Part shown: piece after piece, positions 1 through 50,739 of the stretch | Layout of the letters: each line of letters begins with the position of its first letter | How positions within the stretch are numbered: position 1 is the first letter of the stretch | The notes under the pieces: generated by a model | Seen by the model: only the letters and a program-made list of their open reading frames with translations | Told to the model about the DNA's origin: nothing | Databases searched by the model: none | Source of the DNA: a virus | Virus record (IMG/VR): IMGVR_UViG_3300025641_000013 | Location: 1-50,739 of that record | Length of the DNA stretch: 50,739 nucleotides | Strand: one strand, 5' to 3' | Made by a program: the position numbers and the translations under genes

Positions 1-966
1 CTCTCCTTCTGCGTTCTGCTTAGATAATTCGCCAATAGCGTCTGGGTTATTAGTCTCCGAAGAGCCACTTCCTTTAGTATAATTATACACGCCATCAGCC
101 CATCCGCTTCCAGTAGCCCTAAATCCTCTTGGTTCTTTATCAGCTCTAGGTCTGTTCTCAGCCCACTTACCAAAAACCATATCCTCTATTTGAGATGATA
201 ATGTTGATTCTATTTCATCAGAATCTAAATCATTTTTTTCAGCGTATAAATTATAAAAACCTCTATTACCCGTCATAAAGTTACTTACGGCTGCTTTCTT
301 TGCATTAGGGTCTACTTTAAATGCAAATCTACCATAGGACTTGTCCCCTAGATTACCAGCATACTCCATTTCTCCCGTAGATGATAATTTAGCAAAATCG
401 TAAACATTATTCTTTAAGGTTTCCCATTGGGTCATATCAGGCATTGGCGCAAATTGACTTTGAGTTATATTCATAGCTTTAGTCATTGCTTCTTCAAAAG
501 TCAGATTAGCAAAATCTTTTTCAAGCTTTAACCCTAATAATTTATCACCATCCAAGCCAGAATATATCTCTCCAGTTGCTACTTTAGTTGCCCTATCTTT
601 TAATGCAGTTCCTATGCTCTTATATGCCCCAGCCTTTGATTTTAATCCGTTTAGCCCCACTACAATTTCCTCAGTAGATAAATCTCCCGCTCCTTTTATA
701 AAAGCATCTATTTCAGCGTTTATCTTACTCTTTATTTCTGGCGACCAATTTGATTCTATAGTAGGAATACCCTTCAATAAATCTACTCTAGTTTCTCTAT
801 CCCTCTGAGCAAAGTTCTTTTGTTGAGCCTCTTGTTGCGCTTCTATACCTTTTTTTTGGTACATACGCCTGTTTTGGTCATCTACAAACGATGTATCTAA
901 CTCTACCTTAGGGTCTTGCGCTAATCCGTAACCCCTTAAATTCTGTGGTTTTCTTTCTAATGCCAT
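1..966 (-). CDS. Probable internal virion protein, partial (C-terminus outside window)
   Basis: The reading frame is open from the ATG at 964-966 through the left edge, giving 322 residues without a stop. It begins MALERKPQNLRGYGLAQDPK and is rich in charged residues, with no signal peptide or membrane segment. It lies 6 bp downstream of the gene at 973-1917 and is the most distal gene seen in the late cluster. Proteins at this place in short-tailed phages are often ejected internal proteins. That role is inferred from position only; I do not recognise a domain in the visible part. Confidence 0.6.
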   Translation of the reverse strand, partial: MALERKPQNLRGYGLAQDPKVELDTSFVDDQNRRMYQKKGIEAQQEAQQKNFAQRDRETRVDLLKGIPTIESNWSPEIKSKINAEIDAFIKGAGDLSTEEIVVGLNGLKSKAGAYKSIGTALKDRATKVATGEIYSGLDGDKLLGLKLEKDFANLTFEEAMTKAMNITQSQFAPMPDMTQWETLKNNVYDFAKLSSTGEMEYAGNLGDKSYGRFAFKVDPNAKKAAVSNFMTGNRGFYNLYAEKNDLDSDEIESTLSSQIEDMVFGKWAENRPRADKEPRGFRATGSGWADGVYNYTKGSGSSETNNPDAIGELSKQNAEGE

Positions 967-972
967 ATCTTA

Positions 973-1917
973 TTATCCTCCAAAGCCTTTCTTTAGACCA
1001 CCAAATCCTTGATTACTAATTCCATAAGCTAATCCCGTATTTACATTTGGCAATAGCGCAGGATTAGGAATGCTGAATGGTGTTTGAAATCCTTGTTGCA
1101 GCCCACCAAATCCTTGTGTTTGCGGAACTTGAAAATAACTACTTTGCTGTACGGGTGGTGCTTGATTAGGGACATTCATTGTACCCGTAAAACCTTCGCC
1201 TATTCCACCGCCTAGACCATCAAATCCACCGCCTGCTGCAAATGAAGATGCTTGACCTAGCGTACTTACCATCTGCCCTGCCCCTGAGTACATCATCTGC
1301 TCTCCCGCACCTTGTAGTGCCATTGCATAATCTTGGTCAGCGTAATTGCTGCTTAAATCCCTTGCATAATTTTGTCGTTGGTTTCCTATCTGAAAGTTTA
1401 ATCCTCTATTCGCATAAGTATCCATTTGACCTATCGCATTACCCTGAAAGCCCATCGCTGTTCTTTCGTTAGCTAACTTCTGACTAGCATCCATAGAAAG
1501 TAATTCCTTATACGCATTTACAGCATTTTGGTCTGCTTGTGCTACACCAACTAATCCACCTCTACGGCTTGCGTTAGCGTTTAATGTTTGTGCTTGTGAG
1601 CCTTGTATGTTCTCTAAATATTGTTCCTTTAGTTCTTCTGGAATACCCTCTTTAGCTGCTTCATCATACCTAGCTTGTAAAGAGGATATTTCAGACATTC
1701 TTTGATTAGCAAGCGCTTCCATTGTGCCTTGCTGTATTTTCTGCTCCCTTTCGTTCTGAAGGTTTAATGCCATTTCTTGAACCTCTGCTGTATTAGCCGC
1801 AAGTTCTCCTTCTTTCTTTTTCTTTCTTCCGCCTATCATTTTAGCGCCACCGATTCCTGCACCACCAAGTAATGCTGCTGTACCTAAAACTGATGCTGCT
1901 GTTACTATTCCTGCCAT
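973..1917 (-). CDS. Glycine-rich internal virion or ejection-like protein
   Basis: The 314-residue protein begins with a Gly/Ala-rich hydrophobic stretch (about residues 1-28), followed by a basic cluster (RKKKK), an Ala/Gln/Glu-rich helical region likely to form coiled coil (about 40-200), and a Gly/Gln/Pro-rich tail in which QGFGGL recurs (about 268 and 303). This layout resembles small ejection proteins of podoviruses, which have a membrane-active start, a helical body and a flexible end. No enzymatic motif is visible. Its ATG overlaps the stop of the cupin gene, so the two are probably translationally coupled. Confidence 0.55.
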   Translation of the reverse strand: MAGIVTAASVLGTAALLGGAGIGGAKMIGGRKKKKEGELAANTAEVQEMALNLQNEREQKIQQGTMEALANQRMSEISSLQARYDEAAKEGIPEELKEQYLENIQGSQAQTLNANASRRGGLVGVAQADQNAVNAYKELLSMDASQKLANERTAMGFQGNAIGQMDTYANRGLNFQIGNQRQNYARDLSSNYADQDYAMALQGAGEQMMYSGAGQMVSTLGQASSFAAGGGFDGLGGGIGEGFTGTMNVPNQAPPVQQSSYFQVPQTQGFGGLQQGFQTPFSIPNPALLPNVNTGLAYGISNQGFGGLKKGFGG

Positions 1918-2390
1918 TATGATTGTTTTTTGTTATGTTCGTCCATTGTTATAGAAAAAAAGTTATCCTCCACTTCTTTCATATCTCTTGTGTCTGTTGG
2001 GTTAGCTATAACATTTATCCAAACACAATCCTCAATGCACTTTATTAATCTTTTAGTTCCTTTATTTGAGTGCGACCAACAAGGGGCTATATGCTCTATA
2101 ACACCGTTATTATCTTCCACTAATACCCTTCCTGATAATAAAAACCAAAAATGGTTAGTATTATGAACGGCACTAACAACATATGATTCCGCCTTCATTT
2201 TCATTTGTCGCATATAAAGACCATCGGTAAAGTTATTGGTAATAGGAAAATCCTCGTTATTAACTAGGTTTTTTCCATCACCATAAACGCCATCCAAGTT
2301 ATTGTTACTTATAATAGCCTCTTGCAACTGCTCAAGGCTATCGTTATAAGTAGTTATATCCGATGTATTTTTTGTAACCGCAAAGTCCAT
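1917..2390 (-). CDS. Cupin-fold protein in the tail gene cluster
   Basis: The C-terminal two-thirds read as a single cupin barrel. An entry strand (DGLYMRQMKMKAESYVV) leads to the first motif with HNTNHFWFLLSGRVLVEDNNG and then to the second motif with APCWSHSNKGTKR. Such cupins are frequent beside tail genes in Bacteroidota and marine phages, and their function is not settled. I place the start at the ATG at 2388-2390 (157 residues). The frame is open further upstream, but the only earlier initiation codon, a TTG, lies inside the promoter box at 2397-2404. The gene follows the 1277-residue tail protein. Confidence 0.7.
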   Translation of the reverse strand: MDFAVTKNTSDITTYNDSLEQLQEAIISNNNLDGVYGDGKNLVNNEDFPITNNFTDGLYMRQMKMKAESYVVSAVHNTNHFWFLLSGRVLVEDNNGVIEHIAPCWSHSNKGTKRLIKCIEDCVWINVIANPTDTRDMKEVEDNFFSITMDEHNKKQS

Positions 2391-2396
2391 TAAATA

Positions 2397-2404
2397 CAAA
2401 GATA
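2397..2404 (-). promoter_or_regulatory. TATCTTTG -7 box for the cupin gene
   Basis: TATCTTTG on the minus strand matches the Bacteroidota -7 consensus TAnnTTTG. It ends 6 nt before the cupin ATG, so the mRNA would have almost no 5' UTR. Confidence 0.6.
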
Positions 2405-2406
2405 CG

Positions 2407-5400
2407 TTAAATAAAGCTTTTAATATATCTTAATGTAGAGCTAAATACTTTTACTAACGATGTAGCTGTATTATTGATTTTAGCAATAAAGTATGTGCCT
2501 ATCATTAAGTCCCCTTGTGTAATAGGATTTGTTATGCCGCCAACAAGAGGCGTATTCTCATCCATTAGTATGTTAGCCCATTGCCTTCCTTCTTTTTCCT
2601 CGAAATCTCCGTTGATTAAGCTAGTGCTTTGTCCTCTTTCGTTTGTTCCGCTGTCCAAGTAGAAGTTAGTGTCTGTTGATTCTATCTCTAATGCCCTAGC
2701 GTTCTTTGTGTTAGTAGGCTCTACGGCAAAAGGAATGGTGATATATGATTCGTGTTGAGCACCGTAAAAGTTTCCATAAGAGGAAACATTAGGGCTGTTA
2801 TGTAAATAGAATTTGCCATCTTTACTAGAGCATAATCTACTTCCCGCACTACCGAATGCATCACCTTTGTAATCAAAGAAAGACATCCATTTATTATTCT
2901 TGGGGGAGTAATTAAGAACGTATTGCTGTCCTTGTATTACCTCTACGTCAACAGCGGGATTGTATGTCCCCGAACTTGTTACGGTTGCTTGTATTGTAGT
3001 TCCACCGCCAAGCTTAGACCAATCTCCACTACTTACTGTTTCTGTTACGAATGGCGCTGCTGTAAATGTTTTTAATACTATATCTTCACTTAGGTCAAGT
3101 TCCGTTACTTGTGCTTCTGTAAGCGTTATTACTACTGTTGTAGGTGGCGTGGTTTCAACTGTTCCCGTTGATGTTGACTTATTGTTTATTGATAATATAA
3201 ACGTATCAAACTCTTTATCGTAAACGCTTTGTATTACGGGTTTATTGATTAACCTTTGAGAGCGTATAAGAACTTCATCAAAAAAGAATCTCATTCCAGC
3301 ATCACTAATAGGTTTCACTTCTAATCCACTTGATATTAGTACTGTGTTTTTGTTTCTATCTACAAACATTGATGCTCCGCCAAAATAGGAAAGGCTCTCT
3401 GGATTGTCTGATATACCATAATCTGATACAGAATATCTAGGAGTTCCGAATACATCAGTAGTTTTGCCTACGAAATTATTACCGTCTAATGAGTTTATTT
3501 CCGTTCTACCCATTGGTAAAAGCCCCATCTTTCTGTCGAATAATACTTTTAGGTATTCGTTTTCAGCAAATATTTTTCTTATTGTTCCGTATTCGTTCTT
3601 TAATTCTCTAAAGTTTATATCATAGAAGAATCCTAGTCCGTTTATGTTAGTATTCTGTATTAACGGGTCACTCCACCTTAATGTTGTGTTAAGCGCAGGT
3701 AGCCTATTGTCTTCTAGTGCTACTAATGGTCGCTTTAAGCTAACTGACCTAGATGGCGTTCTAGCGTCTGCAAATGGAATTTCTATAAGTGGTGCGCCCA
3801 CAGGAGTTCTACCTGTAGATGGTATTGTTTTACTTGGTGGATAATTAACATTGTCAGTGACAAAATAGACTCTACCAACATACATATCGCCAACATCATT
3901 TGCCTGATAAACCAGAGGGCTATAGACAGATTGATTTAAACTAGGAGCTACAGGGTCTAGGTTGCTTACCAATGAATCAAGCCCATCATGTATTAGCTGC
4001 CCAAAACCGCCTAATCCTATTTTACACGGATAGCCAAATTCCCTCCATAATGCACTACCTTCATCTGTGCTTTTTTTATACACTTCTAATATATCATTTG
4101 CCGCAGGAGGCGTAGTCCAACTACTGTAATCTATCTTTATGTACTTCTTGTAGTTCATTTTAGACACTACGGCTCTACCGCCCTCTCCCGTTACATCTCC
4201 GCTTTTGCGCTCTACAATAATTGTAGGTGCTGAAGTATATCCGCTACCTTTCTTTGCTATATTAGGTGTGGTTAATGCGCCACTACCAATTGATGACGTT
4301 ATTTCAGCACCACCTCCCCCTCCTCCAATAACTTTTAATGTTGGGTTTCCAGTGTATCCAGAGCCTACTGCTGTTATGGCTACTTCTTCTATCTCTCCAG
4401 AATCAATAGTTTCTATAACCTTAGATTCATCGTATTGAGCCCAAGTTGCGCCAGCACCAGCGTTAGCACTATTATCATACACTCCCCTTACATAGTAATC
4501 ATCAGAGAAGTCTAGCGGAAATTGACTATCACTATTATCGGTATTGAATGTTCTTAATGATTGCAGGCTTATTAATGCCTGTCCATTTGCATTTGCTGGT
4601 GTATCAGTTCCCGCCACAAATTGATAAGCCAATGGCGTTCCTGCCTCATAATCTATTCCCACTGGTAAATAACATAATTGCCAAGTCTTAGCCCAAGATG
4701 GGGGATAGTGACCGATATTCATATTTAAGCTTGTTACGTTATCAGTTGTTCCAATTACATCAAACCAATTTACAGGTTTCTCTAAATCAACGTCAGTAAG
4801 AACGGAAGACAGCCTTCCTTTATCGTCAGAGTATCTTATCCCCCATTTGTAAGTAGCCCCTGCCTTAAGACCTTTTTTATATCTATCTTGTGGAACACTA
4901 AGTCCTACTGCATTATAATCATAAGAAGCGGTCATATTTAATACCACACCACTAATATCTAAATTTTCTTCTATATCTCCAAATACTAGTCTATTATCTT
5001 CTGTTATTGCTAATGTTCCTGCTTTTTTAGGGCAAAATGAATACAGTTGATTAGCCTCGTCTTGGTCTAACGGAACTTTAGCTGAATTATTGTCGAATAT
5101 TACTTCGTAGAATGATTCATACTGAACGCCACCACCTGTTAATCCCCAATTACCTACAGTAGCACTTGTTGTTGTATCGAACTTAGTGAATGTGTATTCG
5201 TTAGATGCGCTTATATCAGAGCCGTCTATATCGGCAAACTTATACCAATCTCCAGAGTTACCATTTCTACATTCTCTATATGCCACCTCTATTCTCTTTA
5301 ACCTATTCGGTATAGATGAATTTCTATATACCCTAAGCCTTAATCTATAATAGGATTGAGACGGTTTGGCAAGAGTGGTAGTATTGTAGGTATTCATTTC

Positions 5401-6240
5401 CGATATAGGCGACCAAGCACCATACATATCATCATCAAACACCCATCTGTATCTAAACTGAAAATATTTACCGAAAAGTGAATTGTTACCCGTTCCAAAA
5501 TCAGCGCCATTTAAAAGTATCTGATGTAACGGTTGTAACGGGCATAAATCAAAATGCTCTGCTTGTAATGCAGTAGGGTATTCAGACCCAATTAATTTAT
5601 CTACGTTAATATATTTAGGCTCGTTATGATTGTCAGTCCAAAACAATAACGTTTGACCATCTCTTATTATTATAGATGAATCTATGTAATTATTCTCTTG
5701 AAAGTTTAAATAGTTTCCTATTTCCTTCCAAAGAAGAGAGTTCCTTTCGGGGTCTTTTCGTCCTACATAACTAGCGGATGTAAACCCAACTAAACAAATA
5801 TAATATTTAGCCTCTGAAGATATACCGCCCGTTCTTAATACTACATCACCAGCGGTGTAAGATGTTGCGTATGTAGGTGTAGTCCCGCCCAAAGTACCTA
5901 CTATTGAATAAAAGTTATCTCTAACTAATAATCTAAGGGTTTCATCTAAATAGCTATAATAAAGAATTATATGAGCTCCCTCACTACTCCATAGGAATAT
6001 ATAAGTTCTTTGGTTTTCTTCGTCATCTTGTATCTTAACGCATTTATATCTACCACCAGACGGTAATGTATAACTTACTTCAAGTGTACTCTTTACATTT
6101 TCTAAGGCGTTATCATTCCCCCCATCAGTACTTGATACATAAAAGTTCTTAGCCTCTATGTACTCACCTTCTTTTAGGTATCTAGGGTCGGAATCTTGGT
6201 TCATTCCAAGATAAAAAAAACGTCTATCTTCTTGTACCAT
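2407..6240 (-). CDS. Very large tail protein (muzzle or tail-hub type)
   Basis: This 1277-residue protein starts MVQEDRRFFYLGMNQDSDPR and continues with EGEYIEAKNFYV. That opening (short polar start, G-M-N-x-D, E-Y-x-x-A-x-N) is typical of the large beta-rich tail proteins of short-tailed Bacteroidota phages. Around residues 620-700 there are two GSGYT-x(n)-P repeats separated by a glycine run, a small beta-repeat seen in structural proteins. There is no signal peptide. It follows three adaptor-sized genes joined to one another and to it by one-base overlaps, which fits the distal, host-facing part of the tail. The specific muzzle or hub role is inferred from size and position. Confidence 0.7.
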   Translation of the reverse strand: MVQEDRRFFYLGMNQDSDPRYLKEGEYIEAKNFYVSSTDGGNDNALENVKSTLEVSYTLPSGGRYKCVKIQDDEENQRTYIFLWSSEGAHIILYYSYLDETLRLLVRDNFYSIVGTLGGTTPTYATSYTAGDVVLRTGGISSEAKYYICLVGFTSASYVGRKDPERNSLLWKEIGNYLNFQENNYIDSSIIIRDGQTLLFWTDNHNEPKYINVDKLIGSEYPTALQAEHFDLCPLQPLHQILLNGADFGTGNNSLFGKYFQFRYRWVFDDDMYGAWSPISEMNTYNTTTLAKPSQSYYRLRLRVYRNSSIPNRLKRIEVAYRECRNGNSGDWYKFADIDGSDISASNEYTFTKFDTTTSATVGNWGLTGGGVQYESFYEVIFDNNSAKVPLDQDEANQLYSFCPKKAGTLAITEDNRLVFGDIEENLDISGVVLNMTASYDYNAVGLSVPQDRYKKGLKAGATYKWGIRYSDDKGRLSSVLTDVDLEKPVNWFDVIGTTDNVTSLNMNIGHYPPSWAKTWQLCYLPVGIDYEAGTPLAYQFVAGTDTPANANGQALISLQSLRTFNTDNSDSQFPLDFSDDYYVRGVYDNSANAGAGATWAQYDESKVIETIDSGEIEEVAITAVGSGYTGNPTLKVIGGGGGGAEITSSIGSGALTTPNIAKKGSGYTSAPTIIVERKSGDVTGEGGRAVVSKMNYKKYIKIDYSSWTTPPAANDILEVYKKSTDEGSALWREFGYPCKIGLGGFGQLIHDGLDSLVSNLDPVAPSLNQSVYSPLVYQANDVGDMYVGRVYFVTDNVNYPPSKTIPSTGRTPVGAPLIEIPFADARTPSRSVSLKRPLVALEDNRLPALNTTLRWSDPLIQNTNINGLGFFYDINFRELKNEYGTIRKIFAENEYLKVLFDRKMGLLPMGRTEINSLDGNNFVGKTTDVFGTPRYSVSDYGISDNPESLSYFGGASMFVDRNKNTVLISSGLEVKPISDAGMRFFFDEVLIRSQRLINKPVIQSVYDKEFDTFILSINNKSTSTGTVETTPPTTVVITLTEAQVTELDLSEDIVLKTFTAAPFVTETVSSGDWSKLGGGTTIQATVTSSGTYNPAVDVEVIQGQQYVLNYSPKNNKWMSFFDYKGDAFGSAGSRLCSSKDGKFYLHNSPNVSSYGNFYGAQHESYITIPFAVEPTNTKNARALEIESTDTNFYLDSGTNERGQSTSLINGDFEEKEGRQWANILMDENTPLVGGITNPITQGDLMIGTYFIAKINNTATSLVKVFSSTLRYIKSFI

Positions 6241-7004
6241 TAGCTTTTAGTAAATGCGCTGCTCTTTCTAGTCTGATTCATCATTTGGTTTTGTGTCATT
6301 GAACTGAATCTTTCAGCCATATGATAGCAAGCCCAAGTGAACTTATGCTCTAAATCTTGTATAACACCTCTTGGTGTGCTTTTTCTTCTTCTCTTACTAA
6401 ACAATTCTATACCCGCCTTAATTGGCTCTCTCATAAACTGATGAACTAGAAACTCTCCGTTTATTGTAGATATATCTTGAAGGTATATTATCATATACTT
6501 GTCAGTAGTGTTTAAGCCTCCATTTACGTTGATAAATCCTCTTTCGTAGTCTATACTCCACTCACCATAAACAACGTGTCCATTGCTACCGAAATTGCCT
6601 CCTAAGTTCTCTCCGTGTCTGCTTACAGATAGGCTGTTGTTTGAATCTCCGTAACCGTTTGATTCAGCTAACCTTCCCGTAGAGGTTTGTCTTTCTGTAT
6701 TACCCTCACTATCAGTTCCTCTTGCGTTGGCGATTTTATTACCCAACCCTAATGAAATGAAGTGGTTTGCGCTATTTACAATTCCTAAGTCTATAATTCT
6801 TACGCAACCCGCAGGAATTACTATTTGGTCGTTAGAGTTTAACGTAACAAACTTACTTACAGGTATGCCCGTAAAATCATACTCCATCTCCCTTAATGCT
6901 TGTATAGCAAAGTCTAGGTAAAAAGATAAATCGTGTGTAGTCTTTTTGCCTTGCTCTCTAAGGTAGTCTTTTACTATGGATAATATGGGTAAGTCTCTAT
7001 TCAT
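6240..7004 (-). CDS. Tail adaptor or ring-like structural protein
   Basis: The 254-residue protein starts MNRDLPILSIVKDYLREQ, a helical segment, followed by a beta-rich middle and a basic C-terminus (FSKRRRKSTPRG). Its start overlaps the stop of the preceding gene by one base (TAATG) and its stop overlaps the next start, so three adaptor-like genes are translated as a chain. Successive small proteins between capsid and large tail genes usually form stacked connector or ring layers. I cannot assign which layer. Confidence 0.6.
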   Translation of the reverse strand: MNRDLPILSIVKDYLREQGKKTTHDLSFYLDFAIQALREMEYDFTGIPVSKFVTLNSNDQIVIPAGCVRIIDLGIVNSANHFISLGLGNKIANARGTDSEGNTERQTSTGRLAESNGYGDSNNSLSVSRHGENLGGNFGSNGHVVYGEWSIDYERGFINVNGGLNTTDKYMIIYLQDISTINGEFLVHQFMREPIKAGIELFSKRRRKSTPRGVIQDLEHKFTWACYHMAERFSSMTQNQMMNQTRKSSAFTKS

Positions 7005-7624
7005 TATGAATCTGCTAGGTTGTTATCGCTTAAATCTTCTGGAATGTCTTTTGTCAATACATATTCTTGAACAGCCATATTAATTATATCCAACTCTAGG
7101 TTAGGCGGAAATGGAAAATAATCATCATCCGCTATATCTTCGCTGCTAGATATTGAGTGTACATCTAATAATGTTTCTTCTGTCTGTTTTACTGTAAAGT
7201 ATATTCTGTCTCCACTTAACCAATATCCCGTATTACCCTCCAACTCTTTTGAGGCTGAACCGTTAAATAAAGAATTAAACGTAGATGGTACTTGGTAGTA
7301 TTCAAATGTGTTATTACAAGGTGTTATCTGATAAATACCCATATTCTTAGGAAGTACTAACGGCTTAAATGGTAGCTGTAAATACCATCTGTTAGTTCTA
7401 GTGTCTTTTGTAGGGGATAATTGCTCATAAGTAGATATACAGCCTTCCCAAACCATATCTTCCATTAAGTCATTACTCCACGCTTGCCAAGCGAAATCTG
7501 CAACAACTTTATCTCTAGCATTACCAACAGCAGCTACCATTTCCCTAAGAGATGTCTTAGCGTCTTGCGTTAGCTTTGGGTAAAGCTTCTTTAATGCTCT
7601 ATATGCTAAATCTACTTTTGTCAT
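7004..7624 (-). CDS. Tail tubular or adaptor-like structural protein
   Basis: The 206-residue protein begins MTKVDLAYRALKKLYPKL, followed by an alpha-helical region and Trp-rich segments (AWQAWSNDLMEDMVWEG). An N-terminal helical bundle with a later beta domain is the layout of head-tail adaptor and tail-tube A proteins in podoviruses. It is coupled to both neighbours by stop/start overlaps. The assignment rests on position and overall pattern, not on a specific motif. Confidence 0.58.
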   Translation of the reverse strand: MTKVDLAYRALKKLYPKLTQDAKTSLREMVAAVGNARDKVVADFAWQAWSNDLMEDMVWEGCISTYEQLSPTKDTRTNRWYLQLPFKPLVLPKNMGIYQITPCNNTFEYYQVPSTFNSLFNGSASKELEGNTGYWLSGDRIYFTVKQTEETLLDVHSISSSEDIADDDYFPFPPNLELDIINMAVQEYVLTKDIPEDLSDNNLADS

Positions 7625-8259
7625 TATTTGTAATTAACTAACGCTTCGTTTCCTATTGAGAAACCAAAACGTCTAACTATACCTTGTACTATTCTTTCTG
7701 TATTCTGCTCTGGTATATCAAAATCAACCGATGTAGACGAATCGTACACTTCTCTATTAGATGATACTGTAAAGCCCCAAATAGGGTCTAATGGAAGTCT
7801 GTAATAGTTGAACTTAACGCTACTAAATACAGAGTAAGGTTTAATTTCTACCGTATCTGCATTAACAACAGCTATGGGGTATTTTGCACTTGCTCTTGAG
7901 AAACCGCTAACTTCCGATGCGTCTGCTTCTGACTGACCCATCACTTGAAATTGAACTAGCTTACTCTGTGTTTGATTAAGATAAACTCTACCCGTTATTG
8001 ATTGCAATTGCATATAATCGCTAGGCTTAGTTACTAAGTTGCTTGAGTTCGGAAAAAGATTAACTGATACCTTTAATTCATCAGCTATATCCATTGTTTG
8101 CTGTGAACTTTCAGACACACCTAGCACTTCATTATAAAAAGAAAGTTGTTCTAGCTTTGCGTAGTTATTAAAGTCGCTTGTCTTTATATAGCCTCCTGAC
8201 TGATTCTTCTTTATAATCTCAAAGACTTGCGTCTTTACGGTATTTACATTTGCTCCCAA
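7624..8259 (-). CDS. Adaptor-like structural protein, probable TTG start in frame after a TAG
   Basis: This 211-residue product (GANVNTVKTQVFEIIKKN after the initiator) resembles its neighbours in size and composition and probably forms another connector layer. No ATG occurs near the 5' end; the first candidate is TTG at 8257-8259, one codon after the TAG that ends the gene at 8263-9042. The two genes are in the same reading frame, so limited amber readthrough would fuse them. TTG initiation is the simpler reading, since the portal gene also seems to use TTG. Confidence 0.6.
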   Translation of the reverse strand: MGANVNTVKTQVFEIIKKNQSGGYIKTSDFNNYAKLEQLSFYNEVLGVSESSQQTMDIADELKVSVNLFPNSSNLVTKPSDYMQLQSITGRVYLNQTQSKLVQFQVMGQSEADASEVSGFSRASAKYPIAVVNADTVEIKPYSVFSSVKFNYYRLPLDPIWGFTVSSNREVYDSSTSVDFDIPEQNTERIVQGIVRRFGFSIGNEALVNYK

Positions 8260-8262
8260 TTT

Positions 8263-9042
8263 CTATTGATTATCTACTGCAGCTGATGATATAGCGAATT
8301 GCCCCTCGTCTGTGCATATTAATTCTATAACATCAAATTCGCTTAATGTAAGTGAAGCTCCTAATGGACTTCTAAGTACTTGTCCGTTTGCGCCAAATTC
8401 AGCAGGGTCTAAGTTTAGTGTAGCACCCAATCCAACATAGAATAATAATCTAGTCCCTACTGCGCATTTATTAATTTGAACTATCTTACCCGTTCCGTCT
8501 ACAAAATATGTATTACCATTCTTAGCGTTTAATACTGAATCACCCGTAGTAGGGTTAATATAAGTAGCTATATTATTGTATTGACCATATAGCTGTAATG
8601 CTACGTTCTCTGATTTAGGAATAGCTGCTGATTGAAGCCCTATAAAAACAGAGTCAGTTCCAGATGTCTTGGGATGCAACACTCCGCCCGAATTATTCCA
8701 ATAAGCACTACCTAATAATTCACTTCTAATCTGTGTAGCTGTGTCTGAAATCTCACTTCTAATCTGTGTTGCTGTATCTGAAATTTCACTTCTTATTTGA
8801 GTTAATGAATCATTAGCCGCATACCCGTCATTTATAAAATACCTGCCATCAGCAGTAGAGTCTATTATAAATAAACTCCCATAAGCTCCGTACATTGATT
8901 CTCCGCTTAAAAACATCGTATCTCCATACGCAATCTTCTTAACTTTAAAGGGCTGATTCTTAGTTACCCAATTAATAGTGGCTTGCGAATATCCTGATAA
9001 GCAAAACGCAGTAAGTATAAATAATATTACTATCTTTTTCAT
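8263..9042 (-). CDS. Signal-peptide-bearing, fibre-like protein in the tail cluster
   Basis: The first 20 residues (MKKIVILFILTAFCLSGYSQ) form a typical flavobacterial Sec signal: lysines, a hydrophobic core, then a small/polar end, with cleavage likely near Q20-A21. Residues 79-110 hold three 11-residue repeats of T-Q-I-R-S-E-I/L, which would make a short hendecad coiled coil. The C-terminal half is beta-rich and Gly/Asn-rich, like tail-fibre or head-fibre modules. A secreted protein in the middle of virion genes is unusual. It may be exported to the cell surface, or the leader may be a remnant of a host-derived domain. Confidence 0.6.
   Translation of the reverse strand: MKKIVILFILTAFCLSGYSQATINWVTKNQPFKVKKIAYGDTMFLSGESMYGAYGSLFIIDSTADGRYFINDGYAANDSLTQIRSEISDTATQIRSEISDTATQIRSELLGSAYWNNSGGVLHPKTSGTDSVFIGLQSAAIPKSENVALQLYGQYNNIATYINPTTGDSVLNAKNGNTYFVDGTGKIVQINKCAVGTRLLFYVGLGATLNLDPAEFGANGQVLRSPLGASLTLSEFDVIELICTDEGQFAISSAAVDNQ
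8713..8808 (-). repeat. Three 33-bp in-frame repeats coding 11-residue coiled-coil units
   Basis: Residues 79-89, 90-100 and 101-110 of the signal-peptide protein repeat the pattern [ST]-x-T-Q-I-R-S-E-[IL]. The DNA copies differ by a few third-position changes. Three direct copies suggest expansion by slippage or recombination. Confidence 0.7.
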
Positions 9043-9045
9043 TTC

Positions 9046-10260
9046 TTATGGTTTAATTATATGATATGCTACTTTTACTCCCGTATATACAATTGTTCCG
9101 AAAGTAATTTCTCCCGTTAAGGAATTTAAACTTATGCTGTATGTGCTAATTGATTCTACGTCATCTCCATCTACGGTTATGATTACATCTCCATCTGCAT
9201 AGTTGTAGTTTATAAGTTCTGTGAATGTATAGCTAGTAACGTCTGCCGTCATTGTAGCTGAACCCATTCTTACTATTGCAGGGGTTGTTCCTATACCTAC
9301 TACTTGAGATACTGTTCCTGAACTACCGCAATCTCCCGTACAACTTAATAAGTCTTTTATTTCAGAGGTATAAGCCGCTGCATCCGATGATTTACCGCAG
9401 TTATATGCGTTCTGAATTAACTGCCAAAGATTAGACGCTCTATTGAATAGCTTCGTTAATCTAGCTTCATCTGTTTTGTTTCCCGTATTTATAGCTGCAT
9501 CTAGTTGCTGCTCTAATGCTTTCATGCAACAATAAAGGTCGCAACCATCACTTCCACCGCTTACATAGATACCCTTAGAGCCTGTTACAGCATCTAGTAG
9601 TGTCCAAGTAACATCCGTAGAAGTTGCGTCTGTATAATACCCGTTAAATGTATATGTAGCATTTGCTGATAAAGCTACTACCGAAGTAATATCAGGGTCG
9701 GTTGAATAGTAAAATACTTTTGTGTTTAATGTCTTTGTAGAACTATCAATGTTAGTTACATAAGAACCTAGCCCTTGTGGGTGCGTAAGTGTTAATGTAC
9801 CCGTTATTGTAGGGTCTACTGAATTATAAGCGTAACTTGTTTCGTCTACTGCTTTAAAGAAAATAGGGTTTATTACGCTATAACTAAGGTCTAAATCAGC
9901 CGTTGGTGAAGAATAAGTGTTATCAAACTGAAATGTTCTTTCAAATTTAACCAAAGGTGCTGCTACATCGAAATACGTTAGCGTTATTTGATAAGAACCT
10001 CTAACAACTAATGAATCAGCATCTTTTGGTAGGTTTATCGTATCGCTAGAGCCACCCGATGTCATATTAGGGTTAGATGTGTCTGTGTTATTATAAAATG
10101 TAGTTCCTTGTGGGTCTACTATCTTAACAAGTATTCTTGAATCTCCCGAAGCCCAACTTAAATCACCAGAAGCATAAGTAGATGTATCTGTAAGTGTTAC
10201 GTTTTTGGCTGCGATAGACTCACCTGTTGTGAATGTTATGTCTGTTGATTGAGTTGCCAT
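9046..10260 (-). CDS. Beta-rich virion protein with central cysteine cluster
   Basis: The 404-residue protein is rich in Thr, Ser and Asp, as is usual for beta-sandwich decoration or fibre proteins. At about residues 238-315 a helical insert carries clustered cysteines (GCDLYCCMKAL, then NCGKSS and LLSCTGDCG). The pattern recalls small helical domains in other Bacteroidota phage structural proteins. The C-terminus again forms predicted beta strands. It has its own TATCTTTG box and lies 3 bp upstream of the signal-peptide gene. The role is probably head or neck decoration; this is inferred. Confidence 0.55.
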   Translation of the reverse strand: MATQSTDITFTTGESIAAKNVTLTDTSTYASGDLSWASGDSRILVKIVDPQGTTFYNNTDTSNPNMTSGGSSDTINLPKDADSLVVRGSYQITLTYFDVAAPLVKFERTFQFDNTYSSPTADLDLSYSVINPIFFKAVDETSYAYNSVDPTITGTLTLTHPQGLGSYVTNIDSSTKTLNTKVFYYSTDPDITSVVALSANATYTFNGYYTDATSTDVTWTLLDAVTGSKGIYVSGGSDGCDLYCCMKALEQQLDAAINTGNKTDEARLTKLFNRASNLWQLIQNAYNCGKSSDAAAYTSEIKDLLSCTGDCGSSGTVSQVVGIGTTPAIVRMGSATMTADVTSYTFTELINYNYADGDVIITVDGDDVESISTYSISLNSLTGEITFGTIVYTGVKVAYHIIKP

Positions 10261-10280
10261 TAGTTATAATTTGTTAAATA

Positions 10281-10288
10281 CAAAGATA
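10281..10288 (-). promoter_or_regulatory. TATCTTTG -7 box
   Basis: Minus-strand TATCTTTG lies 20 nt before the ATG of the gene ending at 9046. It sits just downstream of the terminator at 10289-10322 in the direction of transcription, so a new transcript begins here. Confidence 0.6.
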
Positions 10289-10322
10289 CAAAAAAGGTGG
10301 GAACTGATATGAACCCACCTTT
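10289..10322 (-). terminator. Intrinsic terminator after the 373-residue virion gene
   Basis: On the minus strand AAAGGTGGG pairs with CCCACCTTT (9 bp, 12-nt loop), followed by an unbroken T run. It lies 29 bp after the stop of the gene at 10351-11472. Confidence 0.85.
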
Positions 10323-10350
10323 AATATAAATTATATGTTTAAATTACTGA

Positions 10351-11472
10351 CTACTCATCAGTTATTTTAGACTGCATAGTAAGTTTCAACATTCTTATTA
10401 AATAGCTTTTTAGATTAAAACCATTGAACTCTACATCTTGCTCAATCATTTTAACTACGCCACCTTTGCCTTTCGCTAATTGGTTTTCTGCCTTTTTATC
10501 GTCTAGGAATAAATAAGCACCCGATTGAATAAGAATACCCGCATCCTTAGCCGCTTGTACTAATTCATTTGGACTAAAGCTATCAATTACATCTGGATTT
10601 TCTTCTACGATATAATCATCTCCTATTTCTCCGTTTAACTTGTAAAGGATGTCATTGTAGACTTCTTTACCCGTTCCACCTGATTCACAACAATAATTAA
10701 CTAATACATCTTTCGATAATAGTCCTTTTCTTACTTTTAAGGCGATTACAGGCTCTTTAGTGTCAGCCCATAGTATTTGCCTAGTCAACTTATCAAACTT
10801 GATAATATTAAGCGTAAATGCTCTGTTTATCTGTATTCTAGTTTCTAGTCTAGGGTCATTGATAATCTCTAGTACTTCTTCTGGATTTCTTCTAGCGTGA
10901 GAAATTAAATCCATTTTAAGTTCTTTCTCGTTCAATGGAACATTATTTCTGTCTAAAGTAGTTCTACCTAGTAATTCAGCTAATTGAATTAGGTTTTCTT
11001 CTCTAGCTTCAATAATAAACTGAATTGCTTTGTGAGTTAATTCTTCTGAATCAAATCTTTCTTCCGCATCTTTAGCTTCTGATTCTTCTGTAAAGATTAC
11101 TTCTGCATTTGGGTTTCTTTCTGGATTGCTACCGTTAGAGTTCATTGCTCTTAAATACTCAATAAGCATTGAATTTCTCTTTGGGTCTAAAATCATTATC
11201 TTGTCATTGAATGTGATTTTAGGTGCGGAGATTAATCTGAAATCTTCTTCGCCTTTGTAGTTATTCCACTCATCCATGTATATACTACGCTGCCCATTGC
11301 TAGGGTTGTAAACTGCTATACGCTTGTTTATAACTCCCGTCTTAGGGTTTTCTATGTTTATAATGTCTTTTGCTGGAATTGATACACCTCTGTTTGCGCC
11401 ACTTCTTCGTGGGTCTAGTGCAACGTGTCTTTTGTCTAGTACGAATGTAACGTACTTCTCTAATTGTGCCAT
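10351..11472 (-). CDS. Virion-cluster protein of unknown function
   Basis: The 373-residue protein begins MAQLEKYVTFVLDKRHVALD. It has a charged helical middle (about 130-200, many Glu/Arg) and a central pair of cysteines (NYCCESGG, about residue 259). It sits directly after the capsid gene, has its own TAATTTTG box, and is bounded by terminators on both sides, so it forms a one-gene transcription unit. Position suggests a capsid-associated or head-completion protein. I do not recognise a domain. Confidence 0.5.
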   Translation of the reverse strand: MAQLEKYVTFVLDKRHVALDPRRSGANRGVSIPAKDIINIENPKTGVINKRIAVYNPSNGQRSIYMDEWNNYKGEEDFRLISAPKITFNDKIMILDPKRNSMLIEYLRAMNSNGSNPERNPNAEVIFTEESEAKDAEERFDSEELTHKAIQFIIEAREENLIQLAELLGRTTLDRNNVPLNEKELKMDLISHARRNPEEVLEIINDPRLETRIQINRAFTLNIIKFDKLTRQILWADTKEPVIALKVRKGLLSKDVLVNYCCESGGTGKEVYNDILYKLNGEIGDDYIVEENPDVIDSFSPNELVQAAKDAGILIQSGAYLFLDDKKAENQLAKGKGGVVKMIEQDVEFNGFNLKSYLIRMLKLTMQSKITDE

Positions 11473-11502
11473 AATACTTTATTAAATTAAAATTTGTAAA
11501 TA

Positions 11503-11510
11503 CAAAATTA
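11503..11510 (-). promoter_or_regulatory. TAATTTTG -7 box
   Basis: Matches TAnnTTTG on the minus strand, 30 nt before the ATG at 11472, between the capsid-gene terminator and the next gene. Confidence 0.5.
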
Positions 11511-11524
11511 AACAATTTTTAACA

Positions 11525-11560
11525 AACAAAAAAAGCCCCAATGTTTCCATCAGGGCTTTT
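11525..11560 (-). terminator. Intrinsic terminator after the capsid gene
   Basis: AAAAGCCC pairs with GGGCTTTT (8 bp) and is followed by a T run on the minus strand, 22 bp after the capsid stop. A strong terminator here fits high capsid expression. Confidence 0.88.
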
Positions 11561-11582
11561 AATAGTTTATATAAGGTTAATT

Positions 11583-12995
11583 CTAGTTAGCCTTAAAGAT
11601 ACCATATCGGTTAGCAGCGAATCCTTCAAATCCTCTATCACAAGTCATATGAACGTTAAGTTCAGCAACATCTGATGTTGGTATTTGAGCCAATCCACCT
11701 GTTTCCCATTGACGGAATCCCATATTAGAACCTTTAGTCTCTAAGTAGTTTAATCTTAAAGAAGGTACTGAAGATGTTCCTCCACCAAATTGTGGTACGA
11801 TTACGTTATCAGAAGGAATTACTAAGCCCATATTAGTGAACTTTTGTCCTTCAGCTCCTAGACCCCAAGGCTTATCAAAGATAGATAAGTGTTTTTTATC
11901 GAAAGCAAATCCACCATAAGTGATTTCTCCGAATCCAAACGCTACACTTCTTGAATCAGAAGGAGTTCCGTTGTAAGAAATACCACCTGCTGTTAAGCCA
12001 GTTGTAGCTCTCATAAGGTTGTCGATTTCAACAGAAAGAGTATGACCAACCCACATTGTGTTTTTTCTACTTCCTTCGTATTTAACCAACTTAGCAGCTA
12101 AACTATCGAAATCATCTAAAGCAAATGAACCAACGTTGTAAGTCTCTACGTTTCCGTAAGCTTCCATCCAAGGAATAAGACCTTGACTTCCTAATACAGT
12201 TCCAAATCCTGATGTGTCAGCCAAAGTAGTGTTAGTTACTTGGTCGCCAATCAACATAGACTGCTCTAATTCTACCATAAGTACTTTGTAAGCGTCATAA
12301 ACAGCTTCGTTGTACCATCCGCTAGAGTTACCATCTTTACCTAAGTTCTCGAACCAAGTTTCAGTAGCAGTTTCTCTGTCTGTTACTTTGTGGTCGTTTC
12401 TTAGAGTTTGGATTGTATTCTTATATTCAAATACAGTCTTACTAGAAGAAGTTCTTTGAGAAGAAGCCTCACCCATTAAGTTGTAAGCGATTATAATAGT
12501 ATCAGTAGTTGCTACTGCTGGAATAGCATCTGTTGGATTCAAAGGAATTACATCGTAATCCGCTCCTGACACACCCGTAACCAAACCTTTTACTCGGTTA
12601 GGGAACATTAATACGTCATTCACTCTTACAGGGTAAGTAGTTGTGTTTCCAGTTTGTACATAAGCTCCACCGTTATTAGCGGCATCCCACTTATAAGCTG
12701 TTGCAATTGTATGAGTAACTGAAGCTCCTGCTGAACCTGCTGATTCTGCTCCTGCTAGTTTTACTACTTCCTTAATATAATCAGACTCAACGTGAATATA
12801 CTCGTTGTTCTTGATTCCGTTCATAGCCATAGTCATCTCACAAAATCCAGAAATCATCTGGTTTCCGAAAGGATTAACTAAAGTTGGGTCGATGTTTGGT
12901 TTACGAATCGACTGGTCGTATGTCAATGCAAGCGAATCAACGTATGTGTTGTTTGTGTAATTCGCTGTAGTTGCTGGTGTTGTATTAAATCCCAT
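11583..12995 (-). CDS. Major capsid protein
   Basis: The 470-residue protein has no signal peptide, a polar N-arm (MGFNTTPATTANYTNNTYVDS) and then a mixed alpha/beta body rich in Gly, Ala and Thr, consistent with an HK97-fold coat protein of the Bacteroidota podovirus type. It sits between a scaffold-like protein and head/tail genes, in the conserved terminase-portal-scaffold-capsid order, and is followed at once by a strong terminator. Capsid identity is inferred from order, length, composition and terminator rather than from a specific motif. Confidence 0.78.
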   Translation of the reverse strand: MGFNTTPATTANYTNNTYVDSLALTYDQSIRKPNIDPTLVNPFGNQMISGFCEMTMAMNGIKNNEYIHVESDYIKEVVKLAGAESAGSAGASVTHTIATAYKWDAANNGGAYVQTGNTTTYPVRVNDVLMFPNRVKGLVTGVSGADYDVIPLNPTDAIPAVATTDTIIIAYNLMGEASSQRTSSSKTVFEYKNTIQTLRNDHKVTDRETATETWFENLGKDGNSSGWYNEAVYDAYKVLMVELEQSMLIGDQVTNTTLADTSGFGTVLGSQGLIPWMEAYGNVETYNVGSFALDDFDSLAAKLVKYEGSRKNTMWVGHTLSVEIDNLMRATTGLTAGGISYNGTPSDSRSVAFGFGEITYGGFAFDKKHLSIFDKPWGLGAEGQKFTNMGLVIPSDNVIVPQFGGGTSSVPSLRLNYLETKGSNMGFRQWETGGLAQIPTSDVAELNVHMTCDRGFEGFAANRYGIFKAN

Positions 12996-13018
12996 TTTTA
13001 TTGTTTAAAAAAATTGTT

Positions 13019-14185
13019 TTACATAATTGTCGGTATATGGGCTTTTCTATATGCGTCTGCGTTCCTATCCTTAGCTACCTCATTTGGTTTGGCTGTGGTT
13101 TCGGGCAAAGAGGCATTAGTTAAGTCATTAACCGCTTCTTTCTTATTCTTAGCTGAATTATGCTCCAACATCTTCTTGTGAATACCAGACCTTAACTCTG
13201 GGTTTTGCCAAATTAAATTCTCGACTGTGACTGCTAAACCTTCGTCCTTAACACGATTTTCTATAGAGCCGTTTTCGTCAATTAATAATCTGAAGTCATT
13301 CTTAAAGATATTTCCTAAAGCTTCATTCAATGTGCTTACATTTTCTTTTGAGAACTCGTATTGTATTACGTCATCCCCTACTTTAATATCGTAAGCACTA
13401 TTCTTATTAAAGTAATCATTAACCTTTGCCTTAAACTGTCTTTCCGCTTTTGGAAGGAAAGTTTGTAGCCTTTTTTCTTCTTCTTGAGCCGTTATCCTTT
13501 GTTCATCCTGCGGATTCATAGGTGGCTTTGCATTTTCTTGTCTTTCTTTTAGCTTACCTAAGTAAGTTTCAGCCTTTATGTCTAAGTCAGCTTTTGCTCG
13601 TTTATGCTCTCTGTCCTCTGCCGAAAAATCTTCGTCATACAAAGCGTCATAATCATTCTCTAACTTAGCTCTTAGCTTCTCCTCTGATACATTAGGAAAG
13701 TCTAATTTATACCCCTCTAACACAACGTCTAATGCTTGGTTTACATCATTCAAGTTATACTTATTGTAATCTTTAGTTGTTAAAGACCAATAGCTGTTGT
13801 CATTTAAGTCGTAACCTTGCGCTTCTAACTCTCTTGCTCTCTTAATAAAATCACTTTCTTCTGTTACATTTGATTGTGATTCTAACCATTCTTGCTTTTG
13901 AGCCTCGAAGTCTTCTTGTGTTAAATAACCTAAGTCTTTGGCTTTAGAGCGCACCAAATCTTCATTTAGTTCTGGTGCTTGCTCCTCAACCGATGGAGGT
14001 TGGGACACGTTATCTTCTACGACAGCTTCTTCCACTATCGCATCTTTTATAGGTTCTTCCGTTTGTGCAACGGGAGTTTCGTTTTCTACTACTTCAGTTG
14101 CTTCTTGTGCAACCTCTTCTGATTTCAAAGAACTATATTCGTCCTTGCTTTTTCCTAAGCTAGTGTTTATTTCTATTCCGTCCAT
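13019..14185 (-). CDS. Scaffold-like acidic coiled-coil protein
   Basis: The 388 residues are highly charged. A Glu/Val-rich acidic N-terminal third (residues 20-75) is followed by long helical segments rich in Lys, Glu and Gln (about 150-260). The protein lies between portal and capsid genes, where scaffolding proteins are encoded. No protease catalytic motif is visible. The TAATTTTG box at 14207-14214 may start transcription of this gene and the capsid gene. A minor head protein is the alternative. Confidence 0.6.
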   Translation of the reverse strand: MDGIEINTSLGKSKDEYSSLKSEEVAQEATEVVENETPVAQTEEPIKDAIVEEAVVEDNVSQPPSVEEQAPELNEDLVRSKAKDLGYLTQEDFEAQKQEWLESQSNVTEESDFIKRARELEAQGYDLNDNSYWSLTTKDYNKYNLNDVNQALDVVLEGYKLDFPNVSEEKLRAKLENDYDALYDEDFSAEDREHKRAKADLDIKAETYLGKLKERQENAKPPMNPQDEQRITAQEEEKRLQTFLPKAERQFKAKVNDYFNKNSAYDIKVGDDVIQYEFSKENVSTLNEALGNIFKNDFRLLIDENGSIENRVKDEGLAVTVENLIWQNPELRSGIHKKMLEHNSAKNKKEAVNDLTNASLPETTAKPNEVAKDRNADAYRKAHIPTIM

Positions 14186-14206
14186 AATAAATTAAATTGA
14201 TATATA

Positions 14207-14214
14207 CAAAATTA
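14207..14214 (-). promoter_or_regulatory. TAATTTTG -7 box before the scaffold-like gene
   Basis: Fits TAnnTTTG on the minus strand, 21 nt before the ATG at 14185, in the gap after the portal gene. Confidence 0.5.
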
Positions 14215-14235
14215 ATAAGATTTTTTAACAAAAAC

Positions 14236-16773
14236 CTAAGCCTGTGTTTGACCCGTTGATGCGGCTCTTTTCTGTGCGTCATCTGCTGGTCTAGGTGTGC
14301 TTCTTAAAGGCTGTGGTATTCCCCTCTTACCGCCACCACCGCTAGGCGTAGAGCTAGGAGTAGATGTTAATGAAGAAGATGGTGAGCCGCTAGGGGTGTT
14401 GTTTAATACCTCTGTTTCTGCGTTTGTGTTCATACTTGTTTTTATCAAGTCTTGGTCTACTTCACCCTTTAAAACAGTTCCTAATCTTACTTCTCCTGCT
14501 TTTACTTTCTCTAACTCAGCCTTAAATTGATACTCAGTTTGCATTTTTTGCATAGCGAAACTATGCTCTATTTTCATTAATTCTAAGTCTGCTGCTTTTG
14601 CCGCTTGATTACTTTGAATCTGAATTTGACCATTAGCTTGCTGTAATTCAATAGAGCGTTGGTGCGCCTTCTGCATAAACTTGTCTGCCGCTCTAGCTAG
14701 ATATTCGTTAGCTGCTTTATAGCTTCCCGCTTCTAATACCTCTCTTGACCTATTAGCTTCTGCCACTGATATTTGCCCTTGTTGTATCGCAATTTTAACA
14801 GACTCTTCAAACAATGCTTTTTGTTGTTCTGACGGCTTAAACTTAATTGATATGCCTAATTCAGCATTTGTAAGTTCTTTACTTGCTTTAAGCACCTCTA
14901 CTCGCAAGCTACCCATAGCCATTTTATAGCCGTTAACTTTTATGCCTCTAGCTATATTATGCTTAATCATTAAGGCTATCCTATCTGATGTACGCTCTAT
15001 GATATTAGTGTATGCGTCTGTAAGTTGTTTTGTTGCGGAGTTATAAGCAGATTCTCTCTTTTCTTCTACGCCTACTAATGCGCCTTTAGCTGCTGCTGTT
15101 CCATCTATTGTAGGGTTAATACCACTCACTTGATACATTTGAGATACCCAATGATTGTATATGCCTACTAATCTCTCTACGTCTGATGATAATCCGTTTT
15201 CTAATTCTTTTATAGGTGGTTGACCCGTTAGTGTTTGAGGTCTACCATTCTTATCGTGAGAGCGGTAGTATATTCTACCCGTCTTATCGTAAATCTCTGC
15301 TAGTCCCTTATCGTCTACCAAACCGCTACCCATTCCAGATGTAACCCCTTGTAGGGCGGAAATATCTATTGCAACGTTCTTTGGTCTTGCCTGACTAATT
15401 AAGTGCTGTATCTTTTGCTCTATATTAATCATTTGACGTACATAAGGAATCATTGATTCAGTCATCCCTTGACTCATAGTATCTTGTACGTTAGGCGTGT
15501 AGAACACTAAGTCAAATTCTGCATTAGTGTCAATTACCTTGTCCTTAATGCGTCTTACTATGTCGTTTTTCTTTTTGTACCCGAAACATTTATTTGTATC
15601 ACATACTAAGTAGCCTTCGTAAATGTCTATAACAGACTTTCTGATTACTTCTGTTACGCCTCTTTTCTTAACTTTCTTTCCTTCTTCATCCTCGTAATAC
15701 TCTGTGTAATTACTAGGTACTTTATCAAATGATACGCTATTTCCCTTCTTAGACTTTTTCTCTCTCCATACCTTGTGGTTTTCAGACTTGAATTGCCCAA
15801 ACATAACAAGAACATTAAAGTTATCATATTCATTTGAAGTTATCCCTTCTTGGTAGTAAGAACCAAATGACCAACTCTGATTAGATACGCTTCCTTTATT
15901 TCCTGCATATCTCTTTGCTATGTCAAATAGTTCTGATTCTGATAACTCTCCGTTTGAACGTTGTCTTAGTTCATTTATAGTCATCTCTAGCACTATGCCT
16001 ACATAGGTTGCGTCTGATGCGTCTGGCTTAGTGAAATAAGAGTATATTAAGTTTTTTCTGTCTATTGCTTCTGTTATAATGTTACCGTTTCTATCGAACC
16101 TAGTCCAAGTTCCTGCGCTGTCTAAAACGTGCAAATCCCTTGATATAGTTTTCTTTATTTCCTCGAAACTATTGTTTGCGTAAACATATCGTATTCCATT
16201 TTCAATAGACTCTTCTTCTTCTGTTTTCCAATTTAATTCTGCATCAAATTGTACTTCGTCTATTGTGTCTGGAGCGTCTTTTACCTCTTCTTTTATCTTG
16301 TCTAAGCCCGATGTGTCTTGACCTTGCGCTTCCATCTTAGCGATAGCGGCTTTAATCTTAACCTTACCGAACATCTCTTTCATTCGGTTATCTAACTTAT
16401 CTGTGCTGTCTTTGTCTATTGCCGTAGCAATTACATCGTAAGGTCTGTCTATTAGCTTGTTAGAAGAAATGTTGATTAGGTTCTTTAATACCCCTGCTGC
16501 TGCGGGAGTGAAATCTTTAGATAATAATGATGTATTACCATCTTCTAAAGTATCTCTGTCTTTATACTCCTCAATTGAAGGCGTACCCATAGCAAAGTTC
16601 CGTAAAGTAACAAACTTCTTTCTTTGGTCGAAAAAGTTATTAGCATCATTACTATGCTCACCCCACATAGCCCTAAGATAAGCTAGACCATACTCTCGTG
16701 TAGCTTTCTTCTCTTCAGAATCAAATGGGTTTGGGAATCCTCTAAAGGATTTTTGAGCTTTTATATTATCCAA
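14236..16773 (-). CDS. Portal protein, probable TTG start
   Basis: The 845-residue protein directly follows the terminase gene, and its size and helix-rich make-up fit portals of Bacteroidota podoviruses. The C-terminal 120 residues are a long Gln/Lys/Glu-rich helix followed by a Ser/Pro/Gly-rich tail (SGSPSSSLTSTPSS). The first initiation codon in the open frame is TTG at 16771-16773. No in-frame ATG lies between the TATCTTTG box (16793-16800) and there, and the next ATG would remove over 30 residues. The portal forms the dodecameric channel through which DNA enters and leaves the head. Assignment is by context and size. Confidence 0.75.
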   Translation of the reverse strand: MDNIKAQKSFRGFPNPFDSEEKKATREYGLAYLRAMWGEHSNDANNFFDQRKKFVTLRNFAMGTPSIEEYKDRDTLEDGNTSLLSKDFTPAAAGVLKNLINISSNKLIDRPYDVIATAIDKDSTDKLDNRMKEMFGKVKIKAAIAKMEAQGQDTSGLDKIKEEVKDAPDTIDEVQFDAELNWKTEEEESIENGIRYVYANNSFEEIKKTISRDLHVLDSAGTWTRFDRNGNIITEAIDRKNLIYSYFTKPDASDATYVGIVLEMTINELRQRSNGELSESELFDIAKRYAGNKGSVSNQSWSFGSYYQEGITSNEYDNFNVLVMFGQFKSENHKVWREKKSKKGNSVSFDKVPSNYTEYYEDEEGKKVKKRGVTEVIRKSVIDIYEGYLVCDTNKCFGYKKKNDIVRRIKDKVIDTNAEFDLVFYTPNVQDTMSQGMTESMIPYVRQMINIEQKIQHLISQARPKNVAIDISALQGVTSGMGSGLVDDKGLAEIYDKTGRIYYRSHDKNGRPQTLTGQPPIKELENGLSSDVERLVGIYNHWVSQMYQVSGINPTIDGTAAAKGALVGVEEKRESAYNSATKQLTDAYTNIIERTSDRIALMIKHNIARGIKVNGYKMAMGSLRVEVLKASKELTNAELGISIKFKPSEQQKALFEESVKIAIQQGQISVAEANRSREVLEAGSYKAANEYLARAADKFMQKAHQRSIELQQANGQIQIQSNQAAKAADLELMKIEHSFAMQKMQTEYQFKAELEKVKAGEVRLGTVLKGEVDQDLIKTSMNTNAETEVLNNTPSGSPSSSLTSTPSSTPSGGGGKRGIPQPLRSTPRPADDAQKRAASTGQTQA

Positions 16774-16792
16774 GTTGCTGAATTTCTTTTTA

Positions 16793-16800
16793 CAAAGATA
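16793..16800 (-). promoter_or_regulatory. TATCTTTG -7 box before the portal gene
   Basis: Minus-strand match to TAnnTTTG, 19 nt before the TTG start of the portal gene. Confidence 0.55.
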
Positions 16801-16828
16801 CTAAAATTAAGATTAATTAACTATAAAG

Positions 16829-19800
16829 TTATTTAACCTTATATATTTTATGAAAACTCATTACATTAAAGTCTGCGGGAGCTGATAATTCTGACGTATC
16901 TATATTCATTCTACTCATTTTACACGCTAGTATTGCTATCATATATGCCACCGTTGCATCGTAGGGAGTCCAATTGTCTACCTCGAAATCTTGTAAATCT
17001 TCTATTAGGTTAGGGAATGGCATTGAGCCGTAAGCAGGGCTACCCGTTTGGTCTAATTCAATATAACCTATATCATCTACAATATGCGCTCTAGTAACGT
17101 TTACTAGGTTCTCTCGTATTCCTCCATTAGTTGCGTTATAAAAGCCTCTCTCTTTAAACTTTTTCTTTTGGTCTTTCTCTAGTTCGTTGTACATTAAGTA
17201 TTCTTCACATCGTTTATTCTCGAAATGACGAATCAATACTGACCCTGCGTTATTCTCTACGAACACTCTAGCTGAATAGAATACAGCCATCATTCTCATA
17301 TCCTCTGCAAAATCCGTTGGGTGGTCTTGTCTGTATAGATATTCGCATACAGCTTTAGGTGTTTTATTTCCCATATAACCTATATCAAGAACTGCGTAAG
17401 CTGCGTTATCAGAGCCGCTTCCTACTACGGGTGCTTTAAGGTTTGTAGGGTCAATGCCTATTCTAACGTGTTCTCTTGTTGGTTCTCTACCGTATTCTGA
17501 TATTCTGTATTGGTTTCTATCTTCTGTTGGCGGCATCCATGCAACAGTCCATCTACCGTTTTCCTTGTCTTCTTGAAAGCCTACTTCGTTTTCTTCTCCG
17601 TTTTTCCAATAGAAGTTACCTCGTCTGTTTTCTGCGTAAATACCTTCATCTTCGTTATATTGTGATTGCTGCTGTATCTTAGCTAACGCCCAAGGACTTG
17701 CTGTTGATTCCATTAACCACATATCAGATTCTCTTAATGGATATTTCCTTCTGTATGATATAAGCTCAGAGCCACTTAATCTAGCCATTTCAGCTTCGTG
17801 AAACCTTCTAGCGTACTCTCTGTCTGAATACCCCCACTCATCAACCTTATACCCGTAATCAGCAGGTATAAAGAGTTTTCTTAATCCACTTATAGTTCTA
17901 CCAAGTAAAGGGTCTAATGTCTTAACATTTGAGTTATCCCAAATCTTTTTAAATCTAGCACCCCCAAATCTCTCCATATCCTCTACGGTTGTAGTATGCA
18001 AGGACTTACCTACCACCTTATCCCTAGACATAAAGCATTTAGAGTTTACCTCCCAACGCTCATCTACTTCTGCTACACCTTTCTCTACCTTTCCTTCCTC
18101 ATCGTAGTACCCAAATCTAAACCCTAATCCATCTTGAGCCATATTGTTAGCGGGGAACGGCTTAATCCAAGAGTCTAATACATATTGGTATTCCTTTACT
18201 TCGCCCTTAGAACTTTTCTTTTGTGGTGCGGTAAAATATATAGCGTTACTTCTTTTTGTTTCACCCGTATCAATAGGCTTAAAGAAGTCTGGTAGACGTT
18301 GCCAAGATTCTTGTATTTTTAAGAATACCTCTACGGCATCTTTATTTGTTTTAGATTGTATAGCGCACTTAGCACCCTCTAACATCATTGCTGTTGTATA
18401 GCATATAGCCCCGCCAACAGATGTATTATGTGTTACAGTATATGATTTTCCAGCTAAATATAAGCTATTCTTAGAATCCACTGATATGCACTTCACAGGC
18501 TTACTGTCTATTACCTCTATCTTTTCTATGCTTTTTACAAACCTTCTTTTAGATTTAGGGTAGTGCCATCTCTCTGACTTTCTTTTTAATCGAAATGGAT
18601 TGAACTTAGTCATTGTGTTTATACGGTAAACCTCGCATCTATACATAGAGTCATCACTACGTCTCATTGTAGCTATCTTAGTTTCAATTACACATTTTTC
18701 GCCTAAAGACCTTAAAACTTCCGCTATATCATCCGATAAGGCTTTGCTTTTCTGTGTAATTTCAATACTCTTTCCGTTTTTCCCTATACTCCCATCCGAG
18801 TCCATTAATCCCCTAATAAGTTCTTGGCGCTGACTTATTGATGAGTGTTTATATATTTCTGGTATTTTTTTGCTTCTATCGTCTGCACTATTCTTTTTTA
18901 TGAATCCAAGTTTCTTTAGTTTAGAAAGCATCCCATCTGTTGCGGTGAATTGACCTAATTTATTAGTGGATTTATACGTCCCAAGAAGCGTTACCTCATA
19001 ATCTGTTCTGCATTTTTTTGAAACATAATTTATTCCTAAATCATCTAAATATTCAGTTATATTATGTAAATCAAGTTCTCCACAATGTATCTTAGAGTTA
19101 TACGAACCCCCGTCTCCTAACCAATATCCAAAAAGATAAGGGTCTATTGGTAAATTCTTGTACTTATATTCGGTGGGTTTTGATATTTTTATATGAAAGT
19201 TCCTTTCACGACTATAAACCATTAGTGGCATCTGCTTCATTTGCTTTGTGGTTAAAACATCTGAACTTCCTTTGTTTTTTTTACCCCTTCCTCTACGACA
19301 GTTATATGTCATTACTTCCCATTGGTGGTCATCGTCTGCATCCAAGTAAGTGCCATCATCAAACCACACTCGATTAACAACCCTTTCCACTTGAAGTCCT
19401 GTAACGTAAGTGATATTGCAAGGCTTACCATTCTCATCAAATACCTTATCACCAACCTCTAAGTCTTTCATTTTCACGAATCCGTTAGGAGTTGGAATAT
19501 CTGTATCTACACATAGAGCTTTCCCGAATCTTCTACAAGTCCCCCAAACCGCACCCAATGAACTTTTGTCCTTCTCTGTACAATCCCAATGGTAGAAGGT
19601 ATCTCTCTGTGCATCAATGAAATCTGGAGTTGTGTATGTGCCATCATTAACGGATGGTATTATCCACCATTGAAGCATAAAGTAATGCTTACCCGTTACA
19701 TATTCTAGTTGGTTGCCATTATAGAAGTGTATGCCCTCGTCTAGCCTTCGCTGTTCTTCTGCTACAAATTCTATTAATTCGCTTTCGGATAGCGTGTCTA

Positions 19801-19987
19801 TTATATCCCTATCGTGTAGCGGAAACTTTCTATCATCCTTCTCTAAACCAAAATTAAATACATCGCCAACATCTGGCGGGTCGGGTCTTACATAATCATA
19901 GTCACCTACTCGTATGTTTGTTTGGAAATCATAGTAAATTTCGTGACATTCCTCTATGCCCTTACTTGTCTTTTCTTTGTTGGGCAT
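16829..19987 (-). CDS. terL: Large terminase subunit (TerL) interrupted by an intein
   Basis: The 1052-residue precursor is about 689 residues of terminase plus an intein at 159-521. Before the intein comes the P-loop GTCRRFGKAL, which joins TSVGG after splicing. The ATPase continues with a likely motif III (SLHTTTVED, about 662). The C-terminal RNase-H-like nuclease has its acidic residues at D846 (RIGIDPTN), E911 (VFVENNAG) and D1010 (PYDATVAY). TerL pumps DNA into the prohead through the portal and cuts concatemers. The gene overlaps the upstream 112-residue gene by 26 bp. Confidence 0.92.
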   Translation of the reverse strand: MPNKEKTSKGIEECHEIYYDFQTNIRVGDYDYVRPDPPDVGDVFNFGLEKDDRKFPLHDRDIIDTLSESELIEFVAEEQRRLDEGIHFYNGNQLEYVTGKHYFMLQWWIIPSVNDGTYTTPDFIDAQRDTFYHWDCTEKDKSSLGAVWGTCRRFGKALCVDTDIPTPNGFVKMKDLEVGDKVFDENGKPCNITYVTGLQVERVVNRVWFDDGTYLDADDDHQWEVMTYNCRRGRGKKNKGSSDVLTTKQMKQMPLMVYSRERNFHIKISKPTEYKYKNLPIDPYLFGYWLGDGGSYNSKIHCGELDLHNITEYLDDLGINYVSKKCRTDYEVTLLGTYKSTNKLGQFTATDGMLSKLKKLGFIKKNSADDRSKKIPEIYKHSSISQRQELIRGLMDSDGSIGKNGKSIEITQKSKALSDDIAEVLRSLGEKCVIETKIATMRRSDDSMYRCEVYRINTMTKFNPFRLKRKSERWHYPKSKRRFVKSIEKIEVIDSKPVKCISVDSKNSLYLAGKSYTVTHNTSVGGAICYTTAMMLEGAKCAIQSKTNKDAVEVFLKIQESWQRLPDFFKPIDTGETKRSNAIYFTAPQKKSSKGEVKEYQYVLDSWIKPFPANNMAQDGLGFRFGYYDEEGKVEKGVAEVDERWEVNSKCFMSRDKVVGKSLHTTTVEDMERFGGARFKKIWDNSNVKTLDPLLGRTISGLRKLFIPADYGYKVDEWGYSDREYARRFHEAEMARLSGSELISYRRKYPLRESDMWLMESTASPWALAKIQQQSQYNEDEGIYAENRRGNFYWKNGEENEVGFQEDKENGRWTVAWMPPTEDRNQYRISEYGREPTREHVRIGIDPTNLKAPVVGSGSDNAAYAVLDIGYMGNKTPKAVCEYLYRQDHPTDFAEDMRMMAVFYSARVFVENNAGSVLIRHFENKRCEEYLMYNELEKDQKKKFKERGFYNATNGGIRENLVNVTRAHIVDDIGYIELDQTGSPAYGSMPFPNLIEDLQDFEVDNWTPYDATVAYMIAILACKMSRMNIDTSELSAPADFNVMSFHKIYKVK
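18425..19513 (-). mobile_element. Intein with LAGLIDADG homing endonuclease in the TerL P-loop
   Basis: Precursor residues 159-521 (363 residues) form a complete intein. Splice block A starts at C159 (CVDTDIPTPNGFVKMKDL) and a block-B-like segment is near DADDDHQWEV. Two LAGLIDADG helices are present: LFGYWLGDGGS (285-295) and LIRGLMDSDGS (390-400). The C-terminal splice block ends SYTVTHN with N521, followed by extein T522. All splicing residues (first Cys, penultimate His, last Asn, +1 Thr) and both endonuclease acidic residues are present, so it looks active for splicing and homing. P-loop insertion is a common intein site because the coding DNA is strongly conserved. Confidence 0.95.
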
Positions 19988-20300
19988 AGAACTCTGGTTT
20001 TAATTCGCTTGGTTTTAATCTAGCCCTCTTTGCTCTAGCTAGTTCTGTTGGGTCAATCTTTTTTTCTAGGTCGTAGATTAAGTCTGTTAGCTTTTGAACT
20101 TTATCTCCCCACTTAATAAACTCATTAAATTCATCGGAATCTTGACCGAATACAATGGGAGTGTTTTCTATTTGAGAAGTAATATCATCTACTTGCTTCT
20201 TCATAGATATATAAACATTCAGTAGAGGGCTATCGAATACCTTTTTCAATATCCGTTTAGCCTCTACCAAATCAAGTTTATCTATGTCCTTATTCTTCAT
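19962..20300 (-). CDS. Small helical protein upstream of TerL
   Basis: The 112-residue, highly charged, alpha-helical protein has heptad-like spacing (about residues 30-90) and a basic C-terminus (LARAKRARLKP). Its stop lies inside the start of terL and its own start overlaps the previous stop (ATGA), so it is in a tight coupled operon. A small terminase subunit often occupies this spot, but I see no DNA-binding motif. That role is only a possibility. Confidence 0.5.
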   Translation of the reverse strand: MKNKDIDKLDLVEAKRILKKVFDSPLLNVYISMKKQVDDITSQIENTPIVFGQDSDEFNEFIKWGDKVQKLTDLIYDLEKKIDPTELARAKRARLKPSELKPEFYAQQRKDK

Positions 20301-21130
20301 AATTCTGCTAGTACGTTAGCTTCTTTTACAGCGTAATACTTGTTGCCGTTAAACTCAAATGAGTTATACCCTCGCTTCATATAAATAAGCTGCGTGTCTT
20401 TCTTATATGCGTTTGAATATACTACCTTACCTAAGCCTTTTGTTACCTTTTCTTTTCTAGGTAAATAAATGCCGTTAAAGTCCACCCACTCTTCGTCATC
20501 ATCCATAGCTTCCATTATAATCCAATCACCAAAAGAAATCAATTCATCCCCATTGATTACAGCAAAAATATAGCTAGAATGTGTGAATATAACATCCTTA
20601 CCGTCTACTTGCATCCACTCACCTTCAAATTGGTCTGATGGATAGTCGTTATCCTCTGCGTAGATTATGGTATCACCTTTCTTTAAGCCGTAGCAATCAA
20701 TTACGATTATACCCCTGTCATTAGGCTGCTCTACGGTTTGCGGAATATATATACCGCTATCGGTAGTTTCTTTCTTAGGCAGTTTCTTAATACCTACAAA
20801 ACCATTCGTAGGCACTTCGTTTATCGCTCTTACATACTGAACGTATTCTGAGTCTCGTAAAAGATAATAGAATATACCTTTTTCAGTTGTACCATTCCAA
20901 TCTTCGCTAGAAAACTTTCTGTCATCTAGCCAACACATTCTATGGTCAAACCAAATCTTACCGTTAAGTTCTACATCTAACTTTGTTGAGTTTTCTACGA
21001 CAATGCCATCGTGTGTCATATGCTTACCCTCGTGACCCCAATTAGAGTCGATTATAAGCCCGTTTAACATATTAGCCTTATCATCGTCTACTTTTACAGC
21101 GATGTAGTTTAAAATGCCTCCTTTAAGCAT
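20297..21130 (-). CDS. Protein with apparently three tandem GroES-like (co-chaperonin) domains
   Basis: The 277 residues appear to hold three GroES-like barrels in a row, about residues 7-103, 110-192 and 199-277. Domain 2 follows GroES closely: VGIKKLPKKETTDSGIYIP (strand plus mobile loop with hydrophobic I-Y-I), then RGIIVIDC and LKKGDTIIYAED. Domain 3 repeats this with GDWIIME, GIYLP, GKVVYSN and a C-terminal KYYAVKEANVLAEL like the GroES end. Domain 1 is more divergent. Phage co-chaperonins such as T4 gp31 cap host GroEL to fold the coat protein, and a role in capsid folding fits the position before terminase and portal. GroES chains normally carry one domain. Confidence 0.7.
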   Translation of the reverse strand: MLKGGILNYIAVKVDDDKANMLNGLIIDSNWGHEGKHMTHDGIVVENSTKLDVELNGKIWFDHRMCWLDDRKFSSEDWNGTTEKGIFYYLLRDSEYVQYVRAINEVPTNGFVGIKKLPKKETTDSGIYIPQTVEQPNDRGIIVIDCYGLKKGDTIIYAEDNDYPSDQFEGEWMQVDGKDVIFTHSSYIFAVINGDELISFGDWIIMEAMDDDEEWVDFNGIYLPRKEKVTKGLGKVVYSNAYKKDTQLIYMKRGYNSFEFNGNKYYAVKEANVLAEL

Positions 21131-21404
21131 TTGGCAATATAAGATTGCTAGGTGGTTTTACCGTTGGTTCTGGTGCGTGATAATTTACAGCAGAAAATGA
21201 ATCTGTCTTAGCTACAATTGTATCTGCGAACTCTATTAATTCGTTAGGTTCTGTTACTCCTGCTCGAATAGCTAAGTCTAATGCAAATCTATAAGAACCC
21301 TCTAATGCTGATGCTTTTTGTAATTCTGCTTGAAATTCTTGCTGTGCGCCTTGCGCTAATTGCTGATAAGCCATATTAGCTTCTCGCTCTTTCTTGTCTG
21401 TCAT
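21123..21404 (-). CDS. Small unknown protein upstream of the GroES-like gene
   Basis: The 93-residue product has a Gln/Ala/Glu-rich helical N-terminal half and a Pro-rich end (PEPTVKPPSNLILP). It overlaps the next gene by 8 bp and is preceded by its own terminator/promoter region. No domain recognised. Confidence 0.5.
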   Translation of the reverse strand: MTDKKEREANMAYQQLAQGAQQEFQAELQKASALEGSYRFALDLAIRAGVTEPNELIEFADTIVAKTDSFSAVNYHAPEPTVKPPSNLILPNA

Positions 21405-21426
21405 ATCTATTAAATTAAAGTTTTAA

Positions 21427-21434
21427 CAAATATA
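21427..21434 (-). promoter_or_regulatory. TATATTTG -7 box
   Basis: Exact TAnnTTTG match on the minus strand, 22 nt before the ATG at 21404. It probably starts the transcript covering the GroES-like and terminase genes. Confidence 0.6.
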
Positions 21435-21437
21435 AAC

Positions 21438-21466
21438 AAAAAAACCCCCGATTATGGCAGGGGCTT
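21438..21466 (-). terminator. Intrinsic terminator after the 139-residue secreted-protein gene
   Basis: On the minus strand CCCC and GGGG pair with a one-base bulge and flanking A-T pairs, followed by seven T. It lies about 30 bp after the stop at 21497. Confidence 0.8.
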
Positions 21467-21496
21467 CTTAGATAACATGAAAAAAGATGTTCTTTA

Positions 21497-21916
21497 TTAT
21501 AGAGCGTTTACTAAGGCTCTAAATTCGCCTACGCTTATGCTTAGTTCGTATCGCTTATCTTGATTGCCTTCACTGTAAAATAACGTACAAGCCGTATCGC
21601 TTACTCTAACTACTCCCGTAATTTGATTTACATTAATTACAAAGCCTAATCCAGTTCCTTCTAGCAATTGAGTTCCGTATGTTGAAAACAACGAATCTTC
21701 TACATTAATGATTGCTGATTTTCTCTGACCTCTGTAAAAATACTTTACTTCTGAAGTTGTATCTCCCGTTTGAGGTGTTACTTTATAAATATCACCTTCC
21801 ATTACAGTTGCGATTGTGTCGCTACTTGCGAATGATACAAGTACCATTGCCTTTTCTTGTGCGAATACAAATGATGTGCTAATCGCTAATATAAATAATG
21901 CTATAATTTTTTTCAT
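21497..21916 (-). CDS. Small secreted protein with Sec signal peptide
   Basis: The 139-residue protein starts MKKIIALFILAISTSFVFAQ, a clear signal peptide with cleavage likely after A19 or Q20. The mature 120 residues are beta-rich with one cysteine (SDTACTLF). The leader resembles that of the gene at 8263-9042. It has its own promoter (TACCTTTG) and terminator, so it is a single-gene unit in the late region. An envelope role such as superinfection exclusion or assistance with lysis is possible, but nothing in the sequence proves it. Confidence 0.6.
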   Translation of the reverse strand: MKKIIALFILAISTSFVFAQEKAMVLVSFASSDTIATVMEGDIYKVTPQTGDTTSEVKYFYRGQRKSAIINVEDSLFSTYGTQLLEGTGLGFVINVNQITGVVRVSDTACTLFYSEGNQDKRYELSISVGEFRALVNAL

Positions 21917-21941
21917 TTCTTTTGGTTTAGTTTTCTTTTTA

Positions 21942-21949
21942 CAAAGGTA
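21942..21949 (-). promoter_or_regulatory. TACCTTTG -7 box for the secreted-protein gene
   Basis: Matches TAnnTTTG on the minus strand, 25 nt before the ATG at 21916 and close to the stop of the preceding gene. Confidence 0.55.
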
Positions 21950-21952
21950 ATA

Positions 21953-22273
21953 TTATTTTTTAACTATTTTTCTTTTCTTGGCTTTACCGCCTCTAGCGTT
22001 TTTATCGCCTTTTGTATCGCTCTTACTTCCCCTGTTAGCTTTTACGGACTTTAATCTTAGTCCGTTCTTTGTATGGCTTAAATCACCCGTATCTTTACTT
22101 ACAATGTTTCGCTTTCTTCTAGCTTTTGATAGTTCGGCTCTTTTTTTCTTTTGCTCAGGACGAGAATTTATCTCCTTATCCTTAGCCGCCTTAACCCTTC
22201 TAGCTTTTTTAGAATTTCTGTAATACTTTGCGCTATCACTTAATTGGCTATATGGTTTCTTTCTTGGTGCGAT
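21953..22273 (-). CDS. Conserved basic phage protein with apparent ATC start codon
   Basis: An open frame of 106 residues reads (M)APRKKPYSQLSDSAKYYR and continues through Lys/Arg-rich helices (PEQKKKRAELSKARRKR) to SHTKNG, NRGSKSDTKGDKNARGG and a basic tail. This order is typical of a small basic protein seen in many podoviruses. No ATG, GTG or TTG lies at the 5' end, and the frame is closed by TGA about 26 bp upstream. The only fitting start is ATC at 22271-22273, exactly 4 nt after the TATCTTTG box. That is the spacing at which several other genes here have ATG. The opposite-strand reading is a hydrophobic shadow. Confidence 0.6.
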   Translation of the reverse strand: MAPRKKPYSQLSDSAKYYRNSKKARRVKAAKDKEINSRPEQKKKRAELSKARRKRNIVSKDTGDLSHTKNGLRLKSVKANRGSKSDTKGDKNARGGKAKKRKIVKK

Positions 22274-22277
22274 GCTA

Positions 22278-22285
22278 CAAAGATA
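22278..22285 (-). promoter_or_regulatory. TATCTTTG -7 box before the ATC-start gene
   Basis: Minus-strand match to TAnnTTTG, followed by 4 nt and then the ATC codon. The same box-to-start spacing occurs at 26.17, 26.47, 28.51, 49.53 and 50.46 kb. Confidence 0.6.
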
Positions 22286-22290
22286 ATACT

Positions 22291-22485
22291 TTATTCATAA
22301 GGACATATTTCTTTATAAAACTCCTCGTCTATTTCTTTGATAGCTTTCTCTAGTCTATCCTTCTCTAAAATAGACTGCTTTATCTCGTGTTTTGTAGCCG
22401 TTTTACCTAAATCGGATGCTATGTGCATTTCGTGTAATAAAGCGTCTATATCCTCTCTATCTTGGTCGTCTGTATAATATCCCAT
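22291..22485 (-). CDS. Small acidic helical protein
   Basis: The 64-residue protein is rich in Asp, Glu and Lys (MGYYTDDQDREDIDALLHEM) and predicted fully helical. Its ATG overlaps the preceding stop (TAATG), so it is coupled to the gene at 22485-22838. No domain recognised. Confidence 0.5.
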   Translation of the reverse strand: MGYYTDDQDREDIDALLHEMHIASDLGKTATKHEIKQSILEKDRLEKAIKEIDEEFYKEICPYE

Positions 22486-22838
22486 TATCTAAATAGTTTT
22501 TGTGCTGTCTGATTATTTAACCTTACTTTTATTCCGTGTGCTAAACACATTGACCTAAATTCCTCTATGTCTTGCGGAAATGGAATTACAATATCATCTC
22601 CTATTATAATTTCAGTTGGGTATATATAGTCGTTTAAATCTTTTGAGTATTCAATGCAAGGAATATATGCTATGCCATCTCCGTTCTTTTCTTCTCGCAA
22701 AGTTCCTTCAGCTAAATGACGCATCACTGTATCTGAATCAAAAGCATCGCAATAAACGGATGTTATAGATATAAGTTGCTCTTTGAATAGCGGATTATTA
22801 GGTCTTAACCGATTTAACATTTTACTTAACGAATCCAT
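22485..22838 (-). CDS. Unknown protein, start set by promoter position
   Basis: From the ATG at 22836-22838 the product is 117 residues (MDSLSKMLNRLRPNNPLF). An upstream in-frame GTG at 22866-22868 shares its first G with the TATATTTG box and would lie before the transcription start, so I reject it. The protein is mixed alpha/beta with several acidic patches. Function not recognised. Confidence 0.5.
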   Translation of the reverse strand: MDSLSKMLNRLRPNNPLFKEQLISITSVYCDAFDSDTVMRHLAEGTLREEKNGDGIAYIPCIEYSKDLNDYIYPTEIIIGDDIVIPFPQDIEEFRSMCLAHGIKVRLNNQTAQKLFR

Positions 22839-22867
22839 TACTTGTACATTTTGTATTTTTGTTTCCA

Positions 22868-22875
22868 CAAATATA
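22868..22875 (-). promoter_or_regulatory. TATATTTG -7 box
   Basis: Exact TAnnTTTG match on the minus strand, 29 nt before the ATG at 22838. It lies in the 62-bp gap shared with the divergent plus-strand gene at 22901. Confidence 0.6.
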
Positions 22876-22900
22876 TAAGTAAAATCAATCGAAATACATT

Positions 22901-23170
22901 ATGGATGAATTAATTTTTAGTAAAATACGCTCTATATCTTACGATAAGTATAATGGTGGGGATATTAGAACGTTTACATTTACCGCTGGTCAGCATATAC
23001 GCTCTATGAGTGCTACGGTTACAAGAATAACATTTGACGAACTACACTTCATAAATACCAACACTCCTAGATACATTATATTTATTCAAAAGGATAATGA
23101 GAGTTATGAAGAACAATGGAAGGGTGTTCCTGCTTACAAGGCTTTAATTGAGCAAGACTTATCTATTTAG
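22901..23170 (+). CDS. Small plus-strand gene within the late region, unknown
   Basis: The 89-residue protein (MDELIFSKIRSISYDKYN) is mixed alpha/beta and ends ALIEQDLSI. It is the only plus-strand gene among the late minus-strand genes. It diverges from the unit at 22868 and converges on the gene ending at 23163 with an 8-bp overlap. Composition resembles the small early proteins, so it may be an early gene placed in the late region. No domain recognised. Confidence 0.5.
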   Translation: MDELIFSKIRSISYDKYNGGDIRTFTFTAGQHIRSMSATVTRITFDELHFINTNTPRYIIFIQKDNESYEEQWKGVPAYKALIEQDLSI

Positions 23171-23627
23171 CTTCTTCTCTTTCTTTTGCTAGTTTATATT
23201 GGTAGGGGTTAATCTTTAGCCTTCTCATTCTTTTTTCGGGGTGGTTGTCTAGGTATTCTAATATCATTTCTTGTACGTCAATACCTTTTCCCATAGCCCA
23301 AGATAGGTTTCTTCTTACGTCTGACTCTAATGGCTCTGTTCCTAGTCTATGTATCCACATATTGTAAGACTTCTCATCCATCTGTATTAAGTCTTTACCG
23401 CCAAATTGCGCTGCATCAATAACGTATGAAGGGGATTTATTTAAAGCTAATGCAATAGCTATCACTTGACTTATGTTTAGTCTGTATAGAGGTGCTGATA
23501 ATATCTCCCGTATTTCGTTTGTGCTAGTAGTTTTAGGTAAACTAAGCAGCACTTTAATGTCTTTAAATATAAGCCCCGTTTGTAATAGCTTATCTAGTAG
23601 AAATATTTTACTGTCGTCTTTTATCAT
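23163..23627 (-). CDS. Unknown helical protein
   Basis: The 154-residue protein has helical segments, one of which (YRLNISQVIAIALALNKSPSYV, residues about 48-69) might be a helix-turn-helix, and a basic C-terminus (KRMRRLKINPYQYKLAKE). A small terminase subunit or a regulator is conceivable; I cannot choose. A TATTTTTG box sits 7 nt before its ATG. Confidence 0.5.
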   Translation of the reverse strand: MIKDDSKIFLLDKLLQTGLIFKDIKVLLSLPKTTSTNEIREILSAPLYRLNISQVIAIALALNKSPSYVIDAAQFGGKDLIQMDEKSYNMWIHRLGTEPLESDVRRNLSWAMGKGIDVQEMILEYLDNHPEKRMRRLKINPYQYKLAKEREEAK

Positions 23628-23634
23628 TTAACAG

Positions 23635-23642
23635 CAAAAATA
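23635..23642 (-). promoter_or_regulatory. TATTTTTG -7 box
   Basis: Matches TAnnTTTG on the minus strand, 7 nt before the ATG at 23627. Confidence 0.45.
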
Positions 23643-23796
23643 AATAATATAAGCGACATTAACGCTATGTTTCCCTTTCTTCTACCGTTATCTTAGAGCC
23701 TCCTTAATAGTCTTAATTAATAAGCTACTTCCGCATTAGGAAAAAAGTCCAGTAAAATAGGAGTTGTTACCGATGATTATAATCTAATATATCTCA

Positions 23797-24477
23797 TTAA
23801 GCTAAAGTTCTTACGCCCGTTAATGAAATACTTAAATTCTCACAACTAGCATTACTTGATATTGAAATGCTAACATCATCTCCTATCGCAACGGAATTGT
23901 CCGTTGAATGTGCTTGACTAACCTCAGATGTGCTAACAGAATTTGAACTACCTCCTAATGCAGTTGCGTTTATTGATACCGCAAGCGTACAAGTTCCACT
24001 TGTTGAAATTGTAGTTACTTCTGTTATTGTAAATGGGTATGCTGCTTTTAAAATTACTTTTTCTGTTCCGTCCTCTGGTGCTTTAATGAAAATAGAAGTT
24101 TGTTCTGTTTGGTCTAATGCGGCATTAGCTCCTAAAGCATCAATCCTAGCCTCTATAACAGAAACAGTTTCATCTAAAGTTATTTTCCTTCCTCCTTGTA
24201 ATATTATCTGACAAACACCATTAAAATCAATGATATTTTCTATAATTAAAGAGCTTAATAATATACTCACGCCACCTTCTGTTGCAGAAAACAAACTGCC
24301 AGATTCAGCTTTTATAGCCGCTAAAGAATCTGAAGACCTATATCTGTTTGTAGGTAGAAAAGTTTTAACAACTCTATATGTTCCTGTATCTATTACGCTT
24401 TCTATTGAAAAGGTTGATATTCGCTTTGTTTCTCCGTTAGTTAGAGTTAAGTTGGTTATTGAACTATTTGCAGACAT
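23797..24477 (-). CDS. Head or neck fibre-like virion protein
   Basis: The 226-residue protein ends in a beta domain of a type common in phage decoration and fibre proteins. It starts at IKAPEDGTEKVILKAAYPFT (about residue 131), continues through STSGTCTLAVSINATALGG and AIGDDVSISIS, and ends NLSISLTGVRTLA. The N-terminal part is also beta-rich, with one predicted helix (LDETVSVIEARIDALGANAA). It is the first gene of the late strand, with its own TATCTTTG promoter. A role as a capsid fibre is inferred from the C-terminal domain. Confidence 0.65.
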   Translation of the reverse strand: MSANSSITNLTLTNGETKRISTFSIESVIDTGTYRVVKTFLPTNRYRSSDSLAAIKAESGSLFSATEGGVSILLSSLIIENIIDFNGVCQIILQGGRKITLDETVSVIEARIDALGANAALDQTEQTSIFIKAPEDGTEKVILKAAYPFTITEVTTISTSGTCTLAVSINATALGGSSNSVSTSEVSQAHSTDNSVAIGDDVSISISSNASCENLSISLTGVRTLA

Positions 24478-24493
24478 AAAAATTGGTTTAAGG

Positions 24494-24501
24494 CAAAGAT
24501 A
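24494..24501 (-). promoter_or_regulatory. TATCTTTG -7 box at the start of the late strand
   Basis: Minus-strand match to TAnnTTTG, 16 nt before the ATG at 24477. It faces left out of the 418-bp divergent region. Confidence 0.6.
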
Positions 24502-24786
24502 CTAAAAATAATAAAAATAATAACAATGTTCGTTGCTGAACTGTTGTCTTCGTCTAAGTTAAGGTAATATCCAAACCCTTAACGCACTGGTACGATACCG
24601 TTAAAAAAAATATACTTAAATAATGATAGATATTAAATTTAACTGCTGTATTTTGATTGAAATTGTCGCTTATATGCTACATTAATAGCTGTTTTTTTAG
24701 TTAATGATGGAATATTCATTCATCTGCTATATGTTTTTTTCTTTTTTTTATCTCTTTTACTTTTTTTGTATAATAAAAAAAATGTT
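24502..24786. other. Divergent intergenic control region
   Basis: This AT-rich stretch separates the late minus-strand genes from the early plus-strand genes. It contains long T runs (about 24720-24765) and no convincing open frame on either strand. It is the likely site of late/early switching. I see no clear operator palindrome in it. Confidence 0.5.
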
Positions 24787-24794
24787 TATGTTTG
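24787..24794 (+). promoter_or_regulatory. TATGTTTG -7 box of the first early transcript
   Basis: Exact TAnnTTTG match, 101 nt before the ATG at 24896. Transcription from here includes a small hairpin (AACGA and TCGTT arms near 24800) and then the terminator-like hairpin. Confidence 0.6.
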
Positions 24795-24828
24795 CATTAA
24801 CAACGAGTGCAGTCGTTAGAAAATATTT

Positions 24829-24881
24829 AAAATCCTTCCGTTAGTAGGCTCTGCACAGCCGAAAGCGTGAAGGATTTTTTT
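24829..24881 (+). terminator. Terminator-like hairpin in the leader of the first early gene (possible attenuator)
   Basis: AAAATCCTTC (24829-24838) pairs perfectly with GAAGGATTTT (24869-24878), enclosing a second small hairpin (GGCT/AGCC), and runs into T residues. It lies between the promoter at 24787 and the ATG at 24896. It would therefore stop transcription before the gene unless antiterminated, or act as a structured 5' UTR. Confidence 0.7.
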
Positions 24882-24895
24882 ATACATAATAATTT

Positions 24896-25516
24896 ATGAA
24901 AACAGGAAACATTGTAAAAGCTAAATTTACTGACGAGTTTGTTAGAATACATAACTCAATAGCTAGAAATCCGAAAATGTCAATGAAGGAGAAGGGTCTG
25001 TTATTGATAATAATGTCATTACCCGAAAACTGGACATTACACATAAGTCAGCTTCCCGCTTTTTGCGGAGAAGGGAAAACCGCTGTCAGAAATGCGTTTA
25101 AGTCCTTGAAAGAAAAAGGCTTTATTATTGAAGTTGAAATGAGGGCTTCCGATGGGAGGTTTAACGGGAAAAATTATATGGCTTACTACGAAAGTCAAAC
25201 CATTGAAGAATTTATGGTAAAACGCTCTACAACCAAGGCAGATTCACCGCGTGCGGGTTTTCGGGATGCGGATAAACGGGATGCGGATAACAGGACACTA
25301 CAAAGAAAGAACGTTACACTTAATAAAAAGAAAGAAAACAAAAAAGAAAAAGAAGAAAAAGAGCAGTTAGATTTTTCTTTTTTTCTTTTTAAGCTTAAGC
25401 AAGGTCAGCGCATACCAAAAACAGAAGTACCTAATCATTTATTAAATGAATTTAATTCTTCAACAGAAGTTTTGTATAATCAAGAAGAATCATATTACTT
25501 TATGCTACCATTTTAA
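24896..25516 (+). CDS. Winged-helix replication-initiator-like protein
   Basis: The 206-residue protein has an N-terminal winged-helix domain: FTDEFVRIHNSIARNPKMSMKEKGLLLIIMSLPENW, then ISQLPAFCGEGKTAVRNAFKSLKEKGFI. This is the pattern of phage helix-turn-helix/DnaD-like initiators and early regulators. The middle is a low-complexity linker including a tandem RDADK/RDADN repeat and a Lys/Glu-rich run (about 140-160). The C-terminal 45 residues form a second small region. It is the first early gene. Binding DNA to start replication or control early transcription is inferred from the domain and place. Confidence 0.65.
   Translation: MKTGNIVKAKFTDEFVRIHNSIARNPKMSMKEKGLLLIIMSLPENWTLHISQLPAFCGEGKTAVRNAFKSLKEKGFIIEVEMRASDGRFNGKNYMAYYESQTIEEFMVKRSTTKADSPRAGFRDADKRDADNRTLQRKNVTLNKKKENKKEKEEKEQLDFSFFLFKLKQGQRIPKTEVPNHLLNEFNSSTEVLYNQEESYYFMLPF
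25262..25291 (+). repeat. Two tandem 15-bp repeats inside the initiator-like gene
   Basis: The unit CGGGATGCGGATAAm (last base A or C) occurs twice without a gap, coding RDAD[KN] twice. A degenerate GC-rich partial copy lies just upstream. The local GC richness stands out in an AT-rich genome. Confidence 0.8.
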
Positions 25517-25594
25517 TAACAGCGAATTAAACAAAAGATTATATGGAACTAGTGTATATCGAATTAAAATGTATAATAATTAAATATTAAAACA

Positions 25595-25759
25595 ATGGGA
25601 AGATTAACAGAAACAATGGCGTATTTAACAGCAGAACCCAATAAGTTTAGTAAGCTAACTAAGCAAGTGAACGGAGGATTCTTTTATTTATCATATATAA
25701 CTCCAAATGATGATTTAAAAAAAGTTAGAAGTAAAATGAAGCTATATAAGAAGGATTAA
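25595..25759 (+). CDS. Small basic protein
   Basis: The 54-residue product (MGRLTETMAYLTAEPNKF) is basic, with a Lys-rich C-terminus (KVRSKMKLYKKD). A short frame of 15 codons precedes it. No domain recognised. Confidence 0.45.
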   Translation: MGRLTETMAYLTAEPNKFSKLTKQVNGGFFYLSYITPNDDLKKVRSKMKLYKKD

Positions 25760-25792
25760 CTTCTATTAACCTTTACGTTAGGATGTTTTATT

Positions 25793-25800
25793 TATGTTTG
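25793..25800 (+). promoter_or_regulatory. TATGTTTG -7 box
   Basis: Matches TAnnTTTG, 16 nt before the ATG at 25817. Confidence 0.5.
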
Positions 25801-25816
25801 CCTTAAATAAAGAATT

Positions 25817-26098
25817 ATGGAAAAAGAAGATAACCTTCAAACATTAAAAACTAAAGCTGAACTAGACTTAATATTCAGTAAGGATAGTAATACGGATAGA
25901 TACACTTCTAAATGGATTGAGGTTAAAGGCGTTTCTAGCGATGTAATATGTTCTGCTATGTATTTAGATGGTAAGCCTCATACGATTACGTTTGACGAGG
26001 TTACAGTAGGCGAAAACAGACACCATAACTCAATAAGCATAAACATAAAAGAAGTAAAGCCATTATTTGATTTTATCTCTAATATTTTAAATAAGTGA
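25817..26098 (+). CDS. Unknown early protein
   Basis: The 93-residue protein (MEKEDNLQTLKTKAELDL) is acidic and mixed alpha/beta. It has its own promoter box. No domain recognised. Confidence 0.5.
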   Translation: MEKEDNLQTLKTKAELDLIFSKDSNTDRYTSKWIEVKGVSSDVICSAMYLDGKPHTITFDEVTVGENRHHNSISINIKEVKPLFDFISNILNK

Positions 26099-26153
26099 AG
26101 AATTATGGCTAAATATAATTATTAGTCAATAATATCCGCCTAAACAAAAAGTC

Positions 26154-26161
26154 TATATTTG
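26154..26161 (+). promoter_or_regulatory. TATATTTG -7 box, 4 nt before an ATG
   Basis: Exact TAnnTTTG match ending 4 nt before the ATG at 26166. The transcript probably begins at or near the start codon. Confidence 0.6.
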
Positions 26162-26165
26162 ATAT

Positions 26166-26384
26166 ATGGAATTTTCACTATTTTTAAACAACGGAGAACA
26201 AATAAATATAAACACAGAAGATTATACAGACCCTACTAGAACGGTTATGGAATACCTTATATCAATGCTAGAATATTATGAAACAGAATTATCCTTCTGT
26301 GATGAAGAAAATGAATTACTGTTTCAGCAAGTGGAATACGGTAAACTACTTACTGATTTGTTGAAGCCAGAGATAAAGAATTAA
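26166..26384 (+). CDS. Small acidic early protein
   Basis: The 72-residue protein (MEFSLFLNNGEQININTE) is strongly acidic. Its central part resembles that of the gene at 26710: both have a V-x-x-x-(L/V)-x-S-M-L-(E/Y) helix, so the two may be distant paralogues. A short hairpin (AACGCA/TGCGTT, 26383-26404) begins at the stop codon. Confidence 0.5.
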   Translation: MEFSLFLNNGEQININTEDYTDPTRTVMEYLISMLEYYETELSFCDEENELLFQQVEYGKLLTDLLKPEIKN

Positions 26385-26455
26385 CGCATTGCATAAGGTG
26401 CGTTTTAATGTTTCAATTTTAACTCTTTTTAACATTAACGAATAGATAATATTAA

Positions 26456-26463
26456 TACATTTG
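26456..26463 (+). promoter_or_regulatory. TACATTTG -7 box with upstream TTTTTAACATTAACG
   Basis: The box ends 4 nt before the ATG at 26468. A TTTTTAACA-type element lies about 20-25 nt upstream, in the place of a -33 element. A similar arrangement recurs at 34288. Confidence 0.6.
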
Positions 26464-26467
26464 AATT

Positions 26468-26647
26468 ATGGAAATAAAAACACTTGAATTATTTATAGAT
26501 GGAGATGCGTTTTGGTTTACGCTGCTATCTTTTGATTACAAAAACCAAAACAGAAGCCTTTTTCATATTGAATATGGATATGGATGCTTAAAATTTCAAT
26601 TTCTTTTTTTAAAAAATAACTGTTGGGTATATGATACAAATAGATAA
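26468..26647 (+). CDS. Small aromatic-rich early protein
   Basis: The 59-residue protein (MEIKTLELFIDGDAFWFT) is rich in Phe, Tyr and Trp and predicted to be beta strand, like a small single-domain fold. It has its own promoter box. No domain recognised. Confidence 0.5.
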   Translation: MEIKTLELFIDGDAFWFTLLSFDYKNQNRSLFHIEYGYGCLKFQFLFLKNNCWVYDTNR

Positions 26648-26708
26648 CATAGAAATAGACCCCACTGCATTAGTAGTGACGTGTGTGGGTAGTTCACTAA
26701 ATAATTAA
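26631..26708 (+). CDS. Possible 25-residue peptide overlapping the previous gene
   Basis: ATG at 26631 opens a 25-codon frame (MIQIDNIEIDPTALVVTC) ending 1 bp before the next gene's ATG. Tight spacing favours translation, but the short length leaves it uncertain. Confidence 0.25.
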   Translation: MIQIDNIEIDPTALVVTCVGSSLNN

Positions 26709-26709
26709 G

Positions 26710-26895
26710 ATGGGAACGACTAAAATAACATATGAGGGTTACGGTAAGAAAATTTCCGTTGAATTAGACCACGAAGATGTATCTATACAAGAAGTATTAG
26801 ACGCTGTTGTTTCAATGCTTTACGGAAGTGGATTTCATAAGCAGACAGTAGATAACGGAATAATAGAATTAGCAGAAGAATTAAACGATAAATAA
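26710..26895 (+). CDS. Small acidic early protein
   Basis: The 61-residue protein (MGTTKITYEGYGKKISVE) begins with predicted beta strands and continues in a helix containing VLDAVVSMLYGSGF, similar in layout to the gene at 26166. No domain recognised. Confidence 0.5.
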   Translation: MGTTKITYEGYGKKISVELDHEDVSIQEVLDAVVSMLYGSGFHKQTVDNGIIELAEELNDK

Positions 26896-26904
26896 TTAAA
26901 TAGA

Positions 26905-27105
26905 ATGGATAAGAGATACATTATAGAAGATTTAGGCTTAAAGAAAGCTAAGGATTACAAGGGAGAGGTTTATTTTTACCCTGACGAAGAAGATTTTGTT
27001 GGGTTCTTTATAGAATCAGAAGATAAAACTCACTTTGTGTTTATACCGTCAGAGCCAATAGACAGCTTATCAAGTAAAACAGCTTTTGAAAGAATATTTA
27101 AGTAG
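26905..27105 (+). CDS. Small acidic early protein
   Basis: The 66-residue protein (MDKRYIIEDLGLKKAKDY) is mixed alpha/beta and acidic. It lies 9 bp after its neighbour and 2 bp before the next ATG, in a compact operon leading to the HisRS-like gene. No domain recognised. Confidence 0.5.
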   Translation: MDKRYIIEDLGLKKAKDYKGEVYFYPDEEDFVGFFIESEDKTHFVFIPSEPIDSLSSKTAFERIFK

Positions 27106-27107
27106 AT

Positions 27108-27242
27108 ATGAAAGATATGGTTTTCTTAGTACTGTTAGCTGTATGTATAGTTGAATACAGAGAAAGACCTAGAATAGACTTCGGTAGGAATGTTTATCTG
27201 TGGTATGGTAGAGATAATCGTAAATGTATAAAGATATTATAA
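27108..27242 (+). CDS. Small membrane peptide coupled to the HisRS-like gene
   Basis: The 44-residue peptide starts MKDMVFLVLLAVCIVEYRER: one hydrophobic segment (about 4-15) followed by a basic tail. It looks like a single-pass membrane peptide. Its TAA stop overlaps the next ATG (TAATG), which also fixes the start of the HisRS-like gene. Confidence 0.5.
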   Translation: MKDMVFLVLLAVCIVEYRERPRIDFGRNVYLWYGRDNRKCIKIL

Positions 27243-27874
27243 TGGAATATAAGATAGAAAAACAAGCTAAAGGCACTCGAATACTTTTCGGGGATGAGGT
27301 AAGAGATAGATACACGCTATTAAATAAAATGATAGCTACCGTTGAGTCTTACGGGTTTCAAGGAATACAACTGCCTAGCATAGAGCCGTCTGAAATATAC
27401 ATAGACAAAGCAGGGAAAGAAGTGCTTAATCAAATGTGGGTGTTTCCAGATAAAAAAGCAAGGAATGTATGCTTACGCCCAGAGGCAACGGCTACCGTTC
27501 AATTAATTGCTAATCATTTTTGGCAAGCTAAAAAAGAAATAAGAGTTTGGTATTTTGAGAAATGCTGGAGATACGAAAAACCGCAAAGGGGCAGATACAG
27601 AGAATTTTGGCAGTTCGGTTGCGAAGTAATAAACCCATCTACTGATTTAATAAAAGAAGAATTAATAGACATATCTAAAGAACTTTGTGAACTTCAAACA
27701 AAGGATATAACGATAGATTATTCCGTAACAAGGGGATTGGACTATTATACAGATAATGGCTTTGAATTACGCTGTAAGCAACTAGGAGCGCAAGAACAGA
27801 TATGCGGAGGTGGTTCTTATGATAAAGGAATTGGGTTTGCCATTGGGTTTGATAGATTAATGCTTTGTAAATAA
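27242..27874 (+). CDS. Miniature histidyl-tRNA-synthetase-like protein
   Basis: The 210-residue protein has the class II histidyl-tRNA synthetase signatures in order: a region like CLRPEATATVQLI (77-89), motif 2 FEKCWRYEKPQRGRYREFWQ (105-124) running into FGCEV, the histidine-binding RGLDYY (164-169), GGGSYD (189-194) and motif 3 GFAIGFDRLML (198-208). Bacterial HisRS is about 420 residues. The domain inserted between motif 2 and RGLDYY is absent here (about 35 residues remain), and so is the C-terminal anticodon-binding domain. Catalytic motifs look intact, so it could activate histidine, but normal tRNA recognition is doubtful. HisZ-like paralogues are an alternative comparison. Confidence 0.82.
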   Translation: MEYKIEKQAKGTRILFGDEVRDRYTLLNKMIATVESYGFQGIQLPSIEPSEIYIDKAGKEVLNQMWVFPDKKARNVCLRPEATATVQLIANHFWQAKKEIRVWYFEKCWRYEKPQRGRYREFWQFGCEVINPSTDLIKEELIDISKELCELQTKDITIDYSVTRGLDYYTDNGFELRCKQLGAQEQICGGGSYDKGIGFAIGFDRLMLCK

Positions 27875-27880
27875 ATAATT

Positions 27881-28111
27881 ATGAAAACAAAATTGATTAG
27901 AAACAGTACGCTCCAAGACTTAATGGATGCTGCGGATTATTCTTCTTACTCAGAAACACTAGAAGGTGTTAAACGGGCTAAAATAGGCTTAGATATATAC
28001 GAGAAAGTAAAGGGTGGCTGGAAGCAAATCAGCGATTCGGGTATTATACCTAAGAAGTGTAACGTTATATCTCTTGATGCTAATGGCGCAAGCAGAATGA
28101 AGCGGAGGTAA
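27881..28111 (+). CDS. Unknown protein downstream of the HisRS-like gene
   Basis: The 76-residue protein (MKTKLIRNSTLQDLMDAA) is mixed and ends in a basic GASRMKRR. It lies 6 bp after the HisRS-like gene and is followed within 7 bp by the long hairpin at 28118, so it closes this operon. No domain recognised. Confidence 0.5.
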   Translation: MKTKLIRNSTLQDLMDAADYSSYSETLEGVKRAKIGLDIYEKVKGGWKQISDSGIIPKKCNVISLDANGASRMKRR

Positions 28112-28117
28112 CGGTTT

Positions 28118-28196
28118 GTGTATGAGTAGTGTGGCTTTGCTCTTATTTTCAACTTACAGATAAACTTATTTAGCCACATTACTTATACACTTTTTT
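28118..28196 (+). ncRNA. 19-bp hairpin followed by a T run (long-stem terminator or structured RNA)
   Basis: Arms at 28118-28136 (starting GTGTATGAG) and 28172-28190 (ending CTTATACAC) pair over 19 positions, with two G-U pairs that exist only in plus-strand RNA. The 35-nt loop is unpaired, and six T follow. It may be an intrinsic terminator for the HisRS-like operon, but the stem is far longer than the other terminators here. It contains TTATACACT, close to the DnaA box consensus TTATNCACA. Confidence 0.7.
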
Positions 28197-28220
28197 ATAG
28201 GTATGTAAAATTTACGGAAT

Positions 28221-28367
28221 ATGAATAAAGAAAATAATTATTGGAAAGGAATAATGGTTGGATTTGCAGTAAGCACAATTGTTTGGTGTACTTTATGGGC
28301 ATTTGTTATTGGAAAAATAGATAAGGTTCACAAACAAGAACTTGATTATATAATAGAAAAACACTAA
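28221..28367 (+). CDS. Small single-pass membrane protein
   Basis: The 48-residue protein starts MNKENNYWKGIMVGFAVSTI. It has one transmembrane segment (about residues 10-31) and a charged C-terminus (KIDKVHKQELDYIIEKH). Such peptides are common in phage early regions. Function not recognised. Confidence 0.5.
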   Translation: MNKENNYWKGIMVGFAVSTIVWCTLWAFVIGKIDKVHKQELDYIIEKH

Positions 28368-28396
28368 ACAAAGTAGGTATTAAATTTTATTACCTA

Positions 28397-28443
28397 TAAC
28401 ACCCTTCTAAGAAACGCTTTAATGTTTCTTTTGGCGGCTGTTA
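28397..28443 (+). ncRNA. Two-helix intergenic RNA motif, copy A
   Basis: Outer pairing TAACA (28397-28401) with TGTTA (28439-28443); inner pairing AAGAAAC (28409-28415) with GTTTCTT (28424-28430). The same order of words and pairings recurs at 45402-45451. It lies between the membrane-peptide gene and the promoter at 28499. An upstream mini-hairpin (TAGGTA/TACCTA, 28374-28396) adjoins it. Confidence 0.5.
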
Positions 28444-28498
28444 GATAAAGTTTAACAACCATTTTACCCGACAGGGGAAATTGGTTAAGGAACATTAA

Positions 28499-28506
28499 TA
28501 CATTTG
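28499..28506 (+). promoter_or_regulatory. TACATTTG -7 box, 4 nt before an ATG
   Basis: Matches TAnnTTTG. The AATT spacer and ATG are identical to those at 26468. Confidence 0.6.
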
Positions 28507-28510
28507 AATT

Positions 28511-28885
28511 ATGAAACTACACAAAGACATATTATACTCCGTAGGAGATGAAATTGAGATAGATAACATTAAATACACCATAGAACTCGCAGGATGGGGT
28601 AAAATACGACTACATAAGAAATGCTGTGTTGATATGTCCGCTGTCAAAGAAGTAGATGACGTAACAGCTATACGGGGCTTAGATATAATAATAGCACTTA
28701 ATGAAGAAGGTGCTACTGAAGAGGTAGAGGAAATTAAAAATAACTTAGAATGTCATTTTAATGAAATTGAGTGTAAATTTAAATCTGAAGAATCTAACCT
28801 TAATGACAAAATCCGCATATTAGAAGCGCAGAATAAAGATTTAAAGAATGAACTAGAGGATGGTAAGTCTTGGTGGATATGGTAG
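28511..28885 (+). CDS. Unknown protein with C-terminal coiled coil
   Basis: The 124-residue protein has a small beta-rich N-terminal half (MKLHKDILYSVGDEIEID) and a long Glu/Lys/Leu/Asn helix (about residues 74-118) with heptad spacing, ending KSWWIW. Oligomerisation through the coiled coil is likely. No function recognised. Confidence 0.5.
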   Translation: MKLHKDILYSVGDEIEIDNIKYTIELAGWGKIRLHKKCCVDMSAVKEVDDVTAIRGLDIIIALNEEGATEEVEEIKNNLECHFNEIECKFKSEESNLNDKIRILEAQNKDLKNELEDGKSWWIW

Positions 28886-28942
28886 CGATACGATAAGATA
28901 CGATAATAATACGAAAAATAGTTTAAGAAATGAAAACAACAG

Positions 28943-28970
28943 AAAGCTCGGTTAACTACTGGGCTTTTTT
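28943..28970 (+). terminator. Intrinsic terminator (plus strand)
   Basis: AAAGCTC pairs with GGGCTTT (one G-U pair) and is followed by a T run. It ends the early unit that precedes the minus-strand regulator gene, whose 3' end it overlaps. Confidence 0.8.
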
Positions 28971-29390
28971 GTTTCGCCCCCTTAAGGCTCTTTGCACCGT
29001 ACTTAAGCTAACATCCAACTCATTCGCCAACTCCTGCTTAGAATATTCTGGAAATAATTTATTTAACTCCAAAATCTTATTAACCATAGCCTTCCTTAAA
29101 CTCTTCTTAATTAACCTAGCTTTCCTATTCTTAGATGTCCTTAGCCTAATAGCACGGCATTCTCGCTGCTTCAACTCCTTCAACCACATAGCTAACCAAA
29201 AATGTAAATAAGAAGACGGCTTTCTATAATCATCAAACACCCATATACTATGAACCTCCCAACTGCCACCCAACTTGTGATACCACCTGTAATTAGAGTC
29301 CCTATCCCTTACAATCTTATGATTCTCTATCCTACATAAAGAAGCTAAATCATCATCAGACCAACTCGTACTTAAATTAACATCTTCCAT
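28956..29390 (-). CDS. Helix-turn-helix protein, possible homing-type or regulatory gene
   Basis: The 144-residue protein (from the ATG at 29388-29390) ends in a clear helix-turn-helix, ELANELDVSLSTVQRALRGRNKK. The basic centre (CRAIRLRTSKNRKARLIKK) may also bind nucleic acid. An upstream in-frame TTG at 29400-29402 overlaps the TATATTTG box and is unlikely. It is oriented against all surrounding early genes. The HTH is of the kind found as DNA-binding tail in phage homing endonucleases, but no nuclease motif is visible. Repressor or nuclease relic are both possible. Confidence 0.55.
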   Translation of the reverse strand: MEDVNLSTSWSDDDLASLCRIENHKIVRDRDSNYRWYHKLGGSWEVHSIWVFDDYRKPSSYLHFWLAMWLKELKQRECRAIRLRTSKNRKARLIKKSLRKAMVNKILELNKLFPEYSKQELANELDVSLSTVQRALRGRNKKAQ

Positions 29391-29399
29391 ATTCAAAAA

Positions 29400-29407
29400 C
29401 AAATATA
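29400..29407 (-). promoter_or_regulatory. TATATTTG -7 box for the minus-strand HTH gene
   Basis: Exact TAnnTTTG match on the minus strand, 9 nt before the ATG at 29390. Confidence 0.6.
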
Positions 29408-29513
29408 CCTAAACCATAAGGCTATAAAAAACAAAATAACACTCCTTAACATCTATCAATGATATAATTAATTACTTTAGCTGTATGAAAAATAAAAAGT
29501 AAAATAAATAGAT

Positions 29514-30008
29514 ATGAAAAACGATAAAGAATTATTTGAAGACAAAGTAAAAGCATATTGGAAGAACTCACCTAAATCAATAAGAGATGTTCACCATAGC
29601 CTAAATTTCTGTTATGCTAAGGGTATGATAGAAATGTTTACTGAATGTAATCCAAATGTAAAAGGAGCTAAGTATAGAGATTATATTCTCCTTATGTGTG
29701 AAGAAGAACTAGATGATTACCACTTTGATTTTATAAATAACGATTACTATGAAGATGAATCAGAGGTAGAGGAATTAACTGAAGTTGACGAAACAAAGTT
29801 CGCTGAATTTGAATATTATGATAACCACGATGGATTTTACATAAAGCCAAGCGTGAACTTAGCAGACTTTTTAGCCGTCTATGTGCCAACAATAAAAGGA
29901 GATATGATGACGTACCACCTTAACGCTAAGCTTACATCTTCTGAAAACGGTGGAACTAGATTCTGGTGGTGTAAAACGCAATCAGATAAAAATGATAATA
30001 CTTTATAA
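29514..30008 (+). CDS. Acidic early protein, unknown
   Basis: The 164-residue protein (MKNDKELFEDKVKAYWKN) is very acidic in the middle (EDESEVEELTEVDETKF) and mixed alpha/beta elsewhere. Strong acidity is typical of DNA-mimic or host-takeover proteins, but there is no specific evidence of that here. No domain recognised. Confidence 0.5.
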   Translation: MKNDKELFEDKVKAYWKNSPKSIRDVHHSLNFCYAKGMIEMFTECNPNVKGAKYRDYILLMCEEELDDYHFDFINNDYYEDESEVEELTEVDETKFAEFEYYDNHDGFYIKPSVNLADFLAVYVPTIKGDMMTYHLNAKLTSSENGGTRFWWCKTQSDKNDNTL

Positions 30009-30039
30009 ATAATTTTTGCCGTAACACAAAGAAAAAGAT

Positions 30040-30168
30040 ATGACGGATAACCAAATACACGAACTAGCTTTATATTGGGCAACAGATTTGTATGGTGTTA
30101 ATGACATAGCATACTACAGAAGATATACAGATTTAAAATTAATGCAATTAAAAATAAATAATGTTTGA
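30040..30168 (+). CDS. Small early protein
   Basis: The 42-residue product (MTDNQIHELALYWATDLY) is predicted helical. It ends 19 bp before a terminator and closes the early unit. No domain recognised. Confidence 0.42.
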   Translation: MTDNQIHELALYWATDLYGVNDIAYYRRYTDLKLMQLKINNV

Positions 30169-30186
30169 TGGCTGCAAACAGCAAGG

Positions 30187-30214
30187 AGGCTCGGATTTTT
30201 ATTCGGGCTTTTTT
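30187..30214 (+). terminator. Intrinsic terminator between convergent genes
   Basis: AGGCTCG pairs with CGGGCTT (two G-U pairs in plus-strand RNA), followed by a T run. It overlaps the end of the minus-strand HNH gene. Confidence 0.8.
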
Positions 30215-31305
30215 GTTTTATTACCGTGACCACCAATACCATTCTCTTTCTTGTATTTTGAAATCTTAATCGCTATGTTAGATTGGGATGTTCCTAACTT
30301 CTCTGCTATTTTCCATTGTGGCATTGTCTTATTCATTTCGTACAATTCTTTATAGTCGTATTTTCTGTTTCTTTTATCTAAGCCGTTAAGCCTAGCGCCA
30401 AATCTTTTTATAGCTGTTTCAACAGCCCCGTCACCACAATTATAATACTCAGTTAGCATTTTTAGCGTGTACCTCTTTTCTACTAAGCTTAAAAACTCAT
30501 CTTTATCTGCTATACCATAGGGCTTAACATAAATATCTTCACTTCTAAGCTCACCATACTTAATAATAATCCTTTTAACAGCACCAACACTAATCTGATA
30601 CTTATCAGAAATAAACTCTATGCTATTACCAGATTCGTAGGACTTAGAAAAAACCTTACCCCTACAATCTTTGTAGTTGATATTTCGAGTTATCCGTACA
30701 ATAGTAGGAGGAGATACATTAAACATATCAGCTATTTCCGTATTACTAACCAACTCTTCAGAATAAAGCCTTTTAATTTCCCGCTGCTCATCATAGGAGA
30801 AATTAGTAAACTTATCCTTAATAACCCTATTACTCCTACCATCAAATACGCCTAGTTCAACCAACAGTGATTTAATAACAGCGCTTGATACATTATACTG
30901 ATTAGCTATATAAGTTATAGGGTAAGACTCATACATATCAACTATATTCTTCTTGTCAGAATCACTAAACGAATACTTAGTCCCAGATAAGTAACCAGCA
31001 TCTTTCTGCCTTTTTCTATTTTCCTCTGGAGTAACCCACTCTAAGTTACTAGAGGCATTATTAAGCCTATTAAAGTCCTTATGGTCAACTTCGTGTCTAT
31101 CGCTAGGAGGTAGCCCATTAAAAGCTAGACAAACAAGTCTATGTACATACTGAGAGTGCCTGCCCTTTTCATTATGCCTAACTCCAACGGATAAGTACTT
31201 ACCACCCTTTAATTGAGGCTTTAGTACATTACCTCTCTTCTTATTATAAACATTTCCTAATTCATCTACTTGGTACTTATCGTACATTGGTATATTCTTT
31301 TTCAT
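30199..31305 (-). CDS. HNH homing endonuclease with about five helix-turn-helix units
   Basis: The 368-residue protein has a short NUMOD4-like opening (YDKYQVDELGNVYNKK), then an HNH nuclease with VHRLVCLAFNG and HEVDHKDFNRLNNASSNLEW (about 54-100). The remaining 250 residues read as about five successive HTH-like units near 118-151, 174-206, 222-250, 270-303 and 318-353. Each is 29-36 residues with a central I-x-x-x-(Y/F)-x-(V/I/T)-S pattern. HNH homing enzymes usually carry one or two such units. An HTH row would recognise a long, specific site. It is inserted against the early operon and has its own promoter. Confidence 0.82.
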   Translation of the reverse strand: MKKNIPMYDKYQVDELGNVYNKKRGNVLKPQLKGGKYLSVGVRHNEKGRHSQYVHRLVCLAFNGLPPSDRHEVDHKDFNRLNNASSNLEWVTPEENRKRQKDAGYLSGTKYSFSDSDKKNIVDMYESYPITYIANQYNVSSAVIKSLLVELGVFDGRSNRVIKDKFTNFSYDEQREIKRLYSEELVSNTEIADMFNVSPPTIVRITRNINYKDCRGKVFSKSYESGNSIEFISDKYQISVGAVKRIIIKYGELRSEDIYVKPYGIADKDEFLSLVEKRYTLKMLTEYYNCGDGAVETAIKRFGARLNGLDKRNRKYDYKELYEMNKTMPQWKIAEKLGTSQSNIAIKISKYKKENGIGGHGNKTKKPE

Positions 31306-31325
31306 ATATTATATTTTTGTAGGTA

Positions 31326-31333
31326 CAAATATA
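31326..31333 (-). promoter_or_regulatory. TATATTTG -7 box for the HNH gene
   Basis: Exact TAnnTTTG match on the minus strand, 20 nt before the ATG at 31305. Confidence 0.6.
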
Positions 31334-31598
31334 AGAAAAATAATTTAAATTTTGTGTGTATAGAGGGGTGTGGTATAATAAATAGTTCAATGCCCGCCTC
31401 AAACCAACTAAAAAACGGCTCAATATTACCCGAGTGGGTCAATATTTCAACTTCAAAAACCTAACCACCACCACTACATTGTTGACATATCAATTAATAC
31501 ATTTGTATATATTATTTATTCGCCTTGTATCCCTTGCTATTACTGCGTTTAACATTTATTAACAAGGGTATGTATCTATTTATCTTTAAAGTTAAACA
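31334..31598. other. Intergenic region with operator-like direct repeat
   Basis: No convincing gene. TCAATATT occurs at 31420-31427 and again at 31439-31446, flanking the small inverted repeat ACCC/GGGT (31428-31439). A further pair, CCCTTG and CAAGGG, lies around 31535-31570. A TACATTTG box is at 31498-31505. The arrangement could be an operator, but nothing identifies the protein that would bind it. Confidence 0.4.
31498..31505 (+). promoter_or_regulatory. TACATTTG box in the gap before 31.6 kb
   Basis: Matches TAnnTTTG and is preceded by TTGACA. No gene starts close to it, so it may be an upstream start site for the unit at 31637 or inactive. Confidence 0.4.
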
Positions 31599-31606
31599 TA
31601 TATTTG
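31599..31606 (+). promoter_or_regulatory. TATATTTG -7 box
   Basis: Exact TAnnTTTG match, 30 nt before the ATG at 31637. It starts an early unit of four genes ending at the 32.9-kb terminator. Confidence 0.6.
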
Positions 31607-31636
31607 CGCTATTATTAATTTAAAAACAAAAACAAT

Positions 31637-31942
31637 ATGAAGGTAAAAATAGAAGCTAAAGAATGGTGCGACAGAGTTAACGGCAATAGTTACTTTGCAG
31701 GAACCATCAAAGTAAATGATAAAGTGTATTTGATGCCATTTCAATATGGATATGACACGCAATACGAACAAGCAGCAAAGAAATTGCTGACTGAATTTAA
31801 CGTTATATCTTGCGAATACGGACAAAGTTTAAGGAGATATTGTTTAGAAAATGATATTGAGTATGACGCAGTCATTAAAACTAAATGCAAGAAAAAAGAA
31901 TTAAAAGAAATAGAGAATAGCTACAATTTAAACTTAATTTAG
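31637..31942 (+). CDS. Conserved phage hypothetical protein
   Basis: The 101-residue protein (MKVKIEAKEWCDRVNGNSYF) has the layout of a small protein found in many phages: KEW-x-x-x-VNGNSYF, then a strand and PFQYGYD, then a charged helical tail. Its function is unknown. It is the first gene after the TATATTTG box. Confidence 0.55.
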   Translation: MKVKIEAKEWCDRVNGNSYFAGTIKVNDKVYLMPFQYGYDTQYEQAAKKLLTEFNVISCEYGQSLRRYCLENDIEYDAVIKTKCKKKELKEIENSYNLNLI

Positions 31943-31964
31943 AACTAATTAAATACTAAACAAG

Positions 31965-32171
31965 ATGACAAATTCACACGGCAATCCGTTAACCTTTGGT
32001 TTCAGGTCAAATACAAAGGTATTGAAGTACAAAAGCAAACGAGCTACAAACAAGATGGTAGATGCTTATAATGAAGCTAAAATAGACGCATACAAGGCGT
32101 TTTGGGATATCTTTAATGCTGACCTATACAAAGAAGTAATTACAGCAAAATTAAACGGTTTAAACAGATAG
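31965..32171 (+). CDS. Small basic early protein
   Basis: The 68-residue protein (MTNSHGNPLTFGFRSNTK) is basic in its first half (KVLKYKSKRATNK) with a helical second half. No domain recognised. Confidence 0.48.
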   Translation: MTNSHGNPLTFGFRSNTKVLKYKSKRATNKMVDAYNEAKIDAYKAFWDIFNADLYKEVITAKLNGLNR

Positions 32172-32174
32172 GAT

Positions 32175-32540
32175 ATGATACAAGTAAAAGAAATTGAAAA
32201 ATTGAAAGATGCATTTATTGGTGCATTTGAGGGCGGCTCAACATATTGGGCAAACGTAAAAGATAAGACCCCTAAAAAAGTAGATGTTGCGTATGGCGAA
32301 TGTACATCGGTGCGTTGGTTTCACCATATTTTAGAAGGCGGGTCAATGGACATATATGACGCTGAATGTGAAAGCGAGCTACTAGGAACTGTTACTTTTG
32401 AGGGTCTTAAAGCAGCGCCAAAGAAATTAGAGAACGAAGTAGAGCGTATGTATTTAGACTATAAGTACCAAAGAGGTGACTGTTATACAGACGATGCTAT
32501 ACTTCAATTATCTATATTTGATAGGTTGATATTCGGTTAA
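32175..32540 (+). CDS. Unknown early protein
   Basis: The 121-residue protein (MIQVKEIEKLKDAFIGAF) contains Trp/Tyr-rich strands (GSTYWANV, CTSVRWFHHIL) and acidic helices. Its stop codon lies inside the first copy of the 23-bp direct repeat. No domain recognised. Confidence 0.5.
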   Translation: MIQVKEIEKLKDAFIGAFEGGSTYWANVKDKTPKKVDVAYGECTSVRWFHHILEGGSMDIYDAECESELLGTVTFEGLKAAPKKLENEVERMYLDYKYQRGDCYTDDAILQLSIFDRLIFG

Positions 32541-32559
32541 TTTCGCGCCATACACAAAG
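32537..32559 (+). repeat. 23-bp direct repeat, copy 1
   Basis: Begins TTAATTTCGCGCC and ends CACAAAG. The identical 23 bp recur at 32862-32884. This copy starts at the stop codon of the gene before it. Confidence 0.9.
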
Positions 32560-32597
32560 GACAAAACAGTAAAATATAATTAAAAATAGATAGAGTT

Positions 32598-32834
32598 ATG
32601 AATGAATACACACAAACAGCAGCATCAATGATGCGAGAAGCAGCAAAGAACAACTGCAAAGAAATTTGCAAACTATTAGGACAAGATGAGTCTCTATATA
32701 TGGAGAAGTTTAAACGCTTTGTAAGAGATATTAAAAACCCTGAATACTTAGCTCCCATGGAAATGTATAGAAGAGTATATAATAGCTCAGTGCAAAAGCT
32801 AAGTTCATTAAAAGAACGTGTTCAGGCACAATGA
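32598..32834 (+). CDS. Small early protein bracketed by 23-bp repeats
   Basis: The 78-residue helical protein (MNEYTQTAASMMREAAKN) has two cysteines and basic residues toward the end (KERVQAQ). It is the only gene between the two copies of the 23-bp repeat, so it may have been gained as a unit. No domain recognised. Confidence 0.5.
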   Translation: MNEYTQTAASMMREAAKNNCKEICKLLGQDESLYMEKFKRFVRDIKNPEYLAPMEMYRRVYNSSVQKLSSLKERVQAQ

Positions 32835-32861
32835 ACATTGAAATAAAGTGAACGAAAGCGA

Positions 32862-32884
32862 TTAATTTCGCGCCATACACAAAG
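32862..32884 (+). repeat. 23-bp direct repeat, copy 2
   Basis: Identical to 32537-32559, offset by 325 bp. It is followed within 10 bp by the terminator at 32893. Confidence 0.9.
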
Positions 32885-32892
32885 TAAAAGAC

Positions 32893-32923
32893 AGCCCTGT
32901 TATTAATTTAACGGGGCTTTTTT
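32893..32923 (+). terminator. Intrinsic terminator
   Basis: AGCCCTGTTA pairs with TAACGGGGCT (10 bp, one G-U pair, 6-nt loop), then TTTTT. It is a very clear terminator that ends the unit begun at 31599. Confidence 0.9.
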
Positions 32924-33495
32924 ATGCGCTAAACTTTCTCTTGATACATTCTAACCGGATACAAATTTAAACCCGTTAAAATATCTCTTATTCACTATCT
33001 TATTTGACACGATGACTTTTTTAAGGGGCTAAAATAGTCATGCATAATTTTAAAAAAACCGTCAAACCTATGCTGTCATTGGTCTGTAGAAGGTTTTGAG
33101 TTTTGACTTTTGTTACGACCTTATATAGGTAGTAAAAGTTTTTTTTGTTTTGTACCTATTGTGTATGTGAAAATATACTATATAACCCCAAACCCAATAA
33201 ACAATAACCAACCAACCAAAAACCAATTTAAACCCCCTTTATTAATACTTTATTTGATATTGGTATAATTGCATTGTGTTAACCTTAAACAACCTTAAAA
33301 CAGCTTTAAATAGCCTTAAAACCTTTGTTTACTTGTATTTTATTAAAACTTGAATAGTTTAAATTTAGTTTATTTTATAAACCAACTGAATAACAGCAAG
33401 TTAGGTATTTATATGTTAACGAATGTTAAAAAATATTGTGTATTGAAATATTCGTTGTAGTATTGCTTTCGTAAACAAATAAAAACTATAAAGTC
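32924..33495. other. 570-bp gene-free AT-rich region, possible origin of replication
   Basis: No credible open frame on either strand. It contains a C/A-rich tract (33183-33240, repeated AACCAACC/AAACCC-type words), four tandem 10-bp units at 33281-33320, and an inverted repeat AACGAAT/ATTCGTT at 33418-33424 and 33450-33456 just before the next gene. Skewed base composition plus short tandem repeats is the usual look of a phage origin or packaging site. That assignment is inference. Confidence 0.45.
33281..33320 (+). repeat. Four tandem 10-bp units, consensus nnnCyTTAAA
   Basis: The units read AACCTTAAAC, AACCTTAAAA, CAGCTTTAAA and TAGCCTTAAA, exactly 10 bp apart, so each falls on the same face of the helix. 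Confidence 0.6.
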
Positions 33496-33732
33496 ATGAC
33501 ACAAAAAAAATTAAAAGAAGGCATTCAATTTGAGTTTTCAAACGAAAATTGGTGCGAACAAAATTTATCGGATGATTTAAGATGTGGAACAATTGAATTT
33601 AACGCTAGATTCAATTGGTTTTCAATTTTTTTCAATGGGACTTGCGTACATACATCAAAGACTTTCAAGTCTGCTGAAAATAGATTGATTAAACTGATGG
33701 ATAAATGGAATTGCGAATTTAACAAAAATTAA
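33496..33732 (+). CDS. Small early protein
   Basis: The 78-residue protein (MTQKKLKEGIQFEFSNEN) has aromatic-rich strands (RFNWFSIFFNGTCVHTS) and a C-terminal helix. Its leader (TTGCTTTCGTAAACAA) matches that of the next gene, so the pair may share a promoter type. No domain recognised. Confidence 0.5.
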   Translation: MTQKKLKEGIQFEFSNENWCEQNLSDDLRCGTIEFNARFNWFSIFFNGTCVHTSKTFKSAENRLIKLMDKWNCEFNKN

Positions 33733-33800
33733 CAATTAAAATTTGGTAGGTTAGCAAGTATGTACAATATTTGCTTTTGTAAACAATTAAACAAAACAAA

Positions 33801-33980
33801 ATGAAAAAGTATAAACAAAATTTAAGAGTAGAAAACAAAAAAGTGTTTATTTACAATACGCACGTTGCAACAATTGAGAATGATAATTTAATGCAGTTGG
33901 GCTATTGGTCTATGACTACTCAGGAGCATCTTAACTATGTGGCAAACGAATTTAATTTAAATTTAGTTAAGCCTAGTTAA
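33801..33980 (+). CDS. Small conserved-looking phage protein
   Basis: The 59-residue protein starts MKKYKQNLRVENKKVFIYNT and continues with LGYWSMTTQEHLNYVANEF. The W-S-x-T-T-x-x-H-x-N-x-x-A pattern is one I associate with small proteins of many phages, of unknown function. The leader contains ATATTTGCTTTTGTAAACAA, related to that of the gene before. Confidence 0.5.
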   Translation: MKKYKQNLRVENKKVFIYNTHVATIENDNLMQLGYWSMTTQEHLNYVANEFNLNLVKPS

Positions 33981-34025
33981 ACACTTTATAGCCTTATTAG
34001 GCGCAAAATATTAAAAACTATAATA

Positions 34026-34253
34026 ATGAAAACACTAGTTGACGAAATGACGGGGCGAAAAGATTTTCCAATATTCAATGGAAGTGATGAAAATATTTGT
34101 AAATGGGTTAATTCAAACATTGATTCAATGGAAGGCTTAAATGAACCTCATTCATGTACTGCTGAGTTAATAGACGGTACTATATGCATAATCGGAGATG
34201 AAGATTTAAGAGAACTAAGAATTGTAAGAGTAGAAACTATTGATGTTAATTAA
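34026..34253 (+). CDS. Small acidic early protein
   Basis: The 75-residue protein (MKTLVDEMTGRKDFPIFN) is acidic with two cysteines and mixed predicted structure. No domain recognised. Confidence 0.48.
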   Translation: MKTLVDEMTGRKDFPIFNGSDENICKWVNSNIDSMEGLNEPHSCTAELIDGTICIIGDEDLRELRIVRVETIDVN

Positions 34254-34287
34254 CAATTTTTAACACTAACATACAAAACAAATAAAG

Positions 34288-34295
34288 TACATTTG
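34288..34295 (+). promoter_or_regulatory. TACATTTG -7 box
   Basis: Matches TAnnTTTG, with TTTTTAACACTAAC about 20-25 nt upstream, and lies 24 nt before the ATG at 34320. Confidence 0.6.
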
Positions 34296-34319
34296 AATAA
34301 TTAAACAAAATAAAAGATT

Positions 34320-34982
34320 ATGAAAACTTATATTCAAAAAAAGATTGAGAAATTAATGCAAACGTCAACAGGCAAAGCGATGTGCGACAGCGGCGGCGAA
34401 GATGGTAGGCATTGGCAAAGGAATCAAAACAGAAAGCTAAACTTTAATGAGGATATAAAGTTAGATGAGTACGGGGCTACTATTCCTATCCACGTTTATA
34501 TGGATACGATGTTTGAATGTGATGAAGTTACTGCTATCTTTAACCGTAAATTAAGCAAAGATTATTTCTGGGTTCAAGATGCGTTTGATGTGCTTTCTGA
34601 GGCGTTTGAATTAGATACTGATGGATATTTATGTTCAAGTGAGGCTAACAACACTTACAACAGCGAAAACGACCTTTCGCAAAACTTTCAGTACCAATTA
34701 ATAGGCTTTAACGGTGATGTATATTGCTTATTTCAATTGCATCAAGGCGCTGATATTAGAGGCGGATATACAAGCACGCAAGTATTCAAAGTTAACGACC
34801 CTGACTACTTTTTTATAGGTTGGTCGGTTGACTTTTACGATAATAGTAACGATGAGCAATTTGAATGTTTTTATTCAATTGGTGATGATGAAAGGTACGA
34901 ACTGAACGAATCAAAACAATGCTTTATAAATAAAGAAACAAGTGAAGAGGTTTATCCTTATTCATCCGCAACGGGTTATTAA
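34320..34982 (+). CDS. Conserved phage hypothetical protein
   Basis: The 220-residue acidic protein includes STGKAMCDSGGEDGRHWQRNQ near the start, resembling the D-S-G-G-x-x-G-R-x-W/Y-x-R-N opening of a family of unknown function seen in many large phages. The remainder is beta-rich with many Asp, Phe and Tyr. It has its own promoter box. No enzymatic motif is visible. Confidence 0.55.
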   Translation: MKTYIQKKIEKLMQTSTGKAMCDSGGEDGRHWQRNQNRKLNFNEDIKLDEYGATIPIHVYMDTMFECDEVTAIFNRKLSKDYFWVQDAFDVLSEAFELDTDGYLCSSEANNTYNSENDLSQNFQYQLIGFNGDVYCLFQLHQGADIRGGYTSTQVFKVNDPDYFFIGWSVDFYDNSNDEQFECFYSIGDDERYELNESKQCFINKETSEEVYPYSSATGY

Positions 34983-35016
34983 CATAATTTAACTTTTTAA
35001 TATATAAACAATTACA

Positions 35017-35024
35017 TACATTTG
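35017..35024 (+). promoter_or_regulatory. TACATTTG -7 box
   Basis: Matches TAnnTTTG, 26 nt before the ATG at 35051. Confidence 0.55.
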
Positions 35025-35050
35025 AATTATTAATTTTAAAACAAAACAAA

Positions 35051-35422
35051 ATGAAAACAATTAAAGAATTTTTAGGAACGCTTACAACAGAATTAGACCT
35101 TCAATATAATTATCAAGATGATATGACCTTTGGAGAATTTGAAGAGGCTATTGATACCTATATTAGAGAATCAAGCGATGTTATTTACTACTCTAAAGCG
35201 ATGGAGTTTTTACAGGAACATGACCCTAGTTTGAGAGAAAGTTTAGGGCTTGCATCGGATTTAGGATATGACCCTAGCGACTTAAATAGCGAAATTTTAG
35301 CCACGCTATTAAACCAACAGAAACTATTTGAAGAGTGGAGCGAATTATCCAGCGAAATAGAAGAGTATTTTGATGAATATGAAAAATACCTTGAATTAGA
35401 AAGGGAGAAGGAAGAAATTTAA
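35051..35422 (+). CDS. Acidic helical early protein
   Basis: The 123-residue protein (MKTIKEFLGTLTTELDLQ) is very acidic (over a quarter Glu/Asp) and predicted mostly helical, ending in EIEEYFDEYEKYLELEREKE. No domain recognised. Confidence 0.5.
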   Translation: MKTIKEFLGTLTTELDLQYNYQDDMTFGEFEEAIDTYIRESSDVIYYSKAMEFLQEHDPSLRESLGLASDLGYDPSDLNSEILATLLNQQKLFEEWSELSSEIEEYFDEYEKYLELEREKEEI

Positions 35423-35442
35423 TAACTTTTGTTTTGTTTATA

Positions 35443-35485
35443 CCCGTCTAACATTGGGATGTTCTGTCCCTTTGTTTTAGGCGGG
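35443..35485 (+). ncRNA. Structured leader between early genes
   Basis: CCCGTCTAA (35443-35451) pairs with TTAGGCGGG (35477-35485), 9 bp with one U-G pair, enclosing a second hairpin GGGA/TCCC (35456-35470). It lies 38 nt before the ATG at 35524. No T run follows, so it looks more like a regulatory leader or processed end than a terminator. Confidence 0.5.
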
Positions 35486-35523
35486 GAATTAACAAGGCAA
35501 GTAAATAATTAAAACAAAACAAG

Positions 35524-36102
35524 ATGAGAACAGAAACAATAACAAACAGAATATTTACATTCGATGAGTTATCGGATGAGGCAAAGGAAAACGCTAGGGA
35601 TTGGTGGAGAGGATTAGGTTTTGATGATGTGTGGTTTGAAGAAAGACAGTCATCATATTCTAAAGCTAAGGAACTTTACGATGAGCTTGAGGCTATAGAT
35701 GGAATCATTAGTGGGCATAGACTATACACTTGGATACAAAATAATTTAAGCTATAATTGGGTTGAACAATGCGTATTTAGTAAGCATAATGACGGTAGCT
35801 TTAAGTCAGATTGGTTTAGCTATAAGTACAATTGTATTAAAAGCAGAACATCCCGCATAAAGCAAGTTAATAACATAGAAGGATGTCCTTTGACTGGCGT
35901 GTGTTATGATTGCGATTTTATGAAGCCAATTATTGATTTTATGAAAAACCCTAGTAACTTAGTATCTAATTTAGACTTAACACTACCTAGCTATGAAAGG
36001 GTTGCCCAAAATGATTTTGATTGGATGAATAGCGATGAGTATATTGATGATACAATTGAGGCAAATGAATATGAGTTTTTAGAAGATGGTACAAGCTATT
36101 AA
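35524..36102 (+). CDS. Conserved phage hypothetical protein (DELSDEAK-type)
   Basis: The 192-residue protein starts with IFTFDELSDEAKENARDWW, an N-terminal pattern shared by a widespread group of phage proteins of unknown function. It has four cysteines in the middle (GCPLTGVCYDCDF preceded by NCIK) that might bind a metal, and an acidic C-terminus. No catalytic site is evident. Confidence 0.55.
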   Translation: MRTETITNRIFTFDELSDEAKENARDWWRGLGFDDVWFEERQSSYSKAKELYDELEAIDGIISGHRLYTWIQNNLSYNWVEQCVFSKHNDGSFKSDWFSYKYNCIKSRTSRIKQVNNIEGCPLTGVCYDCDFMKPIIDFMKNPSNLVSNLDLTLPSYERVAQNDFDWMNSDEYIDDTIEANEYEFLEDGTSY

Positions 36103-36130
36103 TAAGGTAAGGAATTTAAAAATATTTAAA

Positions 36131-36358
36131 ATGAAAAACAGTCAATGCGAAATACAAGAACTAAAAAACGGTGATTGGTTTATGCTGAATAACGGAGAAG
36201 AAATAAGAAATAAATATCAATTCTTAGGGGAAGTAATGCCAAAGGTTTATGGAGCCACTTGCCCTGATGATAATAGAGAATTTTACTTTGGTACTAAGGT
36301 TGAAAAAATAGAAGGTTTTGGCTTGTACCTAATGCAAAGTGGTAGAGATTGGGATTAA
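36131..36358 (+). CDS. Unknown early protein
   Basis: I place the start at the ATG at 36131 (75 residues, MKNSQCEIQELKNGDWFM). An earlier in-frame ATG at 36086 lies inside the preceding gene. The protein is predicted to be beta-rich. No domain recognised. Confidence 0.48.
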   Translation: MKNSQCEIQELKNGDWFMLNNGEEIRNKYQFLGEVMPKVYGATCPDDNREFYFGTKVEKIEGFGLYLMQSGRDWD

Positions 36359-36381
36359 TAGAAAACAAAAACACAGAGAAA

Positions 36382-36663
36382 ATGAAAGCAAGAATTACTA
36401 AACACGGTCAACACTTAAACGGTTGGTATATATACCTAGAAAATTGTGATGATTGGTTAAATGATAATCCTAACTTCGAAAAAGAATTTAGTGTGTATTT
36501 GAGCGATGGAATTATTTACATAGAGAAACCATTTTTAAATTTCTCAGGAACATTAAGGAAACTATCAAAAAAAGGAAGGTTTTATTTAACATCAGACGAA
36601 CTAGAAGAAGGAATTTACACAATAATAGAAATTAACAGCGAAACACTAGAAATAGATTTATGA
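36382..36663 (+). CDS. Unknown early protein
   Basis: The 93-residue protein starts MKARITKHGQHLNGWYIYLE. The ATG at 36382 follows an A-rich leader; an upstream ATG at 36349 lies in the end of the preceding gene. It is beta-rich and acidic at the C-terminus. The stop overlaps the next start (ATGA). Confidence 0.48.
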   Translation: MKARITKHGQHLNGWYIYLENCDDWLNDNPNFEKEFSVYLSDGIIYIEKPFLNFSGTLRKLSKKGRFYLTSDELEEGIYTIIEINSETLEIDL

Positions 36664-37055
36664 AAACATTTAACAGACTTATAGCGGATTTTATGGGAGT
36701 AAATGTCATTACTATTGATGATGTTAGAGAAAACAAAAATCCTTATATCTCATCAGCAGATGGACACCTTGAAAGTGATTTAAAATACCATAGTTCATGG
36801 GATTGGCTGATGCCCGTAGTGGAGAAGATAGAGAGACAGTACAAAACCAATTTTATAATCAAATGTATTTGGAATGAGTTTAACGAATGCTCTTATTATC
36901 AAGTCATTGTAACTATAGAACAAGGTGAGATGAGTAAAGATAGGTCATGTATCTACGACTCTAAAAAAATATATGACTATATAGGAGATACAAGTAAGTG
37001 CAAGAAGGAAGCTACTTACGAAGCAGTAGTAGAATTTATTAAAAACTTAAATTAA
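36660..37055 (+). CDS. Unknown early protein coupled to its neighbour
   Basis: The 131-residue protein (MKTFNRLIADFMGVNVIT) shows alternating strands and helices with several Trp and Tyr (SSWDWLMPVVEKIE). The four-base ATGA overlap suggests translational coupling. No domain recognised. Confidence 0.5.
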   Translation: MKTFNRLIADFMGVNVITIDDVRENKNPYISSADGHLESDLKYHSSWDWLMPVVEKIERQYKTNFIIKCIWNEFNECSYYQVIVTIEQGEMSKDRSCIYDSKKIYDYIGDTSKCKKEATYEAVVEFIKNLN

Positions 37056-37061
37056 ATTAAA

Positions 37062-37352
37062 ATGAAAAATTATTACAATACCACTAACGAGAGTGGTCAG
37101 CAGTTAAAAACTTTTGAAACGAAAGCAAAAACTCAAAACGAAATAAAAGGTATATACTATAATGAAATAAGTGGAAACGTTTATTTTGTTAATAAAGTTG
37201 AAACAGATAGGGTTAGAGTTAGTACAGTATTAACAAATTCTATTGGTGGTATGGTTAAGATTTTAAACGATAGTTGTTCGATACCATTAGACGTTTTTAA
37301 AGAGTTTAAGTTTAGTGGTAATTACACAAGAAACGATATAAATATTTTATAA
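37062..37352 (+). CDS. Unknown early protein
   Basis: The 96-residue protein (MKNYYNTTNESGQQLKTF) is mostly beta-strand in prediction and neutral. It lies 6 bp after the previous gene. No domain recognised. Confidence 0.48.
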   Translation: MKNYYNTTNESGQQLKTFETKAKTQNEIKGIYYNEISGNVYFVNKVETDRVRVSTVLTNSIGGMVKILNDSCSIPLDVFKEFKFSGNYTRNDINIL

Positions 37353-37453
37353 GATGGGAACAATAAAGTTAGAAAGCCACAATGTGAATGTTTGCTAACT
37401 AGGCACTAAACGCAATTAAATTATAAAACGATTAAAAAGCTAAAAAAAGAATT

Positions 37454-37552
37454 ATGAAAACAACAGATATATTATTAGCAGTATTTAAAGCAATAGCAAT
37501 TACATTTTACATTTGCTCAATGGTTTTATTTTTAATATACTTAGCATTATGA
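37454..37552 (+). CDS. 32-residue membrane peptide
   Basis: The peptide (MKTTDILLAVFKAIAITF) is hydrophobic over almost its whole length and would span the membrane once. Its TGA overlaps the next ATG. Confidence 0.42.
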   Translation: MKTTDILLAVFKAIAITFYICSMVLFLIYLAL

Positions 37553-37740
37553 ATGATTTAAACAAGGCAGATATTATTTCGCAAGGAGAGATAGTGAAGA
37601 AGGAACTAGAACAACAAGGAGCAAAAGAATTAACAGCTCACAGCGATTTAGGAGTGGCTTTAACGGCTAAACAAATGGATTTAATATGTGAGTATAAAGA
37701 AGTAATTAAAACGCTTAAACAATTAAAAAAAGAGATATGA
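37549..37740 (+). CDS. Small helical early protein
   Basis: The 63-residue protein (MNDLNKADIISQGEIVKK) is helical and charged. The start at 37549 is fixed by its ATGA overlap with the membrane peptide before it, and its stop overlaps the next start. It sits between two membrane peptides in a coupled triple. Confidence 0.48.
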   Translation: MNDLNKADIISQGEIVKKELEQQGAKELTAHSDLGVALTAKQMDLICEYKEVIKTLKQLKKEI

Positions 37741-37859
37741 TATACAAATTTATATATTGGTTAATGCTTGCTTCATTAGGAGCATTAGCTTGGGGAGTTA
37801 TTATAGGGTTTATTTATACCGTCCTTTGTGGGATGGCGGAATTTATAGGATTAATTTAA
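37737..37859 (+). CDS. 40-residue membrane peptide
   Basis: The peptide (MIYKFIYWLMLASLGALA) has one or two hydrophobic segments and few charges. It overlaps the previous stop by ATGA. Such small membrane proteins often modify host envelope behaviour, but there is no direct evidence here. Confidence 0.45.
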   Translation: MIYKFIYWLMLASLGALAWGVIIGFIYTVLCGMAEFIGLI

Positions 37860-37864
37860 ATACC

Positions 37865-37872
37865 TATATTTG
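37865..37872 (+). promoter_or_regulatory. TATATTTG -7 box of HNH cassette 1
   Basis: Exact TAnnTTTG match, 6 bp after the preceding stop and 10 nt before the structured leader. The same arrangement occurs at 45977-45984. Confidence 0.65.
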
Positions 37873-37882
37873 CAACCTAAGA

Positions 37883-37957
37883 GCGTGAGACCTCAACTTA
37901 AAACATTTAGATAATTCCTTGCCGAGAACCCTTCGGTCTCACGCCTTCTTGGTGGGG
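37883..37957 (+). ncRNA. 75-nt structured leader RNA of HNH cassette 1 (probable pseudoknot)
   Basis: GCGTGAGACC (37883-37892) pairs perfectly with GGTCTCACGC (37935-37944) around a 42-nt loop. Within the loop CCTTGCC (37917-37923) can pair with GGTGGGG (37951-37957), which lies downstream of the stem, giving an H-type pseudoknot. The element at 45991-46065 has the same 42-nt loop, the same 4-nt linker and the same pairing with compensating changes. It lies between promoter and HNH start codon. Confidence 0.7.
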
Positions 37958-37982
37958 GATTATCGACTTTATTATAATTATT

Positions 37983-38531
37983 ATGGAGCATTGGAAGAAC
38001 TTATCGTTAGAAGATTTAGAAGGGGAGGTGTGGGAGGATATAAATGGGTTTGAGTGTAGGTATATAGTATCTAATCTTGGTAGAATTAAGAGTATAGATA
38101 GCAATAGAATATTAAGACAATCAACAAACAGAAATAATGGTTACTTAAAAACTTCAGTACCATTAGAGCCAAAAAAAAGAAAACTCAAAACATTAAGAAC
38201 CCATAGAATAGTTGCTGAATCGTTTATCCCTAACCCGCATAAAAAAGAAACAGTAAATCACATAGACGGAAATAAACTGAATAACACTAAGTCTAATTTA
38301 GAATGGGCTACATATAAAGAGCAGTCTGAACACGCATATAGGCTGGGACTTATCAAGCCACCGAGAATGTATGGTGAGGATAATTCTCAATGTAAGCTAA
38401 ATAAAACTGAGGTTAGGATAATACGAAGATTAAAGGGAAAATTAAGTCAAGTTGAAATAGGTAAATTATTTAACGTGAGTGGCGGTGTAATAGGTCGTAT
38501 TCACAGAAACGAAATATGGGTTAATATATGA
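37983..38531 (+). CDS. NUMOD4-HNH homing endonuclease, cassette 1
   Basis: The 182-residue protein has a NUMOD4 opening (GEVWEDINGFECRYIVSNLGR, residues about 14-34) and an HNH nuclease (THRIVAESFIPNP, then TVNHIDGNKLNNTKSNLEWA, about 77-115). A C-terminal HTH follows (SQVEIGKLFNVSGGVIGRIHR, about 155-175). Such enzymes cut a target lacking their gene and spread by repair. It has its own promoter and leader and shares ATGA with the helicase gene downstream. Confidence 0.88.
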   Translation: MEHWKNLSLEDLEGEVWEDINGFECRYIVSNLGRIKSIDSNRILRQSTNRNNGYLKTSVPLEPKKRKLKTLRTHRIVAESFIPNPHKKETVNHIDGNKLNNTKSNLEWATYKEQSEHAYRLGLIKPPRMYGEDNSQCKLNKTEVRIIRRLKGKLSQVEIGKLFNVSGGVIGRIHRNEIWVNI

Positions 38532-40447
38532 TAACAATATTTAAAGACGGAATAGATATAGCGAATCCTCACTACATAACAGTAGACCACGCATTATCAA
38601 GGATAGCTAATGGAGCGAGTAAGGATGCTGTGCTAAAGATTAGAGAGGTAAAGAAATCTGGAGGCAGTACATCTAGCTTGAAATTAAAATTACCATCAGT
38701 TATATTTAGCGGTAAATGCACTAAAGAAATAGAGAAGGTATATAAAACTGGCAAGAATAAAGGAAAGAAGTATAAATCAAAGAGGGATGATGAGTCGGTA
38801 ACGGAACATAGCTCTTATTTTGTTTTGGATTTTGACCATGTAGACGTTGAATCCAAAAAGCAACAGCTAAAAAACGATGAGTATATATACGCTTGTTGGA
38901 CTTCACCCTCTGGGGATGGGATTAAAGCCTTAGTTAAATGCCCACCTAGTATAGAGAAGCATACTAAATATTATGAGTCATTTGTATCTAGGTATCCTGA
39001 ATTAGATACTACATCTAAAAATATAGCTAGGTTATGTTACGAATCTTACGACCCTGAAATATTCATCAGAGCAGTAAGTAAAGAATGGTCTAAGCAATTA
39101 AGTCCCGAAGCCACAGTTAGGGTTACTCAAACGAGGACAGAGCAGCATAACAATAGAATTATGGATGTTGCTGCTGGAATGATTAGAAGCGCAGTAGATG
39201 GCACGAAGCACGATACCCTTATTAAAGCCGCTAAACTATGTGGTGGCTACATAGCGGTAGGTAGGTTGGATGAAATGCAAGCGAAGCAGACTTTATTAGA
39301 TGAGATTTCCGCTAGAGATATAGACGATGTAAACGGAGCAGAAAAAGCAATAGATGATGGCATCGAATACGGAAAAAGAAGACCTATACAAGAGGCTAAG
39401 AAATTAGAGAAAGCTCAGACATTTATAAAAAGAAAGGATGGTAACTATGATTTCTTAGCAGATGAAAAGGAAATGGATTGGTATGAAGAATCGTTTTTAA
39501 ATGGAACGTTACCAATGGGCTTACCAACTGGATTAAACCAACTAGATAAATATTGGATGTTCAAACATAACACTCTTGTATGGTTTATGGGGTTAGATAA
39601 TACTGGTAAATCCTTTATAATGTGGTATTTAGCTGTCTTACAAGCAATGCTGAATGGTAAGAAGTTCCTATTGTACTCAGCGGAAAATGGAGATGGAGAA
39701 GTCCGTAAAAAATTAAAGGAGATGTATATTGGTGAGCGATTAGATAACTCTACCGAAGAGCAGATAGCAAAAGCCTCAGAGTTCACTAAAAATCATTTTA
39801 AGATAATGACTTCTAAAAAAATGCACACCGTTGAAGAGTTCTTAATGAGAGCAGAAATTGTATTTGATGAGGGATGGGAATTTGATTGTGTAATTGGCGA
39901 CCCTTTTAATGGTTTCGATGTTCCGCTAGAGTTATCTGGTCACATACATAACGTAAAGGCTTTAAATATGCTAAGGGTATTTAAAGAGAATTATTCTAGT
40001 ATATGGATGACAGACCACGCAGGTAGTTTTGCGGCAAGAGATATGGATAATGACGGGTATGTTAGAGTGCCTTGGAAATCCTCAGTTGACGGAGGTCAAA
40101 TTAAGGCAAATAAGACTGATGACTTTATTGTAGTTCATAGACTAACTAACCACCCTACTGATTGGATGATAACAGAAGTTCATGTTCAGAAAATAAAATC
40201 TACTGAAACTGGAGGGGGTATGACTGCGAAGGGAAACCCATTTAGAATGGTTATGAATATGAATAAATGCGGTTATCATCAAATGGATAGCTTTGACCCC
40301 GTAAAAAAATACTGGCAATACAAGGGTAAAACAGAAACTCCAGAACAAGCAATAGATAAAGTTAATGATTCCTTAAAAGCTAACACAAGTTTTGATGAGC
40401 CAACCCCAATAATAGATGATATTGAAATAATGGAAGCCCCATTTTAA
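38528..40447 (+). CDS. Primase-helicase
   Basis: The 639-residue protein has an N-terminal VirE-N/BT4734-like primase-type domain: SSYFVLDFDHVD (about 95-106) and WTSPSGDGIKALVKC (124-138), the latter a conserved signature of these proteins. The C-terminal half is a RecA-like helicase with Walker A GLDNTGKS (355-362) and Walker B CVIGDPFNGFD (about 445). Fusion of both activities is common in Bacteroidota phages. It should unwind DNA and prime lagging-strand synthesis. It begins the replication module. Confidence 0.85.
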   Translation: MITIFKDGIDIANPHYITVDHALSRIANGASKDAVLKIREVKKSGGSTSSLKLKLPSVIFSGKCTKEIEKVYKTGKNKGKKYKSKRDDESVTEHSSYFVLDFDHVDVESKKQQLKNDEYIYACWTSPSGDGIKALVKCPPSIEKHTKYYESFVSRYPELDTTSKNIARLCYESYDPEIFIRAVSKEWSKQLSPEATVRVTQTRTEQHNNRIMDVAAGMIRSAVDGTKHDTLIKAAKLCGGYIAVGRLDEMQAKQTLLDEISARDIDDVNGAEKAIDDGIEYGKRRPIQEAKKLEKAQTFIKRKDGNYDFLADEKEMDWYEESFLNGTLPMGLPTGLNQLDKYWMFKHNTLVWFMGLDNTGKSFIMWYLAVLQAMLNGKKFLLYSAENGDGEVRKKLKEMYIGERLDNSTEEQIAKASEFTKNHFKIMTSKKMHTVEEFLMRAEIVFDEGWEFDCVIGDPFNGFDVPLELSGHIHNVKALNMLRVFKENYSSIWMTDHAGSFAARDMDNDGYVRVPWKSSVDGGQIKANKTDDFIVVHRLTNHPTDWMITEVHVQKIKSTETGGGMTAKGNPFRMVMNMNKCGYHQMDSFDPVKKYWQYKGKTETPEQAIDKVNDSLKANTSFDEPTPIIDDIEIMEAPF

Positions 40448-40458
40448 AACAAATAATT

Positions 40459-40698
40459 ATGAAAAAATTAACAAAAATACATTACGAAAAGAACATCCTA
40501 CCAACGTATTCAGTCGAATGGAAGGAAGTTCTTAAGGATGACGAAACAAACAAAAAGTTTATAGAAATAGCTAATGAATCAGTAGTAAATGACCTTAAGA
40601 TTAAAATAAAATTACTGAAATTAATGCCAACTCCAGATGAGTATAAAAAGGAAGCATTGAGCTACTTGGAATCAATGTTAAATGAGTATACTATTTAG
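40459..40698 (+). CDS. Small protein after the primase-helicase
   Basis: The 79-residue protein (MKKLTKIHYEKNILPTYS) is helical and charged. It lies 11 bp after the helicase gene. No domain recognised. Confidence 0.48.
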   Translation: MKKLTKIHYEKNILPTYSVEWKEVLKDDETNKKFIEIANESVVNDLKIKIKLLKLMPTPDEYKKEALSYLESMLNEYTI

Positions 40699-40746
40699 AT
40701 TACATTAATAAATGTTAAAAAGCTTGTCAATCAGAAAGTTAAATAA

Positions 40747-40754
40747 TATATTTG
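40747..40754 (+). promoter_or_regulatory. TATATTTG -7 box
   Basis: Exact TAnnTTTG match, 16 nt before the ATG at 40771. It starts the recombination-gene unit. Confidence 0.6.
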
Positions 40755-40770
40755 AGTAAAATTTAGAGAT

Positions 40771-40995
40771 ATGAGCTTAACTAAAAGAAACATAGAGCAA
40801 TTTAATTCTGGCTACGATGGAATGGATGATGAATACTTCTATCGCAAAGCACAAGAAGCAGAATACAGAGAAATGACAAATGAAATACCGTACTTACAGC
40901 GACTTAGGATTGAAGATGGAAAGCTTAAACAAGCTATCGAAGCATCAGCTAGAGCAGCTATTGGAAGTGCTAACAAGGCATCACGGTTACATTAA
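40771..40995 (+). CDS. Small helical protein
   Basis: The 74-residue protein (MSLTKRNIEQFNSGYDGM) is helical with an Ala-rich C-terminus (EASARAAIGSANKAS). No domain recognised. Confidence 0.48.
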   Translation: MSLTKRNIEQFNSGYDGMDDEYFYRKAQEAEYREMTNEIPYLQRLRIEDGKLKQAIEASARAAIGSANKASRLH

Positions 40996-41049
40996 TAGTG
41001 AGTTTACAGAGAAAAGAAAGAAAGTAATTGAACATTTAATAAAAGAAAG

Positions 41050-41190
41050 ATGAACTACGATGATTACAAGCTATCTAATCCTTACGATGACGAGGATGTA
41101 TTTGGAAATACAATTGATAGTGAAGAAGAGGAAAACGAAGCTGCCGATAGAGCAGATGATTATAATGATGAATTAAAACTAGAAGAATGA
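41050..41190 (+). CDS. 46-residue strongly acidic peptide
   Basis: The peptide (MNYDDYKLSNPYDDEDVF) is about 40 percent Asp/Glu and overlaps the ERF start (ATGA). Acidic tails or peptides often contact SSB or recombination proteins. Whether it partners ERF is unknown. Confidence 0.48.
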   Translation: MNYDDYKLSNPYDDEDVFGNTIDSEEEENEAADRADDYNDELKLEE

Positions 41191-41714
41191 AAAATATATA
41201 CAAAGCATTAGCTGATTTTCAGCAAGAAGTTCCGCCAATCCATAAAGGAACTCAAGGATTTGGGTATTCATACGCAGACCTTTCGGCAATATTCAAAGTG
41301 ATTAACCCATTAATGAAAAAGCATAAGCTAGGGTTTACCCAATTACTAAACGGAGAGGATTTAAAGACCGTTATATTCCACGTTACAAGCGGAGAATCTA
41401 TTGAGTCTACTGTTCATATTCAGCAAGACGTACAGTTAGCTAAAATGAATACGTTTCAAGTACTAGGAAGTGCTATAACATATTACAGAAGGTACTCGCT
41501 GTCTGCTGCATTAGGATTAATAACAGATAAGGATATTGACGCTTGCGGAGAGCAGGAAACTAAAACGCCACCTAAGAAAGAAGCGTTAACAGAATCTCAC
41601 CCACGCTATGAAGGGGCAAAGAAAGCGTTAAGCGAAGGTAAAACTACATTAGAAGTAATTAAACAAACATTCACCGTAAGTAAAGCGGTAGAAAAACTAT
41701 TAACAAGTAAATAA
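41187..41714 (+). CDS. erf: ERF-family single-strand annealing protein
   Basis: The 175-residue protein matches the ERF core: IYKALADFQQEVPPIHKGTQ, GYSYADLSAIFKVINPLMKK (about 27-46) and FQVLGSAITYYRRYSLSAAL (about 91-110), followed by GLITDKDIDACG. ERF proteins form rings on single-stranded DNA and anneal complementary strands during phage recombination. The last 45 residues are a variable tail. It is followed 12 bp later by an SSB-like gene, which fits a shared pathway. Confidence 0.9.
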   Translation: MKNIYKALADFQQEVPPIHKGTQGFGYSYADLSAIFKVINPLMKKHKLGFTQLLNGEDLKTVIFHVTSGESIESTVHIQQDVQLAKMNTFQVLGSAITYYRRYSLSAALGLITDKDIDACGEQETKTPPKKEALTESHPRYEGAKKALSEGKTTLEVIKQTFTVSKAVEKLLTSK

Positions 41715-41726
41715 ATAAATAATAAG

Positions 41727-42083
41727 ATGAGTGATTTAAAATTAACAGGAAAGATTAAATTAATCGGAGAAAAGCAAACGTTTGACTCTGGATTTCAAAA
41801 GGTAGAATTTGTGATTACCACGAATGATACTTACCCACAAGACGTTAAGTTTGAAGTGCTAAAGGATAAGGTAGATAATTTCCTAAAGTACAATAAGGTT
41901 GGTCAGGATGTAGATGTGTCATTTAATATTAATGGCAGTGAGTACAAAGGTAAGTACTATGTGAATCTAATTGCGTGGAAAGTTTTCAAGGCTGATGGTC
42001 AAAGTGGAGCAAGTACGCCTAACAAGGAGTTCGAGAAGCAAACGGCAGCGCCAATAGCTGAGGATAATTCACTCCCATTTTAA
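41727..42083 (+). CDS. SSB-like OB-fold protein (DUF3127 type)
   Basis: The 118-residue protein starts with strands [19 protein letters not shown] and [12 protein letters not shown], followed by a [12 protein letters not shown] strand. This is the OB-fold order of the DUF3127 family common in Bacteroidota and their phages. The C-terminus is disordered and ends EDNSLPF, an acidic-hydrophobic tip like that of SSB. It should coat single-stranded DNA next to ERF. Confidence 0.8.
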
Positions 42084-42110
42084 TCTATGATTAACAATTA
42101 CACAAGCAAA

Positions 42111-42142
42111 GCAGAGGAGGTTCTAATTGAGCCTTCTTCTGC
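42111..42142 (+). other. Hairpin after the SSB-like gene
   Basis: GCAGAGGAGG pairs with CTTCTTCTGC (10 bp, two G-U pairs in plus-strand RNA, 12-nt loop). No strong T run follows. It may be a weak terminator or an mRNA-end stabiliser. A 24-codon frame crosses it but is not convincing as a gene. Confidence 0.45.
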
Positions 42143-42176
42143 ATTGTCTTTAGCTGTTTAAAATATATTTAAAATT

Positions 42177-42356
42177 ATGAAAGAAGAAATAGAAAGTAAA
42201 CTATCCCCGCAACAGATGGTGGTAGTAGACTCTTTAAGAGAGCAATTAGGAGATGACACAGTTAATATACTCCTAAAGTTTGGTTATGAAATAGGTAAAG
42301 CAGATGGAGTAGAGATGTTCTTTCAGAAGACTAAAGACATTTTAAAGGAAGTATAA
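42177..42356 (+). CDS. Small helical protein
   Basis: The 59-residue protein (MKEEIESKLSPQQMVVVD) is helical. Its TAA overlaps the next ATG (TAATG). No domain recognised. Confidence 0.48.
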   Translation: MKEEIESKLSPQQMVVVDSLREQLGDDTVNILLKFGYEIGKADGVEMFFQKTKDILKEV

Positions 42357-42559
42357 TGGAACAAATAACAGAAGAAGAAAGAGATTTATTATTTAACACT
42401 TGGACTAGTAGAGATAAAGTTTCATTTCTTAATGACATAATTCTTAACTCTAATGAGCCTATTGCAACAGAGAGATTATTGTATGAGGTAGCTCAGAATA
42501 TATGGGAGAACTGCATAGACAGAAAGTTAGATTTAATGAGTAAAAATGAAATAGTATGA
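42356..42559 (+). CDS. Small acidic helical protein
   Basis: The 67-residue protein (MEQITEEERDLLFNTWTS) is helical and acidic, coupled to both neighbours by stop/start overlaps directly before the DnaA-like gene. No domain recognised. Confidence 0.5.
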   Translation: MEQITEEERDLLFNTWTSRDKVSFLNDIILNSNEPIATERLLYEVAQNIWENCIDRKLDLMSKNEIV

Positions 42560-43008
42560 TTAGTTCAAATGATTGGTTCGAGGTTATTAATACACCTAAG
42601 TCGCTATCTCCATTCGAGCAAGTGCTACTTAAAATTGGAGTCGAGGCGGAAAGAGTAAATGCAAAAAAAGATTACCTAGAACTAAAGGATAGGCTTCTTT
42701 TTTACTTTGAAAATCATCACCATATAGATAGAGATAAGCTATTGACTAAAACTAAGACTAGAAAGGCGGAGATTGTAGAAACTAGGCAAATGATAATGCA
42801 CTGCTTGAGACTTAATACAAACGCTTCATTAAGAATTATAGGCGATTTATTTGATAAAGACCACTCTACATCATCCCACTCGGTTAAGGTTATAAATAAT
42901 TTATTAGAGATAGACCCCGTATTAAGGATTAAGTATTGTGATATGCTTAAACATTGTGGAATGGAAACTAAAGCTAGCAGATTAGTAAAAAAATACAATA
43001 GAAAATGA
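42556..43008 (+). CDS. Stand-alone DnaA domain IV-like DNA-binding protein
   Basis: The 150-residue protein carries a DnaA C-terminal domain at about residues 66-123. It reads TRKAEIVETRQMIMHC, then SLRIIGDLFDKDHSTSSHSV and KVINNLLEIDP. This matches the RQ-x-x-M, S-L-x-x-I-G and DHS(T)-x-x-H signature that binds DnaA boxes. The AAA+ ATPase and other DnaA domains are absent. A lone domain IV could mark a phage origin, recruit host DnaA partners, or compete with host DnaA. It lies within the recombination/replication module. Confidence 0.8.
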   Translation: MISSNDWFEVINTPKSLSPFEQVLLKIGVEAERVNAKKDYLELKDRLLFYFENHHHIDRDKLLTKTKTRKAEIVETRQMIMHCLRLNTNASLRIIGDLFDKDHSTSSHSVKVINNLLEIDPVLRIKYCDMLKHCGMETKASRLVKKYNRK

Positions 43009-43454
43009 ATTACGAATTAACATTAACGACACACGAAAAGAGGACTGCGGAACTCTTTGGAGATATAGATACCCTAGAACTTCATACCGTTCCTATTGAA
43101 ACGTTAGAGGCTATGAAGAACCATTACCTTGTATCACTATCATATTTAGGGGAACTCAAAACCACTAGGGGAAATGCTTTAAACGAATCTAAAACAGCCT
43201 TAAAAATAATCCTAACCGAAAAGAAAATAGAATATTTAAAGGACTTGACGGGTTCTGATAAGGCTAGAATAGCTACGTTATACGCAGAAAGAGATTGCGA
43301 GACAGAAATTAAAGGCATAGCCATATTAGAAAACGAATACAAAGAAGTAAGCAATAGGTATTCTGTATGTGATACTATTATACGCTCTCTTACGCAGACA
43401 ATAAGCGTAGTTAAGAATGAAATACAATCACAGCAATTTATAAAAGGGAAATAA
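43005..43454 (+). CDS. Coiled-coil protein of unknown function
   Basis: The 149-residue protein (MNYELTLTTHEKRTAELF) is almost entirely helical, with charged heptad-like stretches, and ends in QSQQFIKGK. It overlaps the preceding stop (ATGA). Function not recognised. Confidence 0.5.
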   Translation: MNYELTLTTHEKRTAELFGDIDTLELHTVPIETLEAMKNHYLVSLSYLGELKTTRGNALNESKTALKIILTEKKIEYLKDLTGSDKARIATLYAERDCETEIKGIAILENEYKEVSNRYSVCDTIIRSLTQTISVVKNEIQSQQFIKGK

Positions 43455-43458
43455 GATT

Positions 43459-43827
43459 ATGGATTTTATAGGTAAGGATTGGTTAGATTACTATAAAATA
43501 AGACACTCTAAGCCATTTTATAACGGCTCTTTAAAGGTGGGTTATCCAATAAACATAAAAGACATAATAAACAGCGACCTAAAACGGGTTATTCCAGAAT
43601 CATTAGGAATATACCACTTATTTAAAGATGGTGAGTTAGTTTATATAGGTATGAGTAAGTGTATAAAAAAAAGAATATCAGAACATTACGATAATAATGA
43701 CATTGACTTTAATGAGGTATTATGGTTCTGCGCTGAAATTGCAAATAAAAACATAAAAGATATATTTAGAATAGAGAGGCTAATGATTATAAAGCATAAA
43801 CCTAAATTTAATACAGCATACCTATAA
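43459..43827 (+). CDS. GIY-YIG nuclease
   Basis: The 122-residue protein holds a complete GIY-YIG core: GIYHLFKDGELVYIGMSKC (about 50-68), the downstream Arg/His helix KKRISEHY, the catalytic Glu in RIERLMIIKHKPKFNTAY and the Asn near the end. No second DNA-binding domain is present. It may be a homing enzyme reduced to its catalytic domain, or a replication/repair nuclease. Its TAA overlaps the next ATG. Confidence 0.85.
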   Translation: MDFIGKDWLDYYKIRHSKPFYNGSLKVGYPINIKDIINSDLKRVIPESLGIYHLFKDGELVYIGMSKCIKKRISEHYDNNDIDFNEVLWFCAEIANKNIKDIFRIERLMIIKHKPKFNTAYL

Positions 43828-44174
43828 TGATTCCCGCCACAGAAAGAGAATATAACTACTTCAAACGCAACGGACATTGCTTTGATTTAGGCTCATTAGC
43901 ATACAATGAACTAACAACCGAAGGTAAGATACCAAAGAAAGCTAAAGACCCGTCAAAGGGCTTAGAATACGCTAAGAAACTACTTGTAGAGGGTTATGAA
44001 GCAGATAAGAGTTTAGCTAACGAACAAATGACTAAATACTGGCAAGACAGAATAGACAATATAGACGAATTAGTTAATAGCGCAACTAAACTAAAAGGTA
44101 GTAGTGTGTTAAGGGATGATGTATTTGTTTATTTCAAGCGATATATAGTTAATGAATATTTTAAAACATTATGA
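43827..44174 (+). CDS. Unknown helical protein
   Basis: The 115-residue protein (MIPATEREYNYFKRNGHC) is helical and charged (KAKDPSKGLEYAKKLLVEGY). It overlaps both neighbours, so it is in a coupled set. No domain recognised. Confidence 0.5.
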   Translation: MIPATEREYNYFKRNGHCFDLGSLAYNELTTEGKIPKKAKDPSKGLEYAKKLLVEGYEADKSLANEQMTKYWQDRIDNIDELVNSATKLKGSSVLRDDVFVYFKRYIVNEYFKTL

Positions 44175-44446
44175 GACACTCAGATAACGACTTATTTAAA
44201 ATAGGAGCTAGATTAGCCCTACACGGACAAAGCTTCATAGAAGTGTTAGACGAAATAAAAGGAACTAAGCTGTACAATAAGAAGCCTAAGATGCTACTCA
44301 ATCAGTTAATGAAAGAGTTGGAGAAGGATGTAAGTATAGGTGGTGTGTTTGTAGAAGGTCAGGATGTAATTACTAATTTATCACAAAAGATTGATGAAAT
44401 AGTTGATAAGGAATTAGATGACACTATATTTGAGTTGAAGAAATAA
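44171..44446 (+). CDS. Unknown helical protein
   Basis: The 91-residue protein (MRHSDNDLFKIGARLALH) is helical and acidic at the end (DEIVDKELDDTIFELKK). It closes the coupled set before the methyltransferase. No domain recognised. Confidence 0.48.
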   Translation: MRHSDNDLFKIGARLALHGQSFIEVLDEIKGTKLYNKKPKMLLNQLMKELEKDVSIGGVFVEGQDVITNLSQKIDEIVDKELDDTIFELKK

Positions 44447-44604
44447 CGTATGGTAATATGAAAATGTACGAGGTACAAAGTATTTTTTATATTACGTGTT
44501 ACCTACTGGTGCGACTTTAAACGCCTAAACTTAATTAATAGAACTGAACCTTTTTTCTTTTCTTTTTTGAGCGGTGGCAAAATTAATTTGAAAAATTCAA
44601 ATAT
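44447..44604. other. Intergenic gap before the methyltransferase
   Basis: Contains an inverted repeat GTAATAT/ATATTAC (44453-44459, 44489-44495) with a GTAC-containing loop, a small GCG/CGC hairpin, and a T-rich stretch at about 44547-44568. No gene is visible. This looser spacing contrasts with the packed genes around it and fits insertion of the methyltransferase as a separate unit. Confidence 0.4.
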
Positions 44605-45390
44605 ATGATTTATAACGAAAATTGCAAGATTACATTAAAAAGACTTAAAGACAAGTCTGTTGATGGTGTAATCACATCACCACCATATAATATCAATACC
44701 GAAAGAAGTGATTGTTATTACAATAATGGATATTCTGAAATGGATGGATTAAGTGAAAATGATTATCTTGAAGTAAGAACTGATGAATTTAAAGAACTTT
44801 CAAGAGTAATTAAAGATAAAGGTGTTGTTTGCTACAACATATCTTATGCAAAAGAAAATCCAATTTTACCTACATTATTAGTTGCAAAAATCCATAATGA
44901 AACAGATTTGACTATTGCAGATATTATTTGTTGGAAGAAACCACACTCTATACCCTTTCAAACATCACCAACTAAATTAAGCAGGATTACCGAGTTGATT
45001 TATGTTTTTGTAAAGAAAGAACATTTACACACGTTTAAAACCAACAAGGATGTAAGTAAGGTGAATGAAAAAACAGGTCAGAAGTTTTACAAAAACTATG
45101 TTAACTATATAGAAGCTAAAAACAATGATGGATATAAGTGTCAATTAAAAGCGTCTTATTCACAAGATTTGTGTAGCCAATTGATTAAGATATACTTCCC
45201 TAAAGGAAGTTTAATCTATGACCCTTTTACTGGCATAGGTACTACTCAATTAAGTTGTATCGAGAATGAATGTAATTACATCGGCAGTGAACTAACATTA
45301 GAACATTTTAACATTGCAACTAAAAGGGTGCAAGAAAAAAGAAAAGAAAAAGACAATGAACCACCAACTTTATTTAATGAACTGAATTAA
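44605..45390 (+). CDS. DNA methyltransferase (N4-cytosine or N6-adenine type), orphan
   Basis: The 261-residue protein has catalytic motif IV first (VDGVITSPPYNINTE, about residues 18-32) and the SAM-binding motif I near the C-terminus (IYDPFTGIGTTQL, about 206-218). This is the beta-class order of amino-methyltransferases. TSPPYN occurs in both N4-cytosine and some N6-adenine enzymes, so the base is unresolved. No restriction enzyme gene is adjacent, so the likely use is protection of phage DNA against host restriction. It is flanked by unusually wide non-coding gaps, suggesting recent gain. Confidence 0.88.
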   Translation: MIYNENCKITLKRLKDKSVDGVITSPPYNINTERSDCYYNNGYSEMDGLSENDYLEVRTDEFKELSRVIKDKGVVCYNISYAKENPILPTLLVAKIHNETDLTIADIICWKKPHSIPFQTSPTKLSRITELIYVFVKKEHLHTFKTNKDVSKVNEKTGQKFYKNYVNYIEAKNNDGYKCQLKASYSQDLCSQLIKIYFPKGSLIYDPFTGIGTTQLSCIENECNYIGSELTLEHFNIATKRVQEKRKEKDNEPPTLFNELN

Positions 45391-45401
45391 GCACTTGTAC
45401 G

Positions 45402-45451
45402 TAACACCAAGCTAAGAAACGTGCGAAGCAATGTTTCCTTAGCAACTGTTA
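45402..45451 (+). ncRNA. Two-helix intergenic RNA motif, copy B
   Basis: Outer TAACA (45402-45406) pairs with TGTTA (45447-45451). Inner GCTAAGAAAC (45411-45420) pairs with GTTTCCTTAGC (45433-45443) with one bulged C. Words and helix order match copy A at 28397-28443. It lies between the methyltransferase and the small HNH gene. Confidence 0.5.
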
Positions 45452-45488
45452 ACTAACGTCTTTTTGAGGCACGAAAAAATATGTTTAA

Positions 45489-45914
45489 ATGATTAACAAA
45501 AAGAAACTCTGCAAAGACCCTAACAACACAGAAGAGGGTAAGCTGTGTTATTACTTCACTAAATTATACGGTTGTACCTCGTGCAGCGCCAAATACAAAC
45601 CCAAGACTAAAACCAAGAAGGTAAAACAGAAGATTAAGCAAGTGAGTTCTAAAAGGGCTAGGATGAATCAGGCTTATTCTGTTATGAGAAAGTTGTTTTT
45701 AAAGGATAAGACTTGTGAATTTCCTAGTTGTTCCCGCAAACACACAGAGGATAATCAACTAACCATACACCACAAGAGAGGAAGAAACGGAGAAAGATTA
45801 CTAGATACAACCTATTGGATGGCTGTATGTATGGAACATCATAAATACATAGAAGAACACCGAGAAGAAAGTTTCAAGAAGGGTTGGTTAATAAATAGAA
45901 ATAAAGAGATATGA
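45489..45914 (+). CDS. Small HNH protein (NinG/recombination-type)
   Basis: The 141-residue basic protein has an N-terminal Cys set (LCYYFTKLYGCTSCSAKYK), a Lys-rich linker, then an HNH domain with CEFPSCSRKHTEDN, LTIHHKRGRNGERLLDTTYW and MAVCMEHHKYIEEH (about 79-125). Compact zinc-supported HNH proteins like this occur in phage recombination modules, resembling lambda NinG/Rap or packaging nucleases. It precedes the nuclease gene and overlapped its original start (ATGA at 45911). Confidence 0.75.
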   Translation: MINKKKLCKDPNNTEEGKLCYYFTKLYGCTSCSAKYKPKTKTKKVKQKIKQVSSKRARMNQAYSVMRKLFLKDKTCEFPSCSRKHTEDNQLTIHHKRGRNGERLLDTTYWMAVCMEHHKYIEEHREESFKKGWLINRNKEI

Positions 45915-46039
45915 CATATAGTTTCAGTAGAATAAGTTCGTTTCATAATTGCCCTAGTGGATGGTTTATTTTTATTTATATTTGTATAGTAGAGTTACGG
46001 CTACTTTTAAATATTTTTACAAAGCCCTGTCAAGAGTAG
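45911..46039 (+). pseudogene. Severed original N-terminus of the Cas4/RecB-type nuclease
   Basis: An ATGA-coupled frame begins MTYSFSRISSFHNCPSGW, the classic start of Cas4/RecB-type nucleases (Y-S-x-S-R then a Cys and Trp). Right after the Trp codon at 45962-45964 it turns into AT-rich cassette sequence coding 24 unrelated residues and stops at 46039. Homing cassette 2 is inserted here, and the nuclease continues after it with a different N-terminus. Confidence 0.72.
45977..45984 (+). promoter_or_regulatory. TATATTTG -7 box of HNH cassette 2
   Basis: Exact TAnnTTTG match, 12 nt inside the inferred insertion boundary and 6 nt before the structured leader. Mirrors 37865-37872. Confidence 0.65.
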
Positions 46040-46065
46040 AGTCCGTAACCTCGAAATTGATGGGG
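45991..46065 (+). ncRNA. 75-nt structured leader RNA of HNH cassette 2 (probable pseudoknot)
   Basis: GTTACGG (45994-46000) pairs with CCGTAAC (46043-46049) around a 42-nt loop. Loop CCCTGTC (46025-46031) can pair with GATGGGG (46059-46065). Relative to 37883-37957 the stem bases differ but still pair, and loop pair C-G has become T-A. Arm length, loop length and linker are identical. Confidence 0.68.
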
Positions 46066-46074
46066 TTTATTTTT

Positions 46075-46860
46075 ATGCAAGAGTTTACAAAAGAAGAATT
46101 AAAAAACGAAGAGTGGAGAGATGTAGTTGGATACGAAGGATTGTATCTGGTTAGTGATTTAGGGAGAGTAAAAAGCAGTTACATTGTTAGTAGGGCTAAA
46201 GATGGAATCATTAAAATGGGGAGCGATAAGAATGGGTATTGCAGTTTCGCTTTATGGAAAGACAAATCACAAATTACCAAGAATGGACATCGTGTAGTCG
46301 CTAAAGCATTTTTACCTAATCCAAAAAACAAACCGTGCGTGAATCATATAGATGGTGATAAAAGGAATAATCGAACAACCAACCTAGAATGGGTTACATA
46401 TAAAGAAAATTCCCGACACGCGATTGAAACTGGTCTGTATAGACACCCTGAAATGAAGAAGGGGTACGACTCGCCACACAGTAAAGAGGTGTATCAGCTT
46501 ACGGTAGAGGGTGTTTTTATAAAAGCGTTTGGTTCATCTATCGAGGCGGCTATAAGTTTATTTGGAGATATTAATAGAGGCTCTATTATACGCAAATGCT
46601 GTAGAGATAAATCAAGTTCTTATAAGGGTTTTCTATGGAGATACCCTAAAGACGTTAATAAAGATGCGATTTCAAAACATAAAAGAATAATACAACAGTT
46701 TTCTTTAGAGGGGATTCTTATTAAAGAGTATACTGGTACTAGTGCAGCCCAAAAAGCCACTGGAGTCTTGGCTACTGGTATAGGGAACAATGCAAACGGG
46801 AGGACAAATACCGCTGGGGGGTTTGTCTGGAAATATAAATATGATTACAATTCAATATGA
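46075..46860 (+). CDS. NUMOD4-HNH-NUMOD1 homing endonuclease, cassette 2
   Basis: From the ATG at 46075-46077 the protein is 261 residues. It has NUMOD4 EEWRDVVGYEGLYLVSDLGR, then an HNH with HRVVAKAFLPNPKNKPCVNH and IDGDKRNNRTTNLEW, then two NUMOD1-like repeats: VYQLTVEGVFIKAFGSSIEA and IQQFSLEGILIKEYTGTSAA, each followed by GFLWRY or GFVWKY. An upstream ATG at 45961 is before the promoter and lies in the old nuclease frame region, so I reject it. The stop overlaps the nuclease start by ATGA. Confidence 0.88.
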   Translation: MQEFTKEELKNEEWRDVVGYEGLYLVSDLGRVKSSYIVSRAKDGIIKMGSDKNGYCSFALWKDKSQITKNGHRVVAKAFLPNPKNKPCVNHIDGDKRNNRTTNLEWVTYKENSRHAIETGLYRHPEMKKGYDSPHSKEVYQLTVEGVFIKAFGSSIEAAISLFGDINRGSIIRKCCRDKSSSYKGFLWRYPKDVNKDAISKHKRIIQQFSLEGILIKEYTGTSAAQKATGVLATGIGNNANGRTNTAGGFVWKYKYDYNSI

Positions 46861-47726
46861 AAGAAACAATATATTCTTGGAGTAGGGTTAACTATACTTG
46901 TTTAGCCGCTTGGTATCAAAATTATGTACTAGAAAAGAAGGGTGAGGACAACATCTGGAATGTCGGAGGTTTATTCGAGCATAACCTAATGGAACACGCA
47001 GCTAAAGGCGCAATGACACAAGAGGATTGCCTAGAAGCTGTTAAGAATACTTGGTACGATGCTGTTGATGGATTAGACAACCCATTTGGGTACTACGGTA
47101 AAGAAGGTAATTACATTGAAGCCGCTGAACATTACTACAACAAAACACTTCCGTTCTTCACTAAGGAGAATACTAATTGGTTATTAGGTAAAACAGTTTC
47201 AGTAGAAGAGCATTTAGAATTTACCCTTCCTTCGGGCAAAAAATTTCAAGGCTTTGTAGATAGAGTAAGTGTTGATAGTGATGGAAAGAGCAACCTAGCC
47301 ATCAGAGATTATAAAATAAGCAAACGCTTTACAAGAAAAAACGTAAAAGAAAAGGCTAGACAGCTATACATTTACGCTTATGGCTATCATCAGAAACACG
47401 GAGTATATCCAGAGCAATTAGTTTTTGAGTTCTTTCAATTTTGGGACAAACCAAAGGTTATTAAGTTCAAGAAAACTGATATGGATGAGGCTATTGAGTT
47501 TGCTGAAAGTAGAATAAGAGAGATTGAAGGTAGATTAAAGGTAGAGAGAATGGGTATGAAGGGAATGTTTAACCCTGACTATAAAGAACTATTAGATGAT
47601 AACGGAGAGCGTAATATGTTCTGTAAGTCTGTCTGTGGGTATCGTAATGGCTGTCCTTTCATAGACGGAAACCACCTCAAAATGTTTAAAACAAAAGAGT
47701 TACAAGATATAGAAATAAAAAAATAG
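46857..47726 (+). CDS. Cas4/RecB-type PD-(D/E)xK nuclease with regenerated N-terminus
   Basis: The 289-residue protein starts with IYSWSRVNYTCLAAWYQNYV, containing Y-S-x-S-R, Cys15 and Trp. The nuclease core has FQGFVDRVSVD and the D-x-K of AIRDYKISKRF (about 155). The C-terminus has CKSVCGYRNGC (C256, C260, C266), which with Cys15 fits the four-cysteine iron-sulphur staple of Cas4 and AddB. It should degrade or resect DNA ends in recombination together with ERF and the adjacent phosphoesterase. Its N-terminus differs from the severed one at 45911 but keeps the same key residues. Confidence 0.85.
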   Translation: MKETIYSWSRVNYTCLAAWYQNYVLEKKGEDNIWNVGGLFEHNLMEHAAKGAMTQEDCLEAVKNTWYDAVDGLDNPFGYYGKEGNYIEAAEHYYNKTLPFFTKENTNWLLGKTVSVEEHLEFTLPSGKKFQGFVDRVSVDSDGKSNLAIRDYKISKRFTRKNVKEKARQLYIYAYGYHQKHGVYPEQLVFEFFQFWDKPKVIKFKKTDMDEAIEFAESRIREIEGRLKVERMGMKGMFNPDYKELLDDNGERNMFCKSVCGYRNGCPFIDGNHLKMFKTKELQDIEIKK

Positions 47727-47757
47727 AGTATATTCGTAAAAACTAAAATCAAATGTT

Positions 47758-49002
47758 ATGAGTAAGTGGTTTAAATATGACACTAAAATAGATGGACTTT
47801 TAGGTTCTGGTAGGTCTGATTGGAGTCAAATGGCAAGAGAAATACTAGGAGATGTTGAGTATAGTAAAGTAGATGCTCTAAGGAAGTATATTAAGAGGAG
47901 GAGTAAGAAAGAAACTGAAGTAACCAACACCTCAACAACTAAATCAAATGAATATTCAACACCGTTTCAACTGTCCGCTTGGGATGAGGATGGTACTATA
48001 ATGGATATTGATAAATATTGTGAACATCACGGCTTACCAAGAGAAGATATTACTTCTTATAAGCTGATTACGCATAGTAAAAATCCTTTCTATAATACTG
48101 TATTTAAGGAGGTCAAGACTAATGTTATTGATGTTGATTTAGCTAGACAGGAATTAATAGATGATTTAAAGCAATATTCTCCAACGTTTAAGACTTATTA
48201 TAGGTCTAAGCCAGAAGACGGTCATTTACTTATCGTTAATCCGTCTGATTGCCATATTAATAAATTAGCATTAGACTCTGAGACGGGAGACCCTTATGAT
48301 ATAGATATTGCAGTAAGGAGGATAACAGAAGGAGTTGAGGGAATATTAAATAAGGCTCAAGGATTCGAGATAGACAAGATACTATTCGTTATTGGTAATG
48401 ACATTTTGCACACCGACACTGTTGGTAATACCACTACAAGTGGAACTCCGCAAGACACGGTTACTACTTGGTCTGAGGCATTTAAGATAGCTAGAAGAGT
48501 ATATGTAGAGACTTTGGAGACTTTATTGGCTGTTGCTGATGTTCATGTAGTTCAAATTCAGAGCAACCATGATGTAATGAGCGGATATATGTTAGCTGAT
48601 TCGTTATATTCTTGGTTTCATAACAGTAAAAACGTTACTTGGGATATAGGAGCGAAACACAGAAAGTATTGGGCTTATGGTAATTCTCTTATAGGCTTAA
48701 GTCACGGAGATGGAATGAAGATGGATAATTTACCACTAGTAATGGCTAATGAAGCAAAACAAGAGTGGGCTAACTCAGACTACAGATACTTTATATTAGG
48801 ACACCTTCATCACTTTAAAAGCATAAAATTTCAAGACGGAAAAGACTTTCATGGGGTAGTAGTAGAATACATGAGAAGCCCTAGTGGAGCAGATAATTGG
48901 CACCATAAGGCTGGTTTTCAGCACGCTAAAAAAGCGATAGAAGGATTTATTCACAGCAAAGAAAATGGAAGGGTTGCTAAATTAATACACGCATTTAAGT
49001 AG
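47758..49002 (+). CDS. Calcineurin-like phosphoesterase (SbcD/Mre11-type)
   Basis: The 414-residue protein has the metallophosphoesterase motifs in order: PSDCHIN (D-x-H, about 163), IGNDILH (G-N-D, about 213), QSNHD (N-H-D, about 270), LSHGDG and ILGHLHHF (G-H-x-H, about 346). The first 130 residues are a separate region rich in Lys and Ser. With the upstream nuclease and ERF it makes an end-processing set similar to SbcCD or Mre11 systems, though no ATPase partner (SbcC/gp46) is in the window. Confidence 0.85.
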   Translation: MSKWFKYDTKIDGLLGSGRSDWSQMAREILGDVEYSKVDALRKYIKRRSKKETEVTNTSTTKSNEYSTPFQLSAWDEDGTIMDIDKYCEHHGLPREDITSYKLITHSKNPFYNTVFKEVKTNVIDVDLARQELIDDLKQYSPTFKTYYRSKPEDGHLLIVNPSDCHINKLALDSETGDPYDIDIAVRRITEGVEGILNKAQGFEIDKILFVIGNDILHTDTVGNTTTSGTPQDTVTTWSEAFKIARRVYVETLETLLAVADVHVVQIQSNHDVMSGYMLADSLYSWFHNSKNVTWDIGAKHRKYWAYGNSLIGLSHGDGMKMDNLPLVMANEAKQEWANSDYRYFILGHLHHFKSIKFQDGKDFHGVVVEYMRSPSGADNWHHKAGFQHAKKAIEGFIHSKENGRVAKLIHAFK

Positions 49003-49004
49003 GT

Positions 49005-49466
49005 ATGAAGGAAGAATGGAGAGACATAGTTGGATACGAAGGATTATATCAGGTATCTAACTTAGGGAGAGTTAAATCATTTAGAAGGGTTAAGCCTTTT
49101 ATATTAGGCATACGACTAAGATGCGGATATAATAGAGTAGCGTTATATAAAGATGGTGGTGTTAAAAATATTACCGTCCATAGATTAGTTGCTCAAGCGT
49201 TCATAAATAATAAGTACAATAAGCCATTAATTAATCATAAAAATGGTGTTAAACTTGATAATAGAGTTAAAAACCTTGAGTGGTGTACACATAAAGAAAA
49301 TACAATTCATAGCTTTGAAAACGGACTCCAAGAAAGGAAAGTCTCTAATCAAGATGCTATATACATTAGGGAGAATAAAGGTGGATTATATCAATGGCAA
49401 TTAGCTGAAAGGTTTAATGTATGTCAGCAAATGATTAGTATGATACAGTCTGGTAAAAGAAGGTAA
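49005..49466 (+). CDS. NUMOD4-HNH homing endonuclease
   Basis: The 153-residue protein has NUMOD4 (EEWRDIVGYEGLYQVSNLGR), HNH (VHRLVAQAFINNKYNKP, then INHKNGVKLDNRVKNLEW) and a C-terminal HTH (QWQLAERFNVCQQMISMIQ). It begins 3 bp after the phosphoesterase stop with no promoter or structured leader, so it differs from the two cassettes at 38 and 46 kb. A terminator follows 25 bp later. Confidence 0.88.
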   Translation: MKEEWRDIVGYEGLYQVSNLGRVKSFRRVKPFILGIRLRCGYNRVALYKDGGVKNITVHRLVAQAFINNKYNKPLINHKNGVKLDNRVKNLEWCTHKENTIHSFENGLQERKVSNQDAIYIRENKGGLYQWQLAERFNVCQQMISMIQSGKRR

Positions 49467-49491
49467 CATCCCTTTTAAATATTTTTAACAG

Positions 49492-49523
49492 AAAGAGCCT
49501 TTGCTATGTAGAGGCTCTTTTTA
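49492..49523 (+). terminator. Intrinsic terminator ending the replication module
   Basis: AAAGAGCCT pairs perfectly with AGGCTCTTT (9 bp, 11-nt loop) and is followed by T. Its T run merges with the next promoter box at 49522. Confidence 0.88.
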
Positions 49524-49529
49524 TATTTG
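49522..49529 (+). promoter_or_regulatory. TATATTTG -7 box directly after a terminator
   Basis: Exact TAnnTTTG match that shares bases with the terminator tail and ends 4 nt before the ATG at 49534. Confidence 0.62.
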
Positions 49530-49533
49530 TGCT

Positions 49534-49770
49534 ATGAAAGAATTTAATATTGAAGATGCTCTTTGCCCAGAAAGGGATAAGTTAATCATTGAAGGGGAAA
49601 TTATTACCGCTAAAATAGTGGATGCAGAGTTAGACGTTATAGATTGTACGTTTCATAATGACGGTTGCGTACAAGTAGAAACTAAAGACTATGCTTATTT
49701 AACTCTAACAAGAGGAAACTTAGAAATGCTTTTATGGTTGGTTGATGAAGCAGAATTAGAAATTATTTAA
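49534..49770 (+). CDS. Small acidic protein
   Basis: The 78-residue protein (MKEFNIEDALCPERDKLI) is acidic and beta-rich in the middle. The start at 49534 is fixed by the promoter 4 nt upstream; an earlier in-frame ATG lies inside the terminator. No domain recognised. Confidence 0.5.
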   Translation: MKEFNIEDALCPERDKLIIEGEIITAKIVDAELDVIDCTFHNDGCVQVETKDYAYLTLTRGNLEMLLWLVDEAELEII

Positions 49771-50069
49771 AAACAATAAATTATGAATATCAACACGATA
49801 GCCTTTTGATATTGCAGGGTACTAAAAATGATATACATTATTACACTAAAATAAAAAGACAATGAAGAAATACACAGCAGAAGTAGCAACGGGAATACTA
49901 ATGATTATTATGTTTGCAATTATATTTTTAGGATTATGAAAGAAAAATTTATTATAGCAAATATTGCCTAATGGAGTAATACCGCACTCTAAGTATAGAC
50001 TTGATAATAAATAACCCCCCTTTTATATTGCGGAAATTAAATACAGAAAAGAACACAATATTAAAACAG
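49771..50069. other. Gap with a hairpin and a membrane-peptide gene
   Basis: AATATCAA (49786-49793) pairs with TTGATATT (49806-49813) with a 12-nt loop. Beyond the 25-codon membrane peptide at 49862 only very short frames occur (11 codons at 49936). Confidence 0.4.
49862..49939 (+). CDS. 25-residue membrane peptide
   Basis: The peptide (MKKYTAEVATGILMIIMF) is a single hydrophobic helix after a short polar start. Very short, so uncertain, but it resembles the other membrane micropeptides in this genome. Confidence 0.35.
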   Translation: MKKYTAEVATGILMIIMFAIIFLGL

Positions 50070-50330
50070 ATGAGTAAAGACCCAAACGTAGAAAGCGTAA
50101 TAGAGCTTATTAAAGCTCGTTCTGAGAAAGGATTAAAGGAATACGGTACTGACACCACCAGAAAAGATTATAACGCCTTAGATTGGCTTAATGAAGCTCA
50201 AGCAGAGGCATTAGACTTAGCCATTTACTTAGAGGTAATAAAGAAAGACTATGTTAAGTTTAAGGAGTTGATTAAGTCTACGCCTAATGATAAGATTTTG
50301 GGCGGTAAGATAAGGAAGATATATGGGTGA
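50070..50330 (+). CDS. Conserved phage protein with WL-x-x-A-x-x-E-A-L-D-L-A-x-Y-L helix
   Basis: From the ATG at 50070 the protein is 86 residues. It contains RSEKGLKEYGTDTTRKDYN, then LDWLNEAQAEALDLAIYLEV, a pattern seen in many phage proteins annotated as unknown or related to MazG-like nucleotide pyrophosphohydrolases. The acidic helix could bind magnesium, but the full MazG E-E-x-x-E/D set is not complete. Function uncertain. Confidence 0.55.
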   Translation: MSKDPNVESVIELIKARSEKGLKEYGTDTTRKDYNALDWLNEAQAEALDLAIYLEVIKKDYVKFKELIKSTPNDKILGGKIRKIYG

Positions 50331-50442
50331 TTAACTATTCTCTATTACCATTGTAAATTCGGAAGGAAGAATTTCATTAAGCTTTTTCATTGTAGCCTTA
50401 GATGATGTTATGTCCGACTATAATACAACCCAATAAATGTAT

Positions 50443-50450
50443 TATATTTG
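50443..50450 (+). promoter_or_regulatory. TATATTTG -7 box, 4 nt before an ATG
   Basis: Exact TAnnTTTG match ending 4 nt before the ATG at 50455, again giving an almost leaderless transcript. Confidence 0.6.
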
Positions 50451-50454
50451 CGCA

Positions 50455-50739
50455 ATGAGAGATACAAAAGGTAGGTTTACTAAAGGTTATAATATGACAC
50501 CTGAAGAGAGGCTGAAAAAACATAGGTCAGCCGTAAACTCTTGGAAGAATAGAAGTGATTATATAGGTGACTTAAAGAAGCACCCTCTTTATAATAGTTG
50601 GAGGTATAAGTTTACTAAAAAAGGAAAGGCGATTGGATGGGACTCAAAATGGGATAAATTTAAAGATTTTTATAATGATGTCATTCCTTTTTACGAGGAA
50701 GGTAAAAAATTCTGTAGAAAAGATTTTTCTGATACATTT
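50455..50739 (+). CDS. AP2/HNH-type homing protein, partial (C-terminus outside window)
   Basis: The 95 visible residues start MRDTKGRFTKGYNMTPEER and include HPLYNSWRYKFTKKGKAIG followed by WDSKWDKFKDFYNDVIPFY. The L-Y-N-S/T-W-R then W-x-K-F-x-x-F pattern is that of AP2-containing HNH homing endonucleases. No nuclease residues can be judged because the gene runs off the edge. It has its own near-leaderless promoter. Confidence 0.6.
   Translation, partial: MRDTKGRFTKGYNMTPEERLKKHRSAVNSWKNRSDYIGDLKKHPLYNSWRYKFTKKGKAIGWDSKWDKFKDFYNDVIPFYEEGKKFCRKDFSDTF

Follow-up and report, generated by a model that had tools for sequence, protein, structure and literature searches.

We analysed a stretch of viral DNA of 50,739 nucleotides (the window) and found a conserved phage gene whose frame opens with ATC at the position that is ATG in part of its more distant relatives. 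The same ATC occurs in 4/4 contigs of the phage group, which represent three haplotypes (3/3) that are 5-8% apart. We regard the ATC start as a real and robust oddity, for which the mechanism described below is plausible. The reading that we favour, with modest confidence, is that this is a real gene of a crAss-like Bacteroidota phage in which ATG changed to ATC in the ancestor of the group, and that it would still be weakly translated from AUC by the host initiator tRNA. We advance more tentatively the wider proposal that Bacteroidota ribosomes may initiate on a 5'-terminal AUC, and that a leaderless start that is neither AUG nor NUG has persisted while the phage group diverged.

The ATC frame and its counterparts in related contigs

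The frame of 106 codons lies on the minus strand (21953..22273), from ATC at 22273-22271 to TAA at 21955-21953, and encodes a Lys/Arg-rich protein. A previous interpretation made from the letters alone (the sequence-only reading) had reported that the frame has no ATG, GTG or TTG to start from, and none is in fact present anywhere in it, at the 5' end or in the interior. Seven codons (ATA AAG TAT TAT CTT TGT AGC) separate the upstream in-frame stop TGA (22297-22295) from the ATC, which is the sole AUN or NUG codon of the frame ahead of codon 35. Upstream lie the box TATCTTTG (22278..22285, minus strand), a -7 element of the Bacteroidota sigma-A class (consensus TAHHTTTG; PMC6847099), and the 4-nt spacer TAGC (22274..22277, minus strand). 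The order of box (22285-22278), TAGC and ATC agrees with the earlier statement that the ATC stands 4 nt after a box, where the start belongs, and our alignments place this ATC (22271..22273, minus strand) at the homologous start. In this frame, then, no canonical start exists and the homologous start position is occupied by an AUN codon.

The product matched phrog_6437 (E 9.8e-13, 49.6 bits; residues 10-88 against model positions 2-82 of 86), confirming that it is of a type found in many phages. A PDB sequence search gave a best E of only 0.27. The AlphaFold model (pLDDT 77.7, pTM 0.51) suggests, with medium confidence, that the protein is mostly helical and has a single beta hairpin. Foldseek searches of PDB and BFVD with this model returned nothing at E <= 0.001, the best BFVD match being a 98-aa protein at 6.1e-3. 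Judging from its charge, our guess is that the protein binds nucleic acid.

The muzzle protein (PF25731, E 3.9e-9) marks the phage as crAss-like. Elsewhere in the window, residues 112-192 of a 277-aa protein (20297-21130, minus strand) form a co-chaperonin GroES (Cpn10) domain. When 10 contigs were tested, a relative was found in three, each of which belongs to this phage group. A terminase-like gene (16829-19987) is interrupted by an intein-like insert (18425-19513, minus strand; CVDTDIP...VTHN) that is in frame, 363 codons long and equipped with LAGLIDADG/Hom_end domains. The related contig G001 aligns without this insert, window positions 18427 and 19520 meeting at adjacent G001 bases, and the insert is thus present or absent among close relatives.

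The sequence TATCTTTGTAGCATCGCACC, which spans the box, TAGC and ATC, was identical in three IMG/VR contigs (G001, G002 and G003). These align to the window at 95.4% over 38.2 kb (G001), 95.4% over 38.2 kb (G002) and 92.5% over 33.4 kb (G003), and their copies of the protein are 99% (G001 and G002) and 94% (G003) identical to that of the window. G001 and G002 are ~99.5% alike, so that the four contigs count as three haplotypes. The sequence-only reading had offered a base-call error as the alternative to an ATC start. An error of base calling or assembly in place of ATG has a single point in its favour, that ATG is expected at that codon, and it is hardly credible, since three other contigs with different flanks carry ATC. 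Moreover, 12 viral-contig stretches matched TTTGTAGCATNGCACCAA, and the three that are this gene all have ATC (3/3); the other nine encode something unrelated, three of them with ATG. The identical ATC in independent related contigs effectively excludes a sequencing error. The proposed comparison of start codons in close relatives thus gave ATC in all three group contigs found, and of the earlier interpretation the homologous start position and the leaderless spacing stood while its error alternative fell.

Used as baits for further members of the group, the GroES-like gene and a 127-aa neighbour gene returned the same three contigs only. TerL as bait added one 4-kb fragment (L056), which starts inside TerL and therefore does not reach the ATC gene.

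Box spacing and the predicted mRNA

TAHHTTTG is the -7 element of the main Bacteroidota sigma factor, and in F. johnsoniae 4 or 5 nt lie between this element and the transcription start (PMC6847099). Such spacing predicts that transcription begins (+1) at the A of the ATC, and the mRNA would then start with 5'-AUC; the spacer would take positions -4 to -1 and stay untranscribed. The near-leaderless layout described earlier is supported by the spacing, and by the rule of Baez et al. the mRNA is predicted to be exactly leaderless. A box at 4-5 nt before the start codon is present in the sequence, the transcription start being predicted from it, but in place of a 5'-terminal AUG all four contigs have ATC.

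The same spacing had also been claimed for at least five other genes of the window. Five genes do carry a box 4 nt before ATG, all on the plus strand: TATATTTG-N4-ATG at 26154..26168, 49522..49536 and 50443..50457, and TACATTTG-N4-ATG at 26456..26470 and 28499..28513. What they have in common with the ATC frame, however, is the TAHHTTTG class (three TATATTTG, two TACATTTG) and not the exact TATCTTTG. Boxes of this class occur 56 times on both strands of the window (5.5e-4 per position), and chance is therefore unlikely to have placed one precisely 4 nt ahead of the codon that aligns with ATG in the relatives. We counted distances from box to first ATG in 940,605 bases of the window and fetched loci (543 unique boxes; frames of at least 50 codons; ATG only). 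The distances peaked sharply at 4 nt, with 16 sites (homologous copies in related contigs included) versus none at 3 nt and two at 5 nt, and formed a second broad hump from 15 nt onward. The separate peak suggests a distinct leaderless class in these phages, and the ATC frame shares the layout of that class.

Some other arrangements of box and start were observed in the same sequences. At G001:C1:62589 (minus strand), TATCTTTG-N4-ATG precedes a 218-codon Cys/Lys-rich frame that looks HNH-type by eye. In the window, an 845-aa gene (14236-16773, minus strand) has as its first canonical start a TTG ~19 nt after TATCTTTG, possibly a genuine TTG start. The mechanically assigned GTG start of the frame at 22485-22868 (minus strand) overlaps the -7 box TATATTTG, and an in-frame ATG ten codons downstream, with a short leader, is likelier.

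We then compared ATG and ATC after the box in viral contigs at large, phages of Bacteroidota being one part of them. Among the matches listed, a frame of at least 50 codons with a close upstream stop was present at 76 of 121 distinct TATATTTG-N4-ATGAAA sites and at 8 of 119 distinct TATATTTG-N4-ATCAAA sites. Frames with no further start within 20 codons numbered 33 for ATGAAA versus one for ATCAAA, again among the matches listed, and the product at this lone ATCAAA site (L148) looked random and unconvincing. A class of leaderless ATC genes was rejected on the ratio of 8/119 to 76/121 among these matches. As far as such counts predict, leaderless ATG is common and leaderless ATC essentially absent, and the ATC gene is an exception and not a member of a class. 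A scan by codon at 4 nt from the box, covering the window and the fetched loci, gave no other convincing start-less long frame. At L058 position 13242, a box-N4-ATA frame of 56 codons was considered as a further leaderless near-cognate gene and discarded, since there is an overlapping ATG in a different frame and the product, judged by eye, resembles a chance translation.

If the AUC is indeed used, RNA polymerase would begin on the A of the ATC and produce mainly an mRNA without a leader (5'-AUCGCACC...). Host ribosomes with the initiator tRNA would then decode AUC as a start at low frequency, and protein output would be low. The sequence-only reading had suggested that such a start might keep expression low, which is a possible but speculative purpose. 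In the fold predicted for the 5'-terminal 70 nt of this mRNA, nucleotides 1 to 34 are unpaired. Read-through mRNA from the upstream genes may present the same AUC to ribosomes as well, in this case behind a leader and with an A at -3, a base described as favourable for initiation in Bacteroidota. No tRNA gene was found in the window, G001, G003 (bar 144 bases), G004 and the last quarter of G002. Hence no phage-borne initiator tRNA was seen in the pieces scanned, and we rejected this candidate.

Conversely, the AUC might be a start on leadered read-through mRNA only, partly by termination-reinitiation, with the adjacent box not being the relevant promoter. The upstream genes are co-directional and the A at -3 would serve such an mRNA; in the window, a 64-aa gene (22291..22485, minus strand) ends 17 nt before the ATC, and an out-of-frame ATG frame of seven codons (MNKVLSL; 22275..22298, minus strand) ends with a TAG one base before it. 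However, the upstream flank of G001-G003 differs from that of the window by a ~110-bp indel (window 22286-22289 against L003:1890-1985). In these three contigs the stop of the upstream gene is ~110 nt more distant from the ATC, the small frame is absent from the alignment, and in G003 the ~110 bp missing from the window include, between the upstream gene and the box, a stable hairpin (z -2.8) that may be a terminator. An origin in read-through would also make the box and its spacing coincidental, and we consider it quite improbable.

Very improbable, in our view, is a start at an upstream out-of-frame ATG followed by a shift into the frame, or a start at an internal codon. An out-of-frame ATG does lie upstream, 25 nt from the ATC in the window and 17 nt in G001-G003, but the two are non-homologous and need opposite shifts (+1 and -1), for which reason frameshifting was rejected; that of G001-G003 also lies upstream of the box. 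Internally, AUN codons occur only from codon 35, and the conserved N-terminal third would be lost. A recoded stop was rejected as well, because the upstream in-frame stop is TGA in the window and TAA in G001-G003, and its recoding gives no shared start.

Origin of the ATC and selection on the frame

Although the ATC frame belongs to the same phrog_6437 family, an in-frame ATG was found in 46/46 listed relatives outside the group (22 + 24; near-duplicates included), and in each of three phage records checked. For the second round, 24 of 34 loci were examined, the other 10 being re-fetched loci already examined in the first. We aligned 29 sequences, 27 of them from outside the group (alignment A3; L015, L018, L102, L118, L119, L120 and near-duplicates left out). 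Seven of the 27 have ATG in the ATC column (L004, L098, L099, L100, L101, L103 and L112), and the N-termini correspond column for column (IAPRKKPYSQLSDSAKYYRN in the window versus MPPKKKPYSELSDSAKYYRN in L004). The other 20 start elsewhere, the N-terminus being variable in length. Over the first 14 bases, L103 and the window differ at one (ATGGCACCAAGAAA versus ATCGCACCAAGAAA), so that the simplest origin would be a change from G to C. On our best reading the ATC derives from an ATG, and the third base of the start codon would have changed in this way in the ancestor of the phage group. In bacterial genomes no relative was found, as none of 349 pattern matches was confirmed.

The box was also surveyed in 33 relatives, without near-duplicate loci and with an arbitrary choice of ATG for L015 and L018. 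It lies 17-35 nt before the chosen ATG in 15/33 and at 4 nt in 0/33, suggesting that the gene normally has a leader and that the leaderless layout seen here is unusual.

The main rival to a weakly translated gene is a silenced one: the start codon was lost in this phage group, and the frame has yet to decay. In its favour, ATC makes a very poor start, AUG is reported to be required on leaderless mRNAs in E. coli, and the known haplotypes are only three, with the distances given above. On the other hand, the frame is without stops or indels in all three haplotypes, and box, spacing and N-terminus are preserved exactly. Between the window and G001 we counted 4 synonymous and 2 nonsynonymous changes (path-averaged; dS 0.062, dN 0.008, ratio 0.13), and between the window and G003 7 synonymous and 12 nonsynonymous changes (ratio 0.45). 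Both ratios are inside the range of the other ORFs, for which finite dN/dS values ran from 0 to 0.94 (39 ORFs chosen from the list, the ATC frame included). The pair G001 and G003, in contrast, is near neutral (dN 0.045, dS 0.048, ratio ~0.95), as a silenced gene would be.

Simple codon counting gives 5 synonymous changes specific to the window and no more than 1 nonsynonymous one (P ~0.002 under neutrality if the changes are independent), and path-averaged counting (4 and 2) gives a weaker signal of selection. The synonymous changes of the window are clustered in codons 52-67, and 9 of the 12 changed bases in codons that differ nonsynonymously between G001 and G003 fall within codons 87-92 (G003 lineage). 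Such clustering in both lineages suggests recombined tracts and weakens the selection test. Both clusters may be tracts that were selected elsewhere, and under silencing they could be imports from intact alleles. Taken together, we think that the frame is likely to be still under selection and that silencing is rather unlikely.

Comparison with known initiation systems

The AUU of infC is the textbook non-canonical start. AUU, AUC and AUA are known as rare bacterial starts (PMC4611024, PMC9094748), against which IF3 discriminates (PMC4611024). Like these, the ATC frame has an AUN codon without third-position G at the start position; here, however, that codon is AUC, it has no visible Shine-Dalgarno sequence, and a leader is predicted to be missing altogether from the mRNA. 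In a study of 61,358 ancestral AUG starts, the changes listed were 363 to GUG, 113 to UUG, 2 to CUG and 1 to AUU, with none listed to AUC (PMC5622118). In openly accessible text on AUC/ATC starts or on leaderless non-AUG starts in phages and Bacteroidota, we recognised no natural leaderless AUC gene.

Initiation without Shine-Dalgarno sequences is poorly understood in Bacteroidota, and the common view of leaderless initiation is that AUG itself is recognised. A gene found in nature with a 5'-AUC and with ATG-started relatives would be a ready test of the leaderless AUG rule in this phylum. Furthermore, this conserved phage gene is missed by ORF callers that are limited to ATG, GTG and TTG.

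In F. psychrophilum, 5.5% of mapped mRNAs are reported as leaderless (PMC9723704). The ATC gene shares with leaderless mRNAs of Bacteroidota the 4-nt distance between TAHHTTTG box and start codon and the A at the predicted +1. It differs from the leaderless-type starts of these phages in its codon, since the 16 sites at 4 nt have ATG (the count sought ATG). For E. coli, leaderless mRNAs are described as needing AUG, for which GUG, UUG and CUG are no substitute (PMC4611024), and on our best reading an AUC start on a leaderless mRNA contradicts this rule. In mycobacteria, AUG or GUG is reported to suffice on leaderless mRNAs (PMC9094748). These mRNAs resemble the proposed ATC start in that they tolerate a codon other than AUG, but GUG keeps the third-position G and AUC does not.
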